A stretch of 64,000 bases of DNA from Bacteroidota bacterium (lineage in GTDB: Bacteria; Bacteroidota; Ignavibacteria; UBA10030). The stretch covers positions 1 to 64,000 of the forward strand of contig JALONQ010000010.1 of the NCBI GenBank assembly GCA_025454835.1, given 5' to 3'. Shown here piece by piece: positions 1 to 64,000 of this stretch. The translations under genes were made by a program, and so were the position numbers. A model generated the notes under the pieces. It had not been told where the DNA came from. It was given only the letters and a program-made list of their open reading frames with translations, and ran no database searches. The stretch's first letter is position 1; every line of letters starts with the position of its first letter.

Positions 1-46
1 CTTAGCGGTGCGCAACTTCTACACTAAGATGTTGACCGCAAAGTCG

Positions 47-94
47 CTAAGACGCAAGAACACATTTCTTTTGACTGGCGTCTTTGCGTCTTAG
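47..94. repeat. Intergenic inverted repeat
   Basis: Eleven-base arms (CTAAGACGCAA at 47-57 and its complement at 84-94) enclose a short spacer just downstream of the first minus-strand gene. The wording (GCAAAGTCGCTAAGACGCAAG) is of the degenerate short-repeat type seen in other gaps of this window. It could form a hairpin at the end of that transcript, but there is no clear U-tract. Confidence 0.5.
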
Positions 95-107
95 TGGTGT
101 ACAGCTT

Positions 108-1763
108 CTACACTTTGAATGCCCACCCTTCCACCCACCGCGCCGCCAGATAGCCGCCCGCAACATTGGTCACACCCTTCCATCCGTTTGCCTTCAGCAC
201 CTGCAACGTCGTGTGCCCCAGAAAACCGTCCTTGCTGAGCACGAAGAGCGGCTTCTCTCTCGGCACCTCTTCCAGCCGGTCACGGATCTCGTCGGCCGGA
301 ATGTGCACCGCGCCGGCCAACGGCGCCCTGCCTTGCTCACCGACGGTCCGGACGTCGAGGATCGTCGCACCCGTCTTCCGGATCGTCTCGAGCGCCTCGG
401 CCGGGCCGAGCGAAGGGCTGTATCCGCTCAGGGCGTTCTGCGCGATGAAGGAGGCCAAGTTGACCGGATCATTCGCGCTGTTGAACGGCGGTGCGTAGGC
501 CAGGTCAAATTCGGAGAGGTCGTCGACCGTCATCCGTCCCTGCAACGCCACAGCGATCACATCGATCCGCTTTTCCACACCCTTCTCGCCGTATGCCTGG
601 GCGCCAAGCACCCGCCCATCCTTGCGGTCGTACACCAGCTTGAACGACAGCATCGACGCCCCGGGATAGTACGCCACGTGCTGGTCTTTGAAGACGTACG
701 CAACTCCCGCATCGATGCCCGCGTCCTTCGCGGCCTTCTCGCTCAAACCCGTCGACGCAGCCGTGTGACCGAAGATCTTCACAACCGAAGTCCCCAGGGC
801 GCCCCGGTACGCCATGCGGCCCCCAAGAGCGTTCGTCGCAGCAATGCGGCCCTGCCGGTTCGCGGGGCCTGCCAACGGTATGCGCACTCGCTTGCCGCTC
901 ACCTTCTGCACGATCTCCACCATGTCTCCCGCCGCGTAGATGTCGGGGTCGTTCGTTTCGAGGCGCTCGTTCACCACCACCCCGCCGCTCGTCCCGATCT
1001 CGATGCCGGCCTTCTTCGCCAGCGCCAATTCCGGCCTCACACCGACCGACAACAGTACGATGTCCGCGACGATCGAGGAACCATCGCTCAGCCGCACGGC
1101 ATCGTTCGTGATCTCAGCCAGCCCGACGCTCGTCCGCACATCCACACCCGACGATCGAAGACCTGCTTCGGCCATCGCACCGAATTCCGGGTCCATCGTG
1201 ATCATGACGCGCGGCGCTAATTCCACGACGGTCACGGCCAGCCCGCGAGCCTTGAGCGCCTCGGCCATTTCCAATCCGATGAACCCCCCGCCGGCGATCA
1301 CCGCATGCTGGGGTTTCTGCTCTTCCAGATGCTTCTGGATCCGATCCATATCGGGGATCGTCCAGAGCTTGAAAACGTGCGGCAGGTCCACACCCGGCAA
1401 CGGAGGGACCACCGGAGATCCACCCTGCGCAAGGATGAGCTTGTCGTACGGGATGCGCACCTCGCCATCGGGCTTCCGTGCGACAACGACGCGCTCATCA
1501 CGGAGAATGTCGATGGCCTCGGTCTTGGTCTGCACGTTCACGCGATACCGGCCGAAGAACCCCTCCGGCGTCTGGAGGAGTAGGCTCGATCGCCGCTTGA
1601 TGTCGCCGCTGAGAAAATACGGCAAGCCACAGTTGGCAAAGCTGACGTAGGGTCCTTTTTCGAGGAGCGTGATCTCGGCGGTCTCGTCGAGACGCCGGGC
1701 GCGGGCCGCCGCCGTCGCGCCGGCCGCCACTCCACCTATGATGACAATTCGCTTCTGTCCCAT
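108..1763 (-). CDS. CoA-disulfide reductase-like FAD/NAD(P)H oxidoreductase with C-terminal rhodanese-like domain
   Basis: 551 aa. A flavin-dependent pyridine-nucleotide disulfide oxidoreductase. The N-terminus has the FAD dinucleotide fold (IVIIGGVAAGATAAARAR) and the single redox Cys of the CoADR family in FANCGLPYFLSG. The NAD(P) fold is near residues 155-185 (AVIAGGGFIGLEMAEAL), followed by the dimerisation domain. Residues from about 455 form a rhodanese domain, giving the CoADR-Rhd fusion known to reduce CoA disulfides, CoA persulfides or polysulfide. Odd point: the rhodanese active-site loop reads LSKDGFLGH, with Ser (about residue 510) where the catalytic Cys is expected, so that domain is probably not a sulfurtransferase. 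ATG at 1763 was chosen over an upstream TTG at 1775; both have weak ribosome binding sites. It probably works in sulfur or thiol redox metabolism, but it lies far from the sulfur cluster at 57-64 kb. Confidence 0.88.
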   Translation of the reverse strand: MGQKRIVIIGGVAAGATAAARARRLDETAEITLLEKGPYVSFANCGLPYFLSGDIKRRSSLLLQTPEGFFGRYRVNVQTKTEAIDILRDERVVVARKPDGEVRIPYDKLILAQGGSPVVPPLPGVDLPHVFKLWTIPDMDRIQKHLEEQKPQHAVIAGGGFIGLEMAEALKARGLAVTVVELAPRVMITMDPEFGAMAEAGLRSSGVDVRTSVGLAEITNDAVRLSDGSSIVADIVLLSVGVRPELALAKKAGIEIGTSGGVVVNERLETNDPDIYAAGDMVEIVQKVSGKRVRIPLAGPANRQGRIAATNALGGRMAYRGALGTSVVKIFGHTAASTGLSEKAAKDAGIDAGVAYVFKDQHVAYYPGASMLSFKLVYDRKDGRVLGAQAYGEKGVEKRIDVIAVALQGRMTVDDLSEFDLAYAPPFNSANDPVNLASFIAQNALSGYSPSLGPAEALETIRKTGATILDVRTVGEQGRAPLAGAVHIPADEIRDRLEEVPREKPLFVLSKDGFLGHTTLQVLKANGWKGVTNVAGGYLAARWVEGWAFKV

Positions 1764-1900
1764 CACTTTGCTCAAGATCGATTCAAGGGTGTATCAGGAT
1801 ACAACAGGCGGGAAGACGCCAACAGCGGAGGTGGCACTCCACCAACGCCAATGTGATGCGAGAATTGTCGTAAGGATTCAATCAGGTTCTCACGAATGAG

Positions 1901-1932
1901 AATGCCCCGAGACCAGAGAGTCCCGGGGCATT
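1901..1932 (-). terminator. Hairpin downstream of the M14 gene pair, possible terminator
   Basis: A 9-bp stem (AATGCCCCG at 1901-1909, complement at 1924-1932) lies about 60 bases past the stop at 1990. It has no strong U-tract on the minus strand, so termination is an inference from position and stem strength. Confidence 0.5.
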
Positions 1933-1989
1933 TCATCATCATACGGGTCGAGAGCGATTCACGTCGTCCGCCGTATGTTCTCCTTGGCC

Positions 1990-3762
1990 TCATCGACTCC
2001 GTGACGAATGGATTCCACCCTTCTTCGAATCCACCGTCACGGTGAATGGGCCCTTCCCCTCCACGATCCAGCGGACCGATGCCGTTCCCATGCCGGGGAT
2101 CGTCTCGACATTAAGCCGTTCGGGATTCCGCTTCTGTTCTGTTCCAATGCCCAACAGTCGGTTCTCGAGGACCATGCCCGACACGACCGTCCCGCCGGCC
2201 AGGGTCACCCAGTCGGGCCGTGTGATCTTGTTCTTCACGTCCTGGCTGGTGTGCGTCGGAATGACCCTGCGGTTGGCGACGATCGCCGTCACTTCGGTCA
2301 GTCCGTTCCCTAGACCCCGTGTGATGATGGAATCAACCGCGACCTTCGGGGTATGGTAGAGATGAAACAACGTGAAGGCCATGTTCCGATGGCACAGGTC
2401 CTCCAGCATGAACGATGGCGCCGTACGCGTCCATGCTTTCTTGACGCCCCCCACCTCAACCTCGCCGTACTGCGGATGCTTCACCTTCGTCCACGGCACG
2501 ATCCCTTCGTCGAACAGCAGGAGCTTGTCGAAGCGATAGACGGTGTTGCGCCCCGCGCGGAAGTCGTCGCTTCCCTGCTTGCGGAAGTAGTCGAAGCTCG
2601 TCCATAGTTCATTGCTGTAGGTGATGATGCCCCGGGCTCCGTGGAACCAGTCGAGCTCGCCTCCATACACGACGTAGAGGTCCTTCCACAGAACGAAATA
2701 TCGATACCCCGGAAGCATCTCTTCTCCCAGCTTGCCCAGGAAGTCATAGGTCTGCACGTCGATACGGTCGTAGGTCTTCTCGTCCTCCTTCGCACCCGGG
2801 CCCCGCAGGATCATTCCGCCGCTGTTATGGAAGGTCTGGGCGGCGGCGATGTTCTCGTGTGCCAGGACGAAGTCCGCTACGCTCCGGTTCTCGGGGAACG
2901 TGAACGGGTACCGATCGGCCCCCCCCTGTGTGTAGCGGGGCTGCCAGTTCCATGCCCAGTCACGGTTCGGGTCGTAGTAACCCGGCGTGTCCTCATTCAC
3001 CCGGCCGTCGCCGTCGTTGTCGATCCCTTCGTTGCCGAGCATCGTGTACTGTCCGGGCCGGTCGGGCTCCGCCATGACCAACAGCCGGGGGTCTGCTGGA
3101 TCGGCGATCCATCGCCCGTTGGGATCGGCGATCCTCATCTGCACGATGTTGCCGTCGCCGTCGAGATCGTCGTATCCGTCCTCGTCCACGACGCCGTCGC
3201 CGTCATCGTCCCGCGGGTCCAGCCCGCTGCGGGGAGAGCTCGGCGTGTTCGGCCGATGGATGAAGTGCTCACGGGCGTCGGGATTGATGGTGGGAATGAT
3301 GTAGAGGGTCTTCTCGTCCAGGAGGTTTCGGATCCACTCCACCGACCCATACATCTCGCAGACGTACCACGCGGTGTAGAGTGCGACCTCCGAGCCCTGG
3401 ACCTCGTTCGAGTGGATGTTTCCGTCGATGTACATCGCCGGCCTTGCGTCCGGATCGCCGTTCTTCCGGTTGCCGATGGTCATCATCAGCATGTCGCGCC
3501 CTTCGAACGACTTGCCGATGCTCCGGACGGAAGCGAGCGACGGATACGCCTTGACGATGCGATGCATGATCTCCGACAACTCTCCGGTATCGTAGTAGCG
3601 GTTCCAGGCCACTTCGACCTTGGGATTGTTCGGCGCCCCCATCGCTTTCAGAGAGCTGGAGGTGAACTCCTTTTCGCGCTGGGCTTCTGCCCGTTGGAGC
3701 GGCAGCACCAGCAGGAGAAGTACGGGGAATGAGAGCGCAACCGTTCGCATGAGCGTCTTCAT
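1990..3762 (-). CDS. Secreted M14-family zinc carboxypeptidase with inserted Asp-rich calcium-type loops
   Basis: 590 aa with a signal peptide (MKTLMRTVALSFPVLLLLVL...AEA). The M14 catalytic set is complete by eye: HSNE zinc motif (His117, Glu120), Asn266-Arg267 for the substrate carboxylate, third zinc ligand His312 (FHNSGG), and general base Glu385 (SNELW). Between the zinc motif and the Asn-Arg pair are Asp/Gly-rich loops (about residues 183-205 and 248-258, DNDGDG-type) resembling EF-hand or thrombospondin type 3 calcium sites. A C-terminal domain of about 120 residues may be beta-sandwich. The reading frame is open another 180 codons upstream, but that part is a shadow of the preceding gene. 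ATG at 3762 overlaps the upstream stop by 4 bases (ATGA), so the two M14 genes are translationally coupled. Likely exported peptidase. Confidence 0.9.
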   Translation of the reverse strand: MKTLMRTVALSFPVLLLLVLPLQRAEAQREKEFTSSSLKAMGAPNNPKVEVAWNRYYDTGELSEIMHRIVKAYPSLASVRSIGKSFEGRDMLMMTIGNRKNGDPDARPAMYIDGNIHSNEVQGSEVALYTAWYVCEMYGSVEWIRNLLDEKTLYIIPTINPDAREHFIHRPNTPSSPRSGLDPRDDDGDGVVDEDGYDDLDGDGNIVQMRIADPNGRWIADPADPRLLVMAEPDRPGQYTMLGNEGIDNDGDGRVNEDTPGYYDPNRDWAWNWQPRYTQGGADRYPFTFPENRSVADFVLAHENIAAAQTFHNSGGMILRGPGAKEDEKTYDRIDVQTYDFLGKLGEEMLPGYRYFVLWKDLYVVYGGELDWFHGARGIITYSNELWTSFDYFRKQGSDDFRAGRNTVYRFDKLLLFDEGIVPWTKVKHPQYGEVEVGGVKKAWTRTAPSFMLEDLCHRNMAFTLFHLYHTPKVAVDSIITRGLGNGLTEVTAIVANRRVIPTHTSQDVKNKITRPDWVTLAGGTVVSGMVLENRLLGIGTEQKRNPERLNVETIPGMGTASVRWIVEGKGPFTVTVDSKKGGIHSSRSR

Positions 3763-5510
3763 GGCCGTGATCCCTTCTGTTCGCGAAGTTCGACTCGCTG
3801 CGTCGCCACGCCGCTGGCCGGACTCTCGGCGGTGAGCCTCACCGTAGAGCCCGCCGGAGCGACAATAACCCAGCTGAGGGGGATCGTGGCCCCCCGACCG
3901 GCGATCGGACCAACCACCTGACGAGCCTTTCCACCGGCGATCGACTGGCCTTTGTCGAGCCCGACCGTCACGGCAACGTTTCTCGACCACCGAACGCGGT
4001 CTCCCAGCGTGCTCGACGTCGGGAAGTATCCATGGTTGGCGACATCGGCGCTCAGCCGATAGACGCCGGACCGAAGGGCTTCGACCTTGATCTTCTCGAT
4101 GGCGACCGAAGGGAGTTTCGATGCAAGGTCTGTGAAGAAGGCATTGAATCCGCCCGACGCCGTCGAGAGAGATTCCGCCGGAGGATTGTCCAGGGCGAAC
4201 GGCTTCAGGCCTCCGACCTCGACCTCCTGTCCGGCGAAGTCGGGATGCCGGCAAGCCTTCCACGGCACGAACACATCCTCGATGCCGGCCGCTTGATACC
4301 ATCGCAGGGTCCGAAGCTGTCGTATGGAAGCGTCGTCAGGAGCCTCTTCACGCGCAGGACGGGTCGCCGAAGATCCGCTTCCGCCCCGTCGGGATGCATC
4401 GGCGGAGGCCGTGTCTTTGCCCGATCGCACCTCGGTCGCCCACCACGGGTAGGTTGAGAACGACCAACGGCCGGCGTGGTAGTACGCCCACTCGCTGAAC
4501 GCCCCCGCCCCTTTTTCCGGCTTCGGCGCATCTTTGAGCCCCGTCACGTGCTGGAACCGCTTGGCGATGTGCTGGTAGTATTCTTCGTCCTCCTTGGGCA
4601 TCGAGGTGACCACGCGGTTCTCACCGGTCGCGCGCGCCTCGGCCTTCCACGGCGTCATCAGGTTGTCGTTGGGCGAGAAAGTGAAGACCACCGAGATCGA
4701 CGGATGCGAGAGCACGAAATCGGCCAGGGCCCCTGTTTCCGGTTCGGAGACCTGGTACACGCCCGAGCGCTCTCCGAAGAATTCGTAGTTGAACGTGAAA
4801 TTGCGGTTGACGTTCACTCCACCCACGGGATCCTCGTTCCAGCGTTCGTCCTTGTCGTTGTCGATCCCTTCGGCATACAGACGGAACATCCCCTTCTCAT
4901 CGACAGCGGCGTTGGCCTTCTTCATGATGCGTGCGTCCTCGGGATGCAGCATCCAGTCGCCCAGCGGGTCGCGCACCCGCATCAGGGTGATCATCCGGTC
5001 GCCGTTGAGGTCCTCGACGTCGTCCTCGTCGACCGTTCCATCGCGGTCTCCGTCGTATGGCGTTGCGTTGATCGACCGCTCGGCCTTGAGCGGGGCGAAG
5101 AACGACTCCGACGCATCGGGATCGACCCGCGGAATGACGTAGATGGTCGCGGCCTCGAGAAGCTTCGTCACGGAGTCCACCTTGCCATACGAAGCGGCCA
5201 GATGTTCAATGGCGCGCAAGGCGAGCTCGCTGCCCGAGACCTGCACCGGTTCGACGCCCGCCACGATCAGAAGCGCGCGTTGCTGGGCGGGGTCCCCCTT
5301 CCGCAGGGCCGCGACCCAGATGTCCCTTCCCCCCGAGGTCTTTCCGATCGACTCCAGACGGAGCACGGACGAATAGCGAGACTGCAGGGACTTGAGCGTG
5401 GCGGTCATGTCGTCATACGAGTGGTATGCCGACGGAGGCGTCTGAGAACTCAGGAGCGCGGTGCATCCGGCGATGAGAGCGACCAGCTTCAACGGAAAGA
5501 GGACTCGCAT
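3759..5510 (-). CDS. M14 carboxypeptidase-like lipoprotein lacking zinc ligands (predicted pseudoenzyme)
   Basis: 583 aa. It starts at ATG 5510, giving a lipoprotein signal with lipobox LIAGC (Cys16); an in-frame start at 5588 would add a poor N-terminus. The fold matches the downstream gene: same order of segments, Asp-rich loops (DGDRDGTVDEDD; DNDKDERWNED) and the Asn-Arg pair in VNVNRNF. The zinc motif is gone: where the partner has HSNE this protein reads VEPVQ (residues 86-90), and the third His region reads FTFSPND. It should therefore bind no catalytic zinc. Coupled by a 4-base overlap to the active paralogue, it may act as a lipid-anchored partner, substrate-binding subunit or regulator. 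Family assignment is strong; the partner role is inference. Confidence 0.82.
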   Translation of the reverse strand: MRVLFPLKLVALIAGCTALLSSQTPPSAYHSYDDMTATLKSLQSRYSSVLRLESIGKTSGGRDIWVAALRKGDPAQQRALLIVAGVEPVQVSGSELALRAIEHLAASYGKVDSVTKLLEAATIYVIPRVDPDASESFFAPLKAERSINATPYDGDRDGTVDEDDVEDLNGDRMITLMRVRDPLGDWMLHPEDARIMKKANAAVDEKGMFRLYAEGIDNDKDERWNEDPVGGVNVNRNFTFNYEFFGERSGVYQVSEPETGALADFVLSHPSISVVFTFSPNDNLMTPWKAEARATGENRVVTSMPKEDEEYYQHIAKRFQHVTGLKDAPKPEKGAGAFSEWAYYHAGRWSFSTYPWWATEVRSGKDTASADASRRGGSGSSATRPAREEAPDDASIRQLRTLRWYQAAGIEDVFVPWKACRHPDFAGQEVEVGGLKPFALDNPPAESLSTASGGFNAFFTDLASKLPSVAIEKIKVEALRSGVYRLSADVANHGYFPTSSTLGDRVRWSRNVAVTVGLDKGQSIAGGKARQVVGPIAGRGATIPLSWVIVAPAGSTVRLTAESPASGVATQRVELREQKGSRP

Positions 5511-5719
5511 GGGGCGATCTCCGGGAATGGTGCTTCGGGTGGCGTTGGGACCGAAGAAGAAGATGCGAGAGATACGGAACAAACTCAATCGGTCGAGGTC
5601 ATGCGGCGAAGACGCAGCAACGCTTCGAGCAGATCGTCGCTGGGGCAGATGAGCGAGTCGTCGAAGGCGACTTCAACCGGTGGTCATGATGCCATATTGG
5701 GAGAAGGCCTCCCCACGCC

Positions 5720-8617
5720 CTATTTCATCACGATCGCCTTCCGGAGACGGACCGTCGGGCCGCATTGCAGCCGGACGAGATAGACGCCGCTTGCCAGGTT
5801 GGTTGCCACAAACGGCACAGAGTGAAACCCAGCGCGCTGAACGTCGTCCATCAGCGTCGCAACAGTTCGCCCGAGGAGGTCGTGGATCGTGATCGTCACG
5901 CGCGACTCCACCGGGATCCCGAAATCGATCATGGAAACCGGATTGAAAGGATTCGGGTAGTTCTGCCGAAGCTCGACCTCGGCGGGTACGTTGTCGTCCT
6001 TCTCAGAAACCGCGGCGGGAGTCATATCGTCCCGGCCTGGAGAACCTCCGATGGACAGCGATGCCCTCCACTGCGCCGGGTCCTGCTGGACTCCGGAGGG
6101 GTCCACCTCCACAGGCACAAGCGATGAGCCGTCCGTATCAGGCGCCACCGGCCAAGGGGAGGCGTCGTCATACTGGAGGGAGATGATCGTATCGCCCGTG
6201 GCCGTCTTGAGCGTGAACCGCTCGCCGCTGTTGTCCAGCTGGCCTTCATATTCACCGTACGGGGTGAACCCGTACCGTGTCTTGAAGGCCGAGGCATTGG
6301 ACGCCAGCACGATGAACGCACCCGGCTCGACCGACGCTCCCGACGGAAAGGTGTAGGTGATCCCGTCCGTGAATGTCGCCTGCGACAGATTCACCGGCAG
6401 GGTTCCGATGTTCTTGATCTCCAGAAATTCGTACTCGTTGCCGCTGACGATCCCCTCGGCCAGCGGATGGTAGTGGATCTCGGTGACCTTCAGATCGCGG
6501 ACGTTGTCGTTCGAATACAGGACAAGCTCATGCAGCGCGCTCCAGGTCGTCCCGTCGAGAACACGAGCCTTCACCACCACGGTCTTCGACGTACTCAGCT
6601 CCACCAGGCTGTCGCCGGCGATCGCCGACGGACCGATCGAGCCGCCGAACGCCCGCGGGTCGCGATTGTCCAGCGAGTAGTAGATCGTCCCGGGCATGCC
6701 CTGTTCCCGCCGGAGCGTGAGGGGGAACGGCCCGTTGATGCGAATGCTCGCCCCGACGACCGTGTCCTGACCGCTCATGAACAGCGGCGGCTGGATCGTC
6801 GGGTATAACGAGGCCGACCGCAGCTGGCTCAGGACGATGATCGACCGGAAGGGAAAATAGTTCTGAACGATATCGTCGACCGCACGCCTCCACGTATTGT
6901 CTCTGGTCGCCGGAGGGTCGAGGTACGTGTTGCCCCATCGTGCGGATTCGCCGATGACGGCCGTATCGATCTCCCGTGCGCGCGACAGGAACATGGCCGT
7001 GGCCCGCTGGGGCGTCAGCGGACCGCCGTTGTAGAAGTGGCGGTACGCACGGTCGGCAAACCGCATCCGATATTCGGCGTGCGACGAAAGCCGGTGATGC
7101 AGCCATTGCGGATGGAACGACGAGAAGTCATTGACGACCATGAGGTCGGGGCCGCTCATCGTTCCGATGTTGACCCGGTTCTCCGCCAGACCGATGCCGG
7201 GGCCTTCACCCTCCGTCGTGCGCAACGTATGCTCGGCGTCATGGACGAAGAACTTGAAGCCGCTCGCCCCTTTTCGATTGAAGACCGCGTAGAAGTTGTT
7301 CACGCTCTTGTTGTTACCGAATTTCGACGTCGGGCTGTCAAAATTGCCCGAGTAGAAGATGTTGATCATATAGTCGATGAGGTTGTCCACGTCGAGCAGA
7401 ACGCGAAGCCACACGTCGCGCGAGCCGTCGGGCGCAAGACCCTGCACCTGCCGGTATCTCGTGTCCGTGAAACCGGCGACGCAGGCATTCCAGAGTTCCC
7501 GGTACGCGTCGAGGTTGCCGTCAGTCGCCTCGATCGTGTAGCTGTCGCTGTTCTTGACCACGTCGTAGTCCATGTCACTGCCGCCGAAATACGTCTCGCC
7601 ATACTTCGCCTCAGGTCGTTCCTGCGTCTGGTAGAGTCCCCAGTACACGCCGTTGAGGTAGAGATGGTACGCGCGGCTGCGAGTGTACGGCTGTCCCATC
7701 GCCCCCTGCACGTCGCGGCAGAACACGTCGCTGATCATGGTGTTGTACGATCCCAGGTGGCCGGGATAGCTCCAGGAGTAGTTCTGCGCCGTGCGGAGGT
7801 CCACCTTGTCGAATTCCGTCGCCCCCTCCGTTCCGAACAGCGGATAATTCAGCTTGGTGCTCCCGTACTCGCCCCGGAAGAAGAACCGAAAGGCGTGTTT
7901 CGGGTTGTCGCCGTGGCGGCTCCACCCGCCACGAATGCGGATGCCGCAATTGATCGCGAACCCCTGTCCGCCGTCGGGTCGTAGAAGCTCGACGGAGGCC
8001 GGTCGCTCCCATTCTCTTCCGTCCATCATCGCATGGACATAAATGCCGCTGTCGGCGCCAAAGAGATGCTTTGGGTCGGTCGCGATCGACAACGTCGGGA
8101 CGTCGAGCAGAGCTGCGGTGATCGACCCGGCGTATCGCGGGTCGTTCAGGATGACCGGACTCATGCCATAGTCCATGGCCTGGCTCAGAAAACCGTTCGA
8201 CGGCCACTGGGGTCCGGGCACGACTCCTTCGGGAGAGAGTACGCCGGCCATTCCGGCGAAGACGTAGGTGTGCGTGACCGGTTCGCTGACGGTCAGTCCG
8301 GGCACAACGCTGCAAGCACGGAGAACCACCGCGGGCGATAATGCACGGCCGCCCACGGAGCTTGTCGGATCGATCGTCACGACAGCCGGCGAGATCTGCT
8401 CCAAGGCCGACGTCGAACTCCTCGGCTCCGACCCGTCAAAGGTGTAGCGAATGCTTGATCCGGCGGCCCCAGCGGAGATCGATACGACGAGACTTGCCGA
8501 TTGGAAGCTTCGCCCGACGGTGAACTGTGGGATCGGAGCAGACGACTGTGCGATCGAGCAAAGGGGAATCCAGCTGGTCGCAAGGAGCGCGATCGTGATC
8601 CGATGGAGGGGGTGCAT
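5720..8617 (-). CDS. Secreted CotH-type kinase-like protein with chitobiase-like, lamin-tail and type IX sorting domains
   Basis: 965 aa with signal peptide (ALLATSWIPLCSIAQ). Order of domains: chitobiase/hexosaminidase C-terminal-like domain (about 30-110, YTFDGSEPRSS); CotH domain (about 185-540, with YHLYLNGVYWGLYQTQERP and FFVHDAEHTL); a second chitobiase-like segment (YYSLDNRDPRAF, about 665); a lamin-tail domain (about 720-800, VTEIHYHPL...EFLEIKNIG); and a C-terminal sorting domain starting NYPNPFNP and ending SGVYLVRL. CotH proteins in spores are protein kinases; in FCB bacteria similar proteins are secreted and of unknown substrate. The sorting domain implies export by a type IX-like system to the cell surface. 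No secretion genes are visible in the window. The gene stands alone, followed by the M14 pair about 200 bases downstream. Confidence 0.85.
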   Translation of the reverse strand: MHPLHRITIALLATSWIPLCSIAQSSAPIPQFTVGRSFQSASLVVSISAGAAGSSIRYTFDGSEPRSSTSALEQISPAVVTIDPTSSVGGRALSPAVVLRACSVVPGLTVSEPVTHTYVFAGMAGVLSPEGVVPGPQWPSNGFLSQAMDYGMSPVILNDPRYAGSITAALLDVPTLSIATDPKHLFGADSGIYVHAMMDGREWERPASVELLRPDGGQGFAINCGIRIRGGWSRHGDNPKHAFRFFFRGEYGSTKLNYPLFGTEGATEFDKVDLRTAQNYSWSYPGHLGSYNTMISDVFCRDVQGAMGQPYTRSRAYHLYLNGVYWGLYQTQERPEAKYGETYFGGSDMDYDVVKNSDSYTIEATDGNLDAYRELWNACVAGFTDTRYRQVQGLAPDGSRDVWLRVLLDVDNLIDYMINIFYSGNFDSPTSKFGNNKSVNNFYAVFNRKGASGFKFFVHDAEHTLRTTEGEGPGIGLAENRVNIGTMSGPDLMVVNDFSSFHPQWLHHRLSSHAEYRMRFADRAYRHFYNGGPLTPQRATAMFLSRAREIDTAVIGESARWGNTYLDPPATRDNTWRRAVDDIVQNYFPFRSIIVLSQLRSASLYPTIQPPLFMSGQDTVVGASIRINGPFPLTLRREQGMPGTIYYSLDNRDPRAFGGSIGPSAIAGDSLVELSTSKTVVVKARVLDGTTWSALHELVLYSNDNVRDLKVTEIHYHPLAEGIVSGNEYEFLEIKNIGTLPVNLSQATFTDGITYTFPSGASVEPGAFIVLASNASAFKTRYGFTPYGEYEGQLDNSGERFTLKTATGDTIISLQYDDASPWPVAPDTDGSSLVPVEVDPSGVQQDPAQWRASLSIGGSPGRDDMTPAAVSEKDDNVPAEVELRQNYPNPFNPVSMIDFGIPVESRVTITIHDLLGRTVATLMDDVQRAGFHSVPFVATNLASGVYLVRLQCGPTVRLRKAIVMK

Positions 8618-8905
8618 GCCGATCGAAGGAAGTCGCCAATGGGTTGGCTGCTTCTACAAGTTAGAGAATGATCATCAAAGGTGGAGAACCGTGCCCTGGT
8701 GAAGTCGAGGGAATCGCTGTTCCAAGAATTGACAAGGCGATTCGGCCCAACCGAAAGCACAGGCTGGCACGCTCCCTTCCCTTGGATGACTCCCGCAGAA
8801 GCACAGCATCACCCGTCACAGAAGCTTCCTTCTTGCGCGACCAGCGTCCACTTGAAGCTTACGTATTCAGGTGAGAAAATGGGTGGGACCCTTTCTAGTT
8901 CATCG

Positions 8906-9281
8906 CTTGCGTCGTTGCGACAAACGCCTCAACTCGCTTAGATCGCCCCGATCAGCGCTTCCTTCTTCCATAATGACACGAGTTAGCGATTCGTGCTGAC
9001 TCGTTTGTCATTTTGCCACGAAGTGATCGCTTCGTGAAGCATCCCGCCGAATTGTGGCGGGATCGTGCACGAACCCACCTCTTGACTCGTTGCTCTCTGC
9101 GGAAGGTCTCTCGATACGTTGCAAGCACTTCTTCATGAACGACCTCCACGGGCGGATCGCGCTGCGTTGTCCGGCAACCGACTCCGGCGAAGCGCTCGCG
9201 ATAACGGCGCGCATTGTCCTCGGTTGAACCGCAGTGAGGACGAATGGAATTCAGTCGCAGGAGGTGGGACAAGGCATGCAA
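8906..9281 (-). pseudogene. Degenerate GIY-YIG endonuclease gene with inserted palindromic element
   Basis: In this otherwise empty 700-base gap, the minus strand reads a decayed version of the small GIY-YIG protein at 30.7 kb: ARRYRERFAG, then FRREQRVKRW, then after an insert KKEALIG. The N-terminal GIY-YIG motif is lost (LRLNSIRPHCGST in place of FYILRL...YPGST). After VRARSR the frame enters a block of three hairpins (8972-9063). Beyond it, a one-base deletion relative to the copy at 30.5 kb puts the last codons out of frame. The rest of the gap (8618-8905) shows no gene that I can support. Confidence 0.65.
8972..9063. repeat. Triple-hairpin palindromic element, copy 1
   Basis: Three consecutive inverted repeats: arms around ACGAGTTAGC (8972-9014), CACGAAG/CTTCGTG (9017-9036) and ATCCCGCC/GGCGGGAT (9041-9063). 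It sits inside the GIY-YIG remnant, after the codons for VRARSR. A shorter copy lacking the middle hairpin sits at the same codon position in the remnant at 30.5 kb. Confidence 0.7.
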
Positions 9282-9320
9282 GGGAGAGGAGACTGAACGC
9301 CATCGCTGAGACGAAGGGTC

Positions 9321-10487
9321 TTATGGGCGCTCAGTCGACGCGACCAACGGATCGTACAGTTCGCGGCTCAGCTTCACGATGAGATCCCCCTTCGACGCGA
9401 GAAATGCTGACACGTTCGTCAGCAGAACGATCCCGGTCTGCGTGTGACGTTCGAAGATCACACAGCACGAATAGCCGCCGGTCCCTCCCGTCGCATCGAC
9501 GAATCTCTTCTCTCCCGCGGCGTACCAGGCCCAGCCGAGACCGGCCGTGTTGTGCCCGGAGTACGTGAACGTCGGCTGTTGCGTCAGATAGAAATACGTC
9601 GTGTCGGTCAGATGTGCCCGGAGGTACGTCGCCATATCTTCAGCAGACGACTTGATCCCGCCTGCGCCGACCAGGACGTTCAATTCCCAGTTTGGAACAA
9701 CATTCCCCACGGCATCCCTCCCTGGAATGAGGCTTCGGATCCGCGTGGAGTCGATCGTCACGAATGTGTTTCGGAGTCCGAGCGGCCGGCACACCGACTC
9801 ATCCAGGAGCGTTTCATACGACTTCCCGGTGATTCGCGTCAGGAGGTGCCCCAGCACACCTCCACCGAGGTTGGAATACGAGCGCTGCTCACCAGGCGTG
9901 AACTGCAACATCATCCTTCTGGAAAGGTAGTCATAGAGCTTCGTCGTGTCATAGGACCGATATGGACTTCCGGGCATGGCCCAGTCGGTGCTCACGTTGT
10001 CGGGCTCCTTGGGAAGCCCCGAAGTGTGATTGGCGAGCTGAAGAAGCGTCACTTCCTTGCCGTTGAGCGAGCTCTGCCTGAGCTTGATCGGGAGGAAGTT
10101 CTTGATCGGCGCGTGCAGATCGACGGCGCCATCATAGGCCAGTTTGGCGAGTATCGCGGCCGTCACGGTCTTCGTCACTGAGCCGATCTCGAATACGCTG
10201 GTCCGGTTCTCGACACAGATCACCGAATCATTCTGCCTCTTGATGCCGGCGAACGTCGTGGAATCGCCCAGGAGGAGGGATATCGACACCTCAGACCCGT
10301 TGGGGAAGTGTTGCATGCAGCCGAAGACGGTCCGTATCTGGGCGGAATCAAGCCGGCATGTGCCGTTGTCGGCAAGCGCGTTCACCAGATCTTTTGGAAG
10401 GGGAGGTGCACACGAGACCACTGCCATGAGTAGTAGCAGTACTCCGGCACGGCCATGCGAGTCGATGGCTGTGACTGCCTCTCTCAT
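9321..10487 (-). CDS. Serine hydrolase of the beta-lactamase/class C family, lipoprotein
   Basis: 388 aa. N-terminal hydrophobic stretch ending in lipobox VVSC (Cys26), so probably lipid-anchored. Beta-lactamase-fold motifs: catalytic SVTK (Ser103, Lys106), LANHTSGLP after the SxxK helix, YSNLGGGVLG for the Tyr-x-Asn motif, and ATGGTGGY where class C relatives have HTGG-type glycine motifs. Such proteins act as D-alanyl-peptidases, esterases or amidases; no substrate can be read from sequence. It is the last gene of a four-gene run in which each ATG overlaps the preceding stop by 4 bases (ATGA at 10484-10487). Confidence 0.85.
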   Translation of the reverse strand: MREAVTAIDSHGRAGVLLLLMAVVSCAPPLPKDLVNALADNGTCRLDSAQIRTVFGCMQHFPNGSEVSISLLLGDSTTFAGIKRQNDSVICVENRTSVFEIGSVTKTVTAAILAKLAYDGAVDLHAPIKNFLPIKLRQSSLNGKEVTLLQLANHTSGLPKEPDNVSTDWAMPGSPYRSYDTTKLYDYLSRRMMLQFTPGEQRSYSNLGGGVLGHLLTRITGKSYETLLDESVCRPLGLRNTFVTIDSTRIRSLIPGRDAVGNVVPNWELNVLVGAGGIKSSAEDMATYLRAHLTDTTYFYLTQQPTFTYSGHNTAGLGWAWYAAGEKRFVDATGGTGGYSCCVIFERHTQTGIVLLTNVSAFLASKGDLIVKLSRELYDPLVASTERP

Positions 10488-10966
10488 TGTCTGGAGAACC
10501 CTTCAGGTCCGGTCTCGCGACCAGAACCTGCTTTCATCGAAAGCTCAATGGCGTGGACCAGCGCTTCCGGTTCATCCGTGCCGATGCGAAAGCGACTTCC
10601 ATCCTTCAAGGTGAGTTCCACTGCCTGAAAGCCGGAGACATTCCACACCCAGTATTGTCCCGGGATCCAGCGGATCCCCCAACCCACCCACCAGGGATTC
10701 AGCACTGCGCTGACATGGCTAACCTCCGACAGGGGAATGTCCTTCCGGATGAGGCCCACTCCAAAGCGACAGGTGAGCGCGTTCTTCTCGATCTCCACGG
10801 TGAGGGAAAAGAACATGGCTACCACCGCTCCCGTCATCGCCAGGATCGCAACCGCCACAAACGACAACGATTCAACTGCCGGGACGAGAATGATCAGCGC
10901 GATGAACGCCATGCCCACCACCGCGCCGATGATGACTGTCCCTACTTGCGTGTGTCGGTATGTCAT
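10484..10966 (-). CDS. Small membrane protein with two TM segments and a PH-like domain
   Basis: 160 aa. Two hydrophobic segments (about residues 9-30 and 35-55) form a membrane hairpin. The rest resembles the bacterial PH-like domains in which a beta-rich domain follows two TMs (ENALTCRFGVGLIRKDIPLSEV, then a Trp-rich stretch WWVGWGIRWIPGQYW and ELTLKDGSRFRIGTDEPEAL). Function unknown. It overlaps both neighbours by 4 bases, so it is made together with two exported serine hydrolases and may anchor or organise them. Confidence 0.75.
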   Translation of the reverse strand: MTYRHTQVGTVIIGAVVGMAFIALIILVPAVESLSFVAVAILAMTGAVVAMFFSLTVEIEKNALTCRFGVGLIRKDIPLSEVSHVSAVLNPWWVGWGIRWIPGQYWVWNVSGFQAVELTLKDGSRFRIGTDEPEALVHAIELSMKAGSGRETGPEGFSRQ

Positions 10967-13422
10967 GGTTCCTCCAGCCGTTCTACGATAGCTGCCAGCG
11001 CCTTCAGGCCTTCAACTTCCGCCTCTTTGGCTCCGCGCAGGTGCTGGATCGCGGCCTTCCGCCGATCAGGGTCGCTGAGATTGGCCTCCCGCTGCGAGGC
11101 AGAGACTGTGTGGGGAAATACCCGGGCCAGGCTCTCAGTCTCCGCCGCAACGCGCCGATAGCATGCGATCGCCTCGTCGAACAGCGAGACGAATTCTGGA
11201 CCGAGGCGGGTCTTCGCCTCCACGAGAAACTTCACAGCGAAGCTCCGACCTTCGGCCAGCTCTGCCGCGTTGTAGGAAGCCCCGTACGGATCCTCATTGC
11301 CAGACTCAAAGAGCGAAATCCATCGTTCATATCCCTCAGGCCCCGCTTTGCAGTCTGCCGGAACCCATTTCGGAGAGTTGGCTGAGAATTCAAGAACAAA
11401 CTGAAACGACTTCTTCACCATCTCCCGAAATGGGACCTTCGACGATACCGGCCGCACAAAGTGCATTCCCAGTAGTCCGATGTCCGTCTGTCCGAGCTCG
11501 TACCAGTACACCGGTCCCTTTCCCCGCTCCGCCTCCCACCCCTTGTAGTAGTAGCCGATCTCGTCATAGCCGATGATGGGATACCGGATCGGGCTGTCAA
11601 GATGGAATCCGTAGCAGGCATACCCGCTGTCGATCGCCCGTCGCACCCGATCCCAGACAAGCTTCTGTGTGGCGGAGAATTCCTTGTTCGACTTGTGCAT
11701 CCAGATGCTTTCGACCGAGAAGCCCAGGTTCGGGCAGAGGTCATGCGCGCCTCGCCAGTTCCACACGGCCATACTTTTCGCCTCCGCTCTCGTATCGACG
11801 TTGATCAAGAATCCTACGCCGGTCCCCCCGAAGATCTGAGCGTCGCTCATGGTGAGGCCGAGGCTCTTCGCACATGCCTTCATGCTTCCCACCTCGGTAT
11901 TCCAGCACATGTCCCATTCGAGGTCCTTCGTTCGCCGCAAGCCGCTGTATTCGACACCCGGATGGCTCGCGACATACTCCGGTGTTAGAATCGCAGGGAG
12001 GAGATAGTCCCTGATACACACGTCATAGTCAACCTGCCGGAGCTGGCTCCCGGCCGTCTGGACGATCACCGTATTCAGCGACGGGAAGATCGTAATGCTC
12101 TGCCCGCCCCAGCCGCCGGCCTGAAGGGCCTTGACCGGAATACCATCCACGAAGAACACGATGGGCGACCAGTGGTTGAAATACCTCGGACGTTCTCGCT
12201 CGAACCGCTGCATGGCGCTGTCGGTCCAGGCCGCGGGCAGTATCCTTGCTCCGTTGAATTCCCCTCTCTTGAGAAAGAGCCATCCGAGCTTTGCCATATC
12301 ACGCGGCGCCATGAACAGCCCATCCAAATAGTCCCACCTGATGTTGGAGATGCCGAGAGGGGTGAACAGCTCTCTCTGGGCGGCCACGAGGAAATGGTCT
12401 TTCGTGATCTTCTGAAGCAGGTTCTCGAGCGCGATGATGCACCCGGAGTTGTACACGAACCGCTCGCCAGGACGGTATTGGAGCGGAAGTTCAAAAAGGC
12501 CGCGAACCGGGTCGGAGCTTCGTTTCAACGTGCTCAGGTCGTTCGACGCGTCAAAATACGTGACAGCATGCTCGTTCCACCTCAACCCGGTGGTCATCGT
12601 CACGAGATGAGAGAGCGTGATGGCTGCCTTTTCTCCGGTCCCGAGCAGGTCACTGTATTCCGGAAACAGGCGCGCGAGCGGCGTGTGAAGACCGTCAATC
12701 AGGCCTCGGTCGATCGAGATTCCCACAAGCGCCACGGGGACGATCTTGGAGGTCGATGCCATGCGATGCGGCTTGTCGCGATGGAAACCATGGAAATATT
12801 CGTCCAGGAGGATCCTCCCGTCCTTCACCACCACCACACTGTGCAGGTTGGGAAAGCCCCCCGCAAGCACGCGTCGCATGAGGGTCTGGATCTTGCTTGT
12901 GTCTACGCCATCGGCGAAAGCATCTGCGACGGGCCACGCATCATCGCCCTCATCAGGTGTCGCATACCGATAGTCGAGGACTCTCTCGCCGTTCTTCCCC
13001 AGCCGCGGTACCATGTTGTCGAGCAGGAAACGTGGGTCCGGGCTCTTTCGTCTGAGCGTGAGCGGGATCCACATGCCCGAAGTCCCGTAGCGGCCTCGAA
13101 GGAGGTCCTTGTCGGCCGTCCCTTCGAACACCGCATCATACAGCCCGATCTTGATGACGACGCGAGAGCCTTCCAGGCTGGCGGATGCGACGGGAATGTC
13201 GTTCAGACCGTAGTCCGGGCTATGGTGGGAGACGGAGAGCGTTCCGTCCTGGTTCGCCGCGATGACGTAAACGAGACGGCTGTCTTGTCCGAAGTAGCGG
13301 GCTGTCCCCTCCCAGACGCCGGCAACGTCGGAGGGTTTGAGAGGCGATTGTGCGACCGCTAGCTGCGCTGCCAGGGTTGCGAGGGCAGACAACAGCATCA
13401 TTCTCTGCATGTCCGTATTCAC
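10963..13422 (-). CDS. Large secreted serine hydrolase: N-terminal domain, beta-lactamase domain and unrecognised C-terminal domain
   Basis: 819 aa, signal peptide ending near AVAQ (25). Residues about 28-125 are a beta-rich domain (GVWEGTARYFGQ...). Residues about 165-500 are a beta-lactamase/class C fold: STSK at 223-226, VTMTTGLRW, YNSG, and GWGGQS for the glycine motif. Residues about 510-819 form an additional domain I do not recognise with confidence, containing CWNTEVGSMKACAKSLGL, IFGGTGVGFLINV and YWYELGQTDIGLLG. The Cys and GGT motifs faintly recall BtrH-type papain-fold proteins, but this is a guess. Coupled by 4-base overlaps to the genes on both sides. Confidence 0.8.
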   Translation of the reverse strand: MNTDMQRMMLLSALATLAAQLAVAQSPLKPSDVAGVWEGTARYFGQDSRLVYVIAANQDGTLSVSHHSPDYGLNDIPVASASLEGSRVVIKIGLYDAVFEGTADKDLLRGRYGTSGMWIPLTLRRKSPDPRFLLDNMVPRLGKNGERVLDYRYATPDEGDDAWPVADAFADGVDTSKIQTLMRRVLAGGFPNLHSVVVVKDGRILLDEYFHGFHRDKPHRMASTSKIVPVALVGISIDRGLIDGLHTPLARLFPEYSDLLGTGEKAAITLSHLVTMTTGLRWNEHAVTYFDASNDLSTLKRSSDPVRGLFELPLQYRPGERFVYNSGCIIALENLLQKITKDHFLVAAQRELFTPLGISNIRWDYLDGLFMAPRDMAKLGWLFLKRGEFNGARILPAAWTDSAMQRFERERPRYFNHWSPIVFFVDGIPVKALQAGGWGGQSITIFPSLNTVIVQTAGSQLRQVDYDVCIRDYLLPAILTPEYVASHPGVEYSGLRRTKDLEWDMCWNTEVGSMKACAKSLGLTMSDAQIFGGTGVGFLINVDTRAEAKSMAVWNWRGAHDLCPNLGFSVESIWMHKSNKEFSATQKLVWDRVRRAIDSGYACYGFHLDSPIRYPIIGYDEIGYYYKGWEAERGKGPVYWYELGQTDIGLLGMHFVRPVSSKVPFREMVKKSFQFVLEFSANSPKWVPADCKAGPEGYERWISLFESGNEDPYGASYNAAELAEGRSFAVKFLVEAKTRLGPEFVSLFDEAIACYRRVAAETESLARVFPHTVSASQREANLSDPDRRKAAIQHLRGAKEAEVEGLKALAAIVERLEEP

Positions 13423-14915
13423 TCCTTCCCGAACAGTCGTTTAGCCTCGTCCTGCAGCGTCTCAGCGGGTGTGAAGTCTATCGTATGCGCCCGGTACCAC
13501 GAAGTGTCTGCAACCCCATCCACGTAGAACCGCTCCACAAGGTGATCGATGGCCCCCCGTTGAAGTTTGAACACATCCATGTGTCCCATGGCAGGCAGAA
13601 CGACAACATGCCCGTTGGTGAAATATGGTTTGACTTCCATCATGTTGTCGGGCGGACTGGAAAAGTCCAATTGGCCATTCAGGATGAGCGTCCGCACGTT
13701 GATGGTATCGAGCCTCTGATACTCTCGAGGGATTTGTGCGACCGGCCATCCGCCGTGCGACGCGGCTGTCCACCACAGCTTGGCAGAGGGAGAACCGAGA
13801 ACCGAACCGGGCGGATCCATTTCGTTCTCATAGTCTCGCGTGCTGTCCATGCCGCCACTCACGAGCTTCGTGATGAAGTCCCCCCAGTACTGCCGTGAGG
13901 TGTCCTGGACGGCCTCGTCGTACCCGAGGACGAGGAGCGCCAGACCGCCCGGATCCCCTTTCTCGGCGGCGACGAAGGCGTCAAATACCGCAGCGGCAGA
14001 TTCGGTTTCATACAGACTGACGAATGTCGCAAGCCGCACTTTGTCCCGATCTATCGGGATGTCGTTCCATGTCATCGGCAGGCGGTCCAGAACCGACTTG
14101 ACGGTCTTGAGGATGTCGGGGCTGTTCGCGGACGCCTCCGGGTCTCTCTTCCACAGCGAGTTGTATTCCCGGAGCATCTTCTCGATGACAGCGGGTTCCC
14201 ATAGTGAATCGAAGCGATGCCCACGGCTGCTTGCTCCTACCATCAGGTTCCTGTTGACGACGCTCGGGTAGCGCAGGCAGTAAAGATATGCGACCTGAGT
14301 GCCATAGCTGGTGGAGAAGAGATTGATCTTCTCATATCCGAGCGCGCGGCGAACCGCTTCCATGTCCTCGACCACTTCAAGCATCGTGTACTCGTCGAGA
14401 TCAATGCCCACCTTCACGAGCGAGTCGTACGAACCGCGCAGTGTCTTCCGGAATTCCATGAGGGCGTCGTGAGAAAGGGGGTTGTCTCTTGACATCGCTC
14501 TCCCGATCTCAGGACACTTGAGTTTCACCTCTCCGTCGACGCCACGGTATCCTACGTTGATCACATCGCTGTGCGCATAGAACACCTCCGGCATTTCTCT
14601 CCAGAGATTGCTCTTGCCCGGACCGCCACCCAGAATGAAAATCGGTTCGGAGCTGGTATCCTTGCGAGCATGATGCCGGATGAACGGCAACTGCAGGAGG
14701 CGAGTGTGCTGCGTGCTCCTGTTCTCCGGCACCTGCACCAATCCGAAATCGGCGCTGTTCTTGTACAGTCGCCCTCCCTTGATAACGATAGTGCCCGGAC
14801 TCTTTCCTGCCAAGAGCGATGGTTCCGGGAATGGTGAATCCTGCGCCTGCAGGTTGACAACCAGCAGGAGGACCACAACCCACGTCCGCAATGCGAGGCG
14901 ACACCACTGTTTCAT
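13419..14915 (-). CDS. Secreted alpha/beta hydrolase, S33/TAP-like
   Basis: 498 aa from ATG 14915, chosen because it begins a clean signal peptide (MKQWCRLALRTWVVVLLLVV...QAQ); an upstream TTG frame to 14990 adds a poor N-terminus. Alpha/beta-hydrolase features: FILGGGPGKSN oxyanion region, DVINVGYRGVDG (the family's DxRG-like turn), nucleophile elbow STSYGTQ with central Ser, and late GQLDFSSPP (Asp) and MGHMDV (His), completing the triad. Fits the S33 proline-iminopeptidase/tripeptidyl-aminopeptidase-like group. First of the four overlapping genes; the XRE regulator lies 110 bases upstream. Confidence 0.85.
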   Translation of the reverse strand: MKQWCRLALRTWVVVLLLVVNLQAQDSPFPEPSLLAGKSPGTIVIKGGRLYKNSADFGLVQVPENRSTQHTRLLQLPFIRHHARKDTSSEPIFILGGGPGKSNLWREMPEVFYAHSDVINVGYRGVDGEVKLKCPEIGRAMSRDNPLSHDALMEFRKTLRGSYDSLVKVGIDLDEYTMLEVVEDMEAVRRALGYEKINLFSTSYGTQVAYLYCLRYPSVVNRNLMVGASSRGHRFDSLWEPAVIEKMLREYNSLWKRDPEASANSPDILKTVKSVLDRLPMTWNDIPIDRDKVRLATFVSLYETESAAAVFDAFVAAEKGDPGGLALLVLGYDEAVQDTSRQYWGDFITKLVSGGMDSTRDYENEMDPPGSVLGSPSAKLWWTAASHGGWPVAQIPREYQRLDTINVRTLILNGQLDFSSPPDNMMEVKPYFTNGHVVVLPAMGHMDVFKLQRGAIDHLVERFYVDGVADTSWYRAHTIDFTPAETLQDEAKRLFGKE

Positions 14916-15024
14916 GAAGCCGATCTCCCGGGCGACTGCACTTGCCACGTCATGACCTACCGAGCAGATAGTTGAACCAGAGAAATCCAATAACGTCGTA
15001 CACCCGTTGATAAGGTCTGAGATG

Positions 15025-15891
15025 TCACACCACCGCCTGTGTGGCGCCCCCGCTGCTGTCTGTCACACGCGTCACCTTGGCAATATCGACGCTCTTGTAG
15101 AGGATGATAATCTGCAGGAGCTCCGCCGGCATCAGCACGAAGAACCCGATGAACGAAAATACCACCGTCAGAAACAGACAGCCGGCAATGATCTCGAACA
15201 GACCGGCGTATCCGGCGATGCCGCCGACGATCGGGCGAAGTCGCCGAAGTGCCACTCCATACACGATCATGATGCCACCGTAGGTGAACGCCTCAGCCCC
15301 CAGGATGAATGCGTCTGGTCCCGGACCGTAGAGCGCCGACGCGATGTCGTATCCGGTAACCACGACATCGCCGATGATCAGCACAAAGGAAGTGATCCTC
15401 AGCAGATAGTTCGCAGAAAGTCCCCCCAGTGCCACAAATCCTCGCTGGAAGAGCACAAATGTGACCAGCACCGCGACCTTCAACACGACATAGTACGCCT
15501 CGGCGACGGTCAATCTGTCTGCCTGGAGCGAGGCGATCTCGGCCGCTCCCTCATACAAGCTCAGCATAAAATAGAGAACCCCTGAGATCCAGGCAACGGT
15601 GAGCTGGCTGGTGAGGAAGGCCGTACTGTCCGATTCGAGGAGGAGGTATTCTCGCAGTGTGTTCACCGGCGTACCGGTGCCCGTGTCTTCGTTCTCTGCG
15701 ATCGTACTGAGATCGTAGTCGAGGGCAGCGAGGATTGTTCTGATGGTGAATATCCTGGGGGTCACCTCTCCCGTCTCGATCCTCTGGAGCGTCCTGACGC
15801 TGATGTTGCACTTCTCGACAAGCTCCTCCTGCGTCAGCCCCTTCTCTTTCCGCAGCTCGAGGATCTTCCTTCCCAATTCCGGCTGTCTCAT
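15025..15891 (-). CDS. Membrane-anchored XRE-type transcriptional regulator
   Basis: 288 aa from ATG 15891, chosen because AGGAGG sits nine bases upstream. Residues about 1-60 are a helix-turn-helix of the XRE/Cro family (KEKGLTQEELVEKCNISVRTLQRIETGEVTPR). The rest contains about six hydrophobic segments, so the DNA-binding domain is tethered to the membrane. Similar Bacteroidota regulators pair an HTH with a DUF4386-like or other integral membrane domain. It is directly upstream of the hydrolase operon and downstream of leader copy A, which suggests that it controls this region. Ligand unknown. Confidence 0.82.
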   Translation of the reverse strand: MRQPELGRKILELRKEKGLTQEELVEKCNISVRTLQRIETGEVTPRIFTIRTILAALDYDLSTIAENEDTGTGTPVNTLREYLLLESDSTAFLTSQLTVAWISGVLYFMLSLYEGAAEIASLQADRLTVAEAYYVVLKVAVLVTFVLFQRGFVALGGLSANYLLRITSFVLIIGDVVVTGYDIASALYGPGPDAFILGAEAFTYGGIMIVYGVALRRLRPIVGGIAGYAGLFEIIAGCLFLTVVFSFIGFFVLMPAELLQIIILYKSVDIAKVTRVTDSSGGATQAVV

Positions 15892-16003
15892 GAATGGTCG
15901 CCTCCTGGAGTTGCCGGCAATGTAACTTCGTGGAAGGTCGCTGTCCATCACTTTCTCCCGACTTTTGCCTGTCATTCACACGTCATTTCGCACAATAACA
16001 GAC

Positions 16004-16106
16004 AAGCCTCTGCCGGCATTCGCCAACAGAGGCTTCAGGTCTCATCACAGACTATCACCCACACCCAGGAGTCCCTGCTGCGAGAGCGAGGGCCTATGAT
16101 CTCGTG
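16004..16106 (-). ncRNA. Repeated structured leader RNA, copy A
   Basis: Minus-strand leader starting just after a conserved promoter. It begins with a 34-base block (16067-16100) identical in copies B and C, then a variable middle, and ends in a 14-bp hairpin closed by a GAAT loop (16004-16035, arms starting AAGCCTCTG). It lies 113 bases before the XRE regulator start. There is no U-tract after the hairpin. I do not recognise a known riboswitch class. Confidence 0.6.
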
Positions 16107-16112
16107 ACATCT

Positions 16113-16141
16113 GAATTGTCATTGTCGCGCGCCATTGTCAA
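16113..16141 (-). promoter_or_regulatory. Sigma70-like promoter of leader A
   Basis: TTGACA (16141-16136), 17-base spacer, CAATTC (16118-16113). The same arrangement and spacing precede copies B and C, which supports it being a real promoter even though the -10 is poor. Confidence 0.5.
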
Positions 16142-16235
16142 GGAGACTTAGCTCGCGGCGCACAGCACAGGGTTTTGTGCTCAGACCGCGTTGTTGCGTT
16201 CGATTTGAGAACATGGTCCCATGCAATCTATGCCG

Positions 16236-16805
16236 TCACCAAAACACCCCCACCTGCACGAAGCAGGTCGCACCCTTGACCTTCAAGATGCTGTTCGGGA
16301 TACCGAAGTAGCGCGCACCCACACCCAGGAAACGGAACGGCCTCAGCACAAGCGCCACCTCCAGAGGGAATCCGACCCACGTGCCATTCCTGCGCCGGGC
16401 TTCTTCGATGAGCTGAGGGCCAGCACCTTCGCCTGCATCGGTGGTCAACTGAAAGGAACTGATCCCAGCCGAGAAGCTGAGCGTCAGGTACCGTCCCGGC
16501 GTACGAATACCGAAGAGCGCTTCCAACGACCCAAACTGACTACCCAACGCTCGATCACCAGGCCCAGAGTTCCCGCCCTGCTTACGGAGGGTGACGAACC
16601 CCCATCGCGTCAGATGAACCCCTGCTGAAATTTCGCCGGTGAGTCCGACATCACTCGGCTTGGCAACCCCGATGCCACCCTGGATCCACCAGGATACAGG
16701 CATGGCGGAAGAATCGGACTGGGCCGCGGCTTGATTCAGAGGAACGAGTGACAATGAGGCGAACAGGACAGCAAGCGCCGTGCGAGCAAATGCGGATGCA
16801 GTCAT
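16236..16805 (-). CDS. Putative outer-membrane beta-barrel protein
   Basis: 189 aa with signal peptide (ALAVLFASLSLVPLNQAAAQ). The mature part alternates small and aromatic residues in strand-like segments (WWIQGGIGVAK, ISAGVHLTRWGFVTLRK, YLTLSFSAGISSF, VGFPLEVALVLRPFRFLGVGARYF) and ends in an aromatic (VGVFW), as outer-membrane barrels do. No specific family recognised. It stands alone between leader A and the WD40-like gene. Confidence 0.7.
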   Translation of the reverse strand: MTASAFARTALAVLFASLSLVPLNQAAAQSDSSAMPVSWWIQGGIGVAKPSDVGLTGEISAGVHLTRWGFVTLRKQGGNSGPGDRALGSQFGSLEALFGIRTPGRYLTLSFSAGISSFQLTTDAGEGAGPQLIEEARRRNGTWVGFPLEVALVLRPFRFLGVGARYFGIPNSILKVKGATCFVQVGVFW

Positions 16806-16903
16806 GGCTGCACTGTGGCTTTGTTGTACTCTGATACAAAGCTGCGCTTAGCAAGAGCGCCGGCCAAGGATCCCCAGAGAGGAGGCATCACACTGCCGCG
16901 GAT

Positions 16904-18202
16904 CTATCGAATGATCGTCCACCCGTACTCCATTTCGTCCGACCAGATCTTCACGGCATTTCCTTCATCCAGCGACATGACACTGCCGTCGGAGAGATAC
17001 CCAAGGAACACAACACTCCGCTCATGCTCGCTCAGCGTTCGTTCGATCCTTCCGTCAGGGAGATGAACGACATGTATGAAGTTCGATTCCGCAACAAGCT
17101 GGGAAGTGCCGTCGGGGCCGAACGCGGTCATGCCGGATTCCCATCCCGCCGGGAATTCATTGATCGTGGTCCACGTCGTGGTCGACAGATTGAGTCTCTT
17201 CGGAGGGAGGCCAACCGAGAGGATTGACCCATCGCGGCTGAAGAGGGGGCTGGCCATGGCTCCATAGCTCATGAATACGACATTTCCTGCGGCCAGGTCC
17301 CACACGATGATCCCGTACCCCCAACAAGAGGCAAGAAGCCGCCCGTTTGGGCTCACAGCAGTCGACCGTGGAATGGTTGGCTGCAGAGTGTCGATATTCG
17401 CAACCAGCGATCCGTTGGCAATGTTCCACACTTGAAGCCGGCCTTTGACGGACAGAATCGCCGCCTGATCACCTCCCGGGATAGGGACGATCTCTCTGAC
17501 CGAGGCGGAATCCATCCGAATGGTGCGCAGAAGTGATCCATCTGAAAGCCGGACGACGGCCACTCCGTGGCGTCCCCCCAGGAGCATTGTCGTGGCATCT
17601 GGAGAGAATGCGAAACACCGAAGTGTCCCGACTGTTTCTGTCGTCACGACGCTGTGGAGCGACCAGTCTGAGGTCCGCAGGATACGGATCTCCGCGGCAT
17701 TGTTGTCCCTTGTGGCAAACAGGACCCCGCTTGCGTCGAGCGCCATGTGCATCGACCCGGCGTTGCCGGAAACCAAGCTCAAGGTTCGGATTACCGGGTT
17801 GCTCAATTGGTACACCACCGTAAACACCGGCGAGTCAGAGTTGACATCATAACTGCCGCGGAGGGAGTTGATCCTGTACGAATAGCGACTGACCTCGCTC
17901 AGGGTGCCGTCGGTCCAAGGGGACGCCTGCACCGTGACGACGGGGGCCAATTTGCCACCGTCAACGGAGCGATCAATGCGATATCCGGTGGCTTCCGAAT
18001 AGCCCTGCCAGTGAATTCGTATCGTGGACGGGGACACCGACGTGATGCCGACGTAGGACGGGGCCGAAAGTGGTGGGGGTTCTACCTCGGTGAATCCACA
18101 GCCGCCCCCGTTACCTGGAAAGAGGGTGAAGAACACCATTGCCAGAAGAATTCGAGCGTCGCACAACACGACCTTCCCGAAGGTCTCATGCACGGTTTCC
18201 AT
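16904..18202 (-). CDS. Secreted protein with fibronectin-type and WD40-like repeats
   Basis: 432 aa from ATG 18202, which has GGGAG seven bases upstream; in-frame ATGs at 18208 and 18286 fit less well. A hydrophobic N-terminal segment is followed by Gly-rich GGGC, possibly a lipidation or signal cleavage site. Residues about 45-130 are a fibronectin type III-like domain (SAPSYVGITSVSPSTIRIHW...SVDGGKLAPV). From about 150 on are beta-propeller repeats (LRCFAFSPDATTMLLGGRHGVAVVRLSDGSLL, AVSPNGRLLASCWGYGIIVWDLAAGNVV and others). Likely an extracellular binding protein. Leader copy B lies 68 bases upstream. Confidence 0.78.
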   Translation of the reverse strand: METVHETFGKVVLCDARILLAMVFFTLFPGNGGGCGFTEVEPPPLSAPSYVGITSVSPSTIRIHWQGYSEATGYRIDRSVDGGKLAPVVTVQASPWTDGTLSEVSRYSYRINSLRGSYDVNSDSPVFTVVYQLSNPVIRTLSLVSGNAGSMHMALDASGVLFATRDNNAAEIRILRTSDWSLHSVVTTETVGTLRCFAFSPDATTMLLGGRHGVAVVRLSDGSLLRTIRMDSASVREIVPIPGGDQAAILSVKGRLQVWNIANGSLVANIDTLQPTIPRSTAVSPNGRLLASCWGYGIIVWDLAAGNVVFMSYGAMASPLFSRDGSILSVGLPPKRLNLSTTTWTTINEFPAGWESGMTAFGPDGTSQLVAESNFIHVVHLPDGRIERTLSEHERSVVFLGYLSDGSVMSLDEGNAVKIWSDEMEYGWTIIR

Positions 18203-18270
18203 GTTCATTCTCCCTGTGTCTCGCTTCGTCGATACCCCAGCACTCGTCTGGTAGTCTGACCAAAACAAGA

Positions 18271-18480
18271 AAGCCTCTGCCGGCATTCGCCAACAGAAGC
18301 TTCCAGGGTCTCTTCACAATGTCTTACCCGCACATAGTGCCGTTTGCCCCTAACTGCGTAGGATGGATCGAAAACATTCATCCGCAAACGTGCACTGTCG
18401 CCTGCTTCCCGGCATGAGAGTTCATCTGGGAAGCGGCTCCAGGAGTCCCTGCTGCGAGAGCGAGGGCCTATGATTTCGTG
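18271..18480 (-). ncRNA. Repeated structured leader RNA, copy B with inserted stem-loops
   Basis: Same architecture as copies A and C: identical 34-base block at 18441-18474 and terminal GAAT-loop hairpin at 18271-18302. In the hairpin one C-G pair has become U-G, so pairing is kept. About 103 bases are added between block and middle (18338-18440); the addition itself contains stems (GCTTCCC/GGGAAGC, GGATG/CATCC), like an expanded peripheral helix. Confidence 0.6.
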
Positions 18481-18486
18481 GATTGC

Positions 18487-18515
18487 AATTTGGGATTGTC
18501 GGGAGGGAGAGTCAA
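18487..18515 (-). promoter_or_regulatory. Promoter of leader B
   Basis: TTGACT (18515-18510), 17-base spacer, CAAATT (18492-18487). Sequence around both hexamers is shared with copy C. Confidence 0.5.
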
Positions 18516-18739
18516 GTCAGCGGCCCAATTGGCTTTCTCATCCGTGCGACATTGTAATCCTCCCCAAAGAATACCCGCAACATAGATAGACATGTGCTCC
18601 GCTGATAACAGAAGCGTTTGCACGCACTGAGTCTAAGCCCGTTTTCACCCATTGGACCATTGAGCCTTGTGCAAGAAAAGAACTGCCCCCTATGAGAAAT
18701 CACATGATCGTTTTCAGACACCAAACTATTTTCGGGAGA

Positions 18740-20328
18740 TTACCTCAACAGTATCAGCTTCTTCGTTCCCACAAACTCCCCAGCTTGCAGTCGATACAAA
18801 TACATACCGCTCGCTAATCGCGTCGCATCGAACGTCACATCATGATTCCCCGCTTCCATCTCGCCATTGACGAGCATCGCCACTTGTTGTCCGAGCGTGT
18901 TAAACACCGTAAGGATCACATTCGACCGGCGCGGCAATGCGACACCGTAAGGATCACATTCGACCGGCGCGGCAATGCGTAGCTGATCGTCGTAGAAGGG
19001 TTCATGGGGTTGGGGTAGTTTTGCAGCAATACATATTCTCGTGGGGCGGATGCTATGTTTTCCACATCGGTCGTCGGAAGAAACTGAGACAGCGCAAGAA
19101 GTGTCTGGTCCAAGTGACTAGTCGAGTTCCATTCATTCAGCAAGACGGCGACACTGGCACCCGATGACGGAAAGAATGCAATCCAAGACATGTAGCCAAT
19201 ACTGCCACCTGTGTGCCCCCAAAACTGCAAGCCTCCGTAGGAACAGTGAGCAACACAGAGACCATATCCGTCCCAAGTGACTAAATGTCGCGTGAGTGAC
19301 ATGGGTGCTGTTGTGAGCAATTGAGCGCGTGACGCGGGAGTCAATATCCAGCCCGTATACAATGCATTTGCCCAACGCGCGGCATCTTCCGCTGTTGAAC
19401 ACATCGCACCAGCGGCGTAGGACAAGCTGAAGAATGCCTTGCCAATCTTGTTTGAGGACTCAATTCCCACGTCCCACGGTTTCGCCACAGGTCCTACCAA
19501 GCTGTCCTTGAGAGGAAAGAACGTATGCCTCAGCAGAAGCGTATCGAGAATGCGTTCGTGCAATAGAGTTGCAATGTCTGTATGTGTGATGCTTTCAACT
19601 ACCATTCCTGCAAGCAAGAGGTTTGTGTTGCAGTACCTCCAGGTACCTCCAGGTGATCCCTTAGGTGGGCCCATAAATGCGCTGAGGATTTCCTCCGATT
19701 TCCAGTCTCGGTCAGGATTTGCATATATAGAATCCCACCCTCGTCCTCCGCTACTTCCATCATTCAAATAATCCCAAAGGCCAGACTTCATGGTAAGCAG
19801 TTGTCTTATCGTAATTTTGCCCGCTACATAGGCCATAGGCGGAAGGTACCGCCCAATTGAATCTTCAAGCGAAAGCTTCCCCTCTTCACAAAGTTTGAGG
19901 ATGAGTGCACTGATGAAGCTCTTCGTGTTGCTGGCAATGTTAAATAGCATGTCTGAACGTATGCTGTCTGGAGGATTGACCGATGACAAGCCAGCGCTTC
20001 CTATCCACGTACCGCGGCCGGGGAGCAGGACAGCAGCGCTTATTCCTTGAATGCCATATTGTGAACACACGCTATCAATCGCATGTTGGAACTTGCACGC
20101 AAGAACAGTATCGAAATCGAGGCGACCTTGATTGTCGGATTTGATGACAAATCGTCCAGTTGGGTAGACCCCCTGCCCTGTGTATGGGTGCCAAGAGCTA
20201 TTTGATGGCCTGACACTATCACCATGAGGGTAGATATTTGGATTGCGGGGTTGCGAATCCACTCGATGCCAAACGCACAGAAGCAGGCTAAGTATTCCGC
20301 AAATGTGCAGCTGTCTCTTCGTTTGCAT
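18740..20328 (-). pseudogene. Secreted serine hydrolase (beta-lactamase family) with sorting tail, frameshifted by a 38-bp duplication
   Basis: ATG 20328 has GGAGG six bases upstream and starts a signal peptide (MQTKRQLHICGILSLLLCVW). The hydrolase domain looks intact: SNTK catalytic motif, KSGLWDYL, YCNTN, and WGHTGGSIGY. Near the C-terminus NYPNPMNPSTTISY begins a type IX-type sorting domain, but after PRRSNVILTV the frame breaks and stops at 18916. The remaining sorting domain (FNTLGQQVAML...SGMYLYRLQAGEF...LILLR) is open in another frame down to 18740. Removing one copy of the exact tandem repeat at 18904-18979 would restore one continuous frame. The truncated protein would lack the secretion tail. 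Paralogue of the gene at 20412. Confidence 0.8.
18904..18979. repeat. Exact 38-bp tandem duplication
   Basis: Two identical 38-base units (18904-18941, 18942-18979). As 38 is not a multiple of 3, the duplication shifts the reading frame of the surrounding gene. The paralogue at 20.4-21.9 kb has one unit only. Confidence 0.9.
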
Positions 20329-20411
20329 AGTCGTCCTCCATGATGAAGCACTGACTTGCGTATTCAACTGGCTGCAGCAAATCCAAGTCAGAGAGCGCCG
20401 CTCTTCAGGAC

Positions 20412-21896
20412 CTACTTAAGAACAATGAACTTCTTCGCTTGGACGAACTCCCCCGCCTGCAGCCGATACAGATACACACCACTCGCCAATCCGCTCGCAT
20501 CGAACGTCACATCTTGATTCCCCGCTTCCATCTCGCCATTGACGAGCATCGCCACTTGTTGTCCGAGCGTGTTAAACACCGTAAGGATCACATTCGACCG
20601 GCGCGGCAATGCGGTTTGCAGAAGCTGATAATAGAGTGCGGAAACGGACTCAAAAACATGTCTGCGGGACGTTGAACCCTCCACCCGCCAGTTTGACAGA
20701 AGTACAACGCTTATGCCGTCTTCTGGGCGATAGACGCCCATAGATCCCCAACCGTAGAAAGAGCCCGTGTGTCCCCACAATGGCTTCCCGAGAAATGTGT
20801 ACCGAACTGTGAAAAGGCCATACGCCTCTTCTGAGATTCCTCCGTCCGACAAAACCTGGTCTGGCGGTATCTGCACGCACGTTTGCAACTGTGCGAGGGA
20901 GGTAGGTGTAAGAACCTGTCCACTGTACAGTGCATTCACCCATCGCACCATATCCTCCGCGGAAGAGTAGATCGCGCCAGCTGTCCAGGCAGTAGAATGC
21001 ATTGATGGACCGTAATACCATGATACATCACCGCCATTTCTCCAAGGGTGAGCAATCGGACCGACAAGTGAATCCTCAGGTGGAAGATATGTACGCCCCA
21101 TAGAGAGTGGTGTGAGAATACGTTGATGAAGCTGCGCCCCAATACTTGTCTGCGCAATGTTGCGTACAATCATGCCCGCCAAGACCGCATTCGTATTGCT
21201 GTACCACCACGCTGATCCGGGGGACATGGAATACGGAAGTGCAAAACTGCTAAGGATTTCTTCCGGTGACCAGTATCGGTTGAGGTCCGCGAATACGGCG
21301 TTTCGCCAATTGGTGAGGTTATCATTGACGTAGCAGTAGACGCCAGACGTCATATTGAGAACCTGTCGAATTGTAATTCGCCCGGAAATACTAGGCGGAA
21401 GATTTATGAGATAACTCCCGATGGAATCATCCAGGGCAAGCTTCCCTTCCTCCACGAGCCTAAGTAAAAGTACACTTGTGAACGTCTTCGATTGGCTTGA
21501 GACGCTGAAGATTGTCTCCGGTCGAATGCTGTCGGGTGCTGTGGTTGAGGAGCCATACGTTCCAAGCCAGATACCTCGACCAGGGATCAGCACAGCGGCG
21601 CTCATTCCCCGAACACCGTACTTACCTCCAACACTGTCAATTGCGTGCTGGAAGCGGCGTGCAAGCGTTGTATCGAAATTGAGCCTGCCATTGTTGTCGG
21701 GTCTAATGGTGAATCTGTCGACAGGATAGAACGCCTGATTTGCGTGCTGCCAGAGAGGAGCGGACTCGCTGGGACGAGTTTCGTTTGCCAGTTTTCTGGC
21801 GAGCATACTCTCACCGTCAGCCCATTGAGCAGCTAATGATGTGGAGGTGATGATGACAAATATCGTCACTAGCAGAAATCGATTCCTCGATTGCAT
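20412..21896 (-). CDS. Secreted serine hydrolase (beta-lactamase family) with shortened sorting tail
   Basis: 494 aa; GGAG upstream of ATG 21896; signal peptide MQSRNRFLLVTIFVIITSTSLAAQ. Motifs: SQSK catalytic Ser/Lys, NMTSGVYCYV, YSNTNAVLAGM, and GHTGSFYGW. The C-terminus (LPRRSNVILTVFNTLGQQ...SGVYLYRLQAGEF) is the second part of a type IX-like sorting domain, nearly identical at DNA level to that of the neighbouring paralogue. It is joined directly to the hydrolase part (YYQLLQTALPRRS) without the NYPNPFNP strand. Leader copy C begins about 55 bases upstream. Substrate unknown; cell-surface peptidase or esterase is likely. Confidence 0.85.
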   Translation of the reverse strand: MQSRNRFLLVTIFVIITSTSLAAQWADGESMLARKLANETRPSESAPLWQHANQAFYPVDRFTIRPDNNGRLNFDTTLARRFQHAIDSVGGKYGVRGMSAAVLIPGRGIWLGTYGSSTTAPDSIRPETIFSVSSQSKTFTSVLLLRLVEEGKLALDDSIGSYLINLPPSISGRITIRQVLNMTSGVYCYVNDNLTNWRNAVFADLNRYWSPEEILSSFALPYSMSPGSAWWYSNTNAVLAGMIVRNIAQTSIGAQLHQRILTPLSMGRTYLPPEDSLVGPIAHPWRNGGDVSWYYGPSMHSTAWTAGAIYSSAEDMVRWVNALYSGQVLTPTSLAQLQTCVQIPPDQVLSDGGISEEAYGLFTVRYTFLGKPLWGHTGSFYGWGSMGVYRPEDGISVVLLSNWRVEGSTSRRHVFESVSALYYQLLQTALPRRSNVILTVFNTLGQQVAMLVNGEMEAGNQDVTFDASGLASGVYLYRLQAGEFVQAKKFIVLK

Positions 21897-21951
21897 ATAC
21901 AGATCTCCTTTCGACTAGACGACATCGAATAGCCATCGATCCGAAACGGCA

Positions 21952-22054
21952 AAGCCTCTGCCGGCATTCGCCAACAGAGGCTTCTGGTCTCATCACAGTC
22001 CCTTACCCGCACATAGGAGTCCCTGCTGCGAGAGCGAGGGCCTATGATTTCGTG
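21952..22054 (-). ncRNA. Repeated structured leader RNA, copy C
   Basis: Identical 34-base block at 22015-22048, middle segment, then 14-bp GAAT-loop hairpin at 21952-21983. It precedes the serine hydrolase start by about 55 bases, in the same orientation as copies A and B relative to their genes. Confidence 0.6.
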
Positions 22055-22060
22055 GATTGC

Positions 22061-22089
22061 AATTTGCGGACGGGGTGAGGGAGAGTCAA
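22061..22089 (-). promoter_or_regulatory. Promoter of leader C
   Basis: TTGACT (22089-22084), 17-base spacer, CAAATT (22066-22061). Confidence 0.5.
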
Positions 22090-22176
22090 GTCAGCGGCGC
22101 AGATTCCATTCGCAGAATTGCGACAAACGAGGAGACAAGATGGGGACAGATACAAAACAGCCCGCCGCCCCGCGCG

Positions 22177-23556
22177 CTACGCCGGCCGCCCCCGCCGCGT
22201 GACGCGGAAGGCCACCACCAGCAGTGCCAGCACCGGGACGCCGAACACCAGCGTCATCCGGAACACCTCGGTGAACGCCGTCGTGACGAGCACGGCAAAC
22301 ATCAGGCCCGCGCCGAGCAGCGTGCCCGCGGGGAAGAACGCCATCTGGAACGCGGGCCGCGGCCCGCCCACCCGGTCGTGGTGGCGCCTGAAAAAGTAAT
22401 GCGTCACGAAGATCATCATCCACGTGAACATCGCGCCGAACATCGACAGCGACACCATCAGCGTGAACGCCCTCTCCGGAAAGAGCACATAGACCACGGC
22501 GGCCAGGGCCATGCCGATCGTGGACAGCAGCAGGGCGTTGATCGGCACGCCGTTCCGGCTCAGCTTCCCGAACCGTGCGGGCGCGTCGCCGCCGCGGGCA
22601 AGGCTGAACATCATGCGCGTCGTGATGTAGAGCATGCTGTTCATGGCCGACAGCGCGGCGATGATGACAACGAAGTTGAGGATGCCGGCCGCGTACGGGA
22701 TCCGCAGCGCCTGCATCACCGTGACAAACGGGCTGCCGCCCGCCTCGATCCGATCCCACGGCACGATCGTGAGAATGACCAGCAGCGACAGGAGGTAGAA
22801 GACCACCAGCCGGGCCAGCGTCGCCCTGAAAGCTTTCTTCACCGACTCGACCGGCCGCTCCGCCTCGCCGGCGGCCACCGCGATCATCTCCACGCTCAGA
22901 TAGCTGAAGATCGACAGGACCACCGCCACCCACATCCCCCAAAGTCCCTTCGGGAAGAAGCCGCCGTGCTCCGTGAGATGACGAATGCCGAAGTCCGGGT
23001 TGCCGGTGCCCCAGACGAGGTAGCCTCCGAGCAGGACGAAACCGGCCAGGGCCGCCACCTTGGTTGCGGAGAACCAGTACTCCACCGAGCCGAAGGCCTT
23101 GACGCTCCAGGCGTTCACACCGATGAGCATCGCCGGGAAGACCACGATCCAGATCCACGGCGGCACGCCCGCGAACCAGAACTGCATGTAGTCGGCGATC
23201 GCTGTCACCTCTGTCCCCACGCCCATCACGATGCAGATCCAGTAGGAGTAACGGACCAGGTACCCCGCGAGCGGGCTCACGTAGTGCTCGGCGTAGGTGC
23301 CGAACGACCCGGACGTCGGGTGGGTCACCGTCATCTCGGCGAGGCAGCCCATCAGCAGGAGCGTGATGAAGCCGCTGATGACGTAGCTCAGGATGACGCT
23401 CGGTCCGGCCAGGCCGATGGCGAACTTGCTGCCAAGGAACAACCCCGTGCCGATCGCGCCTCCGATCGCGATCATGCTCATCTGTCCGGCGGTGAGCTTC
23501 CTCTGCAGTCCCTCCTCGCGCTTGGCGATGTGATCGAACGTTCCCGGTGCGCTCAC
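22177..23556 (-). CDS. Amino acid permease, APC superfamily
   Basis: 459 aa, about 12 hydrophobic segments. GTG start at 23556 with GAGGAGAGG upstream. Conserved first-helix motif IAIGGAIGTGLFLGSKFAIGLAGPSVILSY is typical of the AAT (amino acid transporter) branch that imports aromatic, basic or other amino acids by proton symport. Glu in LAEMTVTHPTSGSFGTYAEHYV is also characteristic. It is the last gene of the formyltransferase-kynureninase operon, so tryptophan, kynurenine or a related compound is a plausible substrate (inference). Confidence 0.88.
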   Translation of the reverse strand: MSAPGTFDHIAKREEGLQRKLTAGQMSMIAIGGAIGTGLFLGSKFAIGLAGPSVILSYVISGFITLLLMGCLAEMTVTHPTSGSFGTYAEHYVSPLAGYLVRYSYWICIVMGVGTEVTAIADYMQFWFAGVPPWIWIVVFPAMLIGVNAWSVKAFGSVEYWFSATKVAALAGFVLLGGYLVWGTGNPDFGIRHLTEHGGFFPKGLWGMWVAVVLSIFSYLSVEMIAVAAGEAERPVESVKKAFRATLARLVVFYLLSLLVILTIVPWDRIEAGGSPFVTVMQALRIPYAAGILNFVVIIAALSAMNSMLYITTRMMFSLARGGDAPARFGKLSRNGVPINALLLSTIGMALAAVVYVLFPERAFTLMVSLSMFGAMFTWMMIFVTHYFFRRHHDRVGGPRPAFQMAFFPAGTLLGAGLMFAVLVTTAFTEVFRMTLVFGVPVLALLVVAFRVTRRGRPA

Positions 23557-23628
23557 AGACCTCTCCTCGTTGCGTGGTGATTGGACCCGGCCGGAGAAAA
23601 GCGTGCTTCTTGTCCTTCGGACACGTTG

Positions 23629-24879
23629 CTACGTGACGGCAGAGCGGCGGAAATACTCCGGCCGGTCCCACACCCGGGTGTCGAGGATGTCGCGCAGCGT
23701 CTCCACTGCGTCCCAGACGTCTGTGTGGCCCACGTAGAGCGGCGTGATCCCGAAGCGCAGCACCTCCGGCTCGCGGTAGTCGCCGATCACGCCCCGGGCG
23801 ATCAGCGCCTGCATCACTGCGTAGCCCTCGGGGTGCCGGTAACTGACATGGCTGCCGCGCGAGGCATGCTCGCGGGGCGTGATGAGCGTCAGCGGATGCG
23901 CGGCGCAGCGGGCTTCGATGAGGCGGATGAACAGGTCGGTCAATGCCAGCGATTTGGCGCGCACCGCCGCGATGTCAGCCTCGAGGGCGATGTCGAGGCC
24001 GCACTCGACGAGAGCGAGCGACAAGATCGGCTGGGTGCCGCACAGAAACCGGCGGATGCCGCGGGCCGGCTGGTAGTCGGGGGCCATCGCGAACGGCGCC
24101 TGATGCCCCCACCAGCCCGACAACGGCTGCCAGAAACGATCCTGGTGACGCGGCGACACCCAGATGAAGGCCGGAGCGCCCGGGCCGCCATTGAGGTATT
24201 TGTAGGTGCACCCCACGGCGAAGTCCGCACAGGCGCCGGTCAGATCGATCGGCACCGCTCCGGCCGAGTGGGCGAGGTCCCAGATGGCAAGCGCGCCGTG
24301 GCGGTGCGCCAACGCGGTCACCCGGGCCATGTCGTGCATCGCCCCGGTCCGGTAGTTCACATGGGACAGCGACACGACGGCCACCTCGTCGTCGAGCGCC
24401 TGCTCCAGCGGGTGTTCGGCGTCGATCAGGCGCAAGCGGTAACCCTGCTGGAGGAAGTCGATCAGGCCCTGGGCCATGTAGAGGTCGGTGGGAAAGTTGT
24501 CGCGGTCGGAGACGATCACGCGGCGCCGCGGCTGCGACGCCTGCTGGATGCGAAGCGCCGCCGCGAGGGCCTTGAAGAGGTTGAGCGACGTGGTGTCGGT
24601 CACGACGACCTCGCCAACGCCCGCTCCCAGGAGCCGTCCCAGCTTGTCCCCCAGGCGGGCCGGCATCTCGAACCAGCCGGCCGTGTTCCAACTGCGGATG
24701 AGGCCAACGCCCCATTCTCCGTCCAGCACTTCAAGGGTGCGCGCACGCGCCCGTCTCGGGAGCACGCCGAGGGAGTTGCCGTCCAGGTAGATCATCCCTG
24801 CCGGCAGGACGAACTCCGTTCGCAATCGAGCCAGCGGATCAAGGCGATCCGCCTCCAGGCAACGTTCCCGCGTGTCCAC
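23629..24879 (-). CDS. kynU: Kynureninase
   Basis: 416 aa PLP enzyme that cleaves kynurenine (or 3-hydroxykynurenine) to anthranilate (or 3-hydroxyanthranilate) and alanine. Diagnostic motifs: [34 protein letters not shown] for phosphate binding, [13 protein letters not shown] (Asp contacting the PLP nitrogen), and [16 protein letters not shown] with the Schiff-base Lys. Length fits the family. GTG at 24879 has AAGGA seven bases upstream and was preferred to a TTG at 24903. Neighbours are a formyltransferase-like protein and a permease; tryptophan dioxygenase and formamidase are not in the window. Confidence 0.92.
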
Positions 24880-24918
24880 GATGGGTTCCTTCTGAGATAT
24901 CAAGGGCAGCTGCGGCGG

Positions 24919-25632
24919 TCAGTCGGCGAAGTGGGAATACCGGCCTTCGGCCAGGCGGCGGCGTCCTTCTTCCAGCAGGTCGTCGGGGATGACCTTGAAG
25001 GTCTCGCCCACGCCTTGCTCCTGCGGCATGCGCGGCGCCTTGCCTTCCGACAGATGCCGCACGCTTTCGACCATCAACTCGCCGGCCAGGGTGGCGACCC
25101 GGGCGCACAGGCTCTCGTAGGTGTCGCGGCGGTACACCGGCAGCTCGCGACGGACGATAATGTCCCCGGTGTCGATGCCCGGATCGATGAAGTGGGCCGT
25201 CGCCCCCTGCGGCAGATCTTTGTAGAGCGCCCAACCGATCGAGGCCGAACCCCGCAGCCAGGGAAGCAGGCCCGGGTGGCAGTTGACCGTGCCGCGCGGC
25301 GGGATCTCCAGTAGGTGGGGCTTGATGATGCGCGTGCCTCCGAGCACGACAACTTCAGGCTTCTCGGCGACCAGCAGGTCGGCGCACGTCGTGTCGTTGT
25401 GGTTGGCGACACAGTAGACCGGGACCTTCCGCCCGGCAAGCAATTCGGTCAGCCGCGGTGGCACCGGCTGTCCGGCGATCCGGTCCAGGAACTTCCGGCG
25501 TTCCTCGTCGCCCACGCGCGAGACCTCCTGAATGACAACGCTGGGAACGAAGCCGCTCTCCAGCAGGAGGCGCAGCATCTCCCGCCCGTAGGGGTGCTCT
25601 TCCAAGACAAGGAATGCGAAGCGAAGCGGCAT
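24919..25632 (-). CDS. Formyltransferase-family protein (Fmt/PurN-like fold)
   Basis: 237 aa from ATG 25632 (GGAGAG upstream). Formyltransferase fold: VLGGTRIIKPHLLEIP, then NCHPGLLPWLRGS with the catalytic Asn and His, and HFIDPGIDTGDII with the catalytic Asp. All three residues that let this family move a formyl group from 10-formyltetrahydrofolate are present. Shorter than methionyl-tRNA formyltransferase and lacking its C-terminal domain. The reading frame extends to 25812, but with no good start. First gene of the kynureninase operon: it might formylate an amine of this pathway or act on N-formylkynurenine, which is speculation. Confidence 0.8.
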   Translation of the reverse strand: MPLRFAFLVLEEHPYGREMLRLLLESGFVPSVVIQEVSRVGDEERRKFLDRIAGQPVPPRLTELLAGRKVPVYCVANHNDTTCADLLVAEKPEVVVLGGTRIIKPHLLEIPPRGTVNCHPGLLPWLRGSASIGWALYKDLPQGATAHFIDPGIDTGDIIVRRELPVYRRDTYESLCARVATLAGELMVESVRHLSEGKAPRMPQEQGVGETFKVIPDDLLEEGRRRLAEGRYSHFAD

Positions 25633-26256
25633 GGTCTCTCCTCGGCGCCGGGACGCGGCGAGCCGAATTATTCCTGACGAGCACAATGGATCGGGCCCGG
25701 CCCACAAGCCCAGCCACCATAATAGTAAGGAGAGAAATCCCCTTTGCCAATGTAAATATCGGCGGTATGACGATACGACACGGCTCGGCGACGGATGAGC
25801 CGAGGATCGCACAACCTCCTCCCCGCTACTGGGGAACGATCAAGGAACATATTCGGCCCGGGGATCGGCGGCCCGGAGATTCTGCGGCGTTTCCCCGCAG
25901 CACAATCCCGCCTCCATCTTCATTGAGTCGCGCCCACATCCGACAGACGCAGCGATCAACAGCATATGAGATCGCAGGGCCCATCGCCGTTCAGGCGGGT
26001 GGCGAGCAGGTCGGTTCGGCTGCAGGCTTCTTCCTCAACATGTTGCGGCTTCTTGCACATCTTATTACAAGTACTCAACTTGAACCAGGTTGAGGGGGCG
26101 AGGTCGCCCGGGGACTTACGGTAGAAGCGATCCGTGGTCGCAGACGCTTCCGAGGTCAGAAACCAAAGCGAGCGATCAAGGGTTACTGTTGGGACTTGCA
26201 TGCCACATTTGCCATTGCCCTCAATCACCACCTCACTTCAACGAAAGGACATCTCC
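25633..26256. other. Intergenic region between divergent operons
   Basis: 624 bases separate the minus-strand kynureninase operon from the plus-strand DoxX/photolyase unit, so promoters for both must lie here. I see no convincing gene, RNA or repeat. Open frames in this gap have no ribosome binding sites or recognisable content. Confidence 0.5.
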
Positions 26257-26607
26257 ATGCATGATCTCACCATCGCCTTGCAAGCCCTTGTTGCCGCGTC
26301 AATTCTGTTCGTTTGGGTGGTTCGCTACGCCAACATCGTGGAGGAGTTTCGGCACTATCAGTTGCCCGAATGGTTACGAGACCTTGTTGGCATTCTGAAA
26401 TCTTCCTTCGCGTTGATGTTGTTGATCGGGATCGAGCGTCCGACACTTGCCGTGGTCGGTGGCGTCGGGATCGCCATCCTCATGGGCGCAGCCGTCATCA
26501 CACATCTGCGGGTGAAGAATCCGGTCTTCAAGATGCTGCCTTCTTTGACACTGATGGCGATGTCGGCGGCCATTGCCTTGATCAACTATCGCTCGATGGC
26601 TGAATAA
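26257..26607 (+). CDS. DoxX-like four-TM membrane protein
   Basis: 116 aa, starting at ATG 26257 after GAAAGGAC. Four hydrophobic segments and the DoxX-like pattern (VVRYANIVEEFRHYQLPEWLRDLVGILKSSFALMLLIGI). The family is integral-membrane and poorly characterised. It is first in a plus-strand unit with a photolyase, and a second DoxX-like gene of the same length lies after the photolyase. Confidence 0.75.
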   Translation: MHDLTIALQALVAASILFVWVVRYANIVEEFRHYQLPEWLRDLVGILKSSFALMLLIGIERPTLAVVGGVGIAILMGAAVITHLRVKNPVFKMLPSLTLMAMSAAIALINYRSMAE

Positions 26608-26680
26608 CAAGGATCGTTTTGACAGGCTTGATACCATCGGAGGACCTTTCTGGGCCGGTGGTTGCATACTCCCGTCTCCC

Positions 26681-28222
26681 ATGGCACATCCCACAACGCT
26701 GAGACTCATTCTCGGCGATCAGCTGAACAGCAAACATTCTTGGTTCCGGTCAGCCGAAGAACACGTCACCTATGTGCTCATGGAGGTGATGCAGGAAGCC
26801 ACGTACACCTTGCACCACATCCAGAAGGTTGTGGGCTTCTTCGCGGCCATGCGTGCATTCGCAGAGGGTCTCAAGCGTCACGGCCACAGGGTCCTCTATC
26901 TCCGGCTCGATGATCCCGAGAACAGACAGACCTTCGAAGAGAACATCCAGCTTCTCATTCGACGACACGGCTTCGAGCGCGTCGAATACCAGCTCCCCGA
27001 TGAATACAGGCTTGATCGGATATTGAGATCGCTGGAGGGGAAGTTGCGCGTCCCGGTGTCATCGGTCGACAGCGAGCATTTTCTCTCGGACCGGGCTTAC
27101 GTACAAAGAATGTTCGCCGGGAAGAAGAGATTCCTGATGGAGAGCTTCTATCGGCGGATGCGTGTCGAGCACGATGTTCTGATGGAGGGAGGGAAGCCGT
27201 CAGGGGGAGAATGGAACTTCGATCGGGAGAACCGCCGAAGGTACGACGGCAGCGTTGAGCTTCCGCCGTCGCGCTGCTTCACCAATGACGTACGTGCGAT
27301 CACGGATATGCTCGCACGGATGAACGTTCGCACGTTCGGGCACATCGAGCCCGAACGATTCATTTGGCCCGTTGATCGCGAGCAGTCGCTCGATCTGCTT
27401 CGCTCTTTCCTGAAGCAGGGCCTCCCCCATTTCGGTACGTATGAAGATGCCATGACCGTGCAGAGCTGGGCGCTCTACCATTCGCGCCTTTCGTTCGCGC
27501 TCAACACGAAGATGCTTCACCCGATGGAGGTGATCGAAGCCGCCGAGCGCGAATGGAAGAAGAAACCGGACCGCATCGCTCTGCATCAGGTTGAGGGTTT
27601 TGTTCGACAGATCCTCGGATGGCGGGAATTCATGAGGGGGGCCTACTGGGCGATGATGCCCAAACTGCGCTCGGCAAACTACTTCGGCCATAAGGCGAAG
27701 TTGCCACAGTTCTATTGGGACGGCCGGACCACGATGAAGTGCATGCAGATCGCAATAGGTCAATCATTGCGGTATGCCTATGCGCACCACATTCAACGCC
27801 TGATGATCACGGGGAATTTTGCGCTGCTCACGGGGATCGATCCGGCGGCGGTAGACGCCTGGTACCTCGGCGTCTACATCGATGCCATTGAGTGGGTCGA
27901 AATGCCGAACACGCGCGGCATGAGCCAGTTTGCCGATGGGGGTATGATCGCGACAAAACCGTACGTCGCCTCCGCAAACTACATCAAGAAGATGAGCGAC
28001 TACTGCACCGGGTGCCGCTACGATCCGGTCAGGAAATACGGAGAGCGGGCCTGCCCCTTCAACAGTCTGTATTGGGAGTTTCACGTACGGCACCGCAAGA
28101 AGTTGGAGCGGAATCCACGGATAGGAATGGTCTACCGTACGTGGGACAGGATGGCGGAGGGCGAGCGGGATCGGATACTGCAGCAAGCACGCTTGTACAA
28201 GGAGAAGCTCGAGGAGTTGTGA
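26681..28222 (+). CDS. Bacterial FeS photolyase/cryptochrome (deoxyribodipyrimidine photolyase-related)
   Basis: 513 aa flavoprotein predicted to repair (6-4) photoproducts or act as a cryptochrome. Start LRLILGDQLNSKHSWF and VLYLRLDDPENRQTF are typical of the FeS-BCP/PhrB class. The FAD domain includes QVEGFVRQILGWREFMRGAYW and RLMITGNFALLTGIDP. The class-specific 4Fe-4S ligands are visible: Cys in MKCMQ, CTGC in DYCTGCRYDP, and ACPF. Full length for the class. Flanked by two DoxX-like genes, in an apparent plus-strand unit. Confidence 0.93.
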   Translation: MAHPTTLRLILGDQLNSKHSWFRSAEEHVTYVLMEVMQEATYTLHHIQKVVGFFAAMRAFAEGLKRHGHRVLYLRLDDPENRQTFEENIQLLIRRHGFERVEYQLPDEYRLDRILRSLEGKLRVPVSSVDSEHFLSDRAYVQRMFAGKKRFLMESFYRRMRVEHDVLMEGGKPSGGEWNFDRENRRRYDGSVELPPSRCFTNDVRAITDMLARMNVRTFGHIEPERFIWPVDREQSLDLLRSFLKQGLPHFGTYEDAMTVQSWALYHSRLSFALNTKMLHPMEVIEAAEREWKKKPDRIALHQVEGFVRQILGWREFMRGAYWAMMPKLRSANYFGHKAKLPQFYWDGRTTMKCMQIAIGQSLRYAYAHHIQRLMITGNFALLTGIDPAAVDAWYLGVYIDAIEWVEMPNTRGMSQFADGGMIATKPYVASANYIKKMSDYCTGCRYDPVRKYGERACPFNSLYWEFHVRHRKKLERNPRIGMVYRTWDRMAEGERDRILQQARLYKEKLEEL

Positions 28223-28349
28223 TCGCGAGACAACCACCGGCGAAGCTCCGCTTCGTTCAAGCAGAAGTGGAGGGGGCTGGGTCAGACGTTACTCCGAGAA
28301 GCGACAAGTGTCGCAGACGAAACGCGGTTTATCGATCGGGGAGGCCGCA

Positions 28350-28700
28350 TTGGAATCGCATCAGGTGTACTGGCTCTATGTATTCGTCTCTGTATCGAGC
28401 ATATCCTTCCTGATATACGGGATCAGCTATTTTGTCGCTCCCCATATGAAAGCAGAATTCAAACGCTTTGGGTTGGAGAAGTATGGACTACTGACCGTCG
28501 TGTTGGAAATACTCGGGGCGATCGGATTGTGGGTAGGATTATCGATCCATCCCATTCTGCTGATCTCCTCGGGTGGCCTTGCTGTTCTGATGTTTGCAGG
28601 ACTCATCGTAAGGATAGCCATCAAAGACAGCGTGTGGGTCTCTCTGCCAGCTTTGTTCTTCATGTTGTTGAACTCTTGGATCTTCTTGATGTCGTTCTGA
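28350..28700 (+). CDS. DoxX-like membrane protein
   Basis: 116 aa if started at TTG 28350, chosen because GGGGAGG lies at the right distance; a frame to 28308 is open but lacks a site. Four hydrophobic segments (LYVFVSVSSISFLIYGISYFV..., LLTVVLEILGAIGLWVGL..., and two more) and FVAPHMKAEFKRFGLEKYG typical of DoxX-like proteins. Same length and topology as the gene at 26257. Confidence 0.72.
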   Translation: MESHQVYWLYVFVSVSSISFLIYGISYFVAPHMKAEFKRFGLEKYGLLTVVLEILGAIGLWVGLSIHPILLISSGGLAVLMFAGLIVRIAIKDSVWVSLPALFFMLLNSWIFLMSF

Positions 28701-28815
28701 TGCTTTCGCTCACTCCCCAAGCGCCTTCCACGTAGACATCTCGATTCCTACCCCGTTTGGATCTTCCATTGCTGCTTCACGCCCCAACGCGCCGCACAAT
28801 CGGTCGATCCATCGA

Positions 28816-29292
28816 CTATCTCAGGGGCGATTCATGGGTGTACTCTCTTAAGTATCCCATGAAGGTTGATCGATGCCCCTCCTCGTCTCCCAAAGACGTT
28901 ATGCAGAGATCCTGGGTCACGTAGTCATGTGCCTCGCCGCTTAGCTCAATGAGCTTGCCGTAGTGCTCGATCGCACCGTCCTCGGCGTCAATGACACCCT
29001 TGATAACCGCGACAACATCGGTCGTATCCGCTGGCGGCTGAAGCGAGCGTTGATGTGCCTTGAACTCCATGGATCCCGGCACACGTCCGCCGATCTCTTT
29101 GATACGCTTGGCAAGGCTCTGCGCATGCACAAGTTCCGAGGCAACATCGGCGGCCAGCTCCTTCTTGATCTGTTCCGCGCGCACGCCGTCGAGGTGCACG
29201 GAATTGGCGACATAGTTCGTTATGGTCTCGATCTCCATCCAATAGGCTGTTGTCAGCAAGTCGATGATCTCTGAGCGATACTGTTGTTTCAT
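28816..29292 (-). CDS. Ferritin-like di-iron protein
   Basis: 158 aa from ATG 29292. Four-helix ferritin-like pattern: AYWMEIETITNYVANSVHL (first Glu), ASELVHAQSLAKRIKEIGG (Glu and His), DAEDGAIEHYGKLIEL, and GDEEGHRSTFMGYL (closing Glu-Glu-x-His). Such proteins store iron or detoxify peroxide in the cytoplasm. Convergent with the DoxX-like gene. An in-frame start at 29367 lacks any ribosome binding site. Confidence 0.8.
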   Translation of the reverse strand: MKQQYRSEIIDLLTTAYWMEIETITNYVANSVHLDGVRAEQIKKELAADVASELVHAQSLAKRIKEIGGRVPGSMEFKAHQRSLQPPADTTDVVAVIKGVIDAEDGAIEHYGKLIELSGEAHDYVTQDLCITSLGDEEGHRSTFMGYLREYTHESPLR

Positions 29293-29476
29293 TGTTTGTG
29301 CCTTTTTTGGGTCAATATGGTGGAAGACTGCCCCCATTTCTGGTCTGCTATAACCACAGGCAGCCACTCAAAGTTCAAAGTTGAGTGTCACAGATCCATG
29401 CTACTTGCGCCCGGTTCATGCACACACACGGAACCTTCGAGCGGACGCCTTGTTCCCGCGTCTTGCCCGTTTTGGG

Positions 29477-29667
29477 TAGAAGCAGTCTCAAAAATGTTTT
29501 GCGCGGCGCCTGCCTGACTGCGTCACGCAGGCAGGTTCGCGACGTTGGGAGCGGCCGCAACGCTTTCCAAAGGTGCTCGTTTCTTACCGCTGCGATCGTT
29601 GCTTCCGCTGCGGTCGCTGCGTGAAACGCTTGTTTTAGTGAATTCTGGGTTTTTGAGACCGCTTCTA
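29477..29667. mobile_element. MITE-like element, copy 1 (191 bp)
   Basis: Inverted ends TAGAAGCAGTCTCAAAAAT at 29477-29495 and the complement of TAGAAGCGGTCTCAAAAAC at 29649-29667, 17 of 19 matching. The outermost TA may be the target duplication. The interior is palindromic and non-coding, with a strong hairpin (GCCTGCC/GGCAGGT region). Related copies lie at 36.7 and 63.4 kb. It occupies the gap between the ferritin-like and fasciclin genes. Confidence 0.72.
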
Positions 29668-29763
29668 GTATGAGGAGGAACTTCCCTCCCTGATGTGTGG
29701 TTGACAAGTGACAACCCACTGATCAAGCTACATCCAAATCATTACCAAAGGACGGGTCTCTCG

Positions 29764-30288
29764 ATGGCAAAAAGAATCTCTTTGTTCCTTGTACTGTTCG
29801 GCTTCATGATCTCTGCTTCAGTCCCCACGCGTGCAATCGCCCAAGGGAAGGATATTGTTGAGACCGCTGTCGCAGCAGGCAGTTTCAAGACCCTTGCAAC
29901 GGCCCTGACTGAGGCGGGTTTGATCGAAACGCTCAAAGGAAAAGGCCCGTTCACCGTATTCGCCCCCACAGACGAGGCGTTTGCCAAGATCCCGAAGGCA
30001 GACCTTGACAAATTGTTGAAGGACAAGGAAGCCCTGACCAAGGTCCTCCTGTACCACGTCGTGAGCGGAAAGGTCATGTCGTCGGACGTCGTGAAGTTGA
30101 AGTCAGCGAAGACGGTTCAGGGGAGCGATGTGAAGATCTCCGTGAAGGGTAAGGAAGTCATGGTCAACGCGGCCAAGGTCGTCACGGTCGATATTGAGGC
30201 CACCAATGGCGTGATCCACGTTATCGATAGCGTCATCATGCCGACGGCGGAAAAGAAGATGGCGCCGAAGAGCGACAAGAAATACTGA
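29764..30288 (+). CDS. Secreted fasciclin-domain protein
   Basis: 174 aa from ATG 29764, with signal peptide ([27 protein letters not shown]). One fasciclin (FAS1) domain: [38 protein letters not shown] for the H1 region, [10 protein letters not shown], and [13 protein letters not shown] for H2. A Lys-rich tail follows. These domains mediate adhesion. Single gene with its own terminator. Confidence 0.92.
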
Positions 30289-30317
30289 ACATCTTTGTCC
30301 AGGTGTATGTGCGTCAA

Positions 30318-30347
30318 AGACCCGTCGATCTGGCGGGTCTTTTTTTT
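30318..30347 (+). terminator. Rho-independent terminator of the fasciclin gene
   Basis: Stem AGACCCG/CGGGTCT with a 9-base loop followed directly by eight T residues, 30 bases after the stop. Confidence 0.9.
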
Positions 30348-30475
30348 GCCCGCGTATCGTCGAAGCAGGTCCTCCGTCAGGAGGGCCTGTTTCCTCACGA
30401 GTGACCAACGCTTGACGTCAAGTTCTCGGAGGCAGGCGAGGCGGTAGGTGGGATATTCTTCTTTCGCTCAGCGCT
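30330..30475 (-). pseudogene. GIY-YIG 3'-end remnant 1
   Basis: Minus strand reads EEYPTYRLACLRELDVKRW, then SLVRKQALLTEDLLRRYAGKKK, the C-terminal half of the GIY-YIG protein encoded just upstream. There is no N-terminal half or start codon. It continues into the fasciclin terminator. Confidence 0.65.
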
Positions 30476-30479
30476 GACG

Positions 30480-30665
30480 TCGCTTTGACAAACGTTTCAG
30501 CTCGATGAGATCTCTACGGATGAGTGCTTCCTTCTTCCAAAATGACACGAGTTAGCGATCCTTGCTAACTCGTACGTCATTTTGAGAATCCCGCCGATGT
30601 GTGGCGGGATCTCGCACGAACCCATCGCTTGACCTGATGCTCTCTGCGGAAGGCTTTGTGATAGG
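30480..30665 (-). pseudogene. GIY-YIG 3'-end remnant 2, split by a palindromic element
   Basis: Begins right after the stop codon of the intact gene with TYHKAFRREHQVKRWVRARSR, is broken by the palindromic element, and resumes as KKEALIRRDLIELKRLSKRR before a stop. Only the C-terminal half is present; an in-frame stop inside the insert kills it. Confidence 0.7.
30541..30610. repeat. Palindromic element, copy 2 (two hairpins)
   Basis: Arms ACGAGTTAGC/GCTAACTCGT (30541-30583) and ATCCCGCC/GGCGGGAT (30588-30610). Same element as at 8972-9063 minus the middle hairpin, inserted at the same codon position of a GIY-YIG sequence. Confidence 0.7.
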
Positions 30666-30947
30666 TCAATCACGTGATTTCGCCAGCTCCCGAAGCCGGT
30701 TCAGGTCGCCCGACACAAGAGCCTCCTTCTTCGAACGGGACCATCGTTTCACTTGGAGTTCTCGAATCCTCGCCAGTCGATACGTCGGGTACTCCTCTTC
30801 ATAGACGACCGACTCAGGTGGGTCTATTCGCGTCGTCCGGCCCCCGCGGCCTTTGAAGTGTTCACGGTAACGCCTGACTTTGTTGCGCGTGGAGCCGGGG
30901 TACAGATTACGCGACGTGAGCCGCAAGATGTAGAACCAGGCGGGCAT
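30666..30947 (-). CDS. Small GIY-YIG domain endonuclease (UPF0213-like)
   Basis: 93 aa from ATG 30947 with a GGGGGA ribosome binding site. Single GIY-YIG domain: FYILRL and LYPGST for the two core strands, the catalytic Arg in RRYREHFKGRGG, Glu in VVYEEEYPTY, and VKRWSRSKKEALVSGD at the end. Length and layout match the stand-alone UPF0213/YhbQ-type proteins. Two copies of its 3' half follow in tandem, and another decayed copy is at 9 kb. Confidence 0.85.
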   Translation of the reverse strand: MPAWFYILRLTSRNLYPGSTRNKVRRYREHFKGRGGRTTRIDPPESVVYEEEYPTYRLARIRELQVKRWSRSKKEALVSGDLNRLRELAKSRD

Positions 30948-30964
30948 CGATCCCCCCTCAAAGC

Positions 30965-30999
30965 AAAAAAACCCCCACCGGATGGATCCGCGTGGGGGA
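30965..30999 (-). terminator. Rho-independent terminator downstream of tRNA-Asn
   Basis: On the minus strand a stem CCCCCAC/GTGGGGG with inner CGG/CCG pairs is followed by six T residues. It lies between the tRNA and the GIY-YIG gene and should end the tRNA transcript. Confidence 0.85.
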
Positions 31000-31144
31000 T
31001 TCACAGTTGACATTGGCCCCTCGACGCGCCGCTCGACGCCTCGACCACTCGACTCAGGCCTTCGGCCTTCGCTCGTGGCTCGGCGCTCGCGGCTTGCTCG
31101 GGGCCCTGCTCGCCTCGTCCCGTTGCGGCGGGAGCCCCGAGCGA

Positions 31145-31188
31145 GTCCCGTCCCAAAACAACAAGTCCCATCCTTGTGGGGACGGGAC
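31145..31188. repeat. Inverted repeat in the tRNA trailer
   Basis: Perfect 10-base arms (GTCCCGTCCC at 31145-31154 and complement at 31179-31188) about 12 bases past the tRNA 3' end on the minus strand. Could be a processing or protective stem of the precursor. Confidence 0.5.
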
Positions 31189-31199
31189 GAGTCGAGGGG

Positions 31200-31662
31200 C
31201 TCCGCGGGTAGGACTCGAACCTACAACCCTCCGGTTACAGTGACTCCCGTACTTTCATACGGGCCTGGACTATCTCTTCACCCTGCACAGGTCTATTGTA
31301 GCACGTCGGACAAGCAACAGGGGTCGGGCGCTATTGAGGCTTATTGGCGAGATTTCCTCATCCTCTAGTCTCTGCACGTTCTCTGTTACGTACTTCTCTC
31401 TTCACAGAGCTTCGCTCAGGATTACCTTATCTCTTTCAGGAGACGTAGGCTTCCCTGAATTCACCCGATGTTTCAATCCCGATTACTCGGGAAAGCTGCG
31501 ATTGTGGACCAGCGCCCCTTCATCATTCGCATTTCAATCACCCCTCGACTCGCCACGCGCCTCGTTGAAACTTGGATCGTGGCTCGCTCGGGGTGACCGT
31601 TACGCTTGGTCAGGACGCGGGACCGGTCACAGCCGGATGCTCCACCATTGAGCTACCGCGGA
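31200..31662 (-). tRNA. tRNA-Asn(GUU) interrupted by a group I intron
   Basis: The 5' exon is 31662-31629 and the 3' exon 31237-31200. Joined, they form a complete cloverleaf: acceptor TCCGCGG pairing perfectly with CCGCGGA, D-stem GCTC/GAGC, anticodon stem TCCGG/CCGGA with loop CTGTTAA (anticodon GTT), 5-base variable loop, T-stem GTAGG/CCTAC with TTCGAGT loop, and G as discriminator base, as expected for Asn. CCA is not encoded. The intron breaks the anticodon between its second and third bases (U35|U36). A terminator lies downstream at 30965-30999. Confidence 0.93.
31238..31628 (-). ncRNA. Group I intron in tRNA-Asn (391 nt, group IC3-like)
   Basis: The 5' exon ends in U and the intron ends in G, as group I splicing requires. 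Core elements are present in order on the minus strand: P-type GAATTCAGGGAAGCC (31462-31445), Q-type GGTAATCCTGAGC (31426-31409), R-type GTGCAGAGACTAGAGG (31377-31362) and S-type GAAGAGATAGTCCAGG (31279-31264). CAGG/CCTG (P4) and GACTA/TAGTC (P7) can pair. A CCCGTA/TACGGG hairpin near the end fits P9. The P and Q wording matches that of cyanobacterial and plastid tRNA-Leu introns. No homing endonuclease frame is visible. I could not assign P1 with confidence. Confidence 0.9.
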
Positions 31663-31925
31663 ATTTTCACCTTCCTGCGAAAGCCCCGAGCAAGTGCCGA
31701 GAGATTTGTCCTGAGCGTAGCGAAGGAAGTCGAGGCACGCGTCGAGGGGCTACCGCGGAATGTGACGTATTCGAAAGAACAACCCACCTCGGCCTCCACG
31801 TTCGGATACTTACCGTCACAGAGGGGAGAGATGGGCTCGCTTATGCTAGCGAGAGGATTATTTAATATACCGAACGATTGCCTGCAAGGCAAGAGCGCCG
31901 AACGTGCTTGCCGCGGGTTCCTGGC

Positions 31926-32804
31926 CTACCACTCCCACATCACCGATGCGAACACCTTCATGAGATACTGCTGAACCGCCGCGATGTCCGTACGCCGCGT
32001 CAGGTCGGGCACCGGCTCCGACATCGGAACGGAAAGAACACTCTGCGGATCCCGCCGCACGAGCATCCCCACCGCCGTGGGCAATTCCTTCTCTCCCCTC
32101 TCCGGATGGAGCGGCATCGATCCAAGGATCGGTTCGATCCCGCGGTACGGAAGCCGGTAGATGTTCATGCTGACCCCTGCCCCCGGATGATCTCGCAACA
32201 ATGCCGCCAACTCCTCCGTCGATGGCTTCTCGACGATGTCTTTCACGTGGCCATCCGCTCCCGTCACGATCGTGGCGTAGCTGTCGACGCGCGACCGCTC
32301 CAGACCCAGACCGGCGCGATCGTACTCGACGAGCGCTCCCGGAGTGTCCGCATCGTCCATGGCGCGAAGGGCGGCCACGGAATACAGGTTATCACTGTTG
32401 CAAACGACAAACGACCGGCCGTGCCAATCCTCTTTCACCCGCATCGCCGTCAGGACCGCATCGGCTGTTCCAAGAGGTTTCGTCCGGCCTGCGGGGATGC
32501 GTTGAACGGCATACGCGATGCTCAGCCCGTGGAAATGGTTGTCGCGGTCCTTCGCTCCGTAGCGCTCGCGCACCGAACGGTCCTGCTCGCCGACAACGAT
32601 CACGACATCCGTGATCCCGGCCGCACGAACGTTGTAGAGCAGATAGTCGAGGAACGGACGACGCCCCTCCCCGACGCTCAGCATGCCCTTCGGACGATCC
32701 TCTGCCTCACGGAGCAGCGATTCGTCAACGCCTGGTACCGCCAGTGCCTCCCGCATCCGCGACGAGACTCCGCCGGCGAGAATGACGATACCGGCGGCCT
32801 TCAC
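31926..32804 (-). CDS. Sugar-1-phosphate nucleotidyltransferase
   Basis: 292 aa of the NTP-transferase family that makes NDP-sugars. Signature GIVILAGGVSSRMREA (nucleotide-binding G-rich loop), a Lys in RPKGMLSVGEG, FVVCNSDNLYS for the metal-binding Asp region, and VEKPSTEE. An unusual stretch of about 20 residues lies between the glycine loop and the RPKGML segment. Start ATG 32804 overlaps the GHMP kinase stop by 4 bases. With that kinase and the symporter it forms a sugar uptake, C1-phosphorylation and nucleotide-activation pathway. Which sugar and nucleotide cannot be read. Confidence 0.83.
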   Translation of the reverse strand: MKAAGIVILAGGVSSRMREALAVPGVDESLLREAEDRPKGMLSVGEGRRPFLDYLLYNVRAAGITDVVIVVGEQDRSVRERYGAKDRDNHFHGLSIAYAVQRIPAGRTKPLGTADAVLTAMRVKEDWHGRSFVVCNSDNLYSVAALRAMDDADTPGALVEYDRAGLGLERSRVDSYATIVTGADGHVKDIVEKPSTEELAALLRDHPGAGVSMNIYRLPYRGIEPILGSMPLHPERGEKELPTAVGMLVRRDPQSVLSVPMSEPVPDLTRRTDIAAVQQYLMKVFASVMWEW

Positions 32805-33892
32805 GACTTCTCCTCTTCCAACAGCATCACGCCCTGGTCCACCCGAATGATCGCCGGAACGCCCCCTTCACGCTCGATCGCCTCCACCACGTCTTCCGCA
32901 TGGTCCGGAGCATAGGCGAACATGCATCCGCCGCCCCCCGAACCGTTGATCTTGGCCCCGAGGGCCCCCGCCTGTAATGCCGCGTCGATCATCCGGTCGA
33001 TCTTGGGCGTCGAGATTCCGAGCGCGTCGCGGAGAACGGCCTGATGCTCGTTCATCATCGCACCCAAGGCCCGACCATCCGGCACGTCCCATGCGAGCAA
33101 CGATCGGGCTTCGAGTGTGATATCGCGGTTGTGAAGTGTCCCGTCCACCAGCGCCCGCTCCCGTCCGTCCAGGAGTCCCTGGAACGATGGCAGTTCGGCA
33201 CGCTGGCAGTCCCGCAGGTCGAAACCGCCCAGCTCACGCCGCAACCGGGCGCTGAGTCCGACGACGCGGTCCTTCACGTTCGCCAGGATCCGAGTCGTGT
33301 CCTTCGGTTCGCGCGAGTCTCCGAGAACGAAGGCACCCAGCGTCGGCTTCAGCCTCGTGGCTATCACGTTCGTGCCGAAGTCCAGGTGCACGACACCGCC
33401 GATCGCCGAGCTGTAGTGGTCCATCTTGCCGCCGGGCTCGCGAAACTCTTCCACTTCGGCCTGCCAGGCGAGGTGTGCGATCTGCTCCGGCTCCAGGACC
33501 ATTCTCTGATCGCTCATCGCTGCAAGGAAGGCGGTCCAGGCCACCACCATGGCCGAGGAGCTGGAGGTCCCGGCGTTGATCGGGATCGAACCGCGAAAGG
33601 TCCCCTCGCAGCCTTCGCGCCACGTGCACCCCTGCCTCCGCAGAACGTTCGCCGTCGCCCGAAGATAGTCGCGGGGATGATCGTACGCGAGCGGACGGTC
33701 GAGCGAGAACTCGAGCGTGGCACGAACGTCGGGCAGCGACAGGGCCGCGACCGGTCGACCGGCCGGCCGGCCTTCGACACCGATCCGGAGCGAGATGGCT
33801 GCCGCGATGACTGGAAGCCCCAGATAGTCCTGATGCTCGCCGAAGAGACAGACCCGGCCGGGTGCCGATGCTCGCACGCGTCGCACGGTCAC
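32801..33892 (-). CDS. GHMP-family sugar kinase (galactokinase-like)
   Basis: 363 aa from GTG 33892, whose GTGA overlaps the symporter stop by 4 bases; the longer frame is a shadow of the symporter gene. GHMP motifs: substrate motif RASAPGRVCLFGEHQDYLG (galactokinase signature is GRxNLIGEHxDY), ATP loop PINAGTSSSSAMVVAW, catalytic Asp region EFREPGGKMDHYSSAIGG, and GAKINGSGGGGCMFAY near the end. Fits sugar-1-kinases that feed the next gene. Galactose itself is not assured, since the neighbouring residues differ from GalK. Confidence 0.85.
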   Translation of the reverse strand: MTVRRVRASAPGRVCLFGEHQDYLGLPVIAAAISLRIGVEGRPAGRPVAALSLPDVRATLEFSLDRPLAYDHPRDYLRATANVLRRQGCTWREGCEGTFRGSIPINAGTSSSSAMVVAWTAFLAAMSDQRMVLEPEQIAHLAWQAEVEEFREPGGKMDHYSSAIGGVVHLDFGTNVIATRLKPTLGAFVLGDSREPKDTTRILANVKDRVVGLSARLRRELGGFDLRDCQRAELPSFQGLLDGRERALVDGTLHNRDITLEARSLLAWDVPDGRALGAMMNEHQAVLRDALGISTPKIDRMIDAALQAGALGAKINGSGGGGCMFAYAPDHAEDVVEAIEREGGVPAIIRVDQGVMLLEEEKS

Positions 33893-35715
33893 GCGTCCCC
33901 TTGCGGACGGCCGGACGGACTCGACCAGAGCCGATTGACGACCCATAGCAGCGCACCGCCGCTCGCCAGACAGACGACCGCCAACAGCATCGCGAGATCC
34001 AACCGTCCGTAGAGGATATTCCCGACCGTGAACAGCGACGACCAGATGACCACCGAACCCGACAGCCATCCGATGAGTGCCAACGGGATGTTATCCCGCG
34101 TCGGCGATGACTCCTCGGCCGCGATGCCCGCCGCCTCACGAATGCGCCTCCAGCCTGGCCCGAACGGGCGCACCTTGCGATAGAACGCGACCAGCGTGGC
34201 ATGATCGGTCGGAGGTCCGAAGAGCGCCGTGGCCACCCAGCACACCGACGTTACGCCGATCGTCGCGAGCAAGGCGGCATGCGTACTGAGTTCAACGCCG
34301 TACTTCTTCCCCACGAGCAGGAAGACCGACACGGCGAACGAGCTGACCATGGCGGCCACCTCCGACCAGGCATTCACCCGCCACCAGAACCAGCGAACCA
34401 GATACAACAGTCCGGTCCCGGCACCCACCTGCAGGATGATATCAAAGGCGTCCTTGGCCGTATCGAGCAGGAATACCAGCGCCGAGGAGAACAGGAACAG
34501 TCCTACCGTCACGAGCCGTCCCGCGGTGACGTAGTGGCGCTCGGTCGCGTCCTTCCGAATGAAGCGCCGGTAGAGATCATGGACGAGATACGACGCCCCC
34601 CAGTTGAGATGCGTCAGGATCGTCGAGGAGTTGGCCGCGATCAGGCCGCCGACCATCAGACCGATGAACCCGACCGGCAGGAACTTCAGCATGGCGGGAT
34701 AGGCGATGTCGTGCCCGATCAGGCTCGGGTCGAGGTGTGGGAACGCCGCCTGAATGTCGGATAACTGGGGATAGATGATGATCGAACACAGGGCGACCAG
34801 GATCCACGGCCACGGGCGCAGGACATAATGCGCCACATTAAAAAAGAGCACGGCCCCGAGCGCATCCTTTTCGGAGCGCGATGCCAGCATGCGCTGGGCG
34901 ATATAACTGCCGCCCCCCGGCTCGGCCCCGGGATACCAGACGGCCCACCATTGGATGGCGATCGGCATGATGAAAACCGCCACCGCGATGTCCCAGTGGT
35001 TCGTGAAGTCGGGAAGGACATCCAGGTAGTTGATGCCGCCCGGACCCGGCGTGTGCGAGAGCTTGTCGACAAGGCCTGAAAGGCCGCCGACCTCCGGTAG
35101 TTGCAGAGCGAAATAGGCCGCGGCAATCACCGCCGTCATCTTGATGAAGAACTGGATCATGTCGATGACGAGCACTCCCCAGAGTCCGGAGTGCGTGGCG
35201 AAGATGACGTTCAGGAGCCCGACGCCGAGCAGTGTCTGCCAACGGTCGAGGCCGAAGAGGATGGCGGCGATCTTGCAGGCGGCAAGATTCACGGTCGCCA
35301 TGATCATGCTGTTGAAGAAGAGCCCGAGGTAGATCGACCGGAATCCGCGCACGAACGACGCGGCTCTGCCGGAGTAGCGCAGTTCGTAGAATTCGAGGTC
35401 GGTCAGCACGCCTGAGCGGCGCCAGAGTCGGGCGTAGAAGAACACCGTCATGACCCCGGTGAGGACGAACGCCCACCAGACCCAGTTACCTGCAACGCCG
35501 TTGCGCCGGACGATGTCGGTCACAAGGTTCGGCGTGTCGCTGCTGAAGGTCGTGGCCACCATCGACAGGCCGGCGAGCCACCAAGGGACCGATCGGCCCG
35601 AGGCGAAGAACTCGGCGGTGCTCTTGCCAGCCCGCTTCCCGAAGAAGAACGCCGGGAAGAAGCAGATGACGAGTGATGCGACGATGATGACCCAATCAAC
35701 GGGGGCGAGTTGCAT
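33889..35715 (-). CDS. Sodium:solute symporter (SSS family)
   Basis: 608 aa with about 14 hydrophobic segments. SSS hallmarks: FFFGKRAGKSTAEFFASGRSVPWWLAGLSMVATTFSSDTPN near the N-terminus and the sodium-site region further on. Most like the sugar and inositol branch of the family. Followed directly by a GHMP kinase and a nucleotidyltransferase with overlapping starts, so the three genes look like one operon for uptake and activation of a sugar. Confidence 0.85.
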   Translation of the reverse strand: MQLAPVDWVIIVASLVICFFPAFFFGKRAGKSTAEFFASGRSVPWWLAGLSMVATTFSSDTPNLVTDIVRRNGVAGNWVWWAFVLTGVMTVFFYARLWRRSGVLTDLEFYELRYSGRAASFVRGFRSIYLGLFFNSMIMATVNLAACKIAAILFGLDRWQTLLGVGLLNVIFATHSGLWGVLVIDMIQFFIKMTAVIAAAYFALQLPEVGGLSGLVDKLSHTPGPGGINYLDVLPDFTNHWDIAVAVFIMPIAIQWWAVWYPGAEPGGGSYIAQRMLASRSEKDALGAVLFFNVAHYVLRPWPWILVALCSIIIYPQLSDIQAAFPHLDPSLIGHDIAYPAMLKFLPVGFIGLMVGGLIAANSSTILTHLNWGASYLVHDLYRRFIRKDATERHYVTAGRLVTVGLFLFSSALVFLLDTAKDAFDIILQVGAGTGLLYLVRWFWWRVNAWSEVAAMVSSFAVSVFLLVGKKYGVELSTHAALLATIGVTSVCWVATALFGPPTDHATLVAFYRKVRPFGPGWRRIREAAGIAAEESSPTRDNIPLALIGWLSGSVVIWSSLFTVGNILYGRLDLAMLLAVVCLASGGALLWVVNRLWSSPSGRPQGDA

Positions 35716-35959
35716 GGGCGACGGCGTCGAGAGGACGTACGTTGGTGAATTCGTGGAGGCGAAAGGTCCGTGGCATGTCGCGATGAGCGTGCGGAGAGGT
35801 CGGCCCTCGACCGGTCCCGCGTCTGTAGGACCGCCGGTTCTTTCGTCGACGGTACGGAAGTTCAGAGATTTGTTCCCCGTAATCCAGCGGTTCGTCGGCG
35901 TTTTTCTTCACGCAATTTCTTGCTATGTTTTCACACACGAAGAACGAGATCGGCACACC

Positions 35960-36670
35960 ATGGGACGCATTTTTGAGAAACGGAAGTACAAGATGTTCGC
36001 CCGGTACGACCGGATGGCGAAGGCCTTCACCAAGATCGGCCGGGAGATCGCGCTCGCCGTCAAGGCCGGAGGGCCCGACCCTGCGTACAATCCCCGGCTG
36101 CGCATGGCCATCCAGAACGGCAAGGGCGTCAACATGCCCAAGGACCGGGTCGAGGCCGCCATCAAGCGAGCGGTGGCGAAGGACTCCGGCTCGTTCGAGG
36201 AGGTGCTGTACGAGGGCTACGGCCCCCACGGCATCGCCATGATGGTCGAGTGTGCATCGGACAATCTCAACCGAACGGTCGCCAACATCCGCCACATCTT
36301 CCGCGATGGCGGCGGCACCCTGGGCAACTCGGGCTCGGTCGGGTTCATGTTCGAGCGCAAAGGGGTCTTCAAGATCGCCGCCGACCGCATCTCCGACGCG
36401 GATGCCTTCGAACTGGAGTTCATCGACCACGGGTTGGAGGAGTTCGAGAAGCATGAGGACGAGTACGTCCTGACGACCTCGTTCGAGACCTTCGGCAAGT
36501 TGCAGAAGGCCCTGGAGGATGCGAAGGTCGAAACGAAGAGCGCCGAGCTTCACTACCTCCCGACGACACGCACCGAACTCACCGAAGACCAGGCGAAGGA
36601 AGTGCTCGAACTGATCGAATCGCTCGAGGCCGACGATGACGTGCTGGCCGTGCATCATACGTTACAGTAG
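35960..36670 (+). CDS. yebC: YebC/PmpR-family regulator
   Basis: 236 aa from ATG 35960 (the open frame extends upstream but without homology). Typical start MGRIFEKRKYKMFARYDRMAKAFTKIGREI (most homologues begin MAGHSKW...), KGVNMPKDRVEAAIKRA, YEGYGPHGIAMMVE, RTVANIRHIFRDGGGTLG and SGSVGFMFERKG. Family members act as transcription regulators or, as recently shown for some, in translation at proline stretches. The N-terminal variant fits the YeeN-like branch. Single plus-strand gene. Confidence 0.92.
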   Translation: MGRIFEKRKYKMFARYDRMAKAFTKIGREIALAVKAGGPDPAYNPRLRMAIQNGKGVNMPKDRVEAAIKRAVAKDSGSFEEVLYEGYGPHGIAMMVECASDNLNRTVANIRHIFRDGGGTLGNSGSVGFMFERKGVFKIAADRISDADAFELEFIDHGLEEFEKHEDEYVLTTSFETFGKLQKALEDAKVETKSAELHYLPTTRTELTEDQAKEVLELIESLEADDDVLAVHHTLQ

Positions 36671-36966
36671 AGAGCGGTGAACAGTAGTAAGTACTCAGTA
36701 TCCAGTAGTCAGTAGAAGCTATCTCAAAGATTCCAAGTGATTACGTATTGCCCGCAAAGCCCGCCCTCGGCTTCGCCGACGGCGAGGCCGGGGAACTCAA
36801 AGAACTCAAAGCAATCGGTTCATGTCTCTTTGCGATCTCTGCGCCCGCCTGCCCGGCGGGCAGGTTCTATGCGGCTGATCAGTTCTTGAGATGGGCTCTA
36901 GTCAGATGTCAGTATGCAGTGGCCAGCAAACAGTAGTAAGGAACCAGTTGTCAGCGGTCAGGAATC
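36671..36966. repeat. Degenerate CAGTA-type repeats flanking a MITE-like element
   Basis: 36676-36712 and 36901-36966 consist of loosely repeated CAGTA/CAGTAGT words (AGTACTCAGTATCCAGTAG and similar). The MITE-like copy 2 sits in the middle. The same words flank copy 3 at 63.5 kb. No gene is visible in 36671-37158. Confidence 0.6.
36713..36900. mobile_element. MITE-like element, copy 2 (188 bp)
   Basis: Ends TAGAAGCTATCTCAAAGA and the complement of TAGAGCCCATCTCAAGAA, a weaker match than the other copies. TA at both ends. The interior holds CG-rich palindromes (CCTGCCCGGCGGGCAGG). No reading frame. Confidence 0.6.
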
Positions 36967-37099
36967 GGTAGCATTCCCCGAGCGAGGTCGTAAAAGACCC
37001 AAACGGCCGAGTCGAATTGAGGCAACGACTCGTAGGAGCCTCGGTGGAACTCTGTGACCGCTCTGTGGGTCTCTGTGAAACGCTTCATTCCCTCGTACA

Positions 37100-37140
37100 C
37101 ACCAACGCCCACCCCGGTATTCCCGTGGTGGGCGTCGGTG
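37100..37140 (-). terminator. Hairpin ending the 13-gene signalling/filament operon
   Basis: A 14-bp stem (CACCAACGCCCACC at 37100-37113 with 37127-37140) lies 19 bases past the last stop at 37159. There is no long U-tract, so it may be Rho-assisted or a 3' stabilising stem. Confidence 0.6.
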
Positions 37141-37158
37141 TTTCGGACCGCGACCGGT

Positions 37159-37884
37159 TCACGCGCCGCTGGATGGCGGTTGTGTCAGCGCGGAAAAGAT
37201 GGCCTCGAACTCCTGCAGACGGGTCTCGATCATGATGCTGACGAAGTCGCCGAACGCATGCAAAATGACGACCGCGTTCGCGCCTGAGTCCGTCCCCGAT
37301 GCATCGCGAAGTCGCTGGGCGATGCCCTTGTTCACTTTGGCCACATCTTCGTAGATCGCCATCAGCCCGTGCATTTCCCAGTCGGGCACTTCACCGTTCA
37401 TCTTGCGGATGGCTTGGGCGGTGAGGTACATCGCCACAGAGCGGTACGAGGTCTCCATCGGGGTCGCGAAAGGCAGATGGAACGCGACGTTCGGTCGGAG
37501 CCGGTCCATGATCGGGCATCCGCTCGTAACCATGATGATCCCCGTGATCGCGCTCAAGCCGCGCTGGACGGTCGTCGCTTTCTGGTACGTTCGCTCCGGG
37601 CTGGTGACCGTCACCGTGGCATCGGTGAACGACTTGGTCTCTTCAAACTCCCTCGTGATGACGCTGAGGTTCATCGCGACCGGGCACCGCTCCGCTCCCT
37701 GCAGGGGGCAGTTCGAGCACTTCGAATACTCGAGCCGTGTCCACTCCGGCGGTTCGACAGGCACCGGCTCCCGGTACGCATAGGTCAGCGCATCGAGCAC
37801 GACACGGAAATCCTTGACAGTTCCGTCGCCGAAGTCGAAACGATACCGGTACTCAACGGTGGTGGCACTTCCGTTCAAACCCAC
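37159..37884 (-). CDS. Uncharacterised protein with Cys motif, in signalling operon
   Basis: 241 aa if begun at GTG 37884 (GAGGG upstream, 19 bases after the previous stop); the frame is open to 37965 inside the preceding gene. No family recognised with confidence. Starts with a beta-rich segment (VEYRYRFDFGDGTVKDFRVVLDA) and has a conserved-looking CSNCPLQGAERCPVAMNL cluster that could bind metal. A further Cys lies in TSGCPIMDRLRPNVAFHLPF. The helical remainder ends in FVSIMIETRLQEFEAIFSAL. No signal peptide, so cytoplasmic. Last gene of the operon, directly after response regulator and kinase genes, so a role in the same signalling system is inferred. Confidence 0.6.
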   Translation of the reverse strand: MGLNGSATTVEYRYRFDFGDGTVKDFRVVLDALTYAYREPVPVEPPEWTRLEYSKCSNCPLQGAERCPVAMNLSVITREFEETKSFTDATVTVTSPERTYQKATTVQRGLSAITGIIMVTSGCPIMDRLRPNVAFHLPFATPMETSYRSVAMYLTAQAIRKMNGEVPDWEMHGLMAIYEDVAKVNKGIAQRLRDASGTDSGANAVVILHAFGDFVSIMIETRLQEFEAIFSALTQPPSSGA

Positions 37885-37903
37885 GTAAGGTCCCTCTGTT
37901 GCC

Positions 37904-38989
37904 TCAGACCGGCAACGTAAATCTGACGACGGTACGGTCTGACGCGGTCTCGATGGTGAACTCACCTCCGTGAGCTTCGACGACCCGCTTGCCGATCGCC
38001 AGGTTGAACGCGCCGATCGAGACCGAATCCTTCAGCGACTTCCACTCCATTTCGCTCGCATTCACCACCTTCTGCACCTCATCGGAGATCAGCCGGCCGC
38101 TCGGGTAGTCGAAGGAGACCGAAACGAACCGGCCCGGCCGGCCGGTCAGCCCTGTCGCACGGTCCTCGACCTTCACCGTGGCGCTTTCGCCCTTCCACGC
38201 CTGCCACGTCGAAACCTCCAGAATGCTCCGGACGACCTGGCGGATCCGCTCGACGTCGCACTTGACCATTGGCAGGTCCGGCGGCGACACCGTGACGATC
38301 TTGAGGTTCTGCCGATCAGCGACCGGCCGGAAACGCTCGACGCCGGCCGTCACGACGACGTTCATCATCGTCTCGTTCTGTTGTGTCAGGAGCGTCCCTT
38401 CGGCCAGCTCGCCGAGCTGGACCGAGCCCTTCAGAATGTTGATGACGCCGTCCATGAGCTCCTGGGCGCTTCCCACGAGCTTCTCGTCGTCCGGCCGCTT
38501 CAGCTCCCCGAAGGCCTTCCTGGAGTATTCGAGGATCGTATTGATGCTGTTCAGATGGCTGAAGACGTCGAACAAGATGGTCGAACGCCAGAACTCCTTG
38601 TAGGTCTCGAGCGACCGCTCGGAGATCTGCGCTCGTAACAGCGATGTCAGCCGCGTCACGAGCTCCTGCGCGTCGATCGGCTTGACGAGGTAGTCCTTCG
38701 CCCCCTTCTTGAGGCATTCGATCGCCAGCGAGAAGTCGGCGAAGCTCGTGAGCATGACGACGTCCGAGCGCGGGTAATCTCGCGTGATCGCCTCGAGCGT
38801 CTGGAGGCCGTTGAGACGCGGCATGTTGATGTCCAGGAGGACGATGTCGAACGACTTCGATCGCAGCTTTTCGAGCGCGATCTCACCGTCCTCGGCCACG
38901 TCGACGTCGAATCCCTTCGCCTGAAGGCGCGCCTTCGTTGTCAGGCGCAGGGTCGGTTCGTCATCCACCACCAGAATGCTGCTTTCCAT
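37904..38989 (-). CDS. Response regulator with degenerate histidine-kinase-like output
   Basis: 361 aa from ATG 38989 (AGGGGA upstream). Residues about 1-120 are an intact receiver: VVDDEP acidic pair, LLDINMPRLNG phospho-Asp, and VKPID Lys. The rest looks like a worn histidine kinase: a helical segment where the HisKA would be (FSHLNSINTILEYSRK), and an ATPase-like region lacking the N-box Asn (VVRSILEVSTW) and glycine motifs, yet ending in the usual IGKRVVEAHGGEFTIET. Probably binds partners rather than ATP. Ten bases after the preceding kinase gene. Confidence 0.8.
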   Translation of the reverse strand: MESSILVVDDEPTLRLTTKARLQAKGFDVDVAEDGEIALEKLRSKSFDIVLLDINMPRLNGLQTLEAITRDYPRSDVVMLTSFADFSLAIECLKKGAKDYLVKPIDAQELVTRLTSLLRAQISERSLETYKEFWRSTILFDVFSHLNSINTILEYSRKAFGELKRPDDEKLVGSAQELMDGVINILKGSVQLGELAEGTLLTQQNETMMNVVVTAGVERFRPVADRQNLKIVTVSPPDLPMVKCDVERIRQVVRSILEVSTWQAWKGESATVKVEDRATGLTGRPGRFVSVSFDYPSGRLISDEVQKVVNASEMEWKSLKDSVSIGAFNLAIGKRVVEAHGGEFTIETASDRTVVRFTLPV

Positions 38990-38999
38990 AGCGTTCCCC

Positions 39000-40157
39000 T
39001 TATGACTGCGGATTCGCCTGCCCCACGGGCAGCTTGAACAGGAATGTCGTGCCCTTGCCTTGGACACTGGAAGCTTCGATGCTCCCGCCGTGTGCTTCGA
39101 CAATGAGCTTGCAGATGGCCAGACCGAGGCCCGTTCCCTTCTCCTTGACCTTCTTCGCCGACGAGACCTGACGGTAGTGAGTGAAGAGGAGAGGGATCTC
39201 TTCCTGCGGCATACCGATGCCGTTGTCGCTCACTTCGACGGCCACGGCGGGCTCGGAGACGCTTCCTTTCTTCAGAATGATCGACGAGGAGCGGACCTTG
39301 ACGATGCCCCCCTTCGGCGTGAACTTGAGGGCGTTGCTGACCAGGTTCGTGACGACCTGCGACACCTTGCGCGGGTCCATGCTGACGAGCGGCAAGCCTG
39401 CGCCGTACTCCTTCTCGAGGGAGACATTCTTGTTCTGGAACGGCACGGCGAAGCCGCTGACGCTCAGCTCGATGACCGACGAGATGTCGACCGTGGCGCG
39501 ATCGAGTTGCACCTGACCGGCCTGGTACTTCGACAGATCGAGAAGGTCGTTGACGAGGTCGAGCAGCGACGTACTCGAGGAGAGAGCGCTTTCAACGATC
39601 TGGATGATCTCGGGCCCGAAGGTCCTTCCTTCTTTCGACAGGTCGATGAGGAGTTCAAAGACGCTCTTGATGCCCCCGAGCGGGCTGCGCAGGTCGTGCA
39701 CCAGCATCGCCATGAACTTCGCCCGCGTCTCCTCCAGCTCACGCTCCATCTTGTACAGCTTGAAAATGGAGCGCACTCGGACCAGCAACTCGTCGATATC
39801 GATCGGCTTCGTCAGGTACTCGCTCGCCCCGAGGAGGAGTCCTTCCTCGATGCTCCGCGGGTCCTTCTTCGCCGCCGTCAGGAAGATGACGGGGATCCGT
39901 TCCGTGGCCGGGTTGGCCCGGAGCCGCCGGAGCGTTTCGAACCCGTCCATCTCCGGCATCTGAATGTCGAGGACGATGATATCCGGATGCTGGTGCGCCG
40001 CGATCCGCAGGCATTCGGCGCCGCTGTTGGCACGGAGGAAGCGGATGGGCTTCTTCTTCAGGGCGAACTCGAGCAGGTCGAGGTTGTCTTCGGTGTCATC
40101 CACGACCAGCAGTAACGGCTGGTCGTCGGGTCGGCTGTGCTGAAAAGGATCGGTCAT
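39000..40157 (-). CDS. Response regulator-histidine kinase (REC-HisKA-HATPase)
   Basis: 385 aa, no membrane segment. Receiver at about 15-130 (VVDDTEDN, VLDIQMPEMDG, TKPID), then HisKA with phospho-His in MLVHDLRSPLGGI, and a complete HATPase: N-box QVVTNLVSNALKFTPKGG, G1 VSDNGIGMP, G2 KGTGLGLAICKLIVEAHGG. A soluble kinase able to take signals through its own receiver. Part of the operon; stop and start spacing to neighbours is 7-10 bases. Confidence 0.9.
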   Translation of the reverse strand: MTDPFQHSRPDDQPLLLVVDDTEDNLDLLEFALKKKPIRFLRANSGAECLRIAAHQHPDIIVLDIQMPEMDGFETLRRLRANPATERIPVIFLTAAKKDPRSIEEGLLLGASEYLTKPIDIDELLVRVRSIFKLYKMERELEETRAKFMAMLVHDLRSPLGGIKSVFELLIDLSKEGRTFGPEIIQIVESALSSSTSLLDLVNDLLDLSKYQAGQVQLDRATVDISSVIELSVSGFAVPFQNKNVSLEKEYGAGLPLVSMDPRKVSQVVTNLVSNALKFTPKGGIVKVRSSSIILKKGSVSEPAVAVEVSDNGIGMPQEEIPLLFTHYRQVSSAKKVKEKGTGLGLAICKLIVEAHGGSIEASSVQGKGTTFLFKLPVGQANPQS

Positions 40158-40164
40158 GAGATGC

Positions 40165-43089
40165 TCACAAGACGCGTTTGATCGATTGGGTGATGCTTTC
40201 CACCGTCAGGTCCGATTTTCGGACGTAGTCGATCATCTGACGGTTCATTTCAGTCACCTGCTGCGGTGTCAGGTCGGCGCCGGTCAGGATGATGACCGGG
40301 ATCGACTTCCATGCATCGACCTCCCGAAGGTGACGTAGCAATTCGAACCCGTCCATGTCGGGCATGCGCAGGTCGAGCAAGATCAAGGCGGGCCGGGCAT
40401 TCCTCAGTCGCTCCATGGCCTCTTTGCCCGATTCGGCCTCCTCGACGCTGAAGCCCGCCTGTCCGAGCACGCCGCGCAGCACAGCGCGGTACTCATGATC
40501 GTCGTCGATGAGCAACAGATGCTTGTCCTTCGTCTTGACGGCCTTGCTGACGAGCTTCAGGACCAGGCCGGAATCGGCCGGCTTCGGCAGATAGTCCAGC
40601 GCGCCGAGCGAGAACGCCAGCGGCTTGTTGTCGATCATCGAATGAATGAGGACGGGGATGTCGCGGGTCTTCGGGTTGGCCTTCAACTCGCGGAGCACCT
40701 GCCAGCCGTCCTTCTCCGGCATCATGATATCGAGCGTGATGACGTGCGGATTCACTTCTTCCGCCACCTTGAGCCCGTCGGCGCCGCCGTACGCCGCATA
40801 GACCGCATAGCCCTCGGGGACGAGATAGTTCCGCAGAATATCGATGACATCCGGCTCATCGTCGATGCACAGGATCTTCGTTTGGCCGTCGGCCGCCTTC
40901 GGTATCACCGGTGGCGGTGGAACTGCGGGCTTCGGCGGAGCCGGCGGCGTCGCGGCTGCCGGCGGCCGCGGCGGCGGGGCCACGGCGCCGGGCGTGGAGG
41001 CTGACGCTGGCAGCACGATCGGTCTCTGCGTGACCTCGGCCCTTTCCGACACGCTCTTCGGCAACTCGGGCGGCACGGTCAGCGTGAAGGTCGACCCATG
41101 TCCGTGGGCGCTCGTCGCCACCAGGTCGCCGCCGAGCAACCGCGCCAAACGGCGGGCGATCGGCAAGCCGAGGCCGGTTCCCTTGTACTTCCGCGAGTGG
41201 CTGCTGTCGATCTGTTGGAACTCCTCGAAGATACGGTCGATATCCTTCGACTCGATGCCGATCCCGGAGTCTTTGACGGACACGTGCACCATCCCCTGAT
41301 CGAGCCACGCCTTCACCTCGATCGCACCCTGATCGGTGAACTTGGACGCGTTGCTCAGAAGGTTGACGATGATCTGCTTGACCTTGAGCGTGTCCGTTTG
41401 GAGCATCGGAAGTCCCGGCTGGATCTCCTCTTTGAGCTCAAGCCCTTTCTGGCGGACAAGGTGCTCTGCCGTGAGGATCGCTCCGTTGACGACGCTCTCG
41501 ACCGAGTCCGTTTCAACGCTGAGGTGCATCCGTCCCGATTCGATCTTCGAGAAGTCGAGGATATCATTGATCAGCTGAAGCAAGTGCTTGCCGTTCTTGA
41601 GCACTTTCTCCATCGCCTTCCGCTGATCGGCGGTCATCGGGTCTCCCCGATCGCTCAGGAGGATCGACGTGAACCCGATGATCGAGTTCAGCGGCGTGCG
41701 AAGCTCGTGCGACATGTTCGACAAGAAGTCCGACTTCACCTGATACGCCCGCTCGAGCTCGGCGTTCTTCGCATTCAGCTCGGCGTGCTTCGACGTCAGT
41801 TCCTGCGACAGGGCCTGGGTCGATTCGAAGTTGAGGGCGTTCGTGATCGCCACACCGATCTGCGGTGCCGCGCTCGAGATGAGGGCTTTGGTGAACTCGT
41901 CGAACGGCTTCGTCGCGCCGAGAACGAGCACGCCGACGAGGTTCTCCTGGAACATGACGGGCACCGCGTACGCCGTCTTCGGCGTGATGGTGTTGAGGCC
42001 GGTATCGACGGGAAACGATACGAGCTGCGGCAGGTCGTTCACTTCGAGCCCCTGTCGCAGGCGAGCGCATTCGCCCGGGATCCCTTCGCCGATGGCGAAC
42101 GAGGCGATCGCCGTACGATCGGCCCGCAGCGCGAAACTCCCCCGAAGGCTCAGCCGGTTCGTCTCCCGGTCGAACAGGTAGAAAGCTCCGTTGATCGCCT
42201 GGACCTGCTGGCAGAGAAGGTCGAGGCTCTTCGAGAGGACGCCGCTCGTGGACTCATTCTCGTTCAGGACCGTCATGAGGTCCGAATAGGAACGGATGCG
42301 CGTATAGTTCTCACGCAGCATCGTCGACATCGTGTTGAAGTCGGACGCCAGCTCGCCGAACTCGTCGCTCCGCTGGACGTCGAGCGGTACGAATTTCGAA
42401 TCCATGATGTTCTGCGTCCCTTCGCGCAACTGGTTCAGCGGACGCGTGATCGACCGCGTCAGGAAGAACCCCAGCGCGACGGCGAACAAGGCGAAGAGGA
42501 CGTTGACGAACACGATGAACTGCTCGAGACCGGCGCTGAGCGTCCGGGCGCCTTCCATCTGGATCGACTGGGAGGAAAGCTGGCGCTGTACGAGCGTCGT
42601 GAGGATCGACCTCATCTGGAACAGATACCGGCCGTTCAACTCGGCCTCTCGATGCATCGCCGTCAAGGTCGCCACCGAATCGACGGAGAGCTTCTCTTCC
42701 GCCAGCCGTACCTTTGGCTGGACGACATACTCCTGCCAGGCACGGAACAACGAACGCGCCTGATCGACATAGCTTGCCGTCAATGAATCGGCCGCGTGCC
42801 CTCGCAGATCGGTGAAGGCCTCGTCGACCGCTTTCGCGCCCGAGATGTAGGCGTCGCGAGCGCCCGGATCCTTCGTCGACAGGTACAGCTCGAGATAATC
42901 GGGCGTTTCGCCGACGCTGGTCCGGAGGTTCGTCAACGAGCTCAGAAAGGCGATATCGGCCGAGGCCGACGCATAGCTCGACTGCATCTGGTTCAGCACC
43001 CGGGTGATGAGCAGTGTCATCACCACGAGAACGATGAGCAGGAACCCGAAATTGCCGAGGACCCGCAAGTAGACCCGTGAACGGAACAT
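40165..43089 (-). CDS. Membrane hybrid histidine kinase with HAMP, GAF and two receivers
   Basis: 974 aa from ATG 43089. TM1 (VLGNFGFLLIVLVVMTLLI), a periplasmic helical sensor of about 170 residues, TM2 (FIVFVNVLFALFAVALGFFL), HAMP (TRSITRPLNQLREG), GAF (about 300-450), HisKA with phospho-His (MSHELRTPLNSIIGF), and HATPase (N-box IVNLLSNASKFTDQG, G1 DSGIGI, G2 GTGLGLPIARRLARLLGG). Then comes a Pro/Ala linker and two receivers (CIDDEPDVIDI with LDIMMPEKDG; LIDDDHEY with LLDLRMPDMDG). It should sense an external or redox signal and feed a phosphorelay with the soluble partners around it. Confidence 0.93.
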   Translation of the reverse strand: MFRSRVYLRVLGNFGFLLIVLVVMTLLITRVLNQMQSSYASASADIAFLSSLTNLRTSVGETPDYLELYLSTKDPGARDAYISGAKAVDEAFTDLRGHAADSLTASYVDQARSLFRAWQEYVVQPKVRLAEEKLSVDSVATLTAMHREAELNGRYLFQMRSILTTLVQRQLSSQSIQMEGARTLSAGLEQFIVFVNVLFALFAVALGFFLTRSITRPLNQLREGTQNIMDSKFVPLDVQRSDEFGELASDFNTMSTMLRENYTRIRSYSDLMTVLNENESTSGVLSKSLDLLCQQVQAINGAFYLFDRETNRLSLRGSFALRADRTAIASFAIGEGIPGECARLRQGLEVNDLPQLVSFPVDTGLNTITPKTAYAVPVMFQENLVGVLVLGATKPFDEFTKALISSAAPQIGVAITNALNFESTQALSQELTSKHAELNAKNAELERAYQVKSDFLSNMSHELRTPLNSIIGFTSILLSDRGDPMTADQRKAMEKVLKNGKHLLQLINDILDFSKIESGRMHLSVETDSVESVVNGAILTAEHLVRQKGLELKEEIQPGLPMLQTDTLKVKQIIVNLLSNASKFTDQGAIEVKAWLDQGMVHVSVKDSGIGIESKDIDRIFEEFQQIDSSHSRKYKGTGLGLPIARRLARLLGGDLVATSAHGHGSTFTLTVPPELPKSVSERAEVTQRPIVLPASASTPGAVAPPPRPPAAATPPAPPKPAVPPPPVIPKAADGQTKILCIDDEPDVIDILRNYLVPEGYAVYAAYGGADGLKVAEEVNPHVITLDIMMPEKDGWQVLRELKANPKTRDIPVLIHSMIDNKPLAFSLGALDYLPKPADSGLVLKLVSKAVKTKDKHLLLIDDDHEYRAVLRGVLGQAGFSVEEAESGKEAMERLRNARPALILLDLRMPDMDGFELLRHLREVDAWKSIPVIILTGADLTPQQVTEMNRQMIDYVRKSDLTVESITQSIKRVL

Positions 43090-43115
43090 AGTCGTCGTCG
43101 TTCGTTGTCGTCGCG

Positions 43116-43490
43116 TTACTCGCCGATGTACCGCCGGATGAGCGAGAGCAACTCCTCCGGGTCCATCGGTTTCGTGTAGTGTTCCACGCACCCGATCGAT
43201 CGGGTACTCTCTTTGTCCTCCGCCCGTGCCTGCGCCGTGAACGCAATGATCGGGATCTCCTTCGTCTCGGGGTCGGCCTTGAGGATCTTGACGGCTGTGA
43301 AGCCGTCCATGACCGGCATTTGCATGTCCATCAGGATCAGCGCAGGTTTCTTGGCCCGGGCGATATCCACCGCCTCCTGGCCATTCTCCGCCAGCAGGAG
43401 CTCGGCATCGAGCCCGCCCCGATCGACCACAAATACCATGAGGTCGCGATTGTCCTCGTCGTCTTCGGCCAACAAGATCTGCTTCTTCAT
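43116..43490 (-). CDS. Single-domain response regulator
   Basis: 124 aa, receiver only: LLAEDDEDNRDL acidic residues, LILMDMQMPVMDG phospho-acceptor Asp, FTAQA Thr, and YTKPMD Lys. No output domain, so it acts by protein contact, as CheY-type proteins do. 26 bases upstream of the hybrid kinase. Confidence 0.92.
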   Translation of the reverse strand: MKKQILLAEDDEDNRDLMVFVVDRGGLDAELLLAENGQEAVDIARAKKPALILMDMQMPVMDGFTAVKILKADPETKEIPIIAFTAQARAEDKESTRSIGCVEHYTKPMDPEELLSLIRRYIGE

Positions 43491-43540
43491 GACACCCTCT
43501 GGGTTGCGGCCGGTCGGCGTGTCGCCGTCCGGCCTGTGAT

Positions 43541-44935
43541 TCAGATGTTCGAAATGGCGTTCCGGAGCGCCGTCAGTTTCTCGTTGATCATCGCGTTCAA
43601 CTCATCGTAATCGACCGGAGTCCGGATGACACCTTCAATATCCCGCAACTCGGACGATTGCAGCGTCACGGCCTCCTGTTCGTCGCATAGCAGGATCACC
43701 GGCACGAACGAGAACTTCGGGTTGGCCCTGAGCAGCTGGAGGAACATGACGCCGCTGACCACCCGGCCGGGGAACTGCGTCTCCGTCAGAACGATCGTGG
43801 GACTCACGCGCTCGATCTTCTCGAGGGCCTCTTCGGGGGTGATCGCCGCGACGACGGCGAATCCCGACGACTTCATCCGCGGCGCAAGGTTCCGGCGGAC
43901 CTCGTCGTTTCCTGCCACGAGCAGCAATGTGCCGCGGAACTGGTCCGTGACGAGGTCGAGGAGGAACTTCGATTCATACTCGAGATACTCGGCCATCGAG
44001 ATCTGGTAGACCTTCCGCAGCCAGTCCATCGTCGACGACGAACTGCGGATGAGCTTCCGCTTCGCCAGCATCTCCTTCACGGCACGTCCGTACATCTCGA
44101 GCTTGATCTCGCGCGTCACGGAGGTGATGACCTCGTCCTCAAGGCCCAGCGACTGGGCGAGCGCTTCGAGGTCCGCCTGCCCTTTCTCTTTCGGCGCACC
44201 CAGCGACCACGCCTTGCGCAATCCGTCGCGGTACCGGCTCACCGATGCTTCGAGCTGCTTCTTCAGGATCTCTTCGCGCGTGCGGCGCTCCGAAAGCAAC
44301 GCCGACGACAGCTCCATGATCTGCCGGCTCATCTCATCCATCTTGAGCTTCAGATCGTCCGAGGCCGGCGCATGGGCTGGACCGGAGGCAGGAGGCTCGG
44401 GCATATACTTCGGCAGCACGGTCTCCGGCGGCGGCATGGCCGCGCGGGCCGGCTTCGGCGGCGGAACGGGCTCGGGTGCAGGCGCCGCAGGCTTTGGTTT
44501 TGCCGTCGGCGGCGCGTTCAGAGCCTCGGCGGCCGAAACTGCCCTGGGTACCTCGGGGGCGGGAGCCGGCTTCGGCATCTCGGTGACGGCGGGCCCTTTG
44601 GGGGCCTTGGGAACGTCGGGTACGGGGGCCGACTTCGGCGCCGGCGTGGCCGTGGGCTCCGGCTTCGCTGCGGGGGCTGCCGCAGCTTCCGTCGGCTTGG
44701 GCGCGTACCCCGGTTGCGACTTCAACTGCTCTTCGAACATCTTGATCCGCTCTTCGAACGCCGAGATATACGGGTTCGACGGATCGATCTCCTTCGCCTT
44801 GTCGACCTGCGTGCGTGCCTTGTCGAACTGCCGGTCCTTCAGGAACTTGTCGGCCGCAATGAGGCATTCTTTCGCCGCGGCTTTCGCCCTGGCGATCTCG
44901 CCGGCTTGCTGTTGTATGTCGGAACGAACGGCCAT
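43541..44935 (-). CDS. TPR-like/Pro-rich protein with degenerate receiver domain
   Basis: 464 aa. N-terminal helical pair typical of tetratricopeptide units (about 10-70, ADKFLKDRQFDKARTQVDKAKEIDPSNPYI), a Pro/Ala/Lys linker (about 75-210), a helical middle region (about 210-335), and a C-terminal receiver-like domain (about 340-460). In the last the key residues are gone: LLLVAGNDE instead of the acidic pair, TETQFPG where the phospho-Asp should be, and TPVDY for the Lys-Pro. Probably a phosphorylation-independent adaptor. Directly downstream of the GspE-like ATPase, it could link the filament machine to the kinases. Confidence 0.78.
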   Translation of the reverse strand: MAVRSDIQQQAGEIARAKAAAKECLIAADKFLKDRQFDKARTQVDKAKEIDPSNPYISAFEERIKMFEEQLKSQPGYAPKPTEAAAAPAAKPEPTATPAPKSAPVPDVPKAPKGPAVTEMPKPAPAPEVPRAVSAAEALNAPPTAKPKPAAPAPEPVPPPKPARAAMPPPETVLPKYMPEPPASGPAHAPASDDLKLKMDEMSRQIMELSSALLSERRTREEILKKQLEASVSRYRDGLRKAWSLGAPKEKGQADLEALAQSLGLEDEVITSVTREIKLEMYGRAVKEMLAKRKLIRSSSSTMDWLRKVYQISMAEYLEYESKFLLDLVTDQFRGTLLLVAGNDEVRRNLAPRMKSSGFAVVAAITPEEALEKIERVSPTIVLTETQFPGRVVSGVMFLQLLRANPKFSFVPVILLCDEQEAVTLQSSELRDIEGVIRTPVDYDELNAMINEKLTALRNAISNI

Positions 44936-44959
44936 GCAGGATGGGAGAATAGACCGGCG

Positions 44960-46783
44960 TCAGTCTTCTTCGGACGTCACGGAGACCACTTCTTCGACTG
45001 ACGTCACCCCTTCTTTCAGCAGGTTGAGGGCCGCCTGACGGAGCGACAGCATGCCACCGCGCGCCGCGCCGTCGCGGATCTTCTCATCATCGATCATCGT
45101 GTCGGACTGCATGATGAGCTTACGGATGTCTTTGGTGAAATACAAAGCTTCGTGGATCGCGCGGCGTCCGCGATACCCGCCGATGCAATCCGAACAACCG
45201 ACCGCCATGAAGAACGACCCGTTGTTGATGTCCGATTCGCTCAGGCCGAGCGCGCGCAGCTCGTCGAACTCCGTGACGGGCAACGGCGCCTTGCATCTCG
45301 GACAGAGGCGGCGCATCAGCCGCTGAGCGACGACGAGGTTGATGGCGTACGCGATCAGAAACGGCTCCACCCCCATCTTCATGAGCCGGGAGATGACGCT
45401 GACCGAGTCGTTCGTGTGCAGCGTCGAGAAGGTCAGGTGGCCCGTGTTCGCCAGCTTGATGGCGATCTCGGCCGTGATCCGATCGCGCATCTCGCCGACC
45501 ATGACGATGTCGGGGTCGTGCCGGAGGATCGCCCGAAGCGCCCCCTCGAAGTCGAGCTTGGGGTTCAGCTTGATCTGTCGCGCGCCGTCGATGAAGTACT
45601 CGACCGGGTCCTCGACCGTCAGAATGTTGTAGGCCGGGTCCATGATGGCCCTGAGCGCCGCCACGAGGGTCGTGCTTTTTCCGCTTCCTGTCGGACCGGT
45701 CACGATGATGATCCCGTGAGGCTTGGCGATGGCCTTCCGCAGCGCCTTCTCTGCCTGAGGATTGAACCCGAGGTCCTCGATCCGGATCGAGAGATTCGGC
45801 TCTTGCAGGATACGAATGACGATCGATTCGTGCTTGCTCTTGAGCTCTTTGCCGACCGTCGGCAGGACGGAGACGCGGAATCGGATCGTCTTACCGTCGA
45901 TGAGCATCTGCGCGAAGCCGTCCTGCGCCATGTTGCGCTCGAAACGGTCCAGACCTTTGGCCCGGTCCTTCAGAACGGCCGACACCGCCTCGGTGCGGGC
46001 CTCCGTGTACCGGAGCCACAGCGTCAGCTTGCCGTCGATCCGGAAATGGAACTCGGAGATCTTTTCACCGCGCGGAATGACGTGGATATCGCTCGCTCCC
46101 ACGCGCACGCCGTCGACCAGGATGTTGTCGATCAGGGTGATCAGGCCGCTGCGGCTGATCTCTTGCTCGATCTCACGCTCGAAACCCGCATCTTCTTCCT
46201 CATCCACATCCTCAATGGCGCCCGTCGAGTACTGGCCCTGGGCCTGCGTGGGCCGGGCCACGACCACTTTGCGCCACAGATCCTGCCACTGGCTCGGAGG
46301 CGTGAAGCAGATCTCGAACGACTTGTAGCCCGTTCCCTTCGCCACTTCATACACCTCACGACGCGTCGGGTCGGGAGAGACAAGCAGCAGGCGGTTCGGG
46401 TTCGCCGCGTCCACGGTGAACGGCAGCACCTGCGAATCGGCCGCGCGGTCCTGCAGATGCGGCGGGAGATACTCGAGCATGGCCCGGATGAACGCGATAC
46501 GGTCATCCGTGATGCCCTCACGCTCAACGTCGAGCGTGCGAAATGCGTAGAATGACGCCACCTCGCGGTAGAGGGCGTCGGCGTCGACCTTGAACTGATC
46601 GGCGAGGATTCGGACCAGCCGGCGGGGCGACGGCGCAGGGTCGTTGGCCATGACGGCGACGGCTTCGTCGAGGACCGCCTGCGTCACGACACCGTGCTCG
46701 ACGAGCAAGGTGGGCAGGTCGCGCTTCACACTCCTGGGTGCGGTCGCAGACGGTTCCATCGGGCTATCCGACCTTGTTGACAT
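44960..46783 (-). CDS. GspE/PilB-type secretion/pilus assembly ATPase
   Basis: 607 aa. An N-terminal MshEN/GspE-N-like region is followed by the AAA motor: Walker A GPTGSGKSTT (about residue 367), Asp box, Walker B with GEMRDRITAEIAIKLANTGHLTFSTLHTND (His box), and a Cys4 zinc site CPRC...CSDC in the C-terminal part. This powers filament extension in type IV pili and type II secretion. ATG at 46783 overlaps the GspF-like stop by 20 bases; ATG 46759 is an alternative. No PilT-like retraction ATPase is in the window. Confidence 0.92.
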   Translation of the reverse strand: MSTRSDSPMEPSATAPRSVKRDLPTLLVEHGVVTQAVLDEAVAVMANDPAPSPRRLVRILADQFKVDADALYREVASFYAFRTLDVEREGITDDRIAFIRAMLEYLPPHLQDRAADSQVLPFTVDAANPNRLLLVSPDPTRREVYEVAKGTGYKSFEICFTPPSQWQDLWRKVVVARPTQAQGQYSTGAIEDVDEEEDAGFEREIEQEISRSGLITLIDNILVDGVRVGASDIHVIPRGEKISEFHFRIDGKLTLWLRYTEARTEAVSAVLKDRAKGLDRFERNMAQDGFAQMLIDGKTIRFRVSVLPTVGKELKSKHESIVIRILQEPNLSIRIEDLGFNPQAEKALRKAIAKPHGIIIVTGPTGSGKSTTLVAALRAIMDPAYNILTVEDPVEYFIDGARQIKLNPKLDFEGALRAILRHDPDIVMVGEMRDRITAEIAIKLANTGHLTFSTLHTNDSVSVISRLMKMGVEPFLIAYAINLVVAQRLMRRLCPRCKAPLPVTEFDELRALGLSESDINNGSFFMAVGCSDCIGGYRGRRAIHEALYFTKDIRKLIMQSDTMIDDEKIRDGAARGGMLSLRQAALNLLKEGVTSVEEVVSVTSEED

Positions 46784-48113
46784 CGATTCCCGCCGTCTCC
46801 GACGACAGGAGTGTCAGGAAGACGAGCGACCCCATGATGATGATCGTAACGCCGAGCTCGATCATGCTGACGAGGTTCTTCATCGCGAATGAGTTCTCGG
46901 TCTCGTAGTAGTCGGCAAGGTTCTGCGCTGTCGTCTTCACCGAACCCGTTTCTGCCGCCGTCCGGAAGCGCGAGAGGGCCATCTCCGGCAGGAAGTCCGT
47001 GGCGGCGAGCGCCCGTCCGAGTTCCACGCCTTGCGTCAGCATCATCGGCGAGGCGACGGTCCGGATCTGCCGCGCAAACCAGAGATTGCCGCTGGCGTCG
47101 GCCGCCACTTGCATCGCCTCGATGTTCTCACCCGCCGACGTATAGATGATGCTCAAAACGCGTGTGAAGAGTTCCACCGACGTGTTCTTCAGGATCGTCC
47201 CGACGTACGGCACCTTGACGATGTACCGGTCGAACTGCAGGCTGCCGTTGGGCGTCGTCAGCCACGCATAGAACCCGCCGACGATCGCCAGGATGATCCC
47301 CGTCAACCATGTATAATTCTCCTTGATGAAGGCGCTCGCGTCGAGCGTGAACGCCGTGACCGGCGGGATCTCGGACATCATCGGACCCAGCATGTCCATC
47401 ATTTGGGGAACGAGGAACAGCGCGTAGAAGATGATGGCGCCGGCCAGCGTCAGGGCCGTGACCGCCGGCATCAGCAGGGCCGACTTCAACCCCTTCGAAA
47501 ACTCCGCTTGCCGCTCGACGAGCTGGGCCACGCTTCGGAAGATCGCCGCCACGTCGCCGCTCTTCGTCGCGATGCCGAGCAGCAGCGCCGTGTGGAATCC
47601 GAGGACCTGCGATTGGCGGAGGAACGCCTCGCGCGAATCCATCCCGTTCCGCAGGTCGTTCATGACGTCGCGAATGCACTGGTTCAGCGCCTTGTTCTTG
47701 ATGTTGTCGGCCATCAGAACGAGGACCTCGTTGAACGGCAACTTCTGTTCGAGCAACTTGGCGCTTTGCGACACGAACCCCACGATGTCCGTCGCCGGAG
47801 CGGCGAACTTGATCGAGAACGGCGTGTAGACCGACTGGACCTGATAGCCGATCCGCTTGAGCGCGGCGGTGACCTCGGCACGCGAATACGCACTCTGCGT
47901 ACCGGTGATCAGCCTGTCGCCCCGCCGAGCCTTGTAGACGAACGTGCGCTTCTTCTCGACCTTCAGCAGCTGGGCGCCGTTGCGCGAGGTCCATTCACGC
48001 CCCTTCGACCTCGCCTCCATGTACGAGGTGGCCATGACGTACTTCACGAGGGCACGGCCGGCTCGGTCTTGCGCAGAGACGCGGTATTCAACCTTGGTCG
48101 GAATGCGGGACAT
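46764..48113 (-). CDS. GspF/PilC-type inner-membrane platform protein with N-terminal extension
   Basis: 449 aa. Two GspF domains (FVSQSAKLLEQKLPFNEVLVLMADN and STSVELFTRVLSIIYTSAGENIEAM) with TM segments near 205-235, 270-285 and 420-440. The first about 100 residues are an extra soluble region (VEYRVSAQDRAGRALVKYVMATSYMEARSKGREW), as in several PilC proteins. It anchors the ATPase to the membrane. Its stop lies 20 bases inside the GspE-like gene. Confidence 0.9.
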   Translation of the reverse strand: MSRIPTKVEYRVSAQDRAGRALVKYVMATSYMEARSKGREWTSRNGAQLLKVEKKRTFVYKARRGDRLITGTQSAYSRAEVTAALKRIGYQVQSVYTPFSIKFAAPATDIVGFVSQSAKLLEQKLPFNEVLVLMADNIKNKALNQCIRDVMNDLRNGMDSREAFLRQSQVLGFHTALLLGIATKSGDVAAIFRSVAQLVERQAEFSKGLKSALLMPAVTALTLAGAIIFYALFLVPQMMDMLGPMMSEIPPVTAFTLDASAFIKENYTWLTGIILAIVGGFYAWLTTPNGSLQFDRYIVKVPYVGTILKNTSVELFTRVLSIIYTSAGENIEAMQVAADASGNLWFARQIRTVASPMMLTQGVELGRALAATDFLPEMALSRFRTAAETGSVKTTAQNLADYYETENSFAMKNLVSMIELGVTIIIMGSLVFLTLLSSETAGIDVNKVG

Positions 48114-48115
48114 GG

Positions 48116-49714
48116 TCAGTTACGCTGCTGGTTCCACCAGCGCTCGAGCACTTCGTGAGGATCGGTCTTGACGTCGCTCTTCTTCCACTTGTCGAAGAAC
48201 AGGACATCGGAACTGAGCGGCGGCGGCGACGGAGGGTCGATCTGGACGCGCTGCGGCATCGGGATCGAATCGCCCAGGATGATCGCCTCTCCCTGGCGAA
48301 GCAATGAGATGGACGACTCCAGACCGCTGAACGATTCGGGAACGAGGCGGCGGATGTACGCCTGGTCGGTCGGGTTCAACAACCGGAGCAGGATGAAATT
48401 GCTGCATTGCGACAGGATCGTCTCGGAGATCTCGGCCGGCCGCTGGCTGACCAGCATGCAACTCACGCCGTACTTCCGCCCTTCCTTCGCGATGCGTTCG
48501 ACCGTCTTGCGGGCAGCGGTCGAGCCCTCGGCATTGACCGAAAGATAGTTGTGCGCCTCCTCGAACACGAGGAGGATGGGAAGCTCCGACCGGTTGGGGT
48601 TCCAGAAATTGAAGTCGAACGCCAGCCGGGCGAGCAGCGCCACGATCGTCTTGAGGATGTCCGAAGGAACGCCGCTGAGATCCATCAGCGTCACCCGCGA
48701 CTTGCCACTCAGGCCAAACAGCATCATCAGGAGCGACACGGCCGATTCGGTGTCGGCCATCAGCTTCGGCTTGAACATGAACGCATAGCGCGAATCGTTC
48801 ATCTTCGTGTCGAGCCGGGCGATCAACCGGGTCAGTTTGCCGTAGAAGGGCCCTTCGCGGACGCCGGCGCTGCTGGTCACTTTTTCCCCGTCGAGGAACT
48901 GCAGACGCCCACGGATCGCCGCCAGGTCAAAATGCACCGGTGAGTCGAGCGTGATGACCTCCGTCAGCCGGGGATTCTTGTCCTTCTTCGACAAGATGAC
49001 GAGGTCCTGCAACAAAGACATCTGGATCGACGCGTTCTCGTCGTTCGGGTCGACGAACATCTCGCGCATCTCGTCAAAGTTCAGCAGCCAGTATGGCAGT
49101 TCCAGCGACGAGATCTCGCAGTACTGCCCCGTATCGGGGAACGCCTGCCGGTATTCGTTGTGCAGGTCGAGGATGACAACGTGGGTCTCGGGGAGCGAAA
49201 CGACCTTCTGCAGGATGGAGGCGACCGTATGCGATTTACCGGCGCCGCTGCTCCCGAGGACCGCGATATGCTTGCCGAAGAACTTGTTGGGGTTCAGGTA
49301 GGCTCGCTCGGTCTCGAACATCGACAGAGATCCGATGGAGAAGTTGAATTGCTGGAACGCCTGGAACGCGCCCCGGATGTCCTTGTCTTCGAGCAGGTAG
49401 ACGGGCATATCAATGCTCGGCAGAACGGACACGCCCGGCTCGAACTTGCCCTTTCGGATCGTCCCGATGAGCGTCGTGGAGACCATCATGGGCGCTTCGC
49501 CGTTGGCCAATTCCGTACGGCGCGCCTCGGCGACGATGCCAATGACGTAGGCTTGGCCGATCGGGATGAGCACATATGTCCCGATCTGCCCCACATAGTA
49601 GGTCTTCTCGCCGATCTTGCGCGTGAGTCCGCCCTCGGTATCGATCTTCACTGCGACGCCGGTGCTTGTGACCTCAACGACCAAGCCGATCTTTTTCTGG
49701 TCCCACGTAGACAT
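48116..49714 (-). CDS. HerA-like ATPase (HAS-barrel plus DUF87 motor)
   Basis: 532 aa. N-terminal small beta-barrel (HAS-barrel, about 5-95: GLVVEVTSTGVAVKIDTEGGL...), then the HerA/FtsK-type motor: Walker A VLGSSGAGKSHTVA (154-161), HNEYRQAFPDT after strand 2, Walker B LPILLVFEEAHNYL, and RKTVERIAKEGRKYGVSCMLVSQRPAEISETILSQC with the arginine and sensor segments. HerA proteins are hexameric DNA translocases, usually with the NurA nuclease, or part of phage-defence pairs. Here there is no NurA or nuclease partner: it lies between pilin-like genes and GspF, two bases before the latter. A role as a second motor of the filament machine, or in DNA movement through it, is inference. Confidence 0.9.
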   Translation of the reverse strand: MSTWDQKKIGLVVEVTSTGVAVKIDTEGGLTRKIGEKTYYVGQIGTYVLIPIGQAYVIGIVAEARRTELANGEAPMMVSTTLIGTIRKGKFEPGVSVLPSIDMPVYLLEDKDIRGAFQAFQQFNFSIGSLSMFETERAYLNPNKFFGKHIAVLGSSGAGKSHTVASILQKVVSLPETHVVILDLHNEYRQAFPDTGQYCEISSLELPYWLLNFDEMREMFVDPNDENASIQMSLLQDLVILSKKDKNPRLTEVITLDSPVHFDLAAIRGRLQFLDGEKVTSSAGVREGPFYGKLTRLIARLDTKMNDSRYAFMFKPKLMADTESAVSLLMMLFGLSGKSRVTLMDLSGVPSDILKTIVALLARLAFDFNFWNPNRSELPILLVFEEAHNYLSVNAEGSTAARKTVERIAKEGRKYGVSCMLVSQRPAEISETILSQCSNFILLRLLNPTDQAYIRRLVPESFSGLESSISLLRQGEAIILGDSIPMPQRVQIDPPSPPPLSSDVLFFDKWKKSDVKTDPHEVLERWWNQQRN

Positions 49715-49872
49715 GAGTGCCTGATGTCGCCAATAGGAGCGAACAGACTACGACAAGTACAATGTCTTTGAACCTAGTGAAAAGAGGGGAAAGAACCAAC
49801 GAAACGGCTTTCGGCCATGGCCAGAAATGCCTGTTCCAGAAGGGGTTACAGCGGTGTCACTCAGGTCGGCGG

Positions 49873-50352
49873 TTATCGGGACGTGGAGTTGGCAATCGTC
49901 GGGTCGGTTCGGGGGTCGGCCAGAGAGTAGGGGTCCGTATAGAGCTTGTTGATCGTCCACTGATCCCAATCCTTGAACTTGCCTCGACCTGAGACGCCCT
50001 TGACGAGCTCGGCCCGCTTGACGACGGTGACCTCTCCGATGGTGCCACGGCTGACGACGACGGCACGCCTCGGATTGCCGAAACCGTCCGTCGCTGTGAT
50101 GGTGATCGTGTAACTCATCCGTCCGCCGTTCATGGCCCGATCGGTCACCGACCAGCCGTCCCAAAAGCTCGGTGTCGCCATGTAGTAGGTGGCCAGATAG
50201 CATCCGGCGTTGGCGATGAGATCGGCCTGGAGCTGCGAAGCCCTGATCTCCGCCGTTCTGAGCGCGTCCGCATCCGCGTCGTACGATTCGGCGGCGAAGA
50301 AGCCGAACACCAGCGTGAACCCGCCGACGAATATGAGCGATGAGTGTTTCAT
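49873..50352 (-). CDS. Pilin-like membrane-anchored protein (third of three)
   Basis: 159 aa. One N-terminal hydrophobic helix (LIFVGGFTLVFGFFA) continuing into a long helix, then a beta-rich domain with THGT-type strands (MSYTITITATDGFGNPRRAVVVSRG). GFTLVF is near the canonical prepilin GFTLxE, but Glu5 is missing. 15 bases after the preceding pilin-like gene; a 158-base gap follows before the HerA gene. Confidence 0.65.
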   Translation of the reverse strand: MKHSSLIFVGGFTLVFGFFAAESYDADADALRTAEIRASQLQADLIANAGCYLATYYMATPSFWDGWSVTDRAMNGGRMSYTITITATDGFGNPRRAVVVSRGTIGEVTVVKRAELVKGVSGRGKFKDWDQWTINKLYTDPYSLADPRTDPTIANSTSR

Positions 50353-50367
50353 CCGTTGATGGTCCGT

Positions 50368-50931
50368 CTACAGCGATAGATTGGCTGGGTAGAGGGTGAT
50401 CTCGCGAGTGGCCGTCAGGTATTCGTTGCCGACCGGGAACGACAGCTCCGACGTCAGCTTGACCCGGAACCCGACGATGGCCGAAAGTGGAGACGGCGAG
50501 CTCGTGACCGTGCCGTTGGAGAGCACGTACTTCATGTCCCAATGCCGAAGCCGTCGGAAGACGTTGTAGTAGACGCCATCGACGTACCGACGCACGTTGT
50601 AACGCGCCACCGTGCTGTCACCGATGGTCACGTAGGAGGTCGTGACGTACCAACGCAACGATTCTGCCGTCCCGTCGTTCTGGACATCCGCTCGGTACTG
50701 GAGGTCGTTGCCCGTCGCCATCGTGATCGTTGGCCCGGTGAAGTAGTTATAGCCCAGGTTACGAAGGTCCCACTCCAACACCGACATCGAGACGTTCATC
50801 GACTTCTCGAGGTTCGTCTGCTGGGCCTTCTTTGTCATCACCTCGTTGAGCGAGTACGACGTCGCCAGGATGATGCCGATCATCGCCGCCTTGAAGATGT
50901 ACGAACCGATGATATCGAGGATCGCGCCCAT
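50368..50931 (-). CDS. Pilin-like protein, PilW/GspJ-type
   Basis: 187 aa. Hydrophobic N-terminal helix (GSYIFKAAMIGIILATSY) with MSVLEWDLRNLGYNY after it, the pattern seen in PilW/GspJ minor pilins, then a beta-rich globular domain. No standard prepilin peptidase motif; the first residues MGAILDIIG resemble those of the upstream paralogue (MGQTIISAG). One base separates it from the preceding stop. Confidence 0.68.
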   Translation of the reverse strand: MGAILDIIGSYIFKAAMIGIILATSYSLNEVMTKKAQQTNLEKSMNVSMSVLEWDLRNLGYNYFTGPTITMATGNDLQYRADVQNDGTAESLRWYVTTSYVTIGDSTVARYNVRRYVDGVYYNVFRRLRHWDMKYVLSNGTVTSSPSPLSAIVGFRVKLTSELSFPVGNEYLTATREITLYPANLSL

Positions 50932-50932
50932 G

Positions 50933-51496
50933 TCAATACGTCTTCGTCATGCTGATCCGGACCGTGTCACGCAGGTATTGCGGATGGGTCACATAGACCT
51001 CGATCGTCTTGACGTATTGCGATGACGTCGTCGGCCGATCGGGAGCGGTCTGCGTCGCAAAGTACACCTTGCAAGAGATCTTGTACCCCGTCAGCGTCGT
51101 CGAACTGGCGACCCGCGAATAGCCGTTGTAGTCGTCGAGATCGTCATACCGAGAAAGCGAACGGAAGGGATGGGTGTCCGGCCGGGTGAACATCTCCGTG
51201 GTATCCGGCGTGCTATACCACGTCGTCGACGTCGGAACCAGCTTGTAGTATCGCAGAGAATCCCGACCCATCGAGGAAGAGAATTCGGCCAGACCCTGAT
51301 AGTAGATGGTGTCGGCCTTCTCGTCAAATCGCTTGCGTCTGGCTTCGGTGATGATCTCCATGGCGATGTCGGCCGCTTCAAGGCGTGCCTGCGCCTCGAG
51401 CTTGGTCGTCTGGCTGTTGATGACGAGACGGTTCGCATTGATGACGGCGATCGTCACGATCACGATGAGCCCGGCCGAGATGATGGTCTGTCCCAT
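50933..51496 (-). CDS. Pilin-like protein, minor pilin type
   Basis: 187 aa. Starts MGQTIISAGLIVIVTIAVINANRL: a hydrophobic helix with Gly at position 2, then an amphipathic helix (EAQARLEAADIAMEIITEARRKRFDEK) and a beta domain (TGYKISCKVYFAT, KTIEVYVTHPQYLRDTVRISM). It resembles GspI/PilV-like minor subunits in layout but lacks the GFTLxE site. First of three such genes in a row. Confidence 0.68.
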   Translation of the reverse strand: MGQTIISAGLIVIVTIAVINANRLVINSQTTKLEAQARLEAADIAMEIITEARRKRFDEKADTIYYQGLAEFSSSMGRDSLRYYKLVPTSTTWYSTPDTTEMFTRPDTHPFRSLSRYDDLDDYNGYSRVASSTTLTGYKISCKVYFATQTAPDRPTTSSQYVKTIEVYVTHPQYLRDTVRISMTKTY

Positions 51497-51510
51497 GGTT
51501 CAGGGGCGCC

Positions 51511-51882
51511 TCATGGCAGCGGCCGACGGGGCATGACCGGCAGGAATTCCGAACGACGCAGGTCACGGTACAGGTCCTCCTTCACCAGGATCCCCCCCGC
51601 ACCGGCTTCCCTCGCCATCTTTCGCAGCATCAGACTGTCCTGATCGGCCACCAGCATGACCTTTGCGTCGGGGTGCGACTGTTTGATGAGTCGCGTCGCA
51701 TCGAACCCGTCCATCTCGCGGAGGGTCATATCCATGAGGACCCAATCGGGCCGATACTCCGAGAATGCCCGCAAGGCCGCCGTCGGGTCTGAGGCTTCGG
51801 CGATCTCTGCGTGGCCGAGCTCCAGGATGGAACGGAGCAGGCCTCGGAGGGTCGGGTTTTGTTCAACGATCAGGATTTTCAC
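51511..51882 (-). CDS. Single-domain response regulator at the head of the filament operon
   Basis: 123 aa if begun at GTG 51882; a frame to 52059 would overlap the upstream gene and lacks homology. Receiver fold: ILIVEQNPTLRGLL (one of the usual acidic pair is replaced), WVLMDMTLREMDGFD with the phospho-Asp, MLVADQ, and LVKEDLY (Lys kept, Pro replaced). 14 bases before the first pilin-like gene. It may be partly degenerate. Confidence 0.8.
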   Translation of the reverse strand: MKILIVEQNPTLRGLLRSILELGHAEIAEASDPTAALRAFSEYRPDWVLMDMTLREMDGFDATRLIKQSHPDAKVMLVADQDSLMLRKMAREAGAGGILVKEDLYRDLRRSEFLPVMPRRPLP

Positions 51883-51979
51883 GGCTGATGGGGGAATGCA
51901 CGACCACAAGTAACCGATCGGTTGCCTGCGGCTCAATAGGTGGGAGTCCTCAACTCTGCAGGGGCCGCCCCCTAGAAGG

Positions 51980-51998
51980 CCCGTCAGGGTGTGACGGG
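51980..51998 (-). terminator. Hairpin after the NarL-type regulator
   Basis: Stem CCCGTCA/TGACGGG with GGGTG loop, directly after the stop at 52001. Short and without a U-tract, but well placed to separate this gene from the filament operon that begins at 51882. Confidence 0.55.
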
Positions 51999-52000
51999 TG

Positions 52001-52657
52001 TCACAATTTGGCCTTGTTCTCGAGAGCGAATCGCAGGACGGCGTTGTTGCCCCGCACATTCAGCTTCGCAGCGATATTCGACCGGTGATTCTCGACGGTC
52101 TTGGGACTGATGAAGAGCATCTCGGCGATCTCGCGCGTGGTCTTGTTCTCGGCGATCAGTTTGAGGATATGTCGCTCGGTGGGCGTCAGCCCTGCGAGCC
52201 CGGCAAGAAGCGTCTTGACCTGGGTCTTGGCCTGGTCGCGTCGCACCCAGTAGTCGGCGAGAAGGGGCGAATAGTAGTGGCGTCCGGCCGCGACGGCCTC
52301 GAGACAGGTTGCGATCTCGCCCACGACTCCGTCTTTCAGCACGTATCCCATCACGCCCAGGTCCATCGCACGATTGAAGAACTCTTCGTTGTCGTGCATC
52401 GTCAGAATGACGACGGCGACCTGCAGGCCCCTTCGCCGGATCTCGGTCGCCACGTCGAGCCCGTTCCGCTTGGGCATGTCGACGTCAAGAATGGCGATCG
52501 TCGGCCGATGGTCATGGATCGCGATGAGCGCTTCGGAGCCGTCACCGGCCTCGACGATGCGCGCGCCGGCAAACTCCTCCTCGATGATCTGCACCAACCC
52601 GCGTCGGAACACGGGATGGTCATCGGCGATCAGTATGGTCTGGTGTTTGGCCATCAA
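52001..52657 (-). CDS. NarL/FixJ-family response regulator
   Basis: 218 aa: receiver (LIADDHPVFRRGL, ILDVDMPKRNGLD phospho-Asp, VLKDGV Lys) and LuxR-type helix-turn-helix (LTPTERHILKLIAENKTTREIAEMLFISPKTVENHRSNI). HisKA_3 kinases usually phosphorylate NarL-type regulators, and one lies 142 bases upstream, so the two are a likely pair. Confidence 0.93.
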   Translation of the reverse strand: MMAKHQTILIADDHPVFRRGLVQIIEEEFAGARIVEAGDGSEALIAIHDHRPTIAILDVDMPKRNGLDVATEIRRRGLQVAVVILTMHDNEEFFNRAMDLGVMGYVLKDGVVGEIATCLEAVAAGRHYYSPLLADYWVRRDQAKTQVKTLLAGLAGLTPTERHILKLIAENKTTREIAEMLFISPKTVENHRSNIAAKLNVRGNNAVLRFALENKAKL

Positions 52658-52799
52658 TAATGAAGACTGTACCGCAGACCTGCCGGCCGTTCACGTGCGC
52701 TGAGCAGGGCAGGCAGGGGCGCAAAGGCGCGAGTGTCGAAGAAGACAGGTCTTTCGTTGCGTCGTCGCGACTCTGCGGTGAAAGCTTCGTCGCAGGACA

Positions 52800-55700
52800 T
52801 CACGGCGCCGGCGCCGGCTCGGGTTCGTTCCCCTCGACCGGGATCCGCGCCGCGATGGTCGTGCCGCCGTCGACCGACGACGTGAATTTATGGATACCAC
52901 CCAGCATCTTCACCCGCTCTTCGATGCCCGACAATCCGAAGCCGACGTCAGCCGAGACGCCGTCGCCCGGCGCCTCGAATCCCTTGCCGTTGTCTTCGAC
53001 ACGGACCACGATATGTCCCTCGTCGTGAGCAACGACGACGCTCGCGCGCGTCGCTTGTGAGTGCTTGACGACGTTCGTGAGCGCTTCCTGAATGATCCGG
53101 AAGACGCCGATCTCGGCGTCCCGGTTCAACAGGCCGTCGACCGTCGCGATCTCCGTCTCGATCTTCACGGGTGTCACCTGCTGGACCGCCCTGACGGTCG
53201 ATCGGATGGTCTCCGTAAGCCCGAGGCGGTCGAGTTGGAACGGCCTCAAGTTGTACGCGATCGACCGCACGCTTCGCAACGCGGCCGTGACCGCGTCGAC
53301 GACGTTCATCAACTCTTCCTTGGCCGGCGTGCCCTCCTGCAGATAGTGGGCGGCCAACAGCAGGCGATTCTTCGCCACGATGAGGTCCTGGCCGAGACTG
53401 TCGTGCAATTCGCCCGCGATCCGCTGCCGTTCCTCTTCCTGGCTCTGGATCAGCCTTCGCGAGGTCTCCTCCTGCCGTTCCTTTTCGATGCGGACCTGAC
53501 GGAGCCGGATGGCCACGACCAGCATGCCCATGCCGACGAGCGCGAGCACGGCGAGAAGACGGAACCAGAGGGTCGACCAATACGGGAGCTCAAACGTCAA
53601 CGAGATCTCCGCCCCGTCCTCATTCCACACGCCGTCATTGTTCGCCGCGATGACTCGAAACCGGTACGTGCCGGGCGTGACATTCGTGAACGTGGCGTAC
53701 CGATCCCCCGCAACATCGACCCACGATTTGTTGTACCCAACGAGTTGATACTTGAACCGCACTTTGCGCGGCGCCGTGAAGCTGAGGGCGGTGAAGTCGA
53801 TCCGCACCTTTTCGATGCTCGAGGAGATAAGGATCGACGGCTCCACGGCCACCGGTTCACCGTCGGCGAAAATGCGCTCGATGACCACGGGAGGCTTGGC
53901 TCGGTTCGGGCGTAGCATCGCAGGGTTGGTCCGCGCGATGCCCATCGGCGTCGGGAACCAGAGCTCGCCGTTCGGCAGGCGAAGGCCGGCCGGCTGGAAG
54001 CCGCCGTTGGTCTCCACCGTCGCCAGACCGTCCGACGTGCCGTACGAGATCGAGATGACCCGTTCGATGCGCCCATCAGCCAGGGCGTTCAGCTCCTGCA
54101 ATGCGACCCTCCAAATGCCCCGATTACACCCCATCCACGCGTAGCCGATCTGGTCGATGAGGAACTGCGAGACGATATTGTCGAACAATCCATGGTCGGT
54201 CGTGAACCGTGACACAGCGCCATCCTTCCACCGCAGAAGGCCGCCGCCGTACGTGCCGAACCAGACGGCGCCTGACGGGTCGAGCGTCACGTTCCGAACG
54301 GGAATGCCGGCATCGGTCAACTCGCCGATCGGACGCACCGTGCCGTCCTCGATGACGGCGGGTCCACGTTGCGTGCCGACCCACACACGACCCAGACTGT
54401 CCTCGACGACCGCGCGGACGTCATCCGAAGGGAGGCCCTCCGCCAAGCTCCATCGGCGAACTCTGCTGCCTTCGAGCAGAACTACGCCGGCCGTGTTCGT
54501 TCCAACCCACATTCCGCCGTCGCGCCTGGGCGAAAGCGCCAAGATGACATCGCTCCCAATTCCACTGGAGGCTCCATACTTCTGCAGCGTCGCCGCCGGC
54601 TGGTCCGGATCCATGCGAAGGAGCCCTCCACCCCACGTGCCCACCCACAGGTGTCCGCGACGATCGATCGCGAGCGACCAGACGCATTGATCGGCGACGA
54701 CGGCCGACACCGGATGAGGAATGATACGTCCTTCGCGTGCCAAGAGGACGCCTCCACAACTCAACCCGATCCAGGTCCCCCTGCGAGCATCATGCACCAT
54801 GGCGGTCACATTGCGCCGCGAACCGTCCAGCGTCCAGTGGTCGAACGGCGCCCGACGGAGGCGCAACAGACCGTTCGAGGCCGTGCCCAGCCACCAGTTG
54901 CCCTCGTTGTCACGCTTCGATTCAAGAATAATGTCGCCGCGCGCCCATTCCGTGGTTCCTATGCGGTAGAATCGTCCGTCGGTCAGCCGAAGCAGTCCTG
55001 ACCGACGAGCCGCCCGCACGACCGGAGGCGGATCGACGAGCACCTCATCGAAAGCATAGCTGTCCTTGAACATCGAAGAGGGCCATTCGATCAGATCCTG
55101 ATCGCGCCGTGTGAAGACGAGGCCGTCCGAGGTCGTCAGCCAGATCTCGCCTGTTTCGTCGATCTCGAGCGAGGTCACGATCTGCTCAGGCCCGCCTCTC
55201 GGCAGTTGGTACGTCCGAATGCCGGCACCCATCAACTGGGCCAATCCCGTGCCGCCGATCCAGAGCGAGCCGTCGGGACTGGCCTGCACGATCGATACCG
55301 TGGATTGCGGCCACCCGGGCTGGAGCCAGGACTGGACCACCGAGTCTTCTCCGGAAGGCATCGACATGACCCGAGCGAGACCCAGCCGTGCCCGGCCGAT
55401 CCACACCTGGCCCGACGAGTCCATGCTCATCGCAAGAATGGGTGGCATGGGCTCGCCGTGGGCGCGATGGATCATCGGCTTGAAACGGCCGTCCCGGTAG
55501 CGAAAGAGCTCACCGTCTTCGGTCGCGATCCAGAGACTGCTATCGTGCGACTCGACGACGCTCGTGATACGGTAGGCGCGTTCATCGGTCGGCGTGATCC
55601 GGTCGAATGTCACGAAACGGACGCCGTCGAAACGCACGAGGCCGCCGTTCGTGGCCAGCCAGATGAATCCGTCGGAAGACTGCACGATCGAAGCGACGCT

Positions 55701-55871
55701 GTTCTGCGGCAGGCCGTCGTTGACCGTCCACTGGTCGAAGATGTACGGCTCACCGCGCGATGAGAAGACGGTCTGGGCCGGGGCCGTCGACGCGGACAAC
55801 ATCAAGGCCGCGAGCAACGACCACCGCCACGCACGGGAGACGGGAAGACCGATGAGAGTGAAGGAAGGCAC
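52800..55871 (-). CDS. Two-component sensor with Reg_prop beta-propeller, Y_Y_Y domain and HisKA_3 kinase
   Basis: About 1023 aa from GTG 55871, chosen since it follows the GAF gene stop and starts a signal-anchor (AWRWSLLAALMLSASTAPAQ); its ribosome binding site is weak. Many Reg_prop repeats (GLPQNSVASIVQSSDGFIWLATNGGLVRFDG and others) form a periplasmic sensor of about 680 residues, then the Y_Y_Y domain (VRFKYQLVGYNKSWVDV...YRFRVIAANNDGVWNE), a TM (LAVLALVGMGMLVVAIRL), HisKA_3 (IAGELHDSLGQDLIVAK with phospho-His) and HATPase (ALTNVVKHSQATRASVVVA, GFGLSGIEERV). Typical of FCB bacteria, where it often senses polysaccharides. No DNA-binding output of its own. Confidence 0.92.
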   Translation of the reverse strand: MPSFTLIGLPVSRAWRWSLLAALMLSASTAPAQTVFSSRGEPYIFDQWTVNDGLPQNSVASIVQSSDGFIWLATNGGLVRFDGVRFVTFDRITPTDERAYRITSVVESHDSSLWIATEDGELFRYRDGRFKPMIHRAHGEPMPPILAMSMDSSGQVWIGRARLGLARVMSMPSGEDSVVQSWLQPGWPQSTVSIVQASPDGSLWIGGTGLAQLMGAGIRTYQLPRGGPEQIVTSLEIDETGEIWLTTSDGLVFTRRDQDLIEWPSSMFKDSYAFDEVLVDPPPVVRAARRSGLLRLTDGRFYRIGTTEWARGDIILESKRDNEGNWWLGTASNGLLRLRRAPFDHWTLDGSRRNVTAMVHDARRGTWIGLSCGGVLLAREGRIIPHPVSAVVADQCVWSLAIDRRGHLWVGTWGGGLLRMDPDQPAATLQKYGASSGIGSDVILALSPRRDGGMWVGTNTAGVVLLEGSRVRRWSLAEGLPSDDVRAVVEDSLGRVWVGTQRGPAVIEDGTVRPIGELTDAGIPVRNVTLDPSGAVWFGTYGGGLLRWKDGAVSRFTTDHGLFDNIVSQFLIDQIGYAWMGCNRGIWRVALQELNALADGRIERVISISYGTSDGLATVETNGGFQPAGLRLPNGELWFPTPMGIARTNPAMLRPNRAKPPVVIERIFADGEPVAVEPSILISSSIEKVRIDFTALSFTAPRKVRFKYQLVGYNKSWVDVAGDRYATFTNVTPGTYRFRVIAANNDGVWNEDGAEISLTFELPYWSTLWFRLLAVLALVGMGMLVVAIRLRQVRIEKERQEETSRRLIQSQEEERQRIAGELHDSLGQDLIVAKNRLLLAAHYLQEGTPAKEELMNVVDAVTAALRSVRSIAYNLRPFQLDRLGLTETIRSTVRAVQQVTPVKIETEIATVDGLLNRDAEIGVFRIIQEALTNVVKHSQATRASVVVAHDEGHIVVRVEDNGKGFEAPGDGVSADVGFGLSGIEERVKMLGGIHKFTSSVDGGTTIAARIPVEGNEPEPAPAP

Positions 55872-55879
55872 GGTCGGAC

Positions 55880-56599
55880 TTACGCGCGGATGTAGTTCGG
55901 ATACAAACGTCGCGCACATTCGGGGCAGGTGCGAAGCTCTCCGGCCTGGTGAGCGTGCTGTCTCACGTACTGTTCGAGCGAGCTCCAGCCACCCGCCTCT
56001 GCTTGGAGACGGCCGCACGAAGAACAGACGGGAAGCATTTGGCTGAGCAGGCTGAGCCGGTCGGTCGCGGCAGCAAGCTCGCCGACCGAGCGGCGTGTCT
56101 CCAGGATCGTACCGGCGAGACGTGACATGGCTCGCAACGCCTCCTCCTGGCCGACCGTCAGCGTGCGGGCCTCACGGTCGAGCACGCACAGCGACCCCAA
56201 GGGCAATCCGTCGAAGCTGAAGATCGGCGCGCCCGCGTAGAACCGGACGGCCGGGTCGTGGGTCACGAGGGGATTGTCGTGGAACCGGTCGTCCTTCGAC
56301 AGGTCGGGGACGACCATGACGGTCGATTGCAGGATCGTGTGGGCGCAGAAGGAGATCGTGCGCGAGGTTTGCGGGTGTTGGAACCCGACGCGCGACTTGA
56401 ACCATTGCCGGTCGCGGTCCACCAGCGTCACGAGCGAGATCGGGGTCTTGCAGAAGAACGAAGCCAGGTAGGTCAGATCGTCGAAAGCGCGCTCGGGAGC
56501 CGTGTCGAGAATGCGGTACTTCCGCAGCGCATCAAGGCGTTCAGACTCACGGGGATGGAGTGCAGCGACGGACACGGTGGGTGGTCTCTGTTTGGACAA
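55880..56599 (-). CDS. GAF-domain signalling protein with C-terminal Cys motif
   Basis: 239 aa. GAF domain at about 30-165 (DTAPERAFDDLTYLASFFCKTPISLVTLVDRDRQWFKSRVG, SLCVLDREARTLT). The tail has MLPVCSSCGRLQAEAGGWSSLEQYV...RTCPECARRLYP, the Cys pair tail often found at the end of PAS/GAF signalling proteins, which may bind zinc. Nine bases upstream of the propeller sensor gene and so probably co-transcribed. Confidence 0.85.
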   Translation of the reverse strand: MSKQRPPTVSVAALHPRESERLDALRKYRILDTAPERAFDDLTYLASFFCKTPISLVTLVDRDRQWFKSRVGFQHPQTSRTISFCAHTILQSTVMVVPDLSKDDRFHDNPLVTHDPAVRFYAGAPIFSFDGLPLGSLCVLDREARTLTVGQEEALRAMSRLAGTILETRRSVGELAAATDRLSLLSQMLPVCSSCGRLQAEAGGWSSLEQYVRQHAHQAGELRTCPECARRLYPNYIRA

Positions 56600-56641
56600 G
56601 CATCCTACCGCAATTCCGGCTGAAATTCAAGCAGAACCGGC

Positions 56642-57313
56642 TCAAAGGCCGTGACGCTGGAGTAATGCCTGAAGAACGCGGGCCCATGCACTATACGCCG
56701 GCGGCGTCAAGTGAACGCCGTCGGTGGTGAACTCGTCCCGAAGGCGTCCGCGCTCCGAGAGCTCGGCATTGAGGTCGATGAAGTCGATGCCCCGCTCGAC
56801 GCACAGCGCTCGGAGCAGATCGTTGAGACGCGCGATCTCGGCATTCTTCTCATCGGCATTCCGCCAGCGGGGCGAGACGTGCAGGGTTGATTGGACGATG
56901 GGCGTGATCGACGCGTTCTGGAGCGAATCGAGGAGCGACGTGTAGTTGCGCGCAACCTGCTCGGGGGTGTAGCCTGCATACAGGTCGTTGATGCCCCCCA
57001 TGACCACGCAGAGTTTCGGTCGGAGCGGGATGACGAATTCGAGGCGGTGCAGGAATCCGACCAGATTGTCGCCGCCGATGCCGCGGTTGATGACATGCGG
57101 TCGGCCGAGCAATTCGCTCCATTCGGCGCCGGCGGTGATGGAATTTCCCAGCATGACCACGTCGGCCCGCTCGGGTCTGTAGAGTCTCCACATCCCGGTC
57201 AGATGGCGGTAGTGGGCGCTCTTCAAATAGAGCGAGTCGAGCGAGGCGGTGGATTGAGAATGGAGCGGTACGACGAAAATCGACAGCAACATCAGGACCA
57301 AAGGAGGGCGCAT
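56642..57313 (-). CDS. Secreted SGNH/GDSL hydrolase
   Basis: 223 aa from ATG 57313 with signal peptide (MRPPLVLMLLSIFVVPLHSQ). SGNH blocks: VVMLGNSITAGAEW (block I Ser is within GNSIT), RGIGGDNLVG (Gly block), MGGINDLYAG (Asn block), and DGVHLTPPAY (Asp-x-x-His). An esterase or acetylhydrolase acting outside the cytoplasm. It is 42 bases upstream of the GAF gene. Confidence 0.88.
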   Translation of the reverse strand: MRPPLVLMLLSIFVVPLHSQSTASLDSLYLKSAHYRHLTGMWRLYRPERADVVMLGNSITAGAEWSELLGRPHVINRGIGGDNLVGFLHRLEFVIPLRPKLCVVMGGINDLYAGYTPEQVARNYTSLLDSLQNASITPIVQSTLHVSPRWRNADEKNAEIARLNDLLRALCVERGIDFIDLNAELSERGRLRDEFTTDGVHLTPPAYSAWARVLQALLQRHGL

Positions 57314-57363
57314 GGGGCACCTGTGAAAGAAACATGACACGAAGGTACACGAAGAAACACAAA

Positions 57364-57405
57364 GTTCCACGAAGTTGGAGATATTGCTACCTCGCTTCGT
57401 GGAAC
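57364..57405. repeat. Inverted repeat of the CACGAAG repeat type
   Basis: Perfect 11-base arms GTTCCACGAAG/CTTCGTGGAAC, within a tract of CACGAAG/CACAAAG words (57330-57375). One of several degenerate short-repeat tracts. Confidence 0.6.
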
Positions 57406-57510
57406 TTCGATTCTTGCGGAACGTTGGAGACAGACTCTGGTCAACCGACGGTGGAGTTGATTGTCGCCTCTCGGCGACAGCAGCCGTGGGCCTCCGGCTG
57501 TGTACCGGTT

Positions 57511-57879
57511 CTACCCCTGAACCGGCGGCGCCAGCAGCTCCTTCTCGATCGCCTCCTTCAGCGCCTCTTTTGGGAGCGCGCCGACCGCCATCTTCGGCTG
57601 CCCGCTCGTCGGAACGAAGAGCATCGACGGGATGCTGCGGATGCCAAAAACCCCGGCGACCTCATGTTCGTCGTCGACGTTCACCTTGTAGATATCGACG
57701 CGGCCTTCATATTCCTTCGACAGCTCATCGAGGACGGGTCCCACGACCCGGCAGGGACCGCACCACGGGGCCCAAAAATCGATGACGGCGGGGCGCTCGC
57801 CGGCGAACTTCCATTCCGAGTTCGAGTCGTAGTTGAAGACCTTGTCCTTGAATTCCTGCGTATTCAGATGCGTTGACAT
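57511..57879 (-). CDS. Thioredoxin
   Basis: 122 aa from ATG 57879 (GAGAGG upstream). Active site WAPWCGPC (Cys40, Cys43), cis-Pro in RSIPSMLF, and a length near that of TrxA. Reduces disulfides in the cytoplasm. Last gene of the minus-strand sulfur cluster; DUF302, small membrane protein and rhodanese genes lie just upstream. Confidence 0.93.
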   Translation of the reverse strand: MSTHLNTQEFKDKVFNYDSNSEWKFAGERPAVIDFWAPWCGPCRVVGPVLDELSKEYEGRVDIYKVNVDDEHEVAGVFGIRSIPSMLFVPTSGQPKMAVGALPKEALKEAIEKELLAPPVQG

Positions 57880-57976
57880 GTGGTTCCTCTCGATAAGCTG
57901 TTCCACGGACGAATGGTTCATCGCTTCGCGATGTTTGTAGAATGCCTCCGGCTGTTCCTTCGTGGTTCCATTCTTC

Positions 57977-58360
57977 TCAAAGGGCAGCGATGACACGCCG
58001 CAATCGCGCCTCGACCTCGGCGGCGATCGGCCTCATCGCCTCGTTCTGCATGATCGCGACCATTACCGACGGATCGAACGCGCTGACGGCCGTCTTCCCC
58101 TCTTTTTCGTAGACGATCACGTTGCATGGGAGGAGCAAGCCAACCTCTTCTTCCGTGCTCAGCGCCTTGTGGGCGAACGGCGGATTGCATGCTCCGAGGA
58201 TCGTGTAGCGCTTGAAATCGACGTTGATCTTCTTCTTGAGCGTGTCCTGGACATCGATGGTCGTCAGGACGCCGAATCCCTCTTTCTTCAACTCCTCCGT
58301 CACCCGCTCGATCGCTTGCTCAAAGGTGTAGTCGGTGGTCTTTCCAAACCCATAGTTCAT
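57977..58360 (-). CDS. DUF302 domain protein
   Basis: 127 aa from ATG 58360, which overlaps the preceding stop by 4 bases. Matches DUF302: YGFGKTTDYTFEQAIERVTEELKKEGFGVLTTIDVQDTLKKK, ILGACNPPFAHKAL and GLLLPCNVIVYE. Function unknown, yet often next to rhodanese, thioredoxin or YeeE genes, as here. Two Cys may matter for redox or sulfur handling. Confidence 0.9.
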   Translation of the reverse strand: MNYGFGKTTDYTFEQAIERVTEELKKEGFGVLTTIDVQDTLKKKINVDFKRYTILGACNPPFAHKALSTEEEVGLLLPCNVIVYEKEGKTAVSAFDPSVMVAIMQNEAMRPIAAEVEARLRRVIAAL

Positions 58361-58590
58361 GCCGCATCTCCGGACTTCGACTCGTCGGCGACGGTCTTCG
58401 ATCGGCCGGGATGGACAAGAAACCCGATCAGGGCGCCGTAGGCCGTGCTGATCCAGGGGTCGCTCGTGATCGCGCAGCCGCGTTCGCAACCGATCGCGGC
58501 GTAGTACCAATAGCCCAGGCCCGCGCCCACGACCATGAGCGCCACCCGCTGGGCCCAGATGTTCCTGACGATGGATTTCAATGTTTCCAC
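58357..58590 (-). CDS. Small YtxH/DUF6132-like membrane protein
   Basis: 77 aa from GTG 58590 (GGAGG at nine bases). One or two hydrophobic segments, and the Cys pair in AAIGCERGCAITSDPWISTAYGALIGFLV, similar to a small family found with sulfur genes in Bacteroidota (DUF6132-like). It overlaps the rhodanese stop by 13 bases and the DUF302 start by 4. Confidence 0.7.
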   Translation of the reverse strand: METLKSIVRNIWAQRVALMVVGAGLGYWYYAAIGCERGCAITSDPWISTAYGALIGFLVHPGRSKTVADESKSGDAA

Positions 58591-58952
58591 GCGGCAATGC
58601 CTCCTTCGAGATGCGCTGCGGTGAAGCCAGCCTTCTTCGCCCGGATCGCTGCGACCATGCTGCGGCTTCCCGTGGCACAATAGAAGATCACCTGGCGGTC
58701 GCGATAGCGCTGAAGGCCGTCCAGCTTCGACCCCAGCTGCGTCACGGGCACATGGATCGAGCCGGGAATGCTGTGCTGCGAGCGCTCATCGGCCGTCCGG
58801 ACGTCCACGAGAACGGCCTGGCCGGACCGTAGGCGGTCAGCCGCCTGTTCGCCTGTGTAACGGGGGATGTCCCGCGCCACGAACCACCGGCGGACCCGGA
58901 ACAGGAGCCACAAGGCCAGAATACCGTAGAGTAGTAGTTGTCCGGGTTCCAT
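58578..58952 (-). CDS. Membrane-anchored rhodanese-like sulfurtransferase
   Basis: 124 aa: an N-terminal TM (LLLYGILALWLLFRV) and one rhodanese domain with intact active loop YCATGSRS (Cys92). Moves sulfane sulfur between thiols. Part of a run with thioredoxin and DUF302. Confidence 0.9.
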   Translation of the reverse strand: MEPGQLLLYGILALWLLFRVRRWFVARDIPRYTGEQAADRLRSGQAVLVDVRTADERSQHSIPGSIHVPVTQLGSKLDGLQRYRDRQVIFYCATGSRSMVAAIRAKKAGFTAAHLEGGIAAWKH

Positions 58953-58988
58953 AGCGTGCAGGTAGGATGCCGGTTCGGGAGAAAGGAT

Positions 58989-59579
58989 TCAACGGCGCGC
59001 CGAACGGGCCGCGGCGAGGTCCTCGGGTGAGTTCACGTTGGTCAACACGGACGGATCGACCGGTGGTTCCAGGCTTGCCAGATCGACCGCGACATAGCCG
59101 GCGGCTTCGAGGAAGCCGAGCATGGACCGTAGCCCTGCCCGGAGGCGTGTTTCGGCAAGCGACATGAGCGAGCGATCGTAGAGCGCGCACACTGGATGGA
59201 GGCGATCGGTGCGCGGCAGGGTTGCGGGTCTGGATCCGTGCCGAACGATCAACTGACGAAGCAGGTGCGGCGTGAGAAACGGCAGGTCGCACGAAGCGAG
59301 GAGAATGGTATCGGAGGCGGTCGCGTTCAGCGCCGCATGAAGCCCGGCGAGGGGACCGGCGTGATGGTGAACATCCGGGATGACCGGCAACCGCAGGAAG
59401 GACACTTCGTCGGGACGGTCGGTGACAAGTGAGACCTTCGGAACGACCTGCGCGACGGCGGCGGCGACCCGTTCGACGAGCGGTCGGCCATCGACCTCAA
59501 GGAGTGCTTTCGGAGAGCCCATCCGGAGGCTGCGGCCGCCGACGAGGATGAACCCCTCGACGCTGGACGAACGATCCAT
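58989..59579 (-). CDS. mobA: Molybdenum cofactor guanylyltransferase
   Basis: 196 aa. MobA motif FILVGGRSLRMGSPKALLEVDGRPL, nucleotide site ILLASCDLPFLTP, and LHPVCALYDRSL. Adds GMP to Mo-molybdopterin for the bis-MGD cofactor of DMSO-reductase-family enzymes, which fits the NrfD/NrfC-type genes nearby. Its ATG overlaps the preceding stop by one base (TGATG at 59579). Confidence 0.9.
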   Translation of the reverse strand: MDRSSSVEGFILVGGRSLRMGSPKALLEVDGRPLVERVAAAVAQVVPKVSLVTDRPDEVSFLRLPVIPDVHHHAGPLAGLHAALNATASDTILLASCDLPFLTPHLLRQLIVRHGSRPATLPRTDRLHPVCALYDRSLMSLAETRLRAGLRSMLGFLEAAGYVAVDLASLEPPVDPSVLTNVNSPEDLAAARSARR

Positions 59580-59920
59580 CAGCGGCGAGAGCGCTTCGGC
59601 TTCCCCTCGACGATGTCGTCGATCCAGCTCATCGCGGCCATGGACGACGGAAAGCCGATCGTCGGTATCGCCAGCACGGCGACATGCCGAAGGTCACGCA
59701 CGTCCACGCCCGCTTCGAGCGCCTTGCGGACGTGTGCATGTGCGCCACCTTCGAGCTTGGCGCCCACCGAGATGGCGAATTTCACGATCGCCCTCTCACG
59801 CGGCGACAGCGGCCCGTCGACCTGCACCGCCTTGCCGAGCTGCTCATAGGCTGCCGCGACGGAAGGGTGATGCTTCGTGAATTGAACGAAGCGCTTGGGG
59901 AGTTTCTTGGATGCGGGCAT
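59579..59920 (-). CDS. Carboxymuconolactone decarboxylase/AhpD-like protein
   Basis: 113 aa. CMD fold: LSPRERAIVKFAISVGAKLEGGAHAHVRKALEAGVDVRDLRHVAVLAIPTIGFP. The Cys pair of AhpD (CxxC before the His) is absent (LEGGAHAH), so it is not a peroxidase of the AhpD kind. Upstream of mobA with overlapping ends. Confidence 0.85.
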   Translation of the reverse strand: MPASKKLPKRFVQFTKHHPSVAAAYEQLGKAVQVDGPLSPRERAIVKFAISVGAKLEGGAHAHVRKALEAGVDVRDLRHVAVLAIPTIGFPSSMAAMSWIDDIVEGKPKRSRR

Positions 59921-60274
59921 GGGAAAAAGAGAGAGGTGTCGGGTTACAGGTTGAAAAGGAGTTCGCGGCTCGCGCCGCGTTTGTTGTGGGCCTCCGGCGG
60001 TTGCGGGTTACAAGTTACAGGTTACAGGTTGAGAAGGGGTTCGCGGCTCGCTCGGGGCAAGCCACTGACGTCTGACCTCTGTCCTCTTACGTATGACCTC
60101 TGACTCAGTTCTTCGCAAGATACCACGCCCCGGAGACTCATGCACGCGATCTCCGGGACCAGCACCCCTCAGGAACCGCCCCATTCCGTTGCTTCATTAC
60201 TCCAATACTCCATTACTCCACTACCCTATGACTCCTGTACTCCATTACTCCAATACTCCGCCCCACGCTCTTTG
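59921..60274. repeat. Degenerate short-repeat tracts, no gene
   Basis: 354 bases of loosely repeated words: GGTTACAGGTT (59940-60030), TGACCTCTG-type (60060-60110), and TACTCCAAT/TACTCCATT (60185-60265). Also two copies of a CGCGGCTCGC motif. No coding frame with support. Rich in decayed short repeats, possibly replication-slippage or REP-type remnants. Confidence 0.6.
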
Positions 60275-60931
60275 CTAACAGCCCTCCTTCTTTTTCTTCT
60301 TGGCGCCAGCCGCGGGGACTGTTCCGGCCGGGGTATCGAGTTTGGGTGCGGCGATGACTGGCCGCGTTGCGGCTACCGGCCCGCCGCCGGTCCGGGGCGA
60401 GCCTCCGAAGTACTTGCTCACCTCGGCGGTCTTGGCAAATTCGATGCGCGTCGCGGCGTCGGCGTTATCGGCCAGCGTCGGGAAGAGCACCTCATCGTTC
60501 CATCCCTCCACACCTCCCCGAAGAATGTAGACGCCGCTGTGACCGAGAGAACGCAGCAGCATCCAGGCCTGGGCGGAGTGGATGCCGCCCTCCGAGCAGA
60601 GCACGATCTTCTCATTCTTCATCAACCCATGATCGGTGAGCGTGGCCACGGGCACGTTCTCGGCACCCGGAATGGCGTATGCCGCGAACTCCTTCTCCGC
60701 GCGCAGGTCGATCAGCCGGTAGTCGGCCCGACCCTTGATGATCCAGTCGGCCAGTTCCAGCGGTGAGACATGGTCGACTTCCTTCTGAACGATGATCGAC
60801 AGCTCTTTGGCGTCGATCGTCGCGGAATGGCCCTGATACGGATCGCCGGCCACGACGGCCAACGCACCCAACACGAGCGCCACGGCCGCCAACCGCTGGT
60901 TGAGCGTGCTGTTGAGGAGAAGCTGTTTCAT
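60275..60931 (-). CDS. Exported rhodanese-like protein
   Basis: 218 aa from ATG 60931, overlapping the YeeE stop by one base (TGATG). N-terminal signal or anchor (LNQRLAAVALVLGALAVVAGD), rhodanese domain with loop CSEGGIHS (Cys112) and IDLRAEKEF. The C-terminal tail is Pro/Ala-rich and ends KKKKKEGC. Probably periplasmic, taking sulfur from the YeeE importer system or delivering it. Confidence 0.85.
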   Translation of the reverse strand: MKQLLLNSTLNQRLAAVALVLGALAVVAGDPYQGHSATIDAKELSIIVQKEVDHVSPLELADWIIKGRADYRLIDLRAEKEFAAYAIPGAENVPVATLTDHGLMKNEKIVLCSEGGIHSAQAWMLLRSLGHSGVYILRGGVEGWNDEVLFPTLADNADAATRIEFAKTAEVSKYFGGSPRTGGGPVAATRPVIAAPKLDTPAGTVPAAGAKKKKKEGC

Positions 60932-61539
60932 CACGCCTTGCCTCCCTTCTTCGCCGCCATGACCTTCTCGCCCCAATCCGCCGCCATGAACGCGCCGATC
61001 GCCATGACGACGACGGCGAACACCAGTATGCCGTACGGGATGCCCGTCAATTGCGCCAGCGTCAGCTGGCCCATCGGCGTGGAATTGTAGAAGGTTTCGA
61101 TGAGCGGAAACGCCTCGCCGAACACCAGAATGCCGGCGACGATGCCGCCGAGGTACACCCAGCCGTCCGTCCGGCCCGTGGCCGCCGACACGCACGAAGT
61201 GCCGGGACAATACCCGCCGATCACGAAGCCGAAGCCGAGCAGCAATCCGCCCACGACTTGCGGCATGAGGTTGGTGGGCGTGAGGTACACGAGCGACAGG
61301 TCGACGAACCCGAGCACCGACAGGAAATAGACGCCCAGCATCGCCGTCACGATCGCCGTGAACATGACCTTGAGCACCGTCATGTCGGTGAAGTAGAATT
61401 GCGCTGCGAGCTTCCTGGCGCTGCCGAACCCGGCACGCTCGAGGAAGAAGCCGAACCCGATGCCGATGACCACGGCAACGATGAGGCTCACTTCGTCATT
61501 GAAGAGGCCGAATTTGAAGAAGGGTGCGTTCATTGCCAT
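60931..61539 (-). CDS. YeeE/YedE-family sulfur transporter, subunit 1
   Basis: 202 aa, about six hydrophobic segments. YeeE/YedE hallmarks: FFLERAGFGSARKLAAQFYF and the Cys pair in GGYCPGTSC (Cys111, Cys116) that in YeeE relays thiosulfate inward. Start 61539 overlaps the upstream stop by 10 bases. Half-size, so pairs with the next gene. Confidence 0.87.
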   Translation of the reverse strand: MAMNAPFFKFGLFNDEVSLIVAVVIGIGFGFFLERAGFGSARKLAAQFYFTDMTVLKVMFTAIVTAMLGVYFLSVLGFVDLSLVYLTPTNLMPQVVGGLLLGFGFVIGGYCPGTSCVSAATGRTDGWVYLGGIVAGILVFGEAFPLIETFYNSTPMGQLTLAQLTGIPYGILVFAVVVMAIGAFMAADWGEKVMAAKKGGKA

Positions 61540-62093
61540 TGTCTCCTCATCACATAGGCCAGCGCGTACGCGCCGGCGAAGACACACATCATGAAAGCCC
61601 AGCTCCCGACGTTGAGCAGTGCACCGCCCGTCAGGGCCTGGCCGCTCGTGCACCCGCGCGCGAGCTTCGCTCCAAATCCCATCAGCCCGCCGCCAAGGAA
61701 GGCAAAGGTCAGACGGCTCCGCACGCTGATGCTCGGTCCCTTCTCGGTCGAGCGTTTGATGCGGCCCGCCAGGACACCCGAAAGGAATCCGCCGACGAAC
61801 ACGCCGATGACCTCGAACACGAGCCAGTCTTTGAAAGGGTTGCTTTCGCTCGCGAGGTATTGGCCGTAGAACGCGTTGCCGGATGCGTGTTCGGGCGCGA
61901 CCTTGGCGACGCCGACGCTGACGAGCGTCGAGAAGGCGCCCGAGGCGCCAAGCCCGCGGCCCATGATGACGAAGGCCGCGAGGAGCACCAGCCCGAGACC
62001 GATCCCGGCGAGATAGGGGTTCATGTATGGCTGAGGCGTCCGGACAGCGGAGTGCCCGTGCGCATCAGCAGGAGATGCAGCGTGAGTGGTCAT
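61530..62093 (-). CDS. YeeE/YedE-family sulfur transporter, subunit 2
   Basis: 187 aa from ATG 62093 (GAGAGAG upstream). About four or five TM segments; motif ARGCTSGQALTGGALL with Cys148. Together with the gene at 60931 it makes a full two-half transporter for thiosulfate or a related sulfur compound. Confidence 0.85.
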   Translation of the reverse strand: MTTHAASPADAHGHSAVRTPQPYMNPYLAGIGLGLVLLAAFVIMGRGLGASGAFSTLVSVGVAKVAPEHASGNAFYGQYLASESNPFKDWLVFEVIGVFVGGFLSGVLAGRIKRSTEKGPSISVRSRLTFAFLGGGLMGFGAKLARGCTSGQALTGGALLNVGSWAFMMCVFAGAYALAYVMRRQWQ

Positions 62094-62286
62094 GTGAGGT
62101 CTCTCTCTGATTGAACAAATCGAGCCACAAAGAACACATAGATCACAGCCGGAGGCCCACGACAACTGTCGCGGAGCGACTATCAATCTCTCTCCTGCTA
62201 AGGATCTGATATCGCTTCGCGATGTTTTGCGAATGCCTCTAGCTGCTCTCTGTGTTCTTTGTGGTCTTTGTGGCCAGCATCGTGAT
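62094..62286. repeat. Inverted repeat and composite short repeats between yeeE-like and nrfD genes
   Basis: Outer arms CCACAAAGAACACA (about 62126-62139) and complement (about 62258-62271) enclose two short blocks, GTGGGCCTCCGGCTGTG on the minus strand and ATCGCTTCGCGATGTTT on the plus strand. Both blocks recur near the thioredoxin gene (57480-57505, 57915-57957). Confidence 0.55.
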
Positions 62287-63234
62287 TCAATTGCCTGCCA
62301 TGCGTGTCCAGTGGCTCGCTTGTCCGGCATAGACGATCACGAACCTCAGCGCAATGCCGCCGGCGATGACCATGATCGGCGCGATGGCCGTGTGCTTGAT
62401 CTTCTGATTGACGGCGAGCAACTGAATCATGAGCGGCACGACGATGCCCAGCAGGATGACGAACACCCAGAAGGCCGCCGCGTACGGCCCGGTGAGCAGC
62501 AGCGTCGCCGCGTGGCGATGTGCCTGCGTGGACGTGATCAGTCCGATGAAGAAGAGGACGAACACCAGCAGTTCGAAAATGAGGAAGCCGTTGTCGGCCT
62601 TGGCGAGCAGGACGCGCTCGGTCTTGTCGGTCGAGATGAGGTGCACCAGCGCAGCGGCCGACGACAGCCCCGACGTGAGGAACAGCACCCAGAGCATCGA
62701 GCTGCTCCACAGGGGCCGGGCGCCGAGCGAGCTGAGCAGAATGCCCGTATACATTCCCAGCACCGCCCCCACGATCATGTTGAACACGCCGATGTTCTTG
62801 GCCAGCATCGGTCGTTCGGCGATGAAGGCCGAGATACGGTCGAAGATCGGAATGCGGTTGCGGAAGGGCTTCGGGATCGACACGAGCGCGTTGACGAGGA
62901 GCGTCGGAAACACGAGGATGAGGATCCAGGCTCCCCACGACATCGGCGACGTGACCTCGAAGGCCAGGTAGAGCCGCCACACATAGAGCTTGTGCTCGAG
63001 GTCGAGGAAGAGGGCGAACATGCCGAGCGAGAGCAGAACGAGGCTCAGGTGCGGCAGGTAGAAGTTCGAAAAATCGCTGTGCTTGTGATGACCCCTGAAG
63101 GTGAAGTAGCCGGCGATGATCATGAAGCCGGCGACGAGCCCGCCGATGAACAGATAGACCGGGATCTCCCATCCCCAGATCGCGAGCGTCGGGTCGATCA
63201 GATGGTTGTTGCGGGTCGAAAAGAGTTCATGCAT
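62287..63234 (-). CDS. nrfD: NrfD/PsrC-type polysulfide-reductase membrane subunit
   Basis: 315 aa, about eight to nine TM segments. NrfD family: WGWEIPVYLFIGGLVAGFMIIAGYF at the N-terminus and LYVWRLYLAFEVTSPMSWGAWILI. Acts with a 4Fe-4S ferredoxin subunit and a molybdopterin catalytic subunit, exchanging electrons with quinone. The ferredoxin gene is on the same strand 373 bases upstream, with a MITE-like element between. Confidence 0.9.
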   Translation of the reverse strand: MHELFSTRNNHLIDPTLAIWGWEIPVYLFIGGLVAGFMIIAGYFTFRGHHKHSDFSNFYLPHLSLVLLSLGMFALFLDLEHKLYVWRLYLAFEVTSPMSWGAWILILVFPTLLVNALVSIPKPFRNRIPIFDRISAFIAERPMLAKNIGVFNMIVGAVLGMYTGILLSSLGARPLWSSSMLWVLFLTSGLSSAAALVHLISTDKTERVLLAKADNGFLIFELLVFVLFFIGLITSTQAHRHAATLLLTGPYAAAFWVFVILLGIVVPLMIQLLAVNQKIKHTAIAPIMVIAGGIALRFVIVYAGQASHWTRMAGN

Positions 63235-63359
63235 AGCGGTGCCTCAGACAAGAAGCGTGACACTGAGATCCACAGAGATCACACAGAGGTCCACAAAGGA
63301 AAAGGTGGAGCGTGGGTATCGGGGATCGGGTCCCAGCTTACCAACCTCCGGTTACTGAT

Positions 63360-63524
63360 TAGAAGTCATCTCAAAAATCGAATCTCCTAAAAATCAATTG
63401 GTCTCTCGCGGCGTCGCAACGACGCAACGGCTCTATTTTCGTAGGGAATGAAGGTTATCCGTTCCAAACCATCGTCGTTGCGGTCGCCGCGTCGTTGCGA
63501 GATACATTTTTGAGACTGCCTCTA
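63360..63524. mobile_element. MITE-like element, copy 3 (165 bp)
   Basis: Ends TAGAAGTCATCTCAAAAAT and the complement of TAGAGGCAGTCTCAAAAAT, with TA at each end. The interior is nearly self-complementary (CGCGGCGTCGCAACGACG against CGTCGTTGCGGTCGCCGCG). It separates the nrfD and ferredoxin genes. Flanked by CAGTA-type repeats. Confidence 0.72.
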
Positions 63525-63600
63525 CTGATTACTGTCTACTGGCTACTGATCACTGACTACTGATTACTGAATACTGCCTACCGAATACTGCCTCCCGCTC
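63525..63600. repeat. Degenerate TACTGATT-type repeats
   Basis: About ten loosely repeated copies of ACTGATTACTG-like words (complement of CAGTA words at 36.7 kb), ending just before the ferredoxin stop. Confidence 0.65.
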
Positions 63601-63607
63601 ACAGATC

Positions 63608-64000
63608 TCACGTCAGATAGTACACATGCGGCTCGGTCCCCGCCTGCGGGATCAGCGTGTGGTGCTTCCGCGACGCCAGCAACTTCGAGACATTGGAAAG
63701 GGGATCTTCGAGGTCGCCGAAGTGCATGCAGTGTGTCGGGCAGACGGAGACGCACGCCGGGTCCATCCCCTTCTCCACGCGGTGAATGCAGAAAGTGCAC
63801 TTGTCGACGTAGCCCTCGGGGTGCACGTAGCGGGCATCGTACGGACAGCTCGCGATGCAGGCCTTGCAGCCGATGCACATTGTCTTCTCCACGAGCACCA
63901 CGCCGCCGTATTCATGCACGTGGCTGGCCCCCGTCGGGCAACAGTCGACGCAGGGGGGCTCGGAACACTGGTTGCAGCGTTCGCTCCGGATCTCCTGATG
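63608..64000 (-). CDS. nrfC: NrfC/PsrB-type 4Fe-4S ferredoxin subunit (5' end outside the window)
   Basis: The visible 131 codons hold cluster motifs of the 16-Cys ferredoxin subunits: CNQCSEPPCVDCCP, then CIGCKACIASCPY, then CTFC (start of the third), and CVSVCP. The frame continues past the window edge, so the N-terminus, possible Tat signal and first cluster are not seen. An in-frame GTG at 63919 would split the motif, so it is not the start. Ends HHTLIPQAGTEPHVYYLT. Partner of NrfD; the catalytic molybdoenzyme is probably further upstream. Confidence 0.87.
   Translation of the reverse strand, partial: HQEIRSERCNQCSEPPCVDCCPTGASHVHEYGGVVLVEKTMCIGCKACIASCPYDARYVHPEGYVDKCTFCIHRVEKGMDPACVSVCPTHCMHFGDLEDPLSNVSKLLASRKHHTLIPQAGTEPHVYYLT

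Follow-up and report, generated by a model that had tools for sequence, protein, structure and literature searches.

Does the tRNA-Asn(GUU) gene of this genome, which is cut in two within its anticodon loop, still give rise to a mature tRNA, and by which means? We analysed the whole 64,000-nucleotide stretch of DNA (hereafter the window), where the two halves of the gene lie on the minus strand with exactly 391 nt between them (Table 1). The initial annotation had read these halves as a perfect tRNA-Asn interrupted by a group I intron.

Anatomy of the split gene and of its intron

The joined exons were recognized by ARAGORN as a clean tRNA-Asn(gtt), with the insertion in the anticodon loop at site 35/36, which agrees with the initial reading of the two halves. 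The same program finds no tRNA in the unspliced window; as had been anticipated, a plain tRNA scan misses this gene. The order at the junction is exon ...C32 U33 G34 U35, intron G...G, exon U36 A37 A38. The insert begins after U35 and its final G precedes U36. This placement is unique, since a shift in either direction alters the anticodon loop, and it bears out the proposed insertion between U35 and U36 with a U before the insert and a G at its end. A pattern made of the S element and the tRNA-Asn 3' half was matched once in the window and never in 100 shuffles.

The assignment to group I was confirmed with Infernal: the Rfam model RF00028 matches the insert over its full length (1-253) at positions 31520-31246 (84.7 bits, E=3.9e-20, cut-off 50). 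This is the sole match in the 3.2-Mb genome. We then aligned 22 cores (the window's, 11 from its order, and others that include Nitrospirota and Rokubacteria) and scored them against a structure that had been drawn for the window's copy. In this alignment 94.1% of the cells are paired. Double changes affect 29 pairs, against 19.3 in shuffles, and 174 cells, against 58.3 in shuffles. When the 3' partners are moved by 1-3 columns, pairing falls to 33-48%. P4, P6 and P7 vary little or not at all across the 22 cores, and P3 covaries. Together with the RF00028 match, these patterns uphold the P, Q, R and S elements, with P4 and P7, that had been recognized from the letters. Invariance of the catalytic pairs of P3/P4/P7 would imply continued selection.

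Table 1. Features of the split tRNA-Asn gene and its intron, in window positions and in 5' to 3' order of the gene.
Feature	Positions	Strand	Remarks
tRNA-Asn 5' exon	31629-31662	-	positions 1-35, end ...CUGU (C32 U33 G34 U35); ARAGORN on joined exons
Group I intron	31238-31628	-	391 nt; first base G, omega-G at 31238
P1 loop insertion	31500-31628	-	129 nt, folds into one long hairpin that lengthens P1; in relatives the loop contains an HNH ORF or measures just 4-17 nt
Palindromic core of the P1-loop hairpin (GGUCACCCCGAGCGAG...CGAGUCGAGGGGUGAUU)	31536-31598	-	sequence and fold
Internal guide sequence GCAGCU	31494-31499	-	pairs with exon GGCUGU; G31499 opposite U35 as U.G
P2 hairpin	31477-31492	-	5/6 pairs covary
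P3, 5' strand	31462-31468	-	100% paired, 2/7 pairs covary
P4, 5' strand (P element)	31454-31459	-	RF00028 match and covariation alignment
P5/P5a hairpin	31424-31450	-	covariation alignment
P4, 3' strand (Q element)	31415-31420	-	RF00028 match and covariation alignment
P6/P6a hairpin	31377-31414	-	P6a: 6/6 pairs covary
P7, 5' strand (R element GACUA)	31366-31370	-	invariant
Extra stem-loop between P7 and P3 (P7.1-like)	31336-31365	-	outer stem 100% paired, 3/4 pairs covary
P3, 3' strand	31324-31330	-	covariation alignment
P8	31281-31322	-	RF00028 match and covariation alignment
P7, 3' strand (S element UAGUC), guanosine-binding helix	31268-31272	-	invariant
P9 hairpin	31246-31263	-	4/6 pairs covary
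tRNA-Asn 3' exon	31200-31237	-	from U36; CCA not encoded; ARAGORN on joined exons

The core has one stem that is missing from the Rfam consensus. This P7.1-like element occurs in the window's clade but not in the compact members of the family in Omnitrophota and Patescibacteria; we take it to be reminiscent of P7.1/P7.2 of group IA introns, while the wording of the core is, we presume, like that of subgroup IC3. No P10 pairing with the 3' exon was evident by eye across the intron family.

We consider it very likely, judging from the sequence, that the insert is an active group I ribozyme interrupting the tRNA-Asn(GUU) anticodon between U35 and U36. Three points count against it: P10 is not evident, the 129-nt insertion in L1 could slow folding, and an intact tRNA-Asn may sit in a gap of the assembly, from which tRNA-Glu and tRNA-His are missing too.

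Presence and absence within the order

We read the state of the gene from the match table in 61 genomes, i.e. the window's and 60 others of its order. An intact tRNA-Asn is found in 42 of them, a complete split gene without intact copy in 12 (the window's and 11 further genomes), and neither in 7. One of the 42, G047, has a broken split copy besides its intact gene, which accords with the ribozyme reading. Intact copies are thus present in 0/12 genomes with the split gene and in 42/49 of the others (Fisher p = 2.9e-8, to be read with the relatedness of the genomes in mind, as they are not 61 independent events). The window's assembly (G000) has no intact tRNA-Asn. On its own this proves little, because tRNA-Glu and tRNA-His are missing too: the assembly, rated 100% complete, lacks both of these and tRNA-Arg(ACG), and all three are found in its sibling G001. 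Hence, the argument that the split gene is the sole tRNA-Asn, as the initial annotation had suggested, relies on the 12 split-gene genomes, none of which has an intact copy. The split gene is likely the only tRNA-Asn of the genome; this part of the initial reading gains support from the comparison and is left unproven by the assembly itself.

A sibling species of the same genus has a syntenic empty site, with the break exactly at 35/36 (L181, 1538/1539) and the same neighbours. In addition, the relative G002 has an intact tRNA-Asn gene that is 100% identical to the joined exons. So the intron would have been gained or lost recently and cleanly.

These comparisons bear on the other explanations of the locus. 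If the gene were a decaying pseudogene, its intron would no longer splice and the cell would take its tRNA-Asn from an intact copy lost by the assembly. The missing Glu and His tRNAs fit this scenario, as do the intact gene of the sibling species and the genome G047, which keeps a broken intron copy (L059, with the 5' half and the HNH region but without the 3' exon) beside an intact tRNA-Asn. Yet all exon positions of the split tRNA-Asn and all conserved core pairs are intact, the exons match the G002 gene letter for letter, and an intact copy is missing from every one of the 12 genomes with a complete split gene. Decay is therefore quite unlikely. A chimeric assembly or a contamination might be suspected in a draft of 47 contigs, but the locus is internal to a contig of 109 kb and its neighbours are those that surround the empty site in the sibling, the split recurs in 11 further genomes of the order, and in the tree the intron clusters with others from its order (98/99 support). 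Synteny and tree refute this explanation, to which we give practically no weight.

Removal by a protein endonuclease and a ligase, in the style of archaeal tRNA introns, would be compatible with the position of the insert in the anticodon loop. We reject it as extremely improbable because a complete ribozyme core is present, with the P3-P7 pseudoknot, the U.G splice pair and the terminal G common to all 72 listed introns of the family. Archaeal introns, moreover, are short, usually lie at 37/38 and require a bulge-helix-bulge motif (PMC4033280). Self-splicing by the group I ribozyme is the reading that we retain.

The surroundings of the gene have features of their own. Directly downstream of the tRNA-Asn, at 30666-31013 (minus strand), the window encodes a small GIY-YIG nuclease-like protein (Pfam E 9.4e-12); a similar stretch lies near the tRNA-Asn in relatives, intron-bearing and intron-free alike. 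The tRNA's first bases (31653-31664; CTACCGCGGAAT on the plus strand) recur at 31750-31761, about 97 bases upstream of the gene. This duplicated tRNA start brackets a palindromic stretch, and the sibling genome (L181) is similarly arranged. Elsewhere in the order, group I introns are apparently inserted in 23S rRNA genes (L057, L058, L060, L062, L063, L064, L065), some with long ORFs.

Distribution of the family and its endonuclease

Scanning the GTDB species collection (~85,000 genomes) with the S element and the tRNA-Asn 3' half returned at least 114 stretches. With the relatives added, we count at least 72 tRNA-Asn introns at the GU^U site, in at least 13 phyla. Their hosts, named as in the record titles and mostly metagenome bins, are Omnitrophota, Nitrospirota, Patescibacteria groups, Rokubacteria, Acidobacteriota/Aminicenantes, Elusimicrobia, Planctomycetes, Clostridia, Chloroflexi, Armatimonadetes, Bipolaricaulota, WOR-3, Desulfobacteraceae and the window's order. 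The rarity of the Asn(GUU) site implied by the initial annotation is therefore contradicted. The terminal G is found in 72/72 listed introns and a GCAG guide opposite CUGU in 70/72. In the sample of the window's phylum, the pattern occurs in 2/395 genomes, both of its own family, with a strict pattern that misses some introns. We left out the scan loci with a spacing of 44-50 bases, most of which are other tRNAs (Arg(UCU), fMet), and also L126 (spacing 38), an intact tRNA-Asn after a chance motif. One record titled Lokiarchaeota (L173) has a split tRNA-Asn 3' half identical to that of a Clostridia record (L115), probably a binning error.

Introns of the family differ most in the loop between splice site and guide, which measures 4-17 nt, 218-384 nt or an intermediate 26-129 nt in the 69 introns with clear boundaries. 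The long class encodes one family of HNH proteins in which CxxC, HH and CxNCH are invariant. An HNH gene is present in the P1 loop of about 20 of the 72 listed introns, and in the relatives examined this ORF extends across the guide and P2. Proteins from two relatives exceed the Pfam HNH cut-off of 21.4 (21.7 and 23.3); four others that were scanned fall below it. The protein family is shared by introns of Nitrospira, Omnitrophota, Patescibacteria, WOR-3 and the window's order. In the window intron, neither the ORF list nor the comparison with the family revealed an HNH or other endonuclease ORF, the gene that would mark it as a mobile intron. Its copy is therefore probably immobile now. Its P1 loop, with the exon and the guide, is predicted to fold into a single long hairpin (-68.3 kcal/mol, z -5.2). 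The idea that the palindrome of this loop is a genome-wide repeat was not supported: the consensus pattern matched once, elsewhere, and similar short palindromes merely flank the gene.

In the tree, the window intron falls within the clade of its order, beside two relatives sharing its exon type. HNH-bearing and HNH-free copies are intermingled, as expected if the endonuclease was lost repeatedly. The site is also occupied on a viral contig of 469,617 bases with many tRNAs (L346, IMGVR_UViG_3300028840_006907). Its tRNA-Asn, at 1904-2172, has a GU^U intron of 197 nt with the guide GCAGCU, and the halves join cleanly. As phages also frequently encode relatives of the HNH protein, they are a possible carrier of the intron. 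Another viral contig (L347, ~8440-8519) has an apparent tRNA Lys(UUU) in which a group I intron occupies 35/36 (CUUU^UAA); its guide, GAAG, is matched to this site.

Splicing, known introns and dependence

The anatomy of the locus suggests how the tRNA would be restored, and we infer the chemistry from that established for group I introns. In the folded pre-tRNA, the exon end GGCUGU and the guide GCAGCU would form P1, with U35 opposite G. An external guanosine bound in P7 would attack after U35. The freed U35 would then attack after the terminal G, ligating the exons into a mature tRNA-Asn with GUU restored. The guide would thus read CUGU of the anticodon loop, and UAA would come from the 3' exon. 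Where HNH is present, it would be expected to cut intronless tRNA-Asn genes, leading to homing, the presumed route of spread of a site-specific and partly mobile family over many phyla. A cell whose single gene is occupied would require splicing, and for this reason the intron would be conserved after the loss of the endonuclease.

The closest parallel is the cyanobacterial tRNA-Leu(UAA) intron, also a group I intron in the anticodon loop of an essential tRNA, with a terminal G and a compact core; we assume its P, Q and R wording to be very similar, as the initial annotation had noted for P and Q. Here, in contrast, the host is tRNA-Asn, the site is 35/36, the guide GCAG faces CUGU, the window's clade has the P7.1-like stem and the family often has an HNH ORF in P1. 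With tRNA-Asn(GUU) as its host, the window intron lies outside the tRNA-Leu(UAA) family; the genome's own tRNA-Leu(taa) is uninterrupted (ARAGORN). Proteobacterial introns of tRNA-Arg (CCU, UCU) and tRNA-Ile(CAU), including the Azoarcus ribozyme, are the same kind of element and equally invisible to tRNA scanners, but their host tRNAs and sites differ. In the collection scan, Arg(UCU) introns had the same S-element motif as the tRNA-Asn introns. Those of Gammaproteobacteria and Exiguobacterium (L075, L085, L097, L102, L123, L150, L155) encode a different protein of ~140 aa, presumably resembling I-SspI-type nucleases. The tRNA-fMet intron of Synechocystis with I-SspI is again of group I, mobile and directed at the anticodon region of a tRNA, but it differs in tRNA, site and endonuclease, which is HNH in the tRNA-Asn family.

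Reported tRNA hosts of group I introns are fMet and Ile2 (PMC8450103), Leu and fMet in Cyanobacteria, with Arg, Gly and Lys claimed too (PMC5733544), and Arg-TCT and Leu-TAA in Thiomargarita (PMC4853749). In CPR genomes, tRNAs with group I introns were noted and not named (PMC8172020). None of these four papers names Asn as a host. Nor did we find it in a 2014 review of bacterial introns, when phage introns were known in protein genes only (PMC3984707), and our literature searches found no report of tRNA-Asn group I introns among the papers covered. Hence, the host tRNA and the site appear to be new here, the kind of element being already known. Priority is uncertain because a 2025 preprint by Nakagawa et al., cited in PMC12641178 for a novel insertion site in tRNA genes of Patescibacteria, may describe the same tRNA-Asn site in that group. 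The title of the preprint is limited to Patescibacteria, whereas the site is occupied here in many phyla, Patescibacteria included.

More broadly, and with doubt slightly outweighing confidence, we suggest that tRNA-Asn(GUU) 35/36 may be a major, uncatalogued, phylum-crossing homing site of bacteria. Equipped with an HNH endonuclease of its own and present on large phages too, a ribozyme family would repeatedly invade this single essential gene and be kept after losing mobility through dependence on splicing. With presence and absence in one genus, copies with and without HNH and a viral copy, a single essential gene allows tests of how the intron is gained, is lost and becomes indispensable. 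There is also a practical consequence: tRNAs are counted when the quality of a genome is assessed, and this intron alone may make some uncultured genomes appear to be without tRNA-Asn. In these bacteria the mature anticodon GUU would itself be put together by splicing, and an error of splicing would therefore change the decoding of all asparagine codons.
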